A stretch of 39,711 nucleotides of DNA, taken from assembly GCA_017859745.1 (NCBI GenBank), contig JAFMML010000025.1, positions 1-39,711 on the forward strand, written 5' to 3'. Of this stretch, positions 1-39,711 are shown in pieces; the stretch's first letter is position 1, and every line of letters begins with the position of its first letter. A program made the position numbers and the translations under genes. The notes beneath the pieces were generated by a model. That model saw only the letters and a list, made by a program, of their open reading frames with translations, did not search any database and was not told the DNA's origin. This DNA comes from Planctomycetota bacterium. Lineage in GTDB: Bacteria; Planctomycetota; Phycisphaerae; Phycisphaerales; SM1A02.

Positions 1-528
1 GAACTGCTCCTTGAGATCGACATAGCCCAAGGGCGTGACCTCTTGAAGCAGGTGCGTCTCCAACCGGTAGACCCCCAGCCATCGGTTCTCGGCCCCCACG
101 CCGATCCTCGCCGAGGCCTCGCTCTGGCCCGTGGGGCCCGGCTCGAAGAACCGGTCGAGGCTCGTCGGCGGAAGCGAGCTGGACTCGATCACCAGCATCG
201 AATCCGCCTCGCCGAACTCCTCCCTCAGATCGGCCAGCGTGCCGGCCACGCCCCGATGCGGCCGTGGGTCCACGACGACCTTCGGGGCCATCGAGTCGGT
301 GGGAAGACGCCGACTCTCCGCCGCGAACCATGCCCGATCTCGCTCATTGCTGCAAACCACAAGAAGATCGGCTCCCTCGAGCGATCGAGTCGCTGCGATC
401 AGACGCAACCAACCTTGAAGCAGCGTGCATTCCGCCTCCAACGGGAGACCCGCGATCGGAAACCCGATCTGGCTCCGAAACGTGCCCGAGCGAATTCCGC
501 CCGCAAGCATGACGACCGCCGTCTTCAC
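1..528 (-). CDS. NDP-sugar pyrophosphorylase-like protein (partial, C-terminus missing)
   Basis: The first 176 codons of a minus-strand gene whose 3' end lies beyond the left edge. It starts VKTAVVMLAGG, the N-terminal nucleotide-binding loop of the sugar nucleotidyltransferase (GT-A like) fold. This is followed by GFPIAGLPL, which resembles the PLPIAGKPL segment of that family, and by a RGVAGTLADLREEFG segment like the RGTAGAL segment of these enzymes. The usual GxGTRL loop is altered to GGIRSGTF, so catalytic activity cannot be assumed. GTG at 528 is chosen because GGAGG lies 9 nt upstream; an internal ATG at 510 would cut off the first strand. Likely role (inference): activated sugar supply or glycan modification. 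The substrate cannot be told from this fragment. Confidence 0.7.
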   Translation of the reverse strand, partial: MKTAVVMLAGGIRSGTFRSQIGFPIAGLPLEAECTLLQGWLRLIAATRSLEGADLLVVCSNERDRAWFAAESRRLPTDSMAPKVVVDPRPHRGVAGTLADLREEFGEADSMLVIESSSLPPTSLDRFFEPGPTGQSEASARIGVGAENRWLGVYRLETHLLQEVTPLGYVDLKEQF

Positions 529-1404
529 GTCGAGAGGCCTCCACGCACCGGACGCATTGGCGAAGCCACACCACCGGGCCCGGTCGGTGTCGCACCTTCC
601 GCCTCAGATATCGGACCTCTCGATCGAGACCCCGTTGCTCCGCAGGAATCGGTGTCCGCGTCACCTACAAAATCATGGGGCAAGATCGGCATGTCGTTGG
701 TCTCTGAAGCGTCTCGGAAGCCGTGGGACCGCCGGTCGCGTCGTCCGCGTGGAGGTTGATCGACGAATTCCACCCTCAAACGGAGTTCCACTCGGGGAAT
801 CGAGCAACATCGATCGCGTCGGCCCAACCACTTCCACCCCATTGGTTGCGACATCCGGGCATCCCGTCATCACCCGATTCGACTCCAGCCCTCGTCACGC
901 GACGCTGTTCGCAACGCCCCCACAACTCGTAAACAGCTGCAGTCAATGGAATAACGCCTTTCTCCGCCAGCAGCATGAATCGTCGAACATCGGCCCGTGC
1001 CCGAATCCGCTCCTCCCACACCACTCCAGGGGCACCGAGGTACGAGCAACTCGCATGGAGGTTCGCGGAGAATTCCACGCGAATCCAAGATCGAGTTGAA
1101 CGGAGAGGCGACCGCCTGGACGCCCTCAGGATCTCCCCCCGTCCCCATCCGGACAACCCTCAAGGGTGCAGGTGCCTTCCCCATCCTGGTCCAGACCGCG
1201 TGGTTGGTCTGGCGGGGTCGTCGGGAACATCCGGAAGTCCGGGGTTGCACCGCCGCAGTTGGGGGAATACCCAAGACTCCGCCTTCCTGGGACTTGCCTC
1301 GCAGCTGGCGAATTCGACCTTATGCCAGCAGCACCACCGCCTTGGCGGGACTGCAGAGGTCATGCCCTGGCCCATGGGCTTGGGTGAAGAAAGGTCTTGT
1401 CCAC
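529..1404. other. 876-bp gene-free intergenic region
   Basis: It lies between two divergent genes. Open frames of 60-130 codons exist on both strands, but their translations are rich in Arg, Pro and Ser, lack any recognisable domain, and look like chance frames of GC-rich DNA. From 529 to about 1150 I see nothing beyond the GGAGG ribosome binding site of the leftward gene. The right part (1156-1379) is dense in inverted repeats and is listed separately. Confidence 0.6.
1156..1379 (+). other. Cluster of small hairpins, possible structured leader RNA
   Basis: Five compact inverted repeats and one palindrome follow each other upstream of the dockerin/PEP-CTERM gene. They are ACCCT/AGGGT (1156-1167), CCAGACC/GGTCTGG (1191-1212, with an outer CCCC/GGGG pair at 1179 and 1217), TTGGG/CCCAA (1259-1274), GCTGGC/GCCAGC (1304-1329), CCGCC/GGCGG (1337-1348) and the palindrome GCCCATGGGC (1370-1379). 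None is followed by a T-run. I do not recognise a known riboswitch consensus. High GC makes short stems common, so the evidence for a functional RNA is weak. Confidence 0.25.
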
Positions 1405-1911
1405 ATGTTCAACCAATTCCCGCAAGGTTCGACGTTGAGGCCCGCTCTCCTGGGCATCCCACTGGTCGCCCTCGCCTTCACGGGCCCCACGTTCGCCAGC
1501 GAGGCGGACCTCGATGGCAATGGCGTGATCGATGCGGCCGACCAGAGCGTGCTCCTCGCATCGTGGGGGGACTGTCCGGCTCCGTGCCCGTCCGACCTCA
1601 ACGGCGACGGTGTGGTCGATGGCATCGACTTCGCCATCCTCCTCGATGCGGCATCCGCCGGGCAGACCGAGACCGGAGGAAGCTCGGACACCGTCGACAG
1701 CGACGGCCTCTACGAAGATGGTGAAGGAGCCGGGGCGACCGAGGACAACGACCTGTTCGGTTCGCAGGAGCCGACCTCTCCCAACGGCGATGGCGGTGAT
1801 CTCAACATTCCCATTCACGCCGTCCCTCTGCCGGCTCCGGTTTGGATCGGCATTGCTGGCCTTGCAGGTGCGATGATCGTGCGTCGCCGTTTGCTCGGCC
1901 GTCTGGCGTGA
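1405..1911 (+). CDS. Secreted dockerin-like protein with PEP-CTERM sorting tail
   Basis: 168 residues. The N-terminus has a signal peptide (hydrophobic ALLGIPLVALAFTG, likely cut after TFAS). Residues 34-80 carry two EF-hand/dockerin type I calcium loops, DLDGNGVIDAAD and DLNGDGVVDGID, separated by the WGDCPAPCPS segment common in planctomycete dockerins. A Gly/Asp/Glu-rich linker follows. The C-terminus reads VPLPAPVWIGIAGLAGAM then VRRRLLGRLA: a VPLPAP motif, a transmembrane helix and a basic tail, the layout of exosortase-processed PEP-CTERM proteins. Expected role: cell-surface or matrix protein trimmed by an exosortase encoded elsewhere; no exosortase is in this window. ATG 1405 is chosen because it gives a normal signal peptide; GTG 1384 is in frame and possible. 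Its 3' end meets the next gene tail to tail with 26 bp between. Confidence 0.8.
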   Translation: MFNQFPQGSTLRPALLGIPLVALAFTGPTFASEADLDGNGVIDAADQSVLLASWGDCPAPCPSDLNGDGVVDGIDFAILLDAASAGQTETGGSSDTVDSDGLYEDGEGAGATEDNDLFGSQEPTSPNGDGGDLNIPIHAVPLPAPVWIGIAGLAGAMIVRRRLLGRLA

Positions 1912-1937
1912 TGTCCGGCGGCGAAACCAATCGCACC

Positions 1938-2459
1938 TCACGCCGGAGGCCTCGGCAGCAAGGCGTCACGCCCTTGCCCTGGCATCGAACGACCGCTCCC
2001 GCCTTCGCTCCGTGAATCGGCGGTCGAATCGGGACGAGGGCCGAGATCGATGTACTCCCGCACCCCCGGCTCGGGAGGGACTTCGCGGACCTCTTCCCGC
2101 AGGACCTGCTCCTCGAGTTGCCGGTACAGCGATCGATCATCGAGGTGCTCGGTGTCGAGCAGGTAGATCTGCAGGCGTGCGAGTCCGTGAATGACCGCCC
2201 AGAGACGATCCGAGAGACCTGCCCCGTCGAGTTCCTCCGCAGGCGGCACCTCGATGCCCAACGCCCCCAGTTGCCGCAGGTTGGTGGTCACCGGGGCCAA
2301 CTCGAAGTCGTAGACCATCGTCCAATAGAGACGATCGGTGACGCCACCCGATCGCCGAGCCTCTTCGACCAGTTGGTCGATCTTCCGTCGTCGAGTACGG
2401 CGCCGGCACTCGAGATCCCGTTCGAAGGCCTGCTCCGTCGCCGTCTGCATGCGGTTCAT
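1938..2459 (-). CDS. Conserved hypothetical protein (planctomycete type)
   Basis: 173 residues, soluble, no signal peptide. The first 30 residues are strongly basic (CRRRTRRRK). The middle part (about 40-130) is predicted helical and includes [20 protein letters not shown] followed by [20 protein letters not shown] recall a similar HLSDRELY-type motif in small planctomycete proteins of unknown function. The C-terminal 35 residues are Pro/Gly/Arg-rich and probably disordered. ATG 2459 has GAGG about 9 nt upstream; longer in-frame starts only add Arg/Ser-rich low-quality sequence. Its upstream neighbour at 2600 is divergent with 140 bp between. Function is unknown; the recollection of homologues is from memory and was not searched. 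Confidence 0.65.
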
Positions 2460-2599
2460 GTCTCGTCCTCGTGCAAGGCCCGCGGTCGAGTCGAACCTAC
2501 GGCGAGCTCGACGACCTTTGCCCACTTCGAGCGGAAACGCCTCCCCCGCCGCCCGGACTCCGGCGATTCGCGAGTCGGCTTCGAATCCGAGAGCACGCC

Positions 2600-3007
2600 G
2601 TGAGGGAATCCCGAGACGCCGTGCCGAATCCACCCGCCAAGACCTGCCCGACCTGCGGACGGAACTTCGAATGGCGCCGCAAGTGGGCGCTCGACTGGGA
2701 CTCGGTGCGGTACTGCTCGAGCCGCTGCCGTCGTGGCCCCGGATTGGTCGGCCGCGAGGCGGAACAGGCGATCCTGGATCTCCTCGCCCATCGGAGTTCC
2801 GACGCCTCGATCTGCCCGAGCGAAGCGGCACGCGCGCTCGCTGCCGCCGGTTCCCAGCCGGACTCTTGGAGATCCTCGATGCCCAAGATCCACGATGCGG
2901 CCCGCCGCCTCGCCGTCGAGGGGCGCATCGAGATCACGCAGGGCGGCCGCGTGCTCGATCCCACCGACCTTCGCGGGCCGGTGCGGCTTCGAAGACCTCG
3001 CCGATGA
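2600..3007 (+). CDS. DUF2256 and DUF3253 domain protein
   Basis: About 135 residues. Residues 12-42 match DUF2256: [14 protein letters not shown] followed by YCSSRCR, a four-cysteine (CxxC...CxxxC) probable zinc site. Residues 50-130 match DUF3253, a small winged-helix-like domain, with [10 protein letters not shown], a [17 protein letters not shown] stretch and [14 protein letters not shown]. The two domains are known together in one protein. DUF2256 genes often sit near photolyase or cryptochrome genes, and here the next gene on the opposite strand is a photolyase fusion, with ends convergent and 109 bp apart. The start is uncertain: GTG 2600 and GTG 2621 both precede the zinc motif and neither has a strong ribosome binding site. 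Function is not established; nucleic-acid binding is a guess from the folds. Confidence 0.8.
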
Positions 3008-3032
3008 ACAGAGCTGGAGACGGGTCGGGACG

Positions 3033-3055
3033 GCCCCAGGCGCCTCGCCCGGGGC
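3033..3055. terminator. Weak hairpin between convergent genes
   Basis: GCCCC (3033-3037) pairs with GGGGC (3051-3055), and the flanking GAC/GTC can add three pairs with a one-base bulge. It sits between the stops of the DUF2256 gene and the photolyase fusion, a sensible place for a bidirectional terminator. There is no T-run on either side, so intrinsic termination is doubtful. Confidence 0.25.
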
Positions 3056-3116
3056 GTCCATTCGAGGTCTCTCCGACGCGAACTCCACCGCCCACGGGAC
3101 GCGCCGGGCCTCGCTC

Positions 3117-5657
3117 TCAGAACAGCATCGACTCGCCGGCCGGAGGGACACCCGCCTCCGACGAGTCGCGAACGGCCCAACGAGCCTCTCGCAGAACCGC
3201 ACCGGCAAGATCCAGACCCGCAAGCCACGCGCCCTCGACGCTGCCGGTTCGAGCGTAGTCGCCGCCGAACAGCACGCCTTCATGCGTCGAGACCCTGGGG
3301 ACCGTGGCGATGGCGACGGCGCTCGGCTCGACCCGCATGCCGGATGGTCGCGCGTAGCGCCATCGATGCGCGACGCAGCTGGCGATCTCGATCGCCTCCC
3401 CACCGAGACCACCGACCGCATCGACGAACATCGCCGAAAGCGCGCCGGCCACCGTGTCCCGGTCGTCCTCCAGATGAACCGTCGTCCACGCCTCGCTCGC
3501 CTCGAGCACGAATGCGACACCGGGGGTCTCGTCGCGTCCCGGCTTCGAACCCTGGTCGACGATCGAGCACCATGACGACTTGCCGGCCGACTCGAGTCGG
3601 CCAAACCGAGTCTCGAGCGGACGAGTCAGTTCGATCATCGCCACCCACGCCGGCGCCGTCGCGCGTCCGAGGTCTCCGACGCCGAGGGCTTCATCCACAT
3701 CGACACCCGAGGCGTCGAGCAACGCCCCGGCCTGAGGACCGGGCGTCGTCACGATCACCGCGTCCCATCCCGAGCTCGGTGCCCGATCCTCGATGTGGAC
3801 GGTCCATCCGCCGCCTTGCTCGCGCTCGAGGCGTTCGACCTTCGACCCGCAGGAGAGATCGAGATCGGCGGCGAGGTGCTTGGCGATCCTGTTCATGCCG
3901 CCGACACCGACGAACTCGCCGTCGTCGGCGAGCGACCGCCTCTCGACGACGCGGCCGACCTCGTCGCATCTGACCAGTTGGGCGTCCCAGCGGTCGACGA
4001 CGCCCACGTCGCGCCATGCCCGGACGAATCGTCCGAAGCGCGGATCCCGAACCGTGAACGACGACGCGCCGTGATCGAAGCGCCCGCCCGACCCGCGTCG
4101 GGTGCTGATGCGTCCGCCGGGCCCCCGCGCCTTGTCGAAGACCCGGACCGCCACGCCGTGATCGGCGAGCGTCCGTGCCGAGGCGAGGCCGCAGATGCCC
4201 GCGCCCACCACCGCGACCCGCAGCGGACCTCCAGCCGCGCCACGGCGCTGCAGGCGCGAGACCCGACGCTCGTATCCGGCGACGTCGAGACGAGACGCGT
4301 GATCGGCGGGGTCGCGCCCCCGCACCGCGCCGAGCACCGGCTGCTCGGGTTGAAACGGTCGATCGAAGAGGCCGAGGCACCAGAGAAGGCCTCCGGCGCT
4401 CGAGGGATCGCACCCGTCCAGCGCGTGCCGGTTGTTCAGATCGAACAGACGACGGATCGCCTCGTCGGGCGACTTCGACCAGAGAGGGATCGCCTTGCCC
4501 CAGGTCATGCGCACGTTGTTGTGCAGCTCGCCCTGCCACCGAAGGCTGCGTTGTGCGAGATCCCACAGCGTCTCGCCGGTCGTCCCCCGCTCGAGCGTCT
4601 CGTCGTCGAGCCGATCGCGGGGGTCGTTCCGATGATCCGCCAGCGTCTCCTGCGACCATCGCGGCAGGACTTCGACCGACTCGTGCTCGGGACGCCGGGC
4701 CGCCCAGTGCCAGGCGAGCTCCCGCCAGATCAGCAGTTCGTCGAGGTACTTCTCGGCGCGGTCGTGGCAGGCGTCGCGGGCGATTCGAAACGGCGACACC
4801 ATCCCGTAGTGAAGGTAGGCCGACATGCGGCTGACCCCGTCCCGAGCCGCGTCGTTGCGATCGCGGCCGTAGCGCTTCAGCCCGTGCGAGCGGAACGCCG
4901 TCCAACGCCGCAACCCCGCGTCGGTTCCACCGGGCGTGTCGAACACCGGTCCGATCGAGTGATCGATGTCGAGAGCCCCCACGATCGCCGCGATCTGCGC
5001 ATCGTCGGCGTCTGCGAGATCGAGAGAACCCTTCGGAAGCGTCGAAGACTCGACTCCGGTCCTGCCGTCCGGCCATGTCGCGACGAGACGGCCTCGACGC
5101 TCACCTTCGAGGCGATCCCGAAACACGAACGCCCGGTCCGGCGCCTTCCGAGACAGCGACATCGGAACGACGCAGGCGGCGTCCACCGCGTACACCGGCG
5201 CCGAGGTCGAGGCGGCGATCGCCTCGAGCCATGCCGGCCAAGGCGCGGCCGGCATCTCTTCGGTCACGACGGCCGAGGCCTCGCGAGCCAGAGGCCCCAC
5301 GACCGAGGGTTCGCCGGGCTGCCGGACAAGCACCGCCAGATCGAGACCTCGCTTCCGAAGTCCGCCCTGCAGGTCGCGAAGGCCTTCGAGCGCGAACGTC
5401 GCATGCCGATCGTTGTTGAATCGGTGTCGCCCGCCGACGACCGCCACCGCCAGCAATGGCACCTCGAGGCGGTGGGCCAGCTCGCACGCCACATCGAAGG
5501 CGGGGTTCTCCTCGACCCGCATGGCGTGGTGGACCCACCACAGCACCGGGCGGCCCCCTCCAACGGGATCCCCGCCCTCCGCGGAATTCGCCACGGCCGC
5601 CTCGATGGAACGGGTTCGCTCGGCGAGGTGATCTGGAAGGAACTCGATCGGATGCAC
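3117..5657 (-). CDS. Fusion: class II-like DNA photolyase + renalase-like FAD oxidoreductase
   Basis: 846 residues with two enzymes in one frame. Residues 37-200 are the photolyase N-terminal domain (VLWWVHHAMRVEEN, then DRHATFALEGLRDL). Residues 240-465 are the FAD-binding helical domain: RMSAYLHYGMVSPF, DELLIWRELAWHW, NNVRMTWGKAIPLW, then LDGCDPSSAGGLLWCLGLFD. These look most like class II CPD photolyases (RMYWAKKILEW, LDGRDPNGY). Residues 478-830 form a Rossmann FAD/NAD(P) oxidoreductase of the renalase-like COG3380 type: VAVVGAGICGLASA, VFDKARGPGGRISTRR, FDHGASSFTVRDPRF, and a C-terminal GVLFGGDYARTGSVEGAW FAD contact. In other bacteria these are usually separate, sometimes neighbouring genes. 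GTG 5657 is chosen for GGAG 9 nt upstream; a TTG at 5738 would add 27 basic residues with no support. I see no frameshift at the junction (about residues 465-478). The expected photolyase activity is light-driven dimer repair; the substrate of the second half is unknown. Confidence 0.88.
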   Translation of the reverse strand: MHPIEFLPDHLAERTRSIEAAVANSAEGGDPVGGGRPVLWWVHHAMRVEENPAFDVACELAHRLEVPLLAVAVVGGRHRFNNDRHATFALEGLRDLQGGLRKRGLDLAVLVRQPGEPSVVGPLAREASAVVTEEMPAAPWPAWLEAIAASTSAPVYAVDAACVVPMSLSRKAPDRAFVFRDRLEGERRGRLVATWPDGRTGVESSTLPKGSLDLADADDAQIAAIVGALDIDHSIGPVFDTPGGTDAGLRRWTAFRSHGLKRYGRDRNDAARDGVSRMSAYLHYGMVSPFRIARDACHDRAEKYLDELLIWRELAWHWAARRPEHESVEVLPRWSQETLADHRNDPRDRLDDETLERGTTGETLWDLAQRSLRWQGELHNNVRMTWGKAIPLWSKSPDEAIRRLFDLNNRHALDGCDPSSAGGLLWCLGLFDRPFQPEQPVLGAVRGRDPADHASRLDVAGYERRVSRLQRRGAAGGPLRVAVVGAGICGLASARTLADHGVAVRVFDKARGPGGRISTRRGSGGRFDHGASSFTVRDPRFGRFVRAWRDVGVVDRWDAQLVRCDEVGRVVERRSLADDGEFVGVGGMNRIAKHLAADLDLSCGSKVERLEREQGGGWTVHIEDRAPSSGWDAVIVTTPGPQAGALLDASGVDVDEALGVGDLGRATAPAWVAMIELTRPLETRFGRLESAGKSSWCSIVDQGSKPGRDETPGVAFVLEASEAWTTVHLEDDRDTVAGALSAMFVDAVGGLGGEAIEIASCVAHRWRYARPSGMRVEPSAVAIATVPRVSTHEGVLFGGDYARTGSVEGAWLAGLDLAGAVLREARWAVRDSSEAGVPPAGESMLF

Positions 5658-5726
5658 GCGTGAGGACTCCAACCCGGGAAGATCTCGGACCTGCCTCGAT
5701 TCGTCACGGCGTCGATGCGGCTTCGA

Positions 5727-5754
5727 TTGCCCGGCCAATCCGTCGATCTATAGT
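5727..5754 (+). promoter_or_regulatory. Promoter of the cysteine-rich/efflux operon
   Basis: TTGCCC (5727-5732) and TATAGT (5749-5754) are separated by 16 bp, giving 4/6 and 5/6 matches to the sigma-70 hexamers in otherwise GC-rich DNA. The predicted start of transcription is near 5761, which puts the TTG/ATG at 5754-5757 outside the transcript and favours ATG 5799 for the first gene. Confidence 0.5.
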
Positions 5755-5767
5755 TGATGGCGATCCT

Positions 5768-5782
5768 GCAACGGATCGTTGC
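5768..5782. promoter_or_regulatory. Operator-like palindrome just downstream of the promoter
   Basis: GCAACG-GAT-CGTTGC is a perfect 6-bp inverted repeat with a 3-bp centre, placed about +8 to +22 relative to the predicted transcription start. A second, overlapping repeat CGATCC/GGATCG (5761-5778) is also present. Position and symmetry fit a dimeric repressor site; no regulator gene is adjacent. Confidence 0.4.
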
Positions 5783-5798
5783 GGAGCCACCCCCGTCG

Positions 5799-6257
5799 AT
5801 GTCCCGTCGAAGCACCAGCACGCCGATGCCCCACTGGCCGAAGATCGCCCGAACGGGGCTCCTCCGAATGGCGATCGTGCTGTGGCTGCCGTTCTGCTGC
5901 TGCCAGTTGCAGGGCGCCTGGGCACTCGTGGGAGGAGGCGACGCTCCGGAGGTCTCGAGCGCCTGCGGAGGAGCCTGCTGCGAATCCAGCGCCGATCGGG
6001 GCACCTCGCCGGACGAGGGCGAGACTGGAGATGGCGAGAGTCAGGAGCCCTGCGCTTCCAGCTGCTGCGTTCGGGGCGAGGCGATCCCGCCCAAGTGGGA
6101 GTTGCCCGCAGGTCGCGACCTCGGGGTCGTCCTGGTGGCGACGTCTCGATCGCACGCGGATCTCCCGCCCTCGATCGAGGAATCCGGCCCGACGACGTCG
6201 GTCCCGGATCCACCTTGGGCGTCGCCCGCGCGGGCGAGGGTCCGTCTCCAGGTCTAG
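5799..6257 (+). CDS. Small cysteine-rich membrane or exported protein, unknown function
   Basis: 152 residues. Residues 19-40 form one hydrophobic segment that ends in three consecutive cysteines (LWLPFCCCQLQGAW). It is followed by a cysteine-rich region with CGGACCES and CASSCC, separated by an acidic Gly/Glu/Asp stretch; eight to nine cysteines fall within about 60 residues. The C-terminal 60 residues are Ser/Pro-rich and probably disordered. It may be membrane-anchored or secreted with disulfides, or may bind a soft metal; both are inference. It is the first gene after a good promoter and is 88 bp ahead of the TolC-like gene, so it is probably co-expressed with the efflux genes. GGAG lies 13 nt before ATG 5799, rather far. 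No family recognised. Confidence 0.55.
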   Translation: MSRRSTSTPMPHWPKIARTGLLRMAIVLWLPFCCCQLQGAWALVGGGDAPEVSSACGGACCESSADRGTSPDEGETGDGESQEPCASSCCVRGEAIPPKWELPAGRDLGVVLVATSRSHADLPPSIEESGPTTSVPDPPWASPARARVRLQV

Positions 6258-6334
6258 TTCGAGCATCGGCGTTGCCGTCGCGGGCCATCGGCCTGCGATG
6301 TCCGGGCCGGTCTGCGCCGGTCCTTTCTCGAACT
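6256..6334 (+). repeat. Long-range inverted repeat before the TolC-like gene
   Basis: AGTTCGAG (6256-6263) and CTCGAACT (6327-6334) are perfect 8-bp complements enclosing 63 bp that includes further GGCCGG/CCGG pairing. The right arm directly precedes the GGAG ribosome binding site of the next gene (ATG 6346). In mRNA this could form a stem just upstream of the start; chance occurrence is possible. Confidence 0.25.
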
Positions 6335-6345
6335 TGGAGTGACCC

Positions 6346-7791
6346 ATGTCTTCCCGTAGACCCGCCTCGCTCGGAGGGGTGATCGTGGCGCTCGCCCTTG
6401 CCGGCGGGTGCGCCAGCCTCGACGCCACGACCGATCTCGATGTCGCCGCCGATGCGACCCGCGATCGAATCGGCCGGTCGCCCGCCGCGTTGTCCTCGTC
6501 GGACGTCGACGTCTCCATCGAGTCGTGGGAAGGTCATGAACCACTGACCCCCACGCTTGCGATCGAGACCGCGCTGCAACGCGCCCCCTCCGTGGTCGCC
6601 GGCAGGCTGAACATCGCCGCGGCCCGAGCCCGGTTCGCAGCCGACGCGACACCGCCCAATCCCGTGGTGCGGTGGATGGTCGGCGTCCCCCTCGATCCGG
6701 TCGAGGCGGTGCCGTTCCTCCTCGGCCTCTCTCAGGACCTCGCCCTGCTGCTCGAACGCGGGGTGATGGAGGAGATCGCCCGCCATCGCCTCGACGCGGA
6801 GGTCCTCTCGATCGCCGAGACCGTGGTGGCGACGGCGTTCGATGTGCGTCGAGCCCACGCAGAGGCCGTCGCCGCCACCGAGCGAGTCCAGGCGCGAGAA
6901 GCGCTGCTCGAACTGGCTCGCCGCCGCCTTCGCGAAGTCGAAGACCGGCTCGCGATCGGCGAGGCGTCGCCGATCGAACGGGACGAGTTCACCGCCGGGG
7001 TCGAAGCCGCCGCCGCATCGCTCTCGGCAGACCGCCGAGATCGGCGAGTCGCGATGCTGCGTCTCCTTCACGCGATGGGTTGTCCCGATCGCGATCTCGA
7101 CTTCCCGCTCGTCGCATCGACGGCGTCCGTCAGCGAGATCGACCTCGATCCGCCCTCGGTGACCGTCGACTCGCAAGGCGACCGTCCGATCGAACGACGC
7201 CTCGTCGAAGTCGCCATCGATCACCGCCTCGATCTGCTGGCCTCCGATCTCGAGGCCCGGGCGAAGCTTGTCGAGATCGGACTTGCGGAGCGGTCGGTCT
7301 GGCGGGGCCTCTCGATCGGCGTCGGCATCGATCGAGACATGGAGGGCATGCGCGGCGTTCCCTTCTCCGGCGCCGTGCCGCTGCCGATCTTCGACGACGG
7401 CCGCATCGCAGGAGCCGCGGCTCTCGCCGCCTGGCGTCTCGCGTTGATCGATCGAGTGGCACTGATCCAGCGGATCGAGTTCGAGGTCCGTTCCGCGTGG
7501 GGCGACCTCGAGTCGTCCGAGGTCACCCTCGGGCACCGCCGCGCCGAACAGCATGAACTCGAGAGGATCGCGACCGTGACGATGGAGCGGTACGAGGCGG
7601 GCCTGACGACGCTGGAGACGGTCCGTCGCGCCGAACGGGACACGCTTGCGGCGAGAATCGCCGTGATCGATGCCCGACTCGCGACGGAGATCGCCCACCT
7701 CGATCTTCGACGGTCGATCGGAGGTCCGCTGCACGGGCCGATCGTCGCCTCCAACTCGAAGGTTCCCGCGGACCGAAGGGACCCCTCGTGA
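6346..7791 (+). CDS. TolC-family outer membrane efflux lipoprotein
   Basis: 481 residues. A lipoprotein signal (ALALAGGCAS, lipid on Cys near residue 22) is followed by the two-fold repeated, largely helical outer membrane efflux protein domain (about 65-270 and 280-465). It contains long coiled-coil helices such as ATERVQAREALLELARRRLR and a short insertion near 240-270 (SVTVDSQGDRP). Length is normal for this family (about 450-490). It forms the outer membrane channel of a tripartite exporter. ATG 6346 has GGAG 7 nt upstream. The stop overlaps the next start (GTGA), and the following genes supply the periplasmic adaptor, ATPase and permeases. Cargo is not evident from sequence; the upstream cysteine-rich protein hints at metals, but that is speculation. 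Confidence 0.88.
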   Translation: MSSRRPASLGGVIVALALAGGCASLDATTDLDVAADATRDRIGRSPAALSSSDVDVSIESWEGHEPLTPTLAIETALQRAPSVVAGRLNIAAARARFAADATPPNPVVRWMVGVPLDPVEAVPFLLGLSQDLALLLERGVMEEIARHRLDAEVLSIAETVVATAFDVRRAHAEAVAATERVQAREALLELARRRLREVEDRLAIGEASPIERDEFTAGVEAAAASLSADRRDRRVAMLRLLHAMGCPDRDLDFPLVASTASVSEIDLDPPSVTVDSQGDRPIERRLVEVAIDHRLDLLASDLEARAKLVEIGLAERSVWRGLSIGVGIDRDMEGMRGVPFSGAVPLPIFDDGRIAGAAALAAWRLALIDRVALIQRIEFEVRSAWGDLESSEVTLGHRRAEQHELERIATVTMERYEAGLTTLETVRRAERDTLAARIAVIDARLATEIAHLDLRRSIGGPLHGPIVASNSKVPADRRDPS

Positions 7792-9320
7792 GCGCCTCGC
7801 ACTCGGTCCAGCGTCCGCCTCGCCATCCGGCGCGGCTTCTGGTCCCGGCCACGGTCCTCGCAGGGTTCGCCCTGCTTCTGGCCTTCGCCTTCCGCGACGC
7901 CTTGCGACCGTCGGTGCCGGTGCAGGCGGTCCCGGTCGCGGTCCGCAGCATCGAAGTCTCCGCGGGATCCTCCTCGGCAACCGTGGGCGAGGCGATTCTC
8001 GCACCGGGCTGGATCGAGGCCGATCCCTACATGCACCAGGTGGTCGCCCTGGTCGACGGCGTCGTCGAGGAGATCCTCGTTCTCGAGGGCACGGCGGTGA
8101 ACGCTGGCGAGCCGGTGGCGCGACTCGTCGCCGAGGACGCCCGCATCGCGGTCGATCAGGCCGAAGCCGATCTGGCCGACGCGACTGCCGCCGTGGCGAG
8201 GGCCGCTGCAGTGCTGTCCGCCGCCGAAGCCGACCTCGAGCATCTCGTCGCCCCCCAGCGCCGGGTGGCTGCGGCGCGGGCCGACGTCGATCGTCTCGCC
8301 GCCAGCGCCGCGGCGACGGAGGCCTCCGCACGGGCGCTCGACGCCACCGCGCGGGAACTCGCCGACGAGCTCGCGCGTCTCGAGGCGCTGGTCCCCCGAG
8401 GCGGCGCCTCGGAAGCCGCCGTGGAACGCCTGCGACTGCGTGTCGAATCGGCGTCCGCCGCCGCCGACGCTCGGCGCCGCGAAGCGGAGGCCGCCACCCA
8501 GGCGATCGCGGTCGCGGAGGCGGAACGACGGGCCGCGGAACGGGACCTCGAACTCCTCATCGCCGAGACCCTTGCCGTCGCCGAAGCAAAGGCGCTGTTC
8601 GAGGCGGCGGAGGCCGGTCGAACCCGAGCCGTCGCCGACCTCGCCGACGCGCGCCTGCATCTCGATCGCACCGTGGTGCGGAGTCCGATCGACGGAGTGG
8701 TCGCCGAACTCGAGGCCGTGCCGGGCTCGACGCTCGTCGCCGGAAGCGCCGGTGGTGCGGTCGTGCTCCGCGTCTTCGACCCGCGCCGCCTCGGCGTGCG
8801 CGTGGACGTTCCGATCTCGGAAGTCGCCCGCGTCGCGGTCGGGCAGAGGGCGGAGATCGTCGTCGACACGCTTCCCGGAGTCGTCTTCGAAGGCGAGGTC
8901 TCGCGTCTGGTGCGGCGGGCGGATCTCGCGAAGAACACCCTCCCCGTCAAGGTCCGCCTACTCGATCCCGACCCTCGCCTCGTGCCCGACATGCTTGCGC
9001 GGGTTCGGATCCTCACCGAGGGCCGAGCGGACGCCGACGGAGCCGCGACGACGACGGCCACGCGGGTCTTTGCACCGGAGGCCGCATGGTCGAGCGAGAG
9101 TCGGAGCGGCAGCGTGACCTCGGTCGCGGTCGTGGGCGTTCGCGAAGGCCGTGGGACGGCTTCGCATCGGACCCTGGTCCTCGGAGAGACCCGCATCGAC
9201 GGTTGGCGAGAGGTCGTCGAAGGCCTTCGGCCGGGCGAGTGGGTGGTTCTGGGGGCGGCGCCCGCCGACGGCGCCGCGGTCCACATCGTGGATGCGACCT
9301 CCGAGGAGGCGAGACCATGA
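7788..9320 (+). CDS. HlyD/MacA-type periplasmic adaptor protein
   Basis: 510 residues. One N-terminal membrane anchor (about 17-38, PATVLAGFALLLAFAF) comes first. The first half of a lipoyl/barrel-sandwich domain is at 85-125 (VVALVDGVVEEILVLEGTAV, then AGEPVARL), and a long Ala/Glu/Arg coiled-coil hairpin spans about 120-290. The second lipoyl half is at 298-320 (VVRSPIDGVVAELEAVPGST), followed by a beta-barrel domain (VPISEVARVAVGQRAEIVVD) and a membrane-proximal domain ending at LRPGEWVVLGAAPADG. It bridges the inner-membrane ABC transporter and the TolC-like channel. GTG 7788 overlaps the upstream stop by 4 bp, and its own stop overlaps the ATPase start (ATGA), so translation is probably coupled. 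Confidence 0.88.
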   Translation: MSASHSVQRPPRHPARLLVPATVLAGFALLLAFAFRDALRPSVPVQAVPVAVRSIEVSAGSSSATVGEAILAPGWIEADPYMHQVVALVDGVVEEILVLEGTAVNAGEPVARLVAEDARIAVDQAEADLADATAAVARAAAVLSAAEADLEHLVAPQRRVAAARADVDRLAASAAATEASARALDATARELADELARLEALVPRGGASEAAVERLRLRVESASAAADARRREAEAATQAIAVAEAERRAAERDLELLIAETLAVAEAKALFEAAEAGRTRAVADLADARLHLDRTVVRSPIDGVVAELEAVPGSTLVAGSAGGAVVLRVFDPRRLGVRVDVPISEVARVAVGQRAEIVVDTLPGVVFEGEVSRLVRRADLAKNTLPVKVRLLDPDPRLVPDMLARVRILTEGRADADGAATTTATRVFAPEAAWSSESRSGSVTSVAVVGVREGRGTASHRTLVLGETRIDGWREVVEGLRPGEWVVLGAAPADGAAVHIVDATSEEARP

Positions 9321-10012
9321 CCGCGTTCATCGAGTGTCGCGGGGTGTGCCGCGAATACCGTCGCGGCGAGGAGATCATCCGCCCGCTCGACGAGCTCGAC
9401 CTGGACCTCGACCGAGGATCGTTCGTCGCGTTGATGGGTCCTTCCGGGTCGGGCAAGAGCACGCTGCTCAACCTTCTCGCGGGAATCGACCGACCGACCG
9501 CCGGGACCGTGCGCGTCGATGGGACCTCGATCGGGGAACTCTCGCGCGGCGAGCTCGCCGCATGGCGGCGCCACGCGGTCGGGTACGTCTTCCAGCTGTA
9601 CAACCTGGTGCCGGTGCTCACCGCGTACGAGAACGTCGAGTTGCCGTTGCTGCTGCACGACCTGTCCCGCGGAGAACGACATCGTCGCGTCGCGGAGGCC
9701 CTCGAACTCGTCGACCTCGTCGATCGCCATCGCCACCTTCCCCGGCAGCTGTCCGGAGGTCAGGAGCAACGGGTCGCCATCGCCCGCGCGATCGTGACCG
9801 ACCCGGCCATCCTGTTGGCCGACGAGCCCACCGGCGATCTCGACCGGACCGCCGCGGACGCGATCATGTCGCTGCTGGAACGCCTTCATCGCGATCTCGG
9901 CAAGACCCTCGTCATGGTGACCCACGACCCCGCCGTCGCGGCCCGCGCCGAGACCACGCTGCATCTCGACAAGGGCCGGCTCGTGGCCCGGACCGCGGGA
10001 GCTTCCGGATGA
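9317..10012 (+). CDS. ABC transporter ATP-binding protein (MacB/LolD type)
   Basis: 231 residues, a single nucleotide-binding domain. Walker A is GPSGSGKST (about 38-46). The Q-loop region FQLYNLVPVLTAYENVELPL is typical of the MacB/LolD family. The signature motif is LSGGQEQRVAIARA, Walker B is ILLADEPTGDLD, and the H-loop is MVTHDP. The family powers mechanotransmission exporters with FtsX-fold permeases rather than classic substrate importers. GAGG precedes ATG 9317 at about 10 nt, and the start overlaps the adaptor stop. Both following genes encode the matching permeases. Confidence 0.92.
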   Translation: MTAFIECRGVCREYRRGEEIIRPLDELDLDLDRGSFVALMGPSGSGKSTLLNLLAGIDRPTAGTVRVDGTSIGELSRGELAAWRRHAVGYVFQLYNLVPVLTAYENVELPLLLHDLSRGERHRRVAEALELVDLVDRHRHLPRQLSGGQEQRVAIARAIVTDPAILLADEPTGDLDRTAADAIMSLLERLHRDLGKTLVMVTHDPAVAARAETTLHLDKGRLVARTAGASG

Positions 10013-11181
10013 CCAATCGCCTGAACCGACTCGTCGATCTCGGCGTGCTCTGCCTGAAGCAGCTGTCGCGCCGACCGCTGCGCACGTCGCTGACCGTGGC
10101 GGGCATCGCGATCGCGATGTTCCTCTTCACCACGATCGAGTCGATGCGGAGCGGTGTCCGGGAGGCCACCGAAGCCGGTCCGGAGGATCGCACTCTCGTG
10201 GTCTACCGCGAAAACCGCTGGTGCCCGTTCACGAGCCGCCTTCCGCAGTGGTATCTCGACCGCATCGAACGCGTCGACGGCGTGGTGTCGGCGACGCCGA
10301 TGGCGATCCGGGTCTCCAACTGCCGGGCCTCGCTGGATGTCGTGACCTTCCGAGGCGTGCCCGTGGAGTCCTTCCTCGAACGGACGCCCGACGGCTTCGA
10401 ACTTCTCGATGGCGATCTCGGCGCGTTTCGCGGCCGCGGCGATGCCGCGTTGCTCGGAGCATCCCTCGCGGCCCGACGCGGCCTTCGGGTCGGCGACCGG
10501 TTCGAAGCCGCAGGAATCGCCGTGACGGTCGCGGGCGTGTTCGCCAGCGACGCGCCGCAGGACCGAAACGTGGCCTACGTCCCGCTGGCGTTTCTTCAGG
10601 AGAGCACGCGTCGAGGCTCGACCGGCGGCGAGGTCACCCAGTTCAACGTCGTGGTCGAGTCGAGCGATCGCCTCGAGTCGGTGGCGGCGGAGATCGACGC
10701 CCTGTTCGCCCATGAGAGTCACCCCACCAGCACTCGGGCGGAGAAGGCGTTCGTGGCCCGCGCCGCCGGAGACGTGGTCGCCCTGGTCGACTTCGCCAGT
10801 TGGCTCGGCTGGGCGGCGCTCGCGGCGGTCTTCGGACTCGTTGCGAATGCGATGGCGATCGCGGTCCGCGACCGGGTGCGAGATCACGCGGTCATGGCGA
10901 CGCTGGGATTCACAGGCGGAAGTCTCGCCGCGCTCACCGCGTTCGAGGGGCTGCTGATCGGTCTCGCCGGCGGACTCGTCGGTGCAGTTGCCGCCTGGAC
11001 CACCCTGGCGTGGGGACGATTCGCGCTGTCGGTCGAGGCCACCAGTCTCGAATTCTCGACCGACGCCCGACTGGTGCTGCTCGGCGCGGGCCTCTCCATC
11101 GCGGTCGGAATCCTCGCCGGCCTGCCGCCCGGTCTCGCGGCGGCGCGTCGCCAGCCCCTCGACGCCCTTCGAATCTCCTGA
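10009..11181 (+). CDS. FtsX/MacB-type ABC permease, first subunit
   Basis: 390 residues. Layout: N-terminal transmembrane helix (about 27-47, LTVAGIAIAMFLFTTIESMR), a large periplasmic domain (about 50-255) with VVSATPMAIRVS and the GDAALLGASLAARRGLRVGD segment typical of MacB periplasmic cores, then three C-terminal helices (about 265-380) of the FtsX domain ending in a PPGLAAARRQPLDALRI stretch, a common C-terminal motif of this family. ATG 10009 overlaps the ATPase stop (ATGA). MacB-type complexes usually use a fused ATPase-permease homodimer; here two different free permeases follow a free ATPase, as in LolCDE-like arrangements, so a heterodimer is likely. Confidence 0.87.
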   Translation: MTNRLNRLVDLGVLCLKQLSRRPLRTSLTVAGIAIAMFLFTTIESMRSGVREATEAGPEDRTLVVYRENRWCPFTSRLPQWYLDRIERVDGVVSATPMAIRVSNCRASLDVVTFRGVPVESFLERTPDGFELLDGDLGAFRGRGDAALLGASLAARRGLRVGDRFEAAGIAVTVAGVFASDAPQDRNVAYVPLAFLQESTRRGSTGGEVTQFNVVVESSDRLESVAAEIDALFAHESHPTSTRAEKAFVARAAGDVVALVDFASWLGWAALAAVFGLVANAMAIAVRDRVRDHAVMATLGFTGGSLAALTAFEGLLIGLAGGLVGAVAAWTTLAWGRFALSVEATSLEFSTDARLVLLGAGLSIAVGILAGLPPGLAAARRQPLDALRIS

Positions 11182-11198
11182 GACTCCCACGGCTTCCG

Positions 11199-12365
11199 AT
11201 GCGACTGCTGCCCTTCGATCACGCGGTTCGAAACCTCGGCCGAACGCCGAGTCGGACGCTCTCCGCTTGTCTCGGCAGCGCCGTGGTCCTCGGCCTGCTG
11301 CTCGGAGCGGTCGGCTTCTCGCGCGGCATGAACCGTTCGCTTGCCGCCAGCGGAGGCGCGGGAAACATCCTGATGCTCGGCGCCGGCAGCGAGGAGAGCG
11401 TCGAGCGCAGCGAGATCCCCATCCGCGCCGCAGGGGTCGTGGCCGCGTCGCTGCGAGGTCTCGAGTCGGTCCTCGGCGATCCGGCGGTCTCGCCGGAGAT
11501 CCATGCCGCGCTTCCCGTCGCCGCGGACGGGACGGCGGCGCTGACGGTGCTTCGCGGCGTCACCCCGATGGCGTTTGCGGTCCACCCGCAGGCGGCGATC
11601 GTGGAAGGACGTTCACCCGAAGCCGGTCGGGACGAGGTGATGGTTGGACGTCGGGTCGCGGATCTGGTCGGTCTCGAGACGATCACCGTCGGCGAACGCC
11701 TGCGGATCGACGAGATCGAGGTCGAGGTCGTCGGCGTCTTCGAGGCGCCGGGCACGGTGATGGACGCGGAGATCTGGATGCCGCTGGCCGACCTGGGCGT
11801 GCTCGTCCAACGGGACTCCCTCTCCTGCATCGTGCTGGCGGCGGCGAACGGCGATCCCGAGGGACGGACGTTCGCCGCGGCCGAGGCGTTCGCGGCCACG
11901 CGGCTCGATCTCGAACTCGTCGCCATGCCGGAGGCGGCCTACTACGCACGGCTTGCCGCGTTCTTCACCCCGCTTCGGGCGATGATCGGCCTCGCCGCCG
12001 GACTGGTGGCGGTCGGCGCCGCCCTTGGCGGCCTCGCCACGCTGCACGCCGTGTTCGCGTCGCGGATCCGGGAGTTCGCGACGCTTCAGGTCCTCGGGTG
12101 GAGCCGCGGTGCGATCGTCGTCTCGATGCTGCAGGAGGCCCTGCTGCTGAACGCCGCGGCGATGCTGCTCGCGGCGCTCTTCGCCTACGCGGTGCTCGAC
12201 GGGCTTTCGATCCGGTTCTCGATGGGTCTCTTCGGCATCGACATCGATGGACCGACCATGGCGACGGGCGTCGCCGCGTCGATTCTGCTCGCGATCCTCG
12301 GCATCGCCCTTCCCGCCCTACGGTGCCTGCTTCCACCGGTTCCCGAAGCGCTCCGGGACGCCTGA
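11199..12365 (+). CDS. FtsX/MacB-type ABC permease, second subunit
   Basis: 388 residues with the same fold as the preceding gene but clearly diverged. It has an N-terminal helix (about 20-40, ACLGSAVVLGLLLGAVGFSR), a periplasmic domain (about 45-255) with the EGRSPEAGRDEVMVGRRVA motif, and three C-terminal helices (about 262-385) with a SRIREFATLQVLGWSRGAIV stretch like the FtsX core and ending PALRCLLPPVPEALRDA. It starts 17 nt after the previous stop. It presumably pairs with the first permease and is driven by the shared ATPase. Confidence 0.87.
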   Translation: MRLLPFDHAVRNLGRTPSRTLSACLGSAVVLGLLLGAVGFSRGMNRSLAASGGAGNILMLGAGSEESVERSEIPIRAAGVVAASLRGLESVLGDPAVSPEIHAALPVAADGTAALTVLRGVTPMAFAVHPQAAIVEGRSPEAGRDEVMVGRRVADLVGLETITVGERLRIDEIEVEVVGVFEAPGTVMDAEIWMPLADLGVLVQRDSLSCIVLAAANGDPEGRTFAAAEAFAATRLDLELVAMPEAAYYARLAAFFTPLRAMIGLAAGLVAVGAALGGLATLHAVFASRIREFATLQVLGWSRGAIVVSMLQEALLLNAAAMLLAALFAYAVLDGLSIRFSMGLFGIDIDGPTMATGVAASILLAILGIALPALRCLLPPVPEALRDA

Positions 12366-12434
12366 GCGAGCCGGAGCCTCGTGCAGCATCCACCGAACCG
12401 ATCGACTCTCGACTTCGTCACACAGGAGATTCCC

Positions 12435-12977
12435 ATGCGACCGTTCAGAACCCTCGCCGTTGCGCTCTTCGCCACGCTGCTCGCGACCGCCTGTGCCAAG
12501 GAGGATTCCGGCGCGGCGTCCTCGACTCCGCCGGGCGGAGCCGCCGGAACCGGCTACTTCGCGACGGCATCGCTGTCCCAAGGCGGCGGGCTCCCGGGCA
12601 TCGGCGAAGTGAAGCGCACCGCCACGACCGGCGACTCCGTCCGCTTCGTGGCGCGGGTCGGCGGCCGCGCGGCCTGCTTCGTGCCGTCGGCGGCGGTGAT
12701 GATCGTCGCCGATCCGGTTCTCGAGGACTGCATTCAGAAGGGCGACGGCTGCCCCAAGCCGTGGGACTACTGCTGCGAGCCTCGCGAGCGCATCAAGGCG
12801 AACACGGCCACCGTCCGATTCGTCGACGCCTCCGGCCTGCCGCTTGCCGACAGCATGGAGGGGATGGGCGGCCTCGCGCCGCTCAAGACCGTCGAGATCG
12901 TCGGGACCGTCGCGGAGACCGGCCCGGAGGGACTCTTCGTGGTCGATGCCGAACGGATCTTCGTGGTGCCCGGCTGA
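12435..12977 (+). CDS. Conserved cysteine-containing lipoprotein, unknown function
   Basis: 180 residues. A lipoprotein signal reads ALFATLLATACAK, with the lipid Cys near residue 20. The mature part begins with a Ser/Gly/Pro linker. A compact domain (about 40-180) contains GGRAACFVPSAAVMIVADP, then DCIQKGDGCPKPWDYCCEPR with five cysteines, then IKANTATVRFVDASGLPL and the closing GTVAETGPEGLFVVDAERIF, which resembles an OB-fold-like strand end. I recall similar planctomycete lipoproteins of unknown role; this is memory, not a search. CAGGAG lies 6 nt before ATG 12435. It is 69 bp after the second permease and likely the last gene of the efflux operon, which suggests a periplasmic accessory or a cargo. 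Confidence 0.75.
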   Translation: MRPFRTLAVALFATLLATACAKEDSGAASSTPPGGAAGTGYFATASLSQGGGLPGIGEVKRTATTGDSVRFVARVGGRAACFVPSAAVMIVADPVLEDCIQKGDGCPKPWDYCCEPRERIKANTATVRFVDASGLPLADSMEGMGGLAPLKTVEIVGTVAETGPEGLFVVDAERIFVVPG

Positions 12978-13018
12978 ACGGGGCCGATCGCGATCCCGAC
13001 GAGGGATATCGTGCCGAC

Positions 13019-14533
13019 ATGAGCGATCTGCTGCTGGGCATCGATCTCGGAACGGGCGGGGTGCGGGCGCTTCTCGTCGACGGCAGCGGGCGAGTGGTTG
13101 CGGCGCACTCGGCGGAGCATCCGCTGTCCACGCCGCGGCCGGGATGGGCCGAGCAGGATCCCGAGTCCTGGTGGACCGCGACCGTCGCAGCGGTTCGAGG
13201 CGCGCTCGGGAAGGCTCCGGGATGCACCGTCGCCGCGATCGGACTCAGCGGGCAGATGCACGGACTCGTGATGTGCGATGCGAAGGGCGCCCCGCTGCGG
13301 CCCTGCATCCTCTGGTGCGACAATCGCTCGGCGACGCAGTGCGAGGAGGCCGAGGCGACCCTCGGCCTCGACCGTCTGCTGGAACTTGCCGGCAACCGGA
13401 TGCTGCCGGGCTTCACGGCGCCCAAGATCCTCTGGTGCCGCCGGCACGAACCGGATCTCGAGCGAGCCGCGGCATTCCATCTCCTTCCCAAGGACTGGCT
13501 GCGGCATCGACTGAGCGGCACCTTCGCGACGGAGGTCTCCGACGCCTCGGGCACCCTGCTCTTCGACTGCGCGAACCGAAGGTTCAGCGAGGAGCTCTGC
13601 GGGCTGCTCGAGATCGATCCGACGACGCTGCCGCCCTGCTTCGAGAGTCCCGAACTCTCGTCTCGTCTCTCCCGGGACGCCGCCGCGAGGCTGGGCCTTC
13701 CCGAGGGCATTCCCATCGCCGGCGGCGGCGGCGACCAGGCGGCGCAGGCGGTGGGCACCGGCATCGTCCGCGAGGGTCCGGTGTCGCTGACCCTCGGCAC
13801 GAGCGGATGCGCGTTCGCGGCGAGGGCGAGTTGGCCGGGCAATCCCGGCGGCATCCTGCACGCGTTCTGCCACGCGGTGCCGGGCACGTGGCACCTGATG
13901 AGCGTGATGCTCTCGGCGGGCGGGAGTCTGCGCTGGTTCCGGGACGAGGTCGCCCGCGACGTGAAGGCCGCCGCCGCGGAACGCGGCGTCGATCCCTACG
14001 ACCTGATCTCCGAAGAGGCGATGCAGGCGGCGCCCGGTGCCGAGGGCCTGCTGTTCCTGCCGTACCTGTCCGGCGAGCGCACCCCGGTGGCCGACCCCCA
14101 CGCCCGCGGCGCGTTCGTGGGCCTGTCGATCGCCCACACCCGAAGCCACCTCGCACGAGCCGTCTTCGAGGGCATCACCTTCGGCGCGCGGGACGGGCTC
14201 GATCTGATCCGCGAGGCGGGCACGCCGATCGACTCGGTGCGCCTCTCCGGCGGCGGCGCCCGCAGTCCGATGTGGCGCCGACTCTGTGCGGACGTCTTCG
14301 GGGTGCCTGCGACGCTGGTGAACACGAGCGAAGGCGCGGCATACGGCGCGGCTCTGATCGCCGGCGCGGGCTGCGGCATGTTCGACTCGGTCGAGTCGGC
14401 GGCCGATGCCGCGGTTCGCGAGACCGAGCGCATCGATCCCGGCCCCGATGCTTCGGCGTATCCCGCGATCCTCGCCCGATACCGAGCCCTCTACCCCGCG
14501 CTGCGCGGGTTCTTCCCAAGAGATCTCGATTGA
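13019..14533 (+). CDS. xylB: Xylulokinase (FGGY-family carbohydrate kinase)
   Basis: 504 residues, the normal length for xylulokinases. Residues 4-80 hold the first phosphate-binding region (LLGIDLGTGGVRALLVD), then WAEQDPESWW and GLSGQMHGLV, the xylulose-contacting motif with Met-His. ILWCDNRSATQC follows. The second half begins with GIPIAGGGGDQAAQAVGTG, where most xylulokinases read GDNAA with the catalytic Asp; the Asp is kept. It continues with LGTSGCAF, the LLFLPYLSGERTP segment and SGGGARSPMWRRLCADVFG. Reaction: ATP-dependent phosphorylation of D-xylulose to D-xylulose 5-phosphate. No xylose isomerase or sugar transporter is nearby. Only a distant GAGGG precedes the start; a TATCGT box 6 nt before ATG may indicate a leaderless transcript. 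Confidence 0.88.
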   Translation: MSDLLLGIDLGTGGVRALLVDGSGRVVAAHSAEHPLSTPRPGWAEQDPESWWTATVAAVRGALGKAPGCTVAAIGLSGQMHGLVMCDAKGAPLRPCILWCDNRSATQCEEAEATLGLDRLLELAGNRMLPGFTAPKILWCRRHEPDLERAAAFHLLPKDWLRHRLSGTFATEVSDASGTLLFDCANRRFSEELCGLLEIDPTTLPPCFESPELSSRLSRDAAARLGLPEGIPIAGGGGDQAAQAVGTGIVREGPVSLTLGTSGCAFAARASWPGNPGGILHAFCHAVPGTWHLMSVMLSAGGSLRWFRDEVARDVKAAAAERGVDPYDLISEEAMQAAPGAEGLLFLPYLSGERTPVADPHARGAFVGLSIAHTRSHLARAVFEGITFGARDGLDLIREAGTPIDSVRLSGGGARSPMWRRLCADVFGVPATLVNTSEGAAYGAALIAGAGCGMFDSVESAADAAVRETERIDPGPDASAYPAILARYRALYPALRGFFPRDLD

Positions 14534-14604
14534 GACCCGGCGGCTCCCGAGGTCGCCGCGCTCGCGACGGCTTCGACGCGGGCCCCAGGGACTAGACTGG
14601 GAAC

Positions 14605-14907
14605 ATGAGCGGTCTGGTCAGCATCGTCGTCATGACCGCCAGCATGCTCGTGCTTGGCTGGTTGGTGTGGACGAACCTGCAACGGCAGGAGTCCAGGGAC
14701 GAGGCGTTCCAGCGCAAGCTCGCCGACGACGACGCGCGGGCCGCGGAAGGCCGAGGACTCGATCCGAGGACCGCAAGCGCGAGCGCTGCCGAGACGAAGG
14801 ACGCTCCGACTCCGGCGGCGCCGTCCGCCGTGAATCGGGACGATCCGCCGACCGACTCCGGCACCGGTATCGGCACCGGCGCCGGCACCGGCACAGATCG
14901 CGGGTGA
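14605..14907 (+). CDS. Small single-pass membrane protein, unknown
   Basis: 100 residues. One N-terminal transmembrane helix (about 3-22, SIVVMTASMLVLGWLVW) is followed by a charged helical stretch (NLQRQESRDEAFQRKLADDD) and a disordered Ala/Thr/Pro/Asp tail that ends in Gly-Thr repeats (GTGIGTGAGTGTD). Coding is supported by the sensible membrane-anchor layout and by a -10-like TAGACT 6 nt before ATG; there is no ribosome binding site. No family recognised; it could still be a chance frame in its second half. Confidence 0.5.
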   Translation: MSGLVSIVVMTASMLVLGWLVWTNLQRQESRDEAFQRKLADDDARAAEGRGLDPRTASASAAETKDAPTPAAPSAVNRDDPPTDSGTGIGTGAGTGTDRG

Positions 14908-14915
14908 ACGAGGCA

Positions 14916-14963
14916 GCGAGGCCGTGATGCGGCGAGGCCGCGATGCCGTGATGCGGCGATGCA
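14916..14963. repeat. Imperfect 24-bp tandem repeat
   Basis: Two adjacent copies (14916-14939 and 14940-14963) share the core CGTGATGCGGCGA and differ at three positions (G/T, G/T, C/A). They lie between the small membrane protein gene and the convergent amidase gene. The rest of the 141-bp gap shows nothing clear. Confidence 0.5.
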
Positions 14964-15048
14964 GGCGAGGCATCGAGGCCGGCGGCCGGCGGTTTCGCCA
15001 CCGAGTTCATGCCGAGGTCGTGGACGAAACGTCCGATCGAGCGGGATC

Positions 15049-18848
<3,800 letters not shown>

Positions 18849-18883
18849 TCGCGCTTCGGGGCCTCCGGCGCCGGCCACTTCCC

Positions 18884-18911
18884 TTGTTGGACTCCGTGGA
18901 CCTGTCAGACT
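18884..18911 (+). promoter_or_regulatory. Candidate promoter of the ABC exporter gene
   Basis: TTGTTG (18884-18889) and CAGACT (18906-18911) are 16 bp apart, and the GTG start lies 7 nt after the -10 box. There is no ribosome binding site, which fits a leaderless transcript. Confidence 0.35.
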
Positions 18912-18918
18912 GTCCGCC

Positions 18919-20709
18919 GTGTCCGACCGCCCGCTGATCCGACTGTTCCGCTACGCCCGTCCCCAGCGGCGCCGCATCGCGTGGGCGGTGTGCTGCTCGG
19001 TGATCAACAAGCTGCTCGATCTCGCGCCGCCCTTCATCATCGGAGCCGCCATCGACGTCGTGGTCCAGCGGCAGGACTCGCTGGTGGCCCGATGGGGATT
19101 CCCCGATCCGACGTCGCAGCTGGTGGTGCTGGGGGTGGCGACCTTTCTGGTCTGGGCGGGCGAGAGCCTCTTCGAGTGGTTTCTCGGCGTCGCCTGGCGA
19201 GGACTCGCCCAGGACATCCAGCACCACGCCCGAATGGACGCCTTCTCCAACGTCGAGCGTCTCGAGCTCGGCTGGTTCGAGGACCGCTCGACCGGCGGCC
19301 TGCTCGCGGTCCTCTCCGACGACGTGAACCAGCTCGAACGGTTTCTCGACGGCGGCGCGAACGACCTCATCCAGTTGGCGGTGACCGGCATCGCGGTCTC
19401 GATCGCCTTCTTCGCGATCTCGCCGGAGGTCGCGTGGTGGGCGATGCTTCCCGTGCCTCTGGTCGTCCTGGGCTCGCTGTGGTTCCAGCGCCGTCTCGAG
19501 CCTCGCTACGCCGAGGTCCGAGCACGGGTCGGCCTCCTCAACGCACGCCTCTCGAACACGCTCGGCGGCATGGCGACGGTCAAGAGCTTCACCGCCGAGG
19601 ACGAGGAGCGACGCGGCCTCGAACGCGAGAGCCTCGCCTACGCGGAGGCGAATCGAAGCGCGATCGTCCTCTCGAGCGCCTTCAGCCCTCTGATCCGCAT
19701 CGTGATCCTGGTGGGATTCACGGTCACCCTCGTCTACGGCGGGCACCTCGCGCTCGAGGGCGTCCTCGCGGTCGGCGCCTACGGCCTGCTGGTCTTCCTG
19801 ACCCAGCGCCTGCTCTGGCCGTTCACCCGCATCGGCGCGGTGCTCGACCTCTACCAGCGAGCGATGGCCTCGACGCGACGGGTCCTCGATCTGCTGGACG
19901 TCGCCCCTCGCATCGTCGACGGCCCACGGTCGCTCGCCAAGGCCGAGGTCCGCGGCGAGGTCCGCTTCACAGACGTCCGCTTCGCCTACGGGGACGGACC
20001 CGCGGTCCTGGCAGGTCTCGAGCTGGAGTGTCCCGCCGGGCGCACGACCGCCATCGTCGGCGCCACCGGCTCGGGCAAGAGCACCATCGTGAAGCTTCTG
20101 CTGCGCCTCTACGAGAGCGATCGCGAGGATGCGGGCCGGATCTCGCTCGACGACGTCGACATCCGCGAACTGCGCCTCGCCGACCTTCGTTCCGCGGTCG
20201 CGCTGGTGAGTCAGGACGTCTACCTCTTCGACGGCACGGTGCGAGAGAACATCGCCTACGGAGGCGACGAGGGCGCCGATCTCGACCGGGTCATCGCCGC
20301 GGCACGACTTGCAGAGGCCCATGCCTTCATCGAGCGGCTGCCGCGCGGCTACGACACCATCGTCGGCGAACGAGGCCAGAAGCTCTCGGGGGGACAACGC
20401 CAGCGGATCGCGATGGCTCGGGCGATTCTGAAGGATGCGCCGATCCTCGTCCTCGACGAGGCCACCAGTTCCGTCGACAACGAGACCGAGGCCGCGATGC
20501 AACGATCCCTCGCGAAGGTCTGCGAAGGTCGCACCACCATCGTCATCGCCCACCGCCTCTCGACGGTGCGGCACGCCGACGCGATCCACGTCCTCGATGC
20601 GGGTCGAGTGGCCGAGCGGGGAACGCACGACGCGCTCGTCGCCGGCGAGGGTCTCTACGCACGCCTCTGGGGCGTGCAGACCGGCGAACTCGACGAGGCT
20701 CGCGGGTGA
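18919..20709 (+). CDS. ABC exporter, fused membrane and ATPase domains (MsbA-like)
   Basis: 596 residues, the normal length for a half-transporter that works as a homodimer. Residues 20-320 form the six-helix exporter domain with coupling segments (LELGWFEDRSTGGLLAVLSD and NTLGGMATVKSFTAEDEE). The ATPase domain (about 345-590) carries Walker A GATGSGKST, Q-loop SQDVYLFDGTVRENIAYG, signature LSGGQRQRIAMARAIL, Walker B ILVLDEATSSVD and H-loop VIAHRLSTV. Lipid A core, other lipid or drug export are possible. The presence of lipid A genes further right makes an MsbA role attractive, but this family cannot be assigned from sequence alone. It starts 70 bp after gyrB; GTG 18919 lacks a ribosome binding site. 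Confidence 0.92.
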   Translation: MSDRPLIRLFRYARPQRRRIAWAVCCSVINKLLDLAPPFIIGAAIDVVVQRQDSLVARWGFPDPTSQLVVLGVATFLVWAGESLFEWFLGVAWRGLAQDIQHHARMDAFSNVERLELGWFEDRSTGGLLAVLSDDVNQLERFLDGGANDLIQLAVTGIAVSIAFFAISPEVAWWAMLPVPLVVLGSLWFQRRLEPRYAEVRARVGLLNARLSNTLGGMATVKSFTAEDEERRGLERESLAYAEANRSAIVLSSAFSPLIRIVILVGFTVTLVYGGHLALEGVLAVGAYGLLVFLTQRLLWPFTRIGAVLDLYQRAMASTRRVLDLLDVAPRIVDGPRSLAKAEVRGEVRFTDVRFAYGDGPAVLAGLELECPAGRTTAIVGATGSGKSTIVKLLLRLYESDREDAGRISLDDVDIRELRLADLRSAVALVSQDVYLFDGTVRENIAYGGDEGADLDRVIAAARLAEAHAFIERLPRGYDTIVGERGQKLSGGQRQRIAMARAILKDAPILVLDEATSSVDNETEAAMQRSLAKVCEGRTTIVIAHRLSTVRHADAIHVLDAGRVAERGTHDALVAGEGLYARLWGVQTGELDEARG

Positions 20710-20758
20710 GACGGTTCGAGTCCGCAGGCGATCCGACCGGGCTTCGGGGTCTCGTCGG

Positions 20759-21649
20759 GTGAGGCTGTTCTGGAACGACGCGGATCTTCGCGATCCCTTC
20801 ATCCGTACGATCGCCGACACCGTGCTGACCCATCTCGAACGGGCGGAGTCGCCGGGCACGGGCGATGCGGTGCTGTACCCACACGACGTCCGGGACTCGC
20901 GCGTCTCGCTGCCGGACATCGTCGAGCACGCCGAACGTGCCAGGCGCAGCGGTCGCCGTCTGCTGGTGTTCCAGCTCTCCGACAGCACCGTGCCGATCGC
21001 ATCGCCCAACACCTTGGTCTTTCGCACGTCGATGCTGCGATCCAAGCGCCTTCCCCACGAGCACGTGCTTCCCTACGTGTGGAACGCGGTGCCCGACCGG
21101 ATGCGGTCCTGCGAAAGCTGGCAGCGACCGTGCTGGACGCGGGGCGAGGCGCCGCCCATCGTCGGATTCTGCGGCTGCCCCAACACCCACCCGCTGCGCA
21201 AGCGGGTGCTGGACACGCTGCAGGATCGCCTCCCCTGTCGGTTCCTCCTGAGAGACCGCTTCTGGGCCGGCGCGCCTCACGATCCGACGGTGGTCCGGGA
21301 GTTCTTCGAGAACATCCTCGCGACCGACCTGACGCTCGCGGTTCGAGGCGCCGGCAACTTCTCGCACCGCCTGTACCAGACGCTCTCCTGCGGGCGTGTG
21401 CCGCTGCTCGTCGGGCACGATGCGGTGATGCCCTACGAAGGCGTCGAATCGATCGACTGGGACGATGTGGCCGTTCGGGTCGAGGCCCACCGCCTCGACG
21501 GGATCGAGTCTGCGATCGAGCGGTTTCGCGAGCGGGCCCGCGGCCACCGCGATCTCTCCCAGCGGATCCTCGACGTGCACCGGCGGTACTTCACCCCCGA
21601 GGCCTTTGCGCACCATCTCGCCCGACATCGGGATCGGTATCTGGCCTGA
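20759..21649 (+). CDS. Exostosin-family (GT47-like) glycosyltransferase
   Basis: 296 residues. The central and C-terminal part (about 130-265) matches the exostosin domain: PIVGFCGCPNTHPLRKRVLD, ENILATDLTLAVRGAGNFSH, RLYQTLSCGRVPLLVGHD, then the acidic IDWDDVAVRVE. The N-terminal half (VRLFWNDADLRDPFI) lacks known motifs. Exostosin-like bacterial proteins transfer sugars onto glycans or lipids; donor and acceptor are unknown here. GTG 20759 is the first good start after the exporter stop, 49 bp away, without a clear ribosome binding site. Same strand as the MsbA-like exporter, which suggests (inference) a joint role in surface glycoconjugates. The 3' end faces the next gene with 15 bp between. 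Confidence 0.78.
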   Translation: MRLFWNDADLRDPFIRTIADTVLTHLERAESPGTGDAVLYPHDVRDSRVSLPDIVEHAERARRSGRRLLVFQLSDSTVPIASPNTLVFRTSMLRSKRLPHEHVLPYVWNAVPDRMRSCESWQRPCWTRGEAPPIVGFCGCPNTHPLRKRVLDTLQDRLPCRFLLRDRFWAGAPHDPTVVREFFENILATDLTLAVRGAGNFSHRLYQTLSCGRVPLLVGHDAVMPYEGVESIDWDDVAVRVEAHRLDGIESAIERFRERARGHRDLSQRILDVHRRYFTPEAFAHHLARHRDRYLA

Positions 21650-21664
21650 TCGAAGGCGCCACGC

Positions 21665-22714
21665 TCAGGGGCCGCCGGCCGATCGCAGCGTCAACAGTTC
21701 GCGTTCGCGATCGGCGGTCAGCCCCGCCCGCATCGGCTCGGCCCCAACGCCTCTCGGCGAGGCGAGGTACCAGTCGAGCGTCGCCTTCGCGGTGTCGGCA
21801 AGCGGCCTGAACGTCAGTCCGTGGGCGACCGCCGCGGCATTCGAACGGGTGCCGAAGCCGGCGGTGTCCGGCCCCTCGGGAATCCACATCGCCATCGAGC
21901 CCTCGCCCATCCACGGCCTGACGCCGTTCTCCAGCAGGAACGCGTCCGGCACCGGCACGAACTCGACCGGCGACGACACCGTGGCCTTGCAGCCGTCCAC
22001 CATCTCCCGGAAGAACAGCGGCCCCCGCGGACCGGTCGCGTTGTAGACGCCGCCGTGCCCCTGTTCGACGCAGACGAGGATGAACCTCGCGAGATCGCGA
22101 ACGTCGACGAACTGGACCTGCGGGCTGGCCGACGGAATCAGCACCTCGCCGCCGCGGCGGCACCGCACCGGCCAGTAGGTGAAGCGATCGGTGGGATCGC
22201 CGGGACCGACGATGAGGCCGGGACGCACGATGGTCGACCGCTCTCCGAAGACCGCCTGCACCTCGCGCTCGCACGCGGCCTTGAGCGGCCCGTAGAAGCG
22301 GCCGACCTCCTCGGTCGCGGGGTCCTCGAGTTCGCCGAGGGCCGCCGACTCGTCGGCACCGACGACCGAGTTGTCGGCGTAGACCGAGATCGTGGAGACG
22401 AAGATGTACTGTCGGCACGCGTCCTTCAGGAGTTCCGCCGAGGCCTTCGCGATGCGCGGCACGTATCCGGAGTTGTCGATGACCGCGTCCCATCGAGCGC
22501 CGTCGGCGATGGCCTTTTCGATCGCGGCGAGCCCGTCGCCCTTCTTCGGATCGCGATCGCCCTCCAGTCGCACGACCGTCTCGAAATCGTCGTCGAACAT
22601 CCGCACCGGCGTCCGACCGCGGTTGAAGATCGCGATCTCCCATCCGCGGTCCTCCGCCTGATCGACCTCATGGGGGCCGAGGAAGCCGGTGCCGCCGAGG
22701 ATGAGGATCTTCAT
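21665..22714 (-). CDS. NAD(P)-dependent epimerase/dehydratase-like protein (extended SDR)
   Basis: 349 residues. Rossmann motif at the N-terminus is KILILGGTGFLGPHEV (residues 2-17). FVSTISVYAD (about 108-117) holds the active-site Ser region, and FYGPLKAACE (about 138-147) supplies the YxxxK pair. IVRPGLIVGPGDPTDRF is the typical extended-SDR substrate strand, and VQFVDVRDLARFIL resembles the FVDVRDVA motif of epimerase-like proteins. The C-terminal third (MAMWIPEG to LDWYLA) is family-typical for NAD-epimerases of the isoflavone-reductase-like group. The substrate is unknown. ATG 22714 has GGAG 7 nt upstream. It is divergent from the peptidase gene (121 bp gap), which may share regulation. 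Confidence 0.87.
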   Translation of the reverse strand: MKILILGGTGFLGPHEVDQAEDRGWEIAIFNRGRTPVRMFDDDFETVVRLEGDRDPKKGDGLAAIEKAIADGARWDAVIDNSGYVPRIAKASAELLKDACRQYIFVSTISVYADNSVVGADESAALGELEDPATEEVGRFYGPLKAACEREVQAVFGERSTIVRPGLIVGPGDPTDRFTYWPVRCRRGGEVLIPSASPQVQFVDVRDLARFILVCVEQGHGGVYNATGPRGPLFFREMVDGCKATVSSPVEFVPVPDAFLLENGVRPWMGEGSMAMWIPEGPDTAGFGTRSNAAAVAHGLTFRPLADTAKATLDWYLASPRGVGAEPMRAGLTADRERELLTLRSAGGP

Positions 22715-22768
22715 GGGGTTCTCCAGCGAGGCTTGAGGACGGTCGCGACTGTACCGACGTCGAGAGGG

Positions 22769-22797
22769 TCGGTTTCGCGGGCGAGCGGCCGTATGCT
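22769..22797 (+). promoter_or_regulatory. Candidate promoter of the M28 peptidase gene
   Basis: TCGGTT (22769-22774) and TATGCT (22792-22797) are 17 bp apart in the divergent gap; the start codon lies 38 nt further with GGAG before it. The -35 box is weak. On the opposite strand a TACAGT box (revcomp of 22750-22755) could serve the SDR gene. Confidence 0.3.
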
Positions 22798-22835
22798 CGA
22801 CCTCGTTCGATCCGCCGCATGTCCGGAGACGCAGT

Positions 22836-25001
22836 TTGCTTCCCACGATCATCGCCTCGTCGATCTGCCTCGGCCTCGCCCAACCCTCGGCCGCCCCGCC
22901 GATCGAGGCGTCCCCCGCCGCCGAGGTTCCCGACCCCGAACGTCTCCGGGCGTGGCACGACCTGCTGGCCTTCGAACCGCAGGTGGCCGGCACCGAGGGC
23001 GATCACCGCTCGATCGAGGTGATCGACGCGGCATTCGACGCGATGGGCCTCGACAGCGAACCGTGGTGGTTTCGCCCACTGCTGAGCTATCCCGTCGCGG
23101 CGAGCCTCGAGATCGTCGAGAACGACGCCGCGTCGCAGGTCGATTTCGACGACACCGCCGCTCCGACTCCCCCCGGGACCGCACGACGCGGCGTGGTGCC
23201 GTTGCCGATCCGCGAGCGGAATCTGCTCGAGGACCCCGCGACCGCCCACCCGGGGCTGAGTTGGGGCTGGAACGCCTTCTCCGGCTCCGGCGAGGTGGAG
23301 GCGGAGGTCGTCTACGTCAATCGAGGTCTCGAGGCCGACTACGCCAGGTTGCGCGAATGGGGCGTCGACGTCGAGGGCAAGATCGTGCTCGCCCGCTACG
23401 GCGGCGGCTATCGGGGACACAAGGTGCGCAACGCGGAGGCGAACGGCGCCGCCGGTGCGCTGCTCTACACCGATCCCGCCGACAGCGGCACCGGCCGCGG
23501 CGAGGTCTGGCCGGACGGGGGCGGCTGGGCGAACGAGTACTGCATCCAGCGAGGCTCGGTCCTGACGCGGTCGCAACCCGGCGACGCGCTGACCCCCTTC
23601 GAGCCGGCCCTGCCCGGCGCGAATAGACGCCCCATCGAGGAGGCGGGACTCTTCGAGATTCCCGTCCAGCCGATCGGCTACGCCGCGGCGGGCGCGATCA
23701 TGAGAAGGATGACCGGACGCGAGGTCTCCTCGCTGCCCGGCGGAGCCGACTGGCAGGGCGGCATCGGCGTGCCGTACCGGGTCGAGGGAGGACCGGACCT
23801 GCGACTGCGCATGAAGGTCGAGCAGGAGCGGCGTCTCGCGGACACCGCCAACGTGATCGCGACGCTCGAGGGCATCGAGGATCCCGAGAGGATCGTCGTC
23901 GTCGGCTGTCACCACGACGCCTGGGGCTTCGGCGCCGGCGACCCTCATGCGGGCACGATCGCCCTGATGGAGGTCGCCCGGGCCTTCGGCGAACTTGCCA
24001 GGCGGGGCATCCGACCGAGGCGAACTCTGGTCTTCGCCGCGTGGGGCGCCGAGGAGTACGGCATCATCGGCAGCACCGAGTGGGTCGAGGCCGAGCGGGA
24101 CCGACTCGCCCGCCATGGCGTCGCCTATCTCAACCTCGACATGGCCGCGATGGGGCCGAACTTCTCGATGTCCGCGAGCCCGAGCCTTCGGGCGGCCGCC
24201 CGCCGTGCCGCCGCGATGACACCGGCGGCCCGCGACGCCGCAGGCCGCAGCGTCCTCGCGACCGCGGAAACCGACGACCGCTCCTTTCGTCCGGGCACCT
24301 CGGGAGGCGGTTCCGACCACGTCGCCTTCGTCGGGCACGTCGCCATGCCGGTCGCCACCATCCACGCCGGCGGCAGTGCGGGCGTCAGCTACCACTCCAA
24401 CTACGACACGCTCGCGTGGTACCGATCGGTCGTCGGCGAGGACTACGAGCCCGCCTTGATGATCGCCCGCTACACGGCCAACCTCGCGTCGCTGCTCGCA
24501 TCGGAAGCGATCCTGCCGCTGCGATGCGAGGCGGTCGCGAGAGATGCCGCCGAGAAGGTCCGGGCGATCGAGGTTCCACCGGATCTGGCGATCCTGTCCC
24601 CGAGAATCGAGGCGATCGCAGCCCGCCTCGACCGCCTCGCCCGGCGCGGAAACGAGTTGGATGCCCGCCTCGATGCGATGGCTGCGGAGGGGGCGATCTC
24701 GCCGGATCGACGCGAAGCGATCGACGCGGCGCTCCTGGCACTCGATCGGGTCTGGTGGGACGAGCGAGGCCTCTTCGATCGTCCTTGGTATCGCAACCTG
24801 TCGATCGCGACCGATCGGTTCACCGGGTACGGCGCGACCTCCATGCCGATCCTCGCCGAGCCGATCGCCGACGGGGAGCTCGATCGAGCGACCGAGGGAC
24901 TGAGTCGCCTCGCTGCGGCCGTGGGGCGGCTCGATGCCGCCCTCGACGATCTTCTCGAGGCGATGGACAAGGCGACGGACAAGGCGACGGACAAGGGCTG
25001 A
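22836..25001 (+). CDS. Secreted M28B peptidase (glutamate carboxypeptidase II-like)
   Basis: 721 residues. A short signal peptide (LPTIIASSICLGLAQPSAA) leads into a layout like glutamate carboxypeptidase II and the transferrin receptor: N-terminal part, a PA-type protease-associated domain (about 150-290, VDVEGKIVLARYGGGYRGHK with NAEANGAAGALLYTD), the M28 zinc peptidase domain (about 325-550) and a helical dimerisation domain (about 560-705). Metal residues are present: HHDAWGFGAGDPHAGT (His, Asp), WGAEEYGIIGSTEW (Glu-Glu), NLDMAAMG (Asp) and the late His in SYHSNYDTL. The C-terminus ends in a DKATDKATDKG repeat. TTG 22836 is chosen because GGAG lies 8 nt upstream and it gives the signal peptide; no ATG does so. 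Expected role: exopeptidase or peptide amidohydrolase outside the cytoplasm. Confidence 0.88.
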   Translation: MLPTIIASSICLGLAQPSAAPPIEASPAAEVPDPERLRAWHDLLAFEPQVAGTEGDHRSIEVIDAAFDAMGLDSEPWWFRPLLSYPVAASLEIVENDAASQVDFDDTAAPTPPGTARRGVVPLPIRERNLLEDPATAHPGLSWGWNAFSGSGEVEAEVVYVNRGLEADYARLREWGVDVEGKIVLARYGGGYRGHKVRNAEANGAAGALLYTDPADSGTGRGEVWPDGGGWANEYCIQRGSVLTRSQPGDALTPFEPALPGANRRPIEEAGLFEIPVQPIGYAAAGAIMRRMTGREVSSLPGGADWQGGIGVPYRVEGGPDLRLRMKVEQERRLADTANVIATLEGIEDPERIVVVGCHHDAWGFGAGDPHAGTIALMEVARAFGELARRGIRPRRTLVFAAWGAEEYGIIGSTEWVEAERDRLARHGVAYLNLDMAAMGPNFSMSASPSLRAAARRAAAMTPAARDAAGRSVLATAETDDRSFRPGTSGGGSDHVAFVGHVAMPVATIHAGGSAGVSYHSNYDTLAWYRSVVGEDYEPALMIARYTANLASLLASEAILPLRCEAVARDAAEKVRAIEVPPDLAILSPRIEAIAARLDRLARRGNELDARLDAMAAEGAISPDRREAIDAALLALDRVWWDERGLFDRPWYRNLSIATDRFTGYGATSMPILAEPIADGELDRATEGLSRLAAAVGRLDAALDDLLEAMDKATDKATDKG

Positions 25002-25030
25002 CCTCTTCGAGACCGACGGGCCTCCGAACT

Positions 25031-25063
25031 CGATCGGTCAGGCCGTTCACGAACGGCCGATCG
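25031..25063. terminator. Strong hairpin after the M28 peptidase gene
   Basis: GGCCGTTC (25041-25048) and GAACGGCC (25051-25058) pair perfectly around a 2-nt loop, and CGATC (25031-25035) with GATCG (25059-25063) extends the stem across a 5-nt bulge. It begins 30 nt after the peptidase stop. There is no T-run, so it may act as a pause or 3' end stabiliser, or be a protein site. Confidence 0.4.
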
Positions 25064-25125
25064 CCCGGCAACCCGCGAGGCGGCGGGCCGGAGACTCGGC
25101 ATGGTCGCCGCGGAGAGCGTCCGCC

Positions 25126-25154
25126 TTGTGACCGGTTCTCGCCACCGATACCCT
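25126..25154 (+). promoter_or_regulatory. Candidate promoter of bamA
   Basis: TTGTGA (25126-25131) and TACCCT (25149-25154) are 17 bp apart, and ATG 25164 follows 9 nt later, consistent with a leaderless or nearly leaderless transcript. The -10 box matches consensus only in part. Confidence 0.3.
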
Positions 25155-25163
25155 TCCCTCTCC

Positions 25164-27635
25164 ATGCGGTCGCCGCCCCACCACTCTCCGGGACGCCATG
25201 GCGCTCTCTCGGGCGAGGAACGCATTCGCGGCTCGTTCCCGGGACGCGTTCTTGCCGCCGTCCTCGCCGCAGCGGTCCTTCTGGTTGCGACGAGTCCGGC
25301 CGCCCGGGCTCAGGAGTTCGGCGATCTCGAGAACGAGGCCCTGCGAGACCGTCCGATCGGATCGGTCCGGCTCGAGGGTCTCGACCGGATCCAAAGGCAG
25401 GAGATCCTCAACAACATTCGGATCGCCGCAGGCCAGCCGTACGAGCCGCGGACCATTCGGGACGACGTGGCGACGCTGTACCGACTCGGACACTTCGAGT
25501 CGGTCGAGGCGACCGCGGAGATCCTCCCCGACGGGGCCGTCGAGGTCGTCTACCGAATGACCGAGCAGGCGCTGATCCTCGACCTGCAGGTCATCGGCAA
25601 CAAGCTGATCTCCGATCAGGAGCTCCGGGCCGTCATTCCGCTCTACGCGGGTGGCCCGAGGGACGACTTCCTGCTCGAGCAGTCGGTCCTGCGCATCAAG
25701 GACCTCTACAAGCAGAAGGGTCACTACCTCGTCGAGGTCACCGTCGACGAGAGTCGCCTTCGAGACACCGGCATCCTGATCCTGCGCATCATCGAGGGGC
25801 CCCGGGTCAGGGTGAAGGAGATCGAGTTCGTCGGCAACGACGCGATCCCGGCGAAGCGGCTGTCTGCGCAGATCGGCACTTCCGAGTCCTTCGGGATCTT
25901 CAGCAAGGGCCTGCTCGATCCGGAAGGACTCATCGACGACGCGGCATCGCTGGACCGCTTCTATCGGGATCAGGGCTACGTGGACGTTCGCACCGACTGG
26001 CGAATCCAGCTGAGTCCGGACAGTCGCGAGGCCAAGGTCACCTTCGTGATCTCCGAAGGACGTCGCTACCGGCTGCGGAACATCCTGATTCGCGGCTCGG
26101 GCGTCGCCGGCCCGACCCCTCTGGAGGTCTTCTCTCCACAGCAGATCGAGGCGCTGGTGGTGCTTCAACCCGGCGAGGTCTTCCGAGCGATCCAGGTGCG
26201 ACGCTCGATCGAGGCGGTGCGCAACGCCTACCTCGCGATGGGCTACGTGGACGCCAACGTCTCCGACGCCTACGCCCGAACCGGCGAGTCGGCGGAGGTC
26301 GATCTCCTGTTGACGATCTTCGAAGGCGAGCCCGCGGTCACGGGACTCGTCCTCGTGCAGGGGAATCTCCTGACCAAGGACAAGGTGATTCGCCGACTCG
26401 TCCGGATCCGACCGGGTCGGCCGCTCGACGGCCGAGAGCTCGAGCTGGCCGAGCAGCGCATTCGCCAGACCAATCTCTTCAACGACGTCCGCGCGACGAT
26501 CCAGGACCCCAGGCCCGGCTCGCCGAACGTCCGCGATCTGCTGATCGAGGTCAAGGAGAAGGACACCGGCAGCGTCAACTTCGGCGTCGGACTCGGATCG
26601 GACAGCGGCATCTTCGGCGAGATCTCCGTCAACCAGCGGAACTTCGACATCGCCGACCCGCCTCTGACGCTCGATGAACTGGTTCAGGGCCGGGCGTTCC
26701 GCGGCGCGGGGCAGACCTTCAGCCTCGCCATCACGCCGGGCACCGAAGTCAGCAACTACTCGATCAGCTTCGGCGATCCCCATCTCTTCGAGACGGACAT
26801 CTCCGCGAACGTCTCGGCGCTCTACCGCAATCGAATCTTCACCGACTACGACGAGAACCGATACGGCTTCTCGCTGGGCCTCGGCCGGCGCCTCGGCGAC
26901 CGGTGGAATCTGGGTCTCTCGCTGGGATGGCAGCGCGTCTCGCTGACCGACTTCGATCCGAACACCCCGATCGAGGTCTTCGACGACCGCGGCCCGACCA
27001 ACCTGCCGAGCATCGGGGTGAGCATGGTGCGGACGACGGTGGACGACTTCCTCCGCCCCACCCGCGGCACCCGCATCAACCTCGGCGTCCAGCAGTTCCT
27101 CTCCGGCGGCGGCGACGACGGGGGATCGATGTTCACCACCGTCACCGCCGGCGTCACGAGCTTCTTCACGCTCGACGAGGACTACCTGGGCCGTCGCAGC
27201 GTGCTCCGCCTGTCCGGCGATCTCGGCTACATCTTCGGCGGCGACGCACCGGTCTACGAGCGGTTCTACCTCGGCGGGCGCAGCTTCCGGGGCTTCGAGT
27301 TCCGGACGATCAGCCCCAAGGCCACCGGAACCATCGGTGCCCCGACCACCCCGATCAACGAACCGGTGGGCGGCGACTTCCTCTTCTTCCTCGGCGCGCA
27401 GTACGAGGTGCCGCTGGTCGACGAGTTCCTCGCCGGAGTGGTCTTCGTGGACAGCGGCACCGTGGACGACGAGGTCTCGCTCGGCGAGTACCGGGTCTCG
27501 GTGGGCGTCGGCATCCGGCTGTTCCTCGACGCCCTCGGCCCCGCCCCCCTGGCGTTCGATCTGGGTTTTCCGATCCTCAAGCAGGAAGAGGACCTGGACC
27601 AGTTGATCAGCTTCTCGGCGGAACTGCCCTTCTAG
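25164..27635 (+). CDS. bamA: Outer membrane protein assembly factor BamA (Omp85)
   Basis: 823 residues from ATG 25164. Signal peptide AAVLAAAVLLVATSPAARAQ ends near residue 50. About five POTRA domains follow (about 60-460), e.g. IGSVRLEGLDRIQRQEILNN, LQVIGNKLISDQELRAV, VKEIEFVGNDAIPAKRL and VTGLVLVQGNLLTKDKVIRR. The C-terminal Omp85 barrel (about 480-823) contains FYLGGRSFRGFEFR, the conserved RGF loop motif, and closes with FSAELPF, an aromatic-terminated barrel signal. Function: folding and insertion of beta-barrel proteins into the outer membrane. A start at 25101 is possible: it has GGAG 7 nt upstream but would put about 70 residues before the signal cleavage site. It heads a run of outer-membrane genes to 31429. 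Confidence 0.92.
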   Translation: MRSPPHHSPGRHGALSGEERIRGSFPGRVLAAVLAAAVLLVATSPAARAQEFGDLENEALRDRPIGSVRLEGLDRIQRQEILNNIRIAAGQPYEPRTIRDDVATLYRLGHFESVEATAEILPDGAVEVVYRMTEQALILDLQVIGNKLISDQELRAVIPLYAGGPRDDFLLEQSVLRIKDLYKQKGHYLVEVTVDESRLRDTGILILRIIEGPRVRVKEIEFVGNDAIPAKRLSAQIGTSESFGIFSKGLLDPEGLIDDAASLDRFYRDQGYVDVRTDWRIQLSPDSREAKVTFVISEGRRYRLRNILIRGSGVAGPTPLEVFSPQQIEALVVLQPGEVFRAIQVRRSIEAVRNAYLAMGYVDANVSDAYARTGESAEVDLLLTIFEGEPAVTGLVLVQGNLLTKDKVIRRLVRIRPGRPLDGRELELAEQRIRQTNLFNDVRATIQDPRPGSPNVRDLLIEVKEKDTGSVNFGVGLGSDSGIFGEISVNQRNFDIADPPLTLDELVQGRAFRGAGQTFSLAITPGTEVSNYSISFGDPHLFETDISANVSALYRNRIFTDYDENRYGFSLGLGRRLGDRWNLGLSLGWQRVSLTDFDPNTPIEVFDDRGPTNLPSIGVSMVRTTVDDFLRPTRGTRINLGVQQFLSGGGDDGGSMFTTVTAGVTSFFTLDEDYLGRRSVLRLSGDLGYIFGGDAPVYERFYLGGRSFRGFEFRTISPKATGTIGAPTTPINEPVGGDFLFFLGAQYEVPLVDEFLAGVVFVDSGTVDDEVSLGEYRVSVGVGIRLFLDALGPAPLAFDLGFPILKQEEDLDQLISFSAELPF

Positions 27636-27709
27636 GGCGTTCAGGGTCTCCGATCCCGCCCGCGTCGTTCCGACGGGAGTCCGACGCGTGTCCGGATGGG
27701 CGGGACCAC

Positions 27710-27715
27710 TACAAT
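27710..27715 (+). promoter_or_regulatory. -10-like box upstream of the first Skp/OmpH-like gene
   Basis: TACAAT is a 5/6 match to the -10 consensus in a GC-rich gap of 114 bp after bamA. No convincing -35 lies 16-18 bp upstream. The next gene starts at 27750 with its own ribosome binding site, so an internal promoter is possible. Confidence 0.35.
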
Positions 27716-27749
27716 GGGCCTTCGCTCCAGACGCCCCCGAGAGGTCGCC

Positions 27750-28373
27750 ATGTCGAACCGCCAATCGATCGCCATCGTCGCCGCCGCCCTGGTCATTTCC
27801 CTGGCCGTCGTGCTCCGCCCCCTCGAGGCCCGTGGGCCGGCCATGATCGCCGCCGAGCGGATCGCCACCGTCGACATGGGCAAGGTCCTCGACCGCCTGA
27901 ACGAGGCGGCGGAGTGGGACATGAAGATCGATCGCCTGTCGGCCAACATCGGCCAGGAGTTCCAGCGGCGACAGGAGGCGTTGCAGTCGCGCATCGCCGA
28001 GTTGCGAGAGATGCCCGAGTCCGACGACTCCGCCGCCCTTCGCGAGGAGGTCGCGTTGATGCGACTCCGATTCGAGGAGTGGGGCCGCCTGAAGCAGCTC
28101 GAGCTCGATCGCGAGCGGAGTCTGAAGTGGCAGACCCTCTACCGAGCCATCCGCGAGGAGGTCGCACGCCTCGCCCAGTCCGAGGGATTCGAGCTGGTCG
28201 TCGTCAACGACGGGGTCGGCCCGATCAGCGTCTCCCGTGAACTCGAGATGAGCCAGGAGCGGCAGGTGCGGATGCAGATCGAGGGTCGACAGATCCTCTT
28301 CGCCGCCGACGCCACCGACATCACCGAGCAGCTGGTGGTCCGCATGAACAACGCCCGCGCCGTTCGCCCCTGA
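27750..28373 (+). CDS. Skp/OmpH-family periplasmic chaperone-like protein (first copy)
   Basis: 207 residues. An N-terminal signal or anchor (IAIVAAALVISLAVVL) is followed by a short strand (IATVDMGKVLDRLNEAAE, the usual IAVVD...VF/L start of OmpH proteins). Long charged helices form the Skp tentacles (about 55-135), and a returning strand region reads SEGFELVVVNDGVG then QILFAADATDITEQLV. The family holds unfolded outer membrane proteins between the Sec translocon and BamA. GAGG lies about 7 nt before ATG 27750. Located between bamA and lpxD, as in many Gram-negative genomes. The length is somewhat above the usual 160-180. Confidence 0.85.
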   Translation: MSNRQSIAIVAAALVISLAVVLRPLEARGPAMIAAERIATVDMGKVLDRLNEAAEWDMKIDRLSANIGQEFQRRQEALQSRIAELREMPESDDSAALREEVALMRLRFEEWGRLKQLELDRERSLKWQTLYRAIREEVARLAQSEGFELVVVNDGVGPISVSRELEMSQERQVRMQIEGRQILFAADATDITEQLVVRMNNARAVRP

Positions 28374-28417
28374 CCCCGAACCGATCGCATCGATCGACCT
28401 CGCCAACGGATCCGACC

Positions 28418-29026
28418 ATGCCCACTCTCCACGCCCCCCGATCCTCGACCGCCCTGCTTGCGGCGGTTCTCTGCGCCGGACTGGCCGCCTTCGCGGCGCT
28501 GGCCCCGGACCGCCCGGCCGTCGTGGCCACGGTCGATCTCGAGCGGGTGTTCAACAGCGTCGATCTCCAGAGCCGCACCGAGGTCCGGCTGCAGGCGCTC
28601 TCGGAGGAGCTCGGCGCCCGCCGCGACGAACTGCAACTGGAGATCGAGGACCTGCAAGCCGAGCTCGAGAGCTTCCAGCCCGGTTCCGACGCCCAGATCG
28701 AGGTCGCCGGTCGCATCGAGGAGGCGATCGCCGAGTTCCGGGCTTGGGAGGGATTCGCGGCGATCAAGCTCGAGGCGGAGCAGTCCAAGGCGATGCGCGA
28801 CATCTACCTTTCGATCCGGGAGGCCGCTGCCGACCTCGCGAAGGAGCGGGGCTGGGACTACGTGATGGTGGACGACACCGTGCCGACCATCCAGCCCGGG
28901 GGCGCCGAACAGATGCAGCAGCAGATCGGCTCCCGTCGCTTCCTGTACGCCAACGGCGCCTTCGATGTGACCGACGCGCTGATCGCCCGTCTCAACACCC
29001 AGAGCGCCTCCGCCAACGGCGACTGA
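28418..29026 (+). CDS. Skp/OmpH-family periplasmic chaperone-like protein (second copy)
   Basis: 202 residues and the same plan as the preceding gene: signal segment ([17 protein letters not shown]), first strand [16 protein letters not shown], two long charged helices (about 55-130) with [19 protein letters not shown], and a return strand [13 protein letters not shown] then [17 protein letters not shown]. The two copies are only moderately similar, so the duplication is old or they have different clients. It starts 44 nt after the first copy and ends 10 nt before lpxD, so it is probably in the same operon. Confidence 0.87.
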
Positions 29027-29036
29027 TCCGCCCAGC

Positions 29037-30077
29037 ATGCCCGCGACGATCGAGATCACTGCGGCAGACCTCGCCGAACTCGTCTCCGGCGAACTGACCG
29101 GCCCAGGCGAAGTCCTCATCCGAGGTCTCGAGGCCGTCGATCGCGCGGGTGAGGGCGATCTCACCTTCATCGCCGACGACGTGTGGGCATCGAACTGGCC
29201 GCAGTGCGGCGCTTCGGCGGCGCTGGTCAGCCGACACGTCGAGCTGCCCCAGGCCTCGCCCAACGGACACCCACGAGCGGTGATCCGCGTCGAGGACGCC
29301 GACTCGGCGATGATCACGGTGCTCGAACGGTTCGCACCCACGGTCGAGACGCTGGCCGAAGGCGTTCATCCGACGGCGGTCGTCGATCCGGACAGCTCGA
29401 TCGATCCCAGTGCCGTCGTGGGGCCGCAGTGCTGCGTGGCCGCGGGCTGTCGAATCGGCCCGGGAGCGATCCTCGTCGCCGGCGTTCGCCTCTACCGCGA
29501 CGTCGTCGTCGGCGATGGCAGCGTCCTGCACGCGAGCGTCACGGTGCGGGAGCGTTGCGTCATCGGTCGTCGCACCACGCTTCACTGCGGCGTGGCGGTC
29601 GGCACCGACGGCTTCGGCTATCGCCCGTCGCCGACGGGTCTGATCAAGGTGCCCCACCTCGGCAACGTCGTGATCGGAGACGACGTCGAGATCGGCGCCA
29701 ACACCTGCATCGATCGCGGCAAGTTCGGCTCGACCACCATCGGCGACGGAACCAAGATCGACAACCTCTGTCAGATCGCCCACAACTGCCGAATCGGGCG
29801 GTCCTGCGCCCTCTCCGGACTCGTGGGTCTCGCCGGCAGCGTCACGATCGGCGACGGCACCCGAATCGGAGGCGGTGTCGGCGTCGCCGACCACATCGCG
29901 ATCGGACGCGGCGTGACCATCGCGGCGAAGAGCGGCGTGATGAACGACATCCCCGACGGCGAGACCTGGGCCGGCGTGCCCGCCCAGGAACGGCGGATCG
30001 CGATGCGCGAGGCGGTCGCGGTTCGCAACCTTCCCGACTTCCTCCGTCGCTTCCGACAGCGGTTCGGAGCCGAATGA
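29037..30077 (+). CDS. lpxD: UDP-3-O-(3-hydroxyacyl)glucosamine N-acyltransferase
   Basis: 346 residues, the normal length. N-terminal uridine-binding domain (about 1-100) with [16 protein letters not shown] and [12 protein letters not shown] left-handed beta-helix of hexapeptide repeats follows (about 105-310), including [17 protein letters not shown] and [20 protein letters not shown], whose His in AHN is the expected catalytic base. The C-terminus is helical ([14 protein letters not shown]). It adds the second 3-hydroxyacyl chain, from acyl-ACP, to the amino group of UDP-GlcN in lipid A synthesis. The stop overlaps the next start (ATGA), coupling it to lpxC-fabZ. Confidence 0.95.
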
Positions 30078-31429
30078 CCATGCTGCAGGCCGAAGCGGAC
30101 ACCTCGGTCGATCTCGAACCGCGGCAGCGCAGCCTCGCGGCGGCGGTCGTGGTCTCGGGTCGAGGCCTGCTCGGCGGCGAAATGGCCGAGGCCCGGATCG
30201 AACCCGCTCCGGCCGACAGCGGCATCCTCTTCGAGCGCGCCGATCTGGATCCCCCGGTGCGGATCCCCGCCGTGGTCGACCACGCGGTGTCGCTCGCCCG
30301 CCGCACCACGCTTCGATCCGGCGAGACCTCGATCGACACCGTCGAGCACTGCCTCTCGGCGCTGGCCGGCCTGGGCATCGACAACGCCGTGATCAGGCTC
30401 CGCGGACCGGAGCTGCCTTGCGGCGACGGATCCGCGCTTCCCTTCGTCGACGCGATGCTCGACGCGGGAATCGTCGAGCTCGACGCGCCCCGCCGGGTCT
30501 TCCGGGTTCGCGAACCGATCGTGATCGAGGAGGGCGGCGGCTCGATCGCCGCTCTGCCCACATCCAAGCCCGGCCTGCAGGTCGTCTACGAACTCGACTA
30601 CGCGGACCGATCCGACCGCATCGGTCGCCAGACGCTCAGCTACGACCCCAACCGTCTCGACTACCGGCGCGAGATCGCCCCCGCGCGGACCTTCAGCCTG
30701 AAGGAGGAGGCCGAAGCCCTCCAGGCCCAGGGCCTCGGCACGCATCTGTCTCCCAAGGATGTGCTGGTGATCGGCGAGGACGGACCGATCGAGAACGCCT
30801 TTCGGTTCGAGGACGAGCCGGTCCGGCACAAGGTGCTCGACGTGCTCGGCGACCTTTCGCTCGTCGGTCGGCCGCTGCAGGCCCGGATCGTGGCGGGACG
30901 TTCCGGGCACGCCCTGAACCGGCGCCTCGCCATGCGCCTGCGGGAGCAGATCCGCGCCGCCGAGCATGCCGATCTGCTGTCCACGACCTCGGTCATGGAC
31001 GCCCGGAGCATCCTTCGCCTGATGCCGCATCGCTACCCGATGCTGCTCGTGGACCGGGTGATCGAGATCGATGGCGATCGGCGGGCCGTCGGCATCAAGA
31101 ACGTGACCATCAACGAGCCGTTCTTCGAGGGTCACTATCCGGGCACCCCGATCATGCCCGGGGTGCTGCTCGTCGAGGCCCTTGCTCAGATGGGAGGCCT
31201 GCTTCTGTCGAGGAAGCTCGAGCACACCGGGAAGATCGCGGTGCTGCTGAGCCTCGACAAGGTCAAGTTGCGAAAGCCGGTCACGCCGGGCGATCAGGTG
31301 GTGCTGGAGGTCGAGGCGCTGCGTGGCACGACGCGGACCGGCAGCGTTCGAGCCCGGGCCCTGGTGGCGGACCGGGTCGCCGCGGAGGCTCGGATCCGGT
31401 TCATGCTGGTCGATCCCGACCAGCGCTGA
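30074..31429 (+). CDS. lpxC/fabZ: Bifunctional LpxC deacetylase / FabZ dehydratase
   Basis: 451 residues. Residues 20-300 are Lpx[17 protein letters not shown] carries the zinc His and catalytic Glu, [15 protein letters not shown] follows, and [15 protein letters not shown] (His, Asp) plus the late SGHALN His complete the site. Residues 312-450 are Fab[16 protein letters not shown], the catalytic His in [13 protein letters not shown] and the Glu in [10 protein letters not shown]. So both active sites look intact. LpxC performs the committed lipid A step, deacetylation of UDP-3-O-acyl-GlcNAc; FabZ dehydrates 3-hydroxyacyl-ACP and competes for the same precursor pool. This fusion is known in several phyla, including Bacteroidetes and planctomycetes. 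Two ATG codons (30074, 30080) are possible starts. Confidence 0.95.
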
Positions 31430-31443
31430 GTCGTCGGGTCCGC

Positions 31444-31472
31444 TTGCTCGGTTCGCCGGGTGCGGGCATGAT
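31444..31472 (+). promoter_or_regulatory. Candidate promoter of the 31480 gene
   Basis: TTGCTC (31444-31449) and CATGAT (31467-31472) are 17 bp apart. ATG 31480 follows 7 nt after the -10 box and lacks a ribosome binding site, so the transcript could be leaderless. This decides for 31480 over the ATG codons at 31468 and 31471, which lie inside the -10 box. Confidence 0.35.
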
Positions 31473-31479
31473 GTCCGCA

Positions 31480-32166
31480 ATGGCCAAGTCCCGCGGCGAC
31501 AACGTTCAGCAGACCATGGAGAAGGCCGAAGCCGCGCTCAGGCGAGGCGCCTGGTTCGAGGCCGAGCGTCTCGCCTGCAAGGCCCTCGCCGCCGCCCGCG
31601 CCGAAGACGACTTCGACGCCATGGCTCGGATTCTGCTGCCGTTGCAGGAGACCCGCCGCCAGCGTCTCGCCGCCGCGTTCGAGCATCGAAAGGTCCGCAT
31701 CTCGACGACGGCAGTGACCGAGCAGGACCAGGTGACCGCCGGGATCCACGTCGTCGAGCCACCGCTCGTCGGCGCCGATGCCCGCCGCCTCAGACTTCTG
31801 GCCCTCGAGCAGGAGGTCCCGGTCGCGGTGCTCTGCCGAGAGCCGATCACCCGCCTCGAGGAATGTCCCATCGTCGCCATCGGACCGGTCACCATCCGGA
31901 CACGGATCTCGCCACCCCGTCGCGTCGCCGCCCCGACCCAGACCTGGGTCGCCAAGGCGCTCGAGCAACTCGGCGATCGCGCGATCGAAGACCTCGACCC
32001 GGATCAGGATCCCATCAAGCGGATCGACCATCTGCTCGCGTGTCTGGACACCCATCCCGACCATGAGAAGCTGCACCAGACCCTGATGGCCTCCTGTCGC
32101 GACGCCGCCAAGCGCGGGCTCAAGACGCCGATTCCGTCGACGCCGGCTGGTTATCGAGAGTCCTGA
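31480..32166 (+). CDS. Conserved hypothetical protein
   Basis: 228 residues, no signal peptide or membrane segment. Residues 10-60 look like one or two TPR-type helical hairpins (MEKAEAALRRGAWFEAERLA then CKALAAARAEDDFDAM). The middle part (about 65-150) is strand-rich with several prolines (HVVEPPLVGADARRLRLLAL, EQEVPVAVLCREP). The end is helical again (DPIKRIDHLLACLDTHPDHE). I do not recognise a named family. It follows lpxC-fabZ by 50 bp but appears to have its own promoter. Start uncertain by 3-4 codons. Confidence 0.7.
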   Translation: MAKSRGDNVQQTMEKAEAALRRGAWFEAERLACKALAAARAEDDFDAMARILLPLQETRRQRLAAAFEHRKVRISTTAVTEQDQVTAGIHVVEPPLVGADARRLRLLALEQEVPVAVLCREPITRLEECPIVAIGPVTIRTRISPPRRVAAPTQTWVAKALEQLGDRAIEDLDPDQDPIKRIDHLLACLDTHPDHEKLHQTLMASCRDAAKRGLKTPIPSTPAGYRES

Positions 32167-32218
32167 CGCCCGACGCGAGCACCGCCCGTGATCGTCAGCC
32201 CGCTCACCGTCATCTCGC

Positions 32219-33409
32219 TCAACGCCAGTCAAGTCCCTCCGGCAGCGTGTTGAGGTTCTCGCATCCGTCGTCGGTGACGACGACGAGATCCTCGAGACGC
32301 AGACCGCCGATCCTCCGGCCGTACAGGCCCGGCTCGACGGTCAGGGCGTCGCCCACGACGAGTGCCGGCCCCTTGAAGTCCAGAAGGGGAGGCTCGTGGA
32401 CGTCGAGACCGAGCCCGTGACCGGTGCCGTGCACCATGCCGATCCAGTTCGCACCTTCGGGATCGTCCGGTCCCGGCATCGGACCCGAGGCGAAGCCATG
32501 GCGATGGATCTCGGCGATCGTCGCTCGATGGACCTCTTCACCGGTCGCGCCGGGACGGCACGCGGCGATGCCCGCCCGCTTCGCATCGACGAGCGCCGCG
32601 TGCATCCGCGCGACGACCTCCGGAATCTCGCCGTGAACCACGACCCGGGTGCAGTCGCCGTGGTACAGCGATTCCTTCGACCGGGGGAAGACGTCGATGA
32701 TCACCGGCTCGGAGGTTCGCAGCGGACCGTCGCCGCGTTCGTGGCAGTCGGCGCCGCCCGCTCCGCCGGCGACGATGCTTGGCGAGGCGTCGAATCCGCG
32801 TTCCAGGAGGGCGAGGTCGATCATGGTCCGGACCCGCTCCGAGGTCAGCGGCGCGCCGTCGATCGAGAGCACCCCGTCTCGATCGACGCCGGCACCGGCG
32901 ATCGTCCGACAGGCGAACTCGATGACCTCCTCGGTGATCCGCTGGGCCTCACGCAACGCCTCGATCTCCGACTCGTCCTTCGAACGACGCTCCGCCACTC
33001 CGGCCTCCGCGTCGTAGATCAGGTCGATGCCGGCGTCTCGAAGGTGTTCGGCGAAGATCAAGGGCAGCGTCCGATCGCCGCGAACTCGACCGATCCCCTG
33101 CTTTCGAAGGCACTCCGCCAGCGACTGGGCCGTGGCGGTCTCGCGATCGCCGGAGAGGCCGCCCTCGGGCGTGAACTCCGCCGGCGCGTGGCAGGTGTCG
33201 GCGAGGGCGTCGCGACGGGCCCGCTCCAGTTCGATGTCGCGCACGATCAGGAGGCGACGGCCCCGGACGCCCGCCTCCGCCGGCCACTCGACGAGGGCCG
33301 CCGGATCGCCGACGGGGAAGCGGATGCGATGATGCAGGGCGAGGTTCTTCGCGGGAACGCCGGCGATCACCAGCGGAGTCGTTCGATCCGAGTCGTCCAT
33401 GTCCGTCAT
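32219..33409 (-). CDS. M24-family metallopeptidase (Xaa-Pro aminopeptidase-like)
   Basis: 396 residues. The N-terminal creatinase-like domain (about 15-165) is followed by the pita-bread catalytic domain (about 170-396). The five metal ligands are recognisable: Asp in VIIDVFPRSK, Asp in YHGDCTRVV, His in MVHGTGHGLGLDVHEPP, Glu in LTVEPGLYG and Glu in GGLRLEDLVVV. The expected reaction is removal of an N-terminal residue before proline, using two metal ions. It has no signal peptide and is likely cytoplasmic. ATG 33409 or 33400 can start it; neither has a ribosome binding site, and a TAGCAT box on this strand ends 7 nt before ATG 33400. It faces the 31480 gene tail to tail with 52 bp between, and is divergent from moxR. 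Confidence 0.85.
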   Translation of the reverse strand: MTDMDDSDRTTPLVIAGVPAKNLALHHRIRFPVGDPAALVEWPAEAGVRGRRLLIVRDIELERARRDALADTCHAPAEFTPEGGLSGDRETATAQSLAECLRKQGIGRVRGDRTLPLIFAEHLRDAGIDLIYDAEAGVAERRSKDESEIEALREAQRITEEVIEFACRTIAGAGVDRDGVLSIDGAPLTSERVRTMIDLALLERGFDASPSIVAGGAGGADCHERGDGPLRTSEPVIIDVFPRSKESLYHGDCTRVVVHGEIPEVVARMHAALVDAKRAGIAACRPGATGEEVHRATIAEIHRHGFASGPMPGPDDPEGANWIGMVHGTGHGLGLDVHEPPLLDFKGPALVVGDALTVEPGLYGRRIGGLRLEDLVVVTDDGCENLNTLPEGLDWR

Positions 33410-33448
33410 GCTACGGCCCGCGTTCCGAACCGGCCGAGGCGGGATGCG

Positions 33449-33477
33449 TTGAGGCGTTCTCCGCAGGACCGCATAAT
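33449..33477 (+). promoter_or_regulatory. Promoter of the moxR/bat operon
   Basis: TTGAGG (33449-33454) and CATAAT (33472-33477) are 17 bp apart, matching sigma-70 consensus in 4/6 and 5/6 positions. It predicts a start near 33484 and a leader of about 138 nt before moxR. Confidence 0.5.
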
Positions 33478-33501
33478 CGACCTCGCCAGTCGGGTCCTGC
33501 G
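33462..33501. promoter_or_regulatory. 9-bp inverted repeat flanking the moxR/bat -10 box
   Basis: CGCAGGACC (33462-33470) and GGTCCTGCG (33493-33501) are perfect complements with 22 bp between, and TCT/AGA can extend them beyond one bulged base. The -10 box and the predicted transcription start lie between the arms. Centre-to-centre spacing is 31 bp, about three helical turns. Fits an operator for a regulator binding two sites, or a leader hairpin only if transcription starts further upstream. Confidence 0.4.
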
Positions 33502-33621
33502 AGAGACGAACCTTCGGAAATCGTCCGCCGTAGCCTCGACTCGCAACCCGAACGCCCGCCACCGGTCGAAGCCGGAACCGATGCGGCCGATTCCGACTTC
33601 CCCTCCGACCCGACCACGCCC

Positions 33622-34647
33622 ATGAGCATGTCCCCCACGACCGGATCACCAGCCCTGACGAGCGCCCAGATCGCCGATCTCGAACGCGAGGTCGAGGAGC
33701 GCAGCCAGCCGTTCCGCCGACTTCAGGAGCAGATGCACCGCGTGATCGTCGGGCAGAACGAGTTGCTCGACGGCCTGGTGATCGGCCTGCTGGCCAACGG
33801 ACACATCCTGATCGAAGGGGTCCCGGGCCTCGCCAAGACCACCGCGGTCGCGTGCCTCGCCGACGGGATCCACACCGACTTCCAGCGCATCCAGTTCACC
33901 CCCGACCTGCTCCCCGCGGATCTCGTGGGCACGCTCGTCTACCGACCCGGCGAAGGCGACTTCACGGTGAAGAAGGGGCCGATCTTCTCCAACATCGTGC
34001 TCGCCGACGAGATCAACCGGGCCCCGGCGAAGGTCCAGAGCGCCCTGCTCGAGGCGATGCAGGAGCGACAGGTCACGATCGGCAGCGAGACCTTTCGGCT
34101 TCCCCAGCCGTTCCTGGTGCTGGCGACCCAGAACCCCGTCGAGCAGGAAGGGACGTATCCCCTGCCGGAGGCGCAGGTCGATCGGTTCATGCTGAAGCTG
34201 GTGGTGCGGTATCCCGACGCCGGCGAGGAACGGATCATCCTCGACCGCATGGCCAGGACCGGCGCCGGCGACCGGGTCGAACCGGTGATGGAGCCCTCCG
34301 CGATCACGGACGCGCGGGAACTGGTCGACCGGATCTTCATCGACGACCGCATCAAGGACTACATCGTGTCGCTGGTGGTCGCGACCCGCGACCCCCGTGC
34401 CGCCGGCGTGCCCATGGAGAATCTCCTGGAGTTCGGCGCTTCGCCGCGGGCCACGATCTCGCTGGCCGTCGCCGCCAAGGCGAAGGCGTTCCTCGAAGGC
34501 CGGGGCTACGTGGTGCCGCAGGACGTGAAGGACATCGCGCCGGACGTGCTTCGGCACCGGCTGATCCTGTCGTACGAGGCCGAGGCCGAGGAGACGACCG
34601 CCGACGACCTCGTCCGAACACTCCTCGACCACGTCGCGGTGCCCTGA
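33622..34647 (+). CDS. MoxR-family AAA+ ATPase
   Basis: 341 residues. Walker A is GVPGLAKTT (about 66-74), Walker B is IVLADEINRAPAKVQSALLE, sensor region is FLVLATQNPVEQEGTYPLPE, and the Arg-finger segment is EAQVDRFMLK; the C-terminal helical lid ends near residue 335 (APDVLRHRLILSYEAEAE). MoxR ATPases act as chaperone-like partners of von Willebrand A proteins, which is exactly what follows: a DUF58 protein and two VWA proteins. ATG 33622 is chosen by family length; no ribosome binding site is evident. Leader of about 138 nt from the predicted promoter. First gene of the operon to the right edge. Confidence 0.93.
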   Translation: MSMSPTTGSPALTSAQIADLEREVEERSQPFRRLQEQMHRVIVGQNELLDGLVIGLLANGHILIEGVPGLAKTTAVACLADGIHTDFQRIQFTPDLLPADLVGTLVYRPGEGDFTVKKGPIFSNIVLADEINRAPAKVQSALLEAMQERQVTIGSETFRLPQPFLVLATQNPVEQEGTYPLPEAQVDRFMLKLVVRYPDAGEERIILDRMARTGAGDRVEPVMEPSAITDARELVDRIFIDDRIKDYIVSLVVATRDPRAAGVPMENLLEFGASPRATISLAVAAKAKAFLEGRGYVVPQDVKDIAPDVLRHRLILSYEAEAEETTADDLVRTLLDHVAVP

Positions 34648-34712
34648 GGCCCACGGCCCCACATCGACATCCCCCGCTGCAATCTCCCGTCAAGCCGACC
34701 TGCTCCGCCACC

Positions 34713-35591
34713 ATGCTCTCCTCCGATCTGCTTCGCCGCATCCGACGCATCCAGATCCGAACCAATCGCCTGGTGACCGACGTCCTTGCAGGCCAGTACC
34801 ACTCGGCCTTCAAGGGCCGCGGCATGGAGTTCGAGGAGGTGCGCCCCTACCTCGTCGGCGACGACGTCCGCACGATCGACTGGAACGTCTCGGCGCGCCT
34901 CGGCGATCCGCACGTCAAGCTGTTTCGCGAGGAACGGGAACTGACCGTGATTCTCGCGGTGGATCTCTCGGGATCGCTGGCCTTCGGAAGCCGCACCGAG
35001 CTCAAGCGCGAGCTCGTCGCCGAGATCGCCGGAACCCTCGCCTTCTCGGCGATCCGCAACAACGACAAGGTCGCACTGCTGGCATTCACCGATCGCATCG
35101 AGCTCTTCGTGCCGCCCCGCAAGGGGCCTCGCCACGTGCTTCGGATCGTCCGCGAGCTGATGGCGCTCGAGCCGCGCGGAACCGCGACCGACCTGCCCGC
35201 CGCCATCGAGGAGTTGCGCCGCATCTTCCGCCGACGCGGAGTGATGTTCCTGGTCAGCGACTTCCTCGACGAGGCGTGGGAACGACCGTTCCGAGCCCTT
35301 CGCCAGCGGCACGATCTCATTCCAATCGTGGTCGAGGACGAACGGGAGCGACGCCTCCCCAACATCGGCCTGCTGGAGTTGACCGACGCGGAGCACGGCG
35401 ACCGTCTGCTCGTGGACACGTCGGACCGCCGGATGCGCCGGCGCTTCGCGGCCCTCGCCGACGCCCGGCGGGATCTTCAGGTGGACACGTTCCGCCGCCT
35501 CGGCGCCGATCCGATTCGGATCTCGACCGGCGAGAACTTCGTCGATCCGATCGCGGCGTACTTCCGCCGTCGGGAGGGCCGTCGCCGATGA
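34713..35591 (+). CDS. DUF58 (von Willebrand A-like) protein
   Basis: 292 residues. The DUF58 hallmark stretch is GMEFEEVRPYLVGDDVRTID followed by WNVSARLGDPHVKLF (about 35-70). The VWA-like core follows, with the metal site DLSGS in ILAVDLSGSLAFGS (about 85), then VALLAFTDRIELFVP and GVMFLVSDFLDEAW. It has no membrane helix. These proteins are constant partners of MoxR ATPases and Bat proteins; their biochemical role is unsettled. It starts 65 nt after moxR and overlaps the next start by 4 bp (ATGA). Confidence 0.92.
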   Translation: MLSSDLLRRIRRIQIRTNRLVTDVLAGQYHSAFKGRGMEFEEVRPYLVGDDVRTIDWNVSARLGDPHVKLFREERELTVILAVDLSGSLAFGSRTELKRELVAEIAGTLAFSAIRNNDKVALLAFTDRIELFVPPRKGPRHVLRIVRELMALEPRGTATDLPAAIEELRRIFRRRGVMFLVSDFLDEAWERPFRALRQRHDLIPIVVEDERERRLPNIGLLELTDAEHGDRLLVDTSDRRMRRRFAALADARRDLQVDTFRRLGADPIRISTGENFVDPIAAYFRRREGRRR

Positions 35592-36619
35592 CGTGGGCAC
35601 GCCGTTCCCTGCGATCGGGATCGCTTCGCTCCGTCGTCGCGCTCGCGACGTTCGCCGCCGTCGCCGTCGCCTGCGATCGAAGCGCCGAGGTCGGCAGCGC
35701 TCCCGATGCCTCGGAGTTCGTCGACACCTCGATGCGGATCGACGGAGACCGGCTGACGCTTCGACACGGGGTCGGCCCACGACTCGTCGGCGATGCCATC
35801 CCGTTGCTGGTGATCGCCGAACCTTCCGACGGCGCGGTGGCGACGATCGAACTTCCGGACGACGGTCGCCTCGGCCCCTTCGAGTTCGCGATCCGGCCCG
35901 CACCTCGCCTTCGGAATCTGCCCATCGGAAGCGAGGTGGTCTCTCTTGAACTCTGGACCTTCGAGAGCGGGACTCTCGAACTCCCTCCGATCGAAGCGAC
36001 CTTCGAGCGGGGCGGCGACGGCGTTGTCCGAACCGTCGCTTCTGCTCCGCTGCCCGTCGTCGTCGAGGGCGTGCTCGGCGAGGAGGGCGGCGCCACGCTC
36101 GATCCTCTGGCGGCCATGCGTCCCCCGAAGGGGGTGACTCCGATGCAGTCGGAGCGCCCCGGTCACGCGGCGATCTGGTGGCTGTCGAGCGTCGCATTGA
36201 CCGGCGCCGTGCTTGTAGGCGGGTTTCTGCTGTTGTCCCGCCGACGGGGCCCCGCCGAGCCGCCGCCCGCGGTCTGGGCTCGCCGTCGCATCGCCGATCT
36301 CCGAACGCCCGACGCGTCGCGCACGCCTTCGGACCAGTGGGCCGAGGTCGCAAGTCTGCTTCGAGGCCTGCTCGCACGTCGCGACGGTCTCGACACGCTC
36401 GATCGAACCACCGGCGAGATCCGGAGCGTTCTCGTCGCCGACGATCGCTTCTCTCCAGAGGAGCGCGACGAGATCCTGCAACTGCTCGAGCAGGCCGATC
36501 TGGCCAAGTTCGCGGGAGGCTCGGATCGCGATCCCGGTCCGGCGCTCGACGTCATCGAGCGCCTGGTCGAGTCCGGCGAGAGCCGTGCGAAGGCTCGCCT
36601 GCTGGAGGCGGCGGCATGA
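35588..36619 (+). CDS. Lipoprotein-like single-pass membrane protein of the Bat operon
   Basis: 343 residues. The N-terminus has a signal sequence with a lipobox-like end (ATFAAVAVACDRS). A beta-rich exported domain (about 45-170) follows, with DRLTLRHGVGPRLVGDAIPL and LPPIEATFERGGDG. A transmembrane helix at about 198-218 (AIWWLSSVALTGAVLVGGFL) is followed by basic RRR and a cytoplasmic helical domain (about 230-343) with SLLRGLLARRDGLDTLDRTT. The layout resembles the poorly named membrane proteins between DUF58 and BatA genes in other Bat operons (some annotated DUF4381 or BatD-like), but I cannot fix the family. It overlaps both neighbours by 4 bp. Confidence 0.8.
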   Translation: MTWARRSLRSGSLRSVVALATFAAVAVACDRSAEVGSAPDASEFVDTSMRIDGDRLTLRHGVGPRLVGDAIPLLVIAEPSDGAVATIELPDDGRLGPFEFAIRPAPRLRNLPIGSEVVSLELWTFESGTLELPPIEATFERGGDGVVRTVASAPLPVVVEGVLGEEGGATLDPLAAMRPPKGVTPMQSERPGHAAIWWLSSVALTGAVLVGGFLLLSRRRGPAEPPPAVWARRRIADLRTPDASRTPSDQWAEVASLLRGLLARRDGLDTLDRTTGEIRSVLVADDRFSPEERDEILQLLEQADLAKFAGGSDRDPGPALDVIERLVESGESRAKARLLEAAA

Positions 36620-37716
36620 TCCTCGCCGACGTCCCCGTCGTCGCCATCGACCGTGTCGAGTGGCTCGCTCCGGCCGCCCTGCTGCTCCTGCCGCTGGCGC
36701 TGCTGCCGTGGTGGCGGGTTCTCGACCGACGCATGAGACCCGAACTGGTCTATTCGAGCGTCGATCTGGTCCGCGCGAGCGCCGACGGCATGTGGCGAAG
36801 ACTTCGCACCCTGCCGACGATTCTGCGCACCCTCGCCATCGCGTCGATCGTGCTGTGTCTGGCGCGTCCCGGCACCGCCGACGAGGAGACGCGGGTCTTC
36901 GTGGAAGGTGTGGCGATCCAGATGCTGGTGGATCGCTCCAGCAGCATGCAGGCCCTCGACTTCACTCTCGACGGTCGGCCGGTGGATCGCCTTTCCGCGG
37001 TCAAGGCCGTGGCTCGCGACTTCATCGAGGGCGGCGACGGCCTGCCGGGCCGTCCGGACGATCTCATCGGCCTGGTGGGGTTCGCCGGGTACGCCGACAG
37101 CCTGTGTCCTCTGACCCTCGACCACGACCATCTGCTGGCGGCGCTCTCGACGATTCGACTCGCCGAGACCCCCGACGAGGACGGCACCGCGATCGGGGAC
37201 GCCATCGCGCTTGCCGTCGAGCGTCTCAACGACGTCGAGGATCGCAAGGAGGTCAAGAGCCGCATCGCGATCCTCCTGACCGACGGCGAGAACACCGCGG
37301 GCGACCTCGATCCGCTGGTGGCCGCCGAGATCGCTCGGACCTACGGCATCAAGATCTACACCATCGGCGTCGGCACTCGAGGCGTCGCGAAGGTGCCGGT
37401 GCGAATGATGGGACGGACCGTGCTTCGAAACATGCCGGTCTCCATCGACGAAGAGACCCTGCGCGCGGTCGCGAAGACGACCGGCGGCGAGTACTTCCGT
37501 GCCACCGACACCGACAGCCTCGTCGAGATCTACGAGACCATCGACGATCTGGAGAAGACCCGCACCGAGCAGCGTCGCTACCGGCAGTTCGACGACTTCG
37601 CCACCGCTTCGTTCCGCCTGGCCGGCGTTCCGCTGCCTCCACTGCTGGTGCTGCCCCTGCTGCTGCTGGCGGCGGACCTCCTGCTTTCCGGCACGCGCCT
37701 GGGGAGGCTGCCATGA
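36616..37716 (+). CDS. batA: BatA-like von Willebrand A membrane protein
   Basis: 366 residues. N-terminal membrane helices (about 17-32, AALLLLPLALLPWW, and 68-85, ILRTLAIASIVLCLA), a VWA domain (about 95-310) with the metal site DRSSSM and the later TDGENTAG, and a C-terminal helix (about 340-360, LPPLLVLPLLLLAADLLLS). GLVGFAGYADSLCPLTLD and GTAIGDAIALAVERL are typical for BatA. Bat proteins were named for aerotolerance in Bacteroides; with MoxR they may act in periplasmic protein or stress handling, not proven here. ATG 36616 overlaps the upstream stop and its own stop overlaps batB, so translation is coupled. Confidence 0.9.
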   Translation: MILADVPVVAIDRVEWLAPAALLLLPLALLPWWRVLDRRMRPELVYSSVDLVRASADGMWRRLRTLPTILRTLAIASIVLCLARPGTADEETRVFVEGVAIQMLVDRSSSMQALDFTLDGRPVDRLSAVKAVARDFIEGGDGLPGRPDDLIGLVGFAGYADSLCPLTLDHDHLLAALSTIRLAETPDEDGTAIGDAIALAVERLNDVEDRKEVKSRIAILLTDGENTAGDLDPLVAAEIARTYGIKIYTIGVGTRGVAKVPVRMMGRTVLRNMPVSIDEETLRAVAKTTGGEYFRATDTDSLVEIYETIDDLEKTRTEQRRYRQFDDFATASFRLAGVPLPPLLVLPLLLLAADLLLSGTRLGRLP

Positions 37717-38855
37717 TGCTCGGCGAGTTCGAGTTCAACCACCCCGAGGCGTGGGCGTGGCTGTGGCTGGTCGCCGTGGCCGGCGTCGTGGCGACTCTCG
37801 CCCTGAGATCGCGCCGGGGCCGGCTGCGCCGGTTCGCCGACGACGCGCTGCTTCGACGAATCGCGCCGACATTCACGACGACTCGGCCGATTGCCCGGTC
37901 GGTGCTGGCGGTGGCGGCCATGGCCGCCGTGGTGACGGCGCTGGTCGATCCACGCTGGGGCTTTCGATACGAGGAGGTGCAGCGGCGAGGGCTCGATTGC
38001 TTCTTCGTCGTCGACGTGTCGCGCTCGATGCTGGCGGAGGACGCCTCGCCCAATCGGCTGGGGCGAGCGAAGTCCTTCATCGAGGACGCCCTGCGAGCGC
38101 TTCCGGGCGATCGGGTGGGACTCATCGCCTACGCCGGCACCGCGTCGATTCGCTGCCCGTTGACGCTCAACGAGGACCTGTTCCGGATGAGTCTCGACGA
38201 ACTTGCGCCGGAGTCCACCGTCCGCGGCGGATCGCTGCTGGGCGATGCCATCCGAACCGCTGCCGAGAGCTTCACCGACGACCAGCCGGGCGCGAAGGTC
38301 GTCGTGGTCCTGACCGATGGCGAGGACCAGGGCAGCTTCCCGGTCGAGGCCGCCTCCAAGGCCTACGCCGACCTCGGCGTGCGGGTGTTCACCGTCGGCC
38401 TCGGCGACTCCGGTGACGGCGCACGCATTCCGGTCGGCGAGGGATCGGATCGGCGATGGCTCATGCACGAGGGGCGGGAGGTCTGGACCAAGATGGACGA
38501 CTCGACGCTTCGCGAGGTGGCCCTCGCGGGAGATGGCGCGTACTTCCCGGCCGGGACCAGGCTTCTCGACATGGCCGAGGCGCTCGACCTGTCCCTCGGC
38601 AGTCTTGAACGCGCCGAGCAGGAATCGACCACCATTCGCCGCTCGACGCCTCGCTTCCAGTGGTTCGCCGGCCTGGCCCTGCTGCTGCTGGTCGTGGAGA
38701 CCTTCATCAGCGATCGCCGCGGAGGATGGCTGGCGGCGTGGCGGAATCGACGAGGCGTCGCGATGGCTGGAGGCGACCGGTCGACCTCGGCCCGCCCCGA
38801 CGGCAGGTCGCCTGCGGAGACGCAACGTGGTTCGATCGGGAGCCGTGCCGCATGA
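37713..38855 (+). CDS. batB: BatB-like von Willebrand A membrane protein
   Basis: 380 residues. Helices at about 10-29 (AWAWLWLVAVAGVVATLALR) and about 58-74 (ARSVLAVAAMAAVVTAL), a VWA domain (about 90-290) with metal site DVSRSM, GLIAYAGTASIRCPLTLNED and LTDGEDQGSFP, and a C-terminal helix (about 318-335, QWFAGLALLLLVVETFIS), then a basic tail. GGAGG lies 6 nt before ATG 37713, the clearest ribosome binding site of this operon. The last 45 residues (Arg/Gly/Ser-rich) look disordered and may be an extension relative to the usual BatB of about 330-340 residues. Confidence 0.9.
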   Translation: MMLGEFEFNHPEAWAWLWLVAVAGVVATLALRSRRGRLRRFADDALLRRIAPTFTTTRPIARSVLAVAAMAAVVTALVDPRWGFRYEEVQRRGLDCFFVVDVSRSMLAEDASPNRLGRAKSFIEDALRALPGDRVGLIAYAGTASIRCPLTLNEDLFRMSLDELAPESTVRGGSLLGDAIRTAAESFTDDQPGAKVVVVLTDGEDQGSFPVEAASKAYADLGVRVFTVGLGDSGDGARIPVGEGSDRRWLMHEGREVWTKMDDSTLREVALAGDGAYFPAGTRLLDMAEALDLSLGSLERAEQESTTIRRSTPRFQWFAGLALLLLVVETFISDRRGGWLAAWRNRRGVAMAGGDRSTSARPDGRSPAETQRGSIGSRAA

Positions 38856-39711
38856 ATCCACTTCGACACCGAACTCGATCGACTCGAATCGGACTCGTCT
38901 CGCGAGACGCCTTGTCGAGAGCATGCTGGACTCTGGCTTTCGCCACCCTCGTGTCGATGGGCGTCGCGACCGCGTCGGCCACGACGTCGAATCCCGCGTT
39001 GCCCGAAGCGGCCGTGGACACGGTCCGCCCCTCCGGCCGGCAGGCGCAGATCGACGAGGCGTGGGCCCGTCTCGAGCAGCGTGAGTTCGACGCCGCGGAG
39101 CAGTTGCTGCTGCCGCTCGCCGATCGAGAGGACGTGGACGCTTCCGTTCTCTACAACTTGGGGGTCTGCGCGTTCGAGGCGGGTCGTTTCGAGGACGCGG
39201 CCGATCGATTCGAACGCGCTGCGGTTCGTGGAGATGCCCAGCTGGTTCAACGCGCCATGTTCAATCGGGGCACCGCCCTGCTCCGCTCGGCCATCGCCCA
39301 GTCGGAGGCCGACGGGGGAGGTGCCGAGGGCGTCGCTTCCGGATCCTCGGATCCACCCGGTGGCGGGGCCGCCGCGGGCCTCGATCCGGCCGAGTCCCTT
39401 CGCAAGGCCATGGCCACGCTCGACGCGTCGTCGGTCGCGCTTCGCGATGCCATTCGCGGGGACGGTCGTGATGGTGATGCTCGGGCCAACGCCGAGATCG
39501 CCCATCGGCTTCGGCAAGTGTTGAAGCAACGGCTGGAACAACTCGAGCAGCAGCAGCAGCAGCAACAGGAAGACCAGAACGAGCCGTCCAATCAGAATCA
39601 GCAGTCCTCGCAGGACCAGTCGTCGCCGGAGGGCGAAGACGGGGACGCCGACCAGCAACAGCAGGACGGACAGCAACAGCAGGACGGACAGCAACAGCAG
39701 GACGGACAGCA
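38852..39711 (+). CDS. BatC-like TPR protein with Gln-rich tail (partial, C-terminus missing)
   Basis: 286 codons before the right edge; the end is missing. The N-terminus is basic, then a signal segment (CWTLAFATLVSMGVATASA). Residues 65-140 form TPR hairpins (IDEAWARLEQREFDAAEQLL, VLYNLGVCAFEAGRFEDAAD, RAMFNRGTALL). A Gly/Ala linker and a helix (AESLRKAMATLDASSVAL) lead to a coiled coil that turns into a Gln-rich tail with (QQQQDG) repeats. This matches BatC-type proteins (signal + TPR + low-complexity Gln/Asp tail) that follow batA-batB. ATG 38852 overlaps the batB stop by 4 bp (ATGA). Confidence 0.82.
   Translation, partial: MNPLRHRTRSTRIGLVSRDALSRACWTLAFATLVSMGVATASATTSNPALPEAAVDTVRPSGRQAQIDEAWARLEQREFDAAEQLLLPLADREDVDASVLYNLGVCAFEAGRFEDAADRFERAAVRGDAQLVQRAMFNRGTALLRSAIAQSEADGGGAEGVASGSSDPPGGGAAAGLDPAESLRKAMATLDASSVALRDAIRGDGRDGDARANAEIAHRLRQVLKQRLEQLEQQQQQQQEDQNEPSNQNQQSSQDQSSPEGEDGDADQQQQDGQQQQDGQQQQDGQ
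39653..39711 (+). repeat. 18-bp tandem repeat encoding QQQQDG, continuing past the edge
   Basis: The unit CAGCAACAGCAGGACGGA occurs three times identically (39653-39670, 39671-39688, 39689-39706), and five bases of a fourth copy reach the edge. Being in frame it gives a hexapeptide repeat. Identical copies suggest recent slippage, so copy number may vary between strains and may be collapsed in short-read assembly. Confidence 0.9.

Follow-up and report, generated by a model that had tools for sequence, protein, structure and literature searches.

The two halves of the protein described here resemble enzymes that have each been characterized separately. The closest described counterpart of the first half is the class II photolyase of M. 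mazei, MmCPDII (PDB: 2xry and 4cdn). The accessible part of the report on this enzyme finds the series Trp381-Trp360-Trp388-Tyr345 to be nearly invariant among class II enzymes, and places around Trp388 a water cluster surrounded by Tyr380, Lys384, Glu387, Ser342, His356 and Asp357 (PMC5885780). The closest counterpart of the second half is the bacterial renalase of Pseudomonas (PDB: 4zcc, 4zcd, 5krq and 3kkj). Human renalase, according to the text available of PMC7660482, oxidises the 1,2- and 1,6-isomers of NAD(P)H but shows no activity towards the 1,4-isomer, the role of renalase being described there as isomer scavenging and not as feeding a protein acceptor. At the level of gene arrangement, the nearest parallel is provided by the light-induced gene clusters, or LitR regulons, of Pseudomonas, which in the accessible descriptions place genes of the photolyase/cryptochrome type beside those for an FAD oxidoreductase, an SDR protein and LitR (PMC9758184, PMC5507510).

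One gene for a photolyase and a renalase-like oxidoreductase

The locus under study lies in a 39,711-nucleotide stretch of Planctomycetota DNA, which was analysed as a whole and is referred to as the window. The fusion gene occupies positions 3120-5657 of the minus strand and comprises 846 codons, with a GTG start at 5657 and a stop codon at 3117-3119. Translation from the GTG gives 846 residues with no stop inside 3120-5657, the plus-strand frame over the same coordinates does contain a stop, and a TTG at 5738 offers an alternative upstream start in the frame of the gene, giving 873 amino acids. A preliminary description of this DNA had reported a single 846-residue frame at 3117-5657 that joins a photolyase with a renalase-like FAD oxidoreductase; the frame is borne out, on the minus strand, which that description left unstated, and both names proved correct by profile, PDB sequence and fold matches. 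Within its own genome the fusion gene is the sole full-length match, and two weak partial matches correspond to another photolyase-like frame and to another FAD motif. In the window, Rfam gave nothing at gathering scores, and PADLOC gave a weak FAD-motif match and nothing else.

The class II-like photolyase half spans residues 37-466 (4260-5549, minus strand). Its assignment comes from the following matches. First, Pfam DNA_photolyase (PF00875) matches residues 38-169 with 47.4 bits, above the cut-off of 26.6. Second, NCBIfam phr2 (TIGR00591) matches residues 37-466 with an E-value of 1e-78 and 265.5 bits, which is below the curated cut-off of 550.05. Third, residues 34-475 match the M. mazei class II photolyase among PDB sequences, and modelled residues 3-467 superpose on 4cdn with a Z score of 41.4 and 27% identity. 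With MmCPDII the window protein shares the fold, the Trp triad and the equivalents of Glu301, Met379, Asn403, Trp421 and Arg441; it differs in belonging to a separate clade, in carrying a second flavoprotein domain after the photolyase, in having no Tyr345, and in the replacement of Tyr376, Tyr380, Lys384, Trp431, Met443 and Lys451.

The renalase-like FAD oxidoreductase half spans residues 479-827 (3177-4223, minus strand) and carries a GxGxxG dinucleotide-binding loop at residues 485-490 (4188-4205, minus strand), close to residue 480, where it had been placed before. Pfam finds NAD_binding_8 at residues 483-546, plus Amino_oxidase, and residues 480-823 match Pseudomonas renalase among PDB sequences. 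Modelled residues 479-827 superpose on renalase 4zcc with a Z score of 42.8 and 1.7 Å over 327 residues at 32% identity, human renalase follows with a Z score of 33.9, and other amine-oxidase-type entries reach at most 30.1 among the matches listed. Compared with Pseudomonas renalase, the window half, whose activity is putative, has the same fold but sits fused behind a photolyase.

Conservation of this half was judged at 59 positions where 75% or more of a set of 51 standalone renalases agree. Among 35 fusions, the residue found most often matches the standalone one at all 59, and the window protein keeps 51 of them. At the 29 better conserved positions, standalone proteins lack between none and seven residues, while one is missing from the window protein, four from L018, about seven from L034 (an extraction artefact set aside), eight from L036 and nine from L038. 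Apparent gaps at residues 799-810 in L021, L028, L029 and L034, and probably those at 799-810 and 764-766 in L048, come from trimming the sequences to the extent of their BLAST matches; residues 799-810 are visible for L021, L028, L029 and L034 in an alignment of 21 fusions. In the search for residues of the renalase half specific to fusions, just two positions passed (495 and 594). A degenerate renalase half was rejected for most members, whose losses at conserved positions stay within the standalone range.

These data also bear on the idea that the renalase half works as a redox or nucleotide sensor, or as a structural cap, modulating the photolyase half. The loss of otherwise conserved renalase residues in some fusions, most clearly L036 and L038, and the strongly diverged C-terminal FAD domain of L176 would fit such a role. 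Most fusions, however, miss no more conserved positions than standalone renalases do, and we regard this idea as improbable.

Spread and history of the fusion

A scan of GTDB genomes returned 21 loci, each with matches to both halves; the records are labelled Planctomycetota, Gammaproteobacteria, Deltaproteobacteria, Myxococcota, Desulfobacteraceae and others. In 20 of them the frame is open through both halves, and in the remaining one (L037) it is split over two. The fusion is present in the isolate Halochromatium roseum DSM 18859 and in the complete genome CP043547.1. The assembly that contains the window is a draft in 147 contigs, a circumstance in which two neighbouring genes could be joined by an error of assembly or of reading frame. 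This explanation is refuted by the single-frame relatives, namely, 20 of 21 loci in other assemblies, an isolate and a complete chromosome included, and we give it practically no weight. Nor did these 20 relatives show what the preliminary description had named as evidence against itself, that is, two separate genes or a frameshift at the junction. The photolyase-renalase fusion is a genuine single protein.

In evenly drawn genome samples, matches extending into both halves occur in at least 14 of 392 Planctomycetota genomes (the phylum of the window), at least 3 of 369 Gammaproteobacteria genomes (the class of Halochromatium) and at least 21 of 282 Myxococcota genomes (the phylum of L037). 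The 21 Myxococcota matches include two with a single in-frame stop and five that are truncated by a contig end, split or only partly matched. Since matches above a limit were scored for the best two candidates per genome (Planctomycetota and Gammaproteobacteria) or the best three (Myxococcota), these counts are lower bounds, above all those of free renalases. Among 61 near genomes, a set that includes that of the window, four carry the fusion, and ten plasmid records match one half of the fusion query, none covering 80% or more of it. The fusion is widespread, though its distribution is patchy. In the Planctomycetota and Gammaproteobacteria samples it is less frequent than separate class II photolyases and than separate renalases, so the earlier remark that the two activities are normally separate genes stands for these samples; the fusion is nevertheless a recurrent architecture and no one-off. 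When every candidate was scored in 21 fusion genomes, a second photolyase match was found in 12 and a second renalase in none (1e-20).

In a tree of the photolyase half, which has no outgroup and leaves the root unplaced, 34 fusions group together in a single clade (SH-aLRT 100), apart from 42 standalone photolyases. The latter divide into an M. mazei-like clade and another made up mostly of Planctomycetota sequences. A long-branched standalone photolyase, L160, is placed next to the fusions (support 81, later 74). Addition of 14 further Myxococcota fusions leaves the fusion clade intact (100), which then takes in L174 and L175, the latter ending 21 bases before a contig end. L037, read in two frames, was left out of this tree, and L131, cut by a contig end, out of the photolyase set; the renalase set leaves out L142, which is partial, and all loci before L096, which represent the same or overlapping places, and the duplicates L001, L004, L005, L049, L050 and L066 were dropped.

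The renalase tree, in turn, intersperses 35 fusions with 51 standalone proteins and implies 13 changes, yet a tree with all fusions in one clade is not rejected by the AU test (lnL difference 29.4, p 0.259), so that one fusion event or several may lie behind the family. A single fusion with later losses is the most economical reading, although renalase halves might have been exchanged.

Junction, structural models and the end of the tryptophan triad

The junction covers residues 457-484 as judged by alignment (4206-4289, minus strand), and in an alignment of 21 fusions it is short and both halves are complete. Between the invariant Arg456 and Gly485 of the GxGxxG loop, 25 of 35 fusions have a spacer of 25 positions; the range is 22-36, and the window protein has 29. 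The structure prediction proposed in the preliminary description was run and gave confident two-domain AlphaFold models, with a mean pLDDT of 86.2 and a pTM of 0.90 for the window protein and a mean pLDDT of 89.8 and a pTM of 0.90 for the Halochromatium homologue; the segment before Arg446 falls below a pLDDT of 50 in both. For two domains of this size, a pTM of 0.90 suggests a defined mutual placement in the models. A fold search with the window model found no PDB entry spanning both halves among the 50 matches listed.

In the window protein the class II-specific triad 381-360-388 is present as Trp386 (4500-4502), first of the triad, Trp365 (4563-4565) and the terminal Trp393 (4479-4481), all on the minus strand. 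Across the family, aligned in M. mazei numbering, equivalents of Arg256, Glu301, Met379, Trp381, Trp388, Asn403 and Trp421 occur in 48 of 48 fusions, that of Arg441 in 47 and that of Trp360 in 46. We take Glu301, Met379, Asn403, Trp421, Arg256 and Arg441 to be catalytic in the M. mazei photolyase.

The surroundings of the last tryptophan tell a different story, as counted in 48 fusions versus 42 standalone photolyases. First, residues that standalone enzymes keep almost throughout are mostly gone from the fusions: Tyr345 (10/48 versus 42/42, a gap in the window protein), Lys384 (3/48 versus 40/42), Glu387 (8/48 versus 37/42) and His356 (2/48 versus 37/42), Asp357 being lost less often (34/48 versus 42/42). 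Second, several are absent from every fusion, namely, Tyr376 (0/48 versus 40/42, with a change to Asn), Trp431 (0/48 versus 42/42, with a change to Phe), Met443 (0/48, Arg in all 48, versus 42/42), Lys451 (0/48 versus 42/42) and Tyr380 (0/48, Thr in 47, versus 15/42). Third, Ser342 (4/48 versus 0/42) is not conserved in standalone enzymes either, and Tyr445 is rare among them. The fusions have thus kept the triad, but most of them lack the class II exit past its last Trp.

Nine of the 80 positions that 90% or more of standalone photolyases conserve are lost in 34 fusions, eight of the nine among the 27 positions within 342-388 or 427-451 and one among the 53 elsewhere (Fisher p 5e-4, for a region picked post hoc). 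Conserved sites specific to the fusions are enriched in the same post hoc region more weakly (p 0.015 at 88% conservation and 0.007 at 80%). The accessible text on MmCPDII puts Tyr445 of the C-terminal segment 4.0 Å from Tyr380 (PMC5885780), and the segment leading into the spacer would therefore lie close to the end of the triad.

Such changes, for example Tyr376 to Asn and Trp431 to Phe, together with the clade of its own, could also mean that the photolyase half has given up CPD repair and become a cryptochrome-like photoreceptor or an enzyme repairing another lesion. The second photolyase in 12 of 21 fusion genomes is consistent with this, since CPD repair could there fall to the other enzyme. 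Against it stands the near-complete retention of the presumed catalytic residues given above, and we consider such a loss of function unlikely. The N-terminal half is best read as a CPD photolyase that is class II-like and belongs to a clade of its own, and it presumably performs light repair.

The reading that we tentatively favour is that of a protein with two functions in the repair of light damage, namely, a photolyase that brings its own reductant along and is fed by the renalase flavin. The renalase half would take hydride from the non-productive 1,2- and 1,6-isomers of NAD(P)H. Held rigidly against the photolyase face where the triad ends, at Trp393 (the equivalent of M. mazei Trp388), its reduced FAD may then re-reduce the radical formed on the terminal Trp in photoactivation; the oxidised FAD of the photolyase would in this way be converted into working FADH- with no need for a diffusing reductant. 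Ordinary NAD(P)H, which the preliminary description had suggested as the electron source, is a doubtful substrate given the inactivity of human renalase on 1,4-NAD(P)H, as far as the available text of PMC7660482 goes. The short conserved spacer, the confident models and the altered surface around the last Trp would agree with a flow of electrons from the renalase half to the photolyase.

Three Myxococcota fusions (L182, L189 and L193) keep Tyr345, Lys384 and Glu387 altogether, so that a fusion can exist with the old exit unchanged, and L174 has the altered exit surface yet no renalase within its 12-kb region. These four cases argue against a strict rule by which the renalase replaces the exit. 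Together with the post hoc choice of region, they hold down our confidence in the mechanism, against which the published description of renalase as an isomer scavenger also counts.

The same evidence can be set against a simpler arrangement, in which two light-damage repair enzymes are tied to each other with no exchange of electrons and the fusion merely secures their joint expression: the photolyase would mend pyrimidine dimers, and the renalase would return NAD(P)H isomers made by light or stress to NAD(P)+. The conserved renalase core and the three fusions that retain the old Tyr345 exit agree with this arrangement. Mere co-expression would tolerate any linker, however, and the near-constant spacer across phyla, together with the pTM of 0.90 in two homologues, suggests a fixed geometry; the changed Trp388 surface is also left unexplained.

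Gene neighbourhoods and light damage

Free renalases bring further evidence. We examined 52 of them, all 24 from the Gammaproteobacteria sample and 28 from the phylum of the window (all 21 among the matches listed in the Planctomycetota sample and seven from near genomes). In 10 of the 52 genomes (G722, G815, G745, G475, G049, G771, G500, G795, G156 and G009) the free renalase has a PF00875 or PF04244 gene no more than 8.5 kb away, where 0.49 genomes would be expected from random placement of 90 such photolyase genes (P(≥10) 3e-11, ignoring contig ends and the clustering of photolyases among themselves). In addition, a class II-like photolyase gene lies about 4.6 kb from the free renalase of G407, and in G745, G156 and G475 neighbouring matches or frames are within about 100 bases of each other. 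Free renalases are thus clustered with photolyase genes of the PF00875 type, of the PF04244 type and, once, of class II. Their other neighbours include MerR-type genes, which adjoin four of them (L096, L104, L107 and L110), DCC1-like genes, which adjoin six, with one representative of each of these two kinds confirmed by Pfam, and SDR genes.

Fusion loci have neighbours of a similar kind. Genes of the PF04244 type, which we take to encode prokaryotic 6-4 type photolyase-related proteins, stand beside 5 of 22 fusion loci by BLAST (L021 and L033 confirmed by Pfam) and beside 4 of 14 further Myxococcota fusion loci (BLAST). They therefore accompany some free renalases and 9 of 36 fusion loci overall, four cases having been checked by Pfam and the rest resting on BLAST. 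They represent another photolyase branch, and none is fused to a renalase among the loci examined. In the window, the convergent neighbour of the fusion gene encodes a DUF2256-DUF3253 protein by Pfam (2471-3007, plus strand), and related neighbours were found by BLAST at 5 of 22 fusion loci, that of the window included.

As far as the available texts show, the light-induced Pseudomonas clusters resemble these neighbourhoods of free renalases and fusions (PMC9758184, PMC11417400). The Pseudomonas clusters differ in consisting of separate genes, and the FAD oxidoreductases in them are not necessarily renalases; PSPTO_1118 could be an amine oxidase of another type.

Either model, the internally fed photolyase or two uncoupled repair enzymes, is consistent with these neighbourhoods. 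For the latter, free renalases adjoin several kinds of photolyase along with MerR-type and SDR genes, in the manner of the light-induced clusters as partly accessible in PMC9758184, and a covalent link is hence unnecessary. Moreover, in its available part, PMC7660482 states that non-specific reduction, photochemical reduction included, yields 1,2- and 1,6-NAD(P)H, a statement made about extracellular cofactor regeneration, and that these isomers inhibit dehydrogenases. Taking both sides together, we hold an uncoupled pair to be nearly as likely as a photolyase fed from within.

If the internally fed photolyase is the right reading, a bolder version of it, which we offer with more doubt, is that damaged NAD(P)H would pass its electrons through the docked renalase flavin to the photolyase FAD and make the protein self-sufficient, and that free renalases might do likewise in trans for other photolyases. 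One product of light damage would then pay for the repair of another.

Both halves belong to known families, and our literature search, which was thin on subscription journals, found no paper on a photolyase-renalase fusion, although the architecture may be in print; within that search, it is the joined architecture that appears to be the new element. Its recurrence in planctomycetes, myxobacteria and proteobacteria hints that the two halves cooperate on light damage. To our knowledge, the purpose of bacterial renalases is an open question, and we know of no dedicated enzyme that keeps the photolyase flavin reduced. The fusion found in several phyla and the clustering of renalase with photolyase genes link these two questions, and both become testable with one purified protein.

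Genes surrounding the fusion gene

The fusion gene is convergent with a neighbour at window 2471-3007 (+ strand), which encodes a DUF2256-DUF3253 protein. Related frames adjoin the fusions in L018, L019, L021 and L033, four loci from other genomes, where relatedness was established by BLAST, the Pfam assignment itself being that of the window gene only. A dockerin-like protein, recognized by a weak Pfam match, is encoded at window 997-1908 (+ strand), and its C-terminal end carries a VPLPA motif and a hydrophobic tail, which resemble a sorting signal. The same motif is present in a similar frame of L019, and a related frame was also found in L018. Furthermore, an efflux operon occupies window 6346-10009 (+ strand), encoding an outer membrane efflux protein and a HlyD-type adaptor, as assigned by Pfam, and then an ABC ATPase, as recognized by frame inspection.

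Photolyases within and beside the fusion clade

The photolyase at L174:5318-7063 (+ strand) belongs to the fusion clade, with no renalase in its 12-kb region, perhaps by secondary loss. The fusion at L176:5233-7605 (+ strand) has a C-terminal FAD domain that has diverged far from renalase. The second standalone clade consists of class II-like photolyases, for the most part from Planctomycetota (for example, L148-L157 and L161-L166), and 15 of its 26 members have Gln in place of the equivalent of Glu301 (M. mazei numbering). At L033, three photolyase-type genes are consecutive, namely, a PF04244 gene, the fusion gene and, directly behind it, a second photolyase (PF00875, PF03441; L033:7830-9989, + strand).

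Surroundings of free bacterial renalases

Photolyase genes of the PF00875 and PF04244 families cluster with free bacterial renalases (loci L096-L147), and in part of these loci MerR-type, SDR and DCC1-like genes are also nearby. These surroundings may represent a light-response context for renalase.
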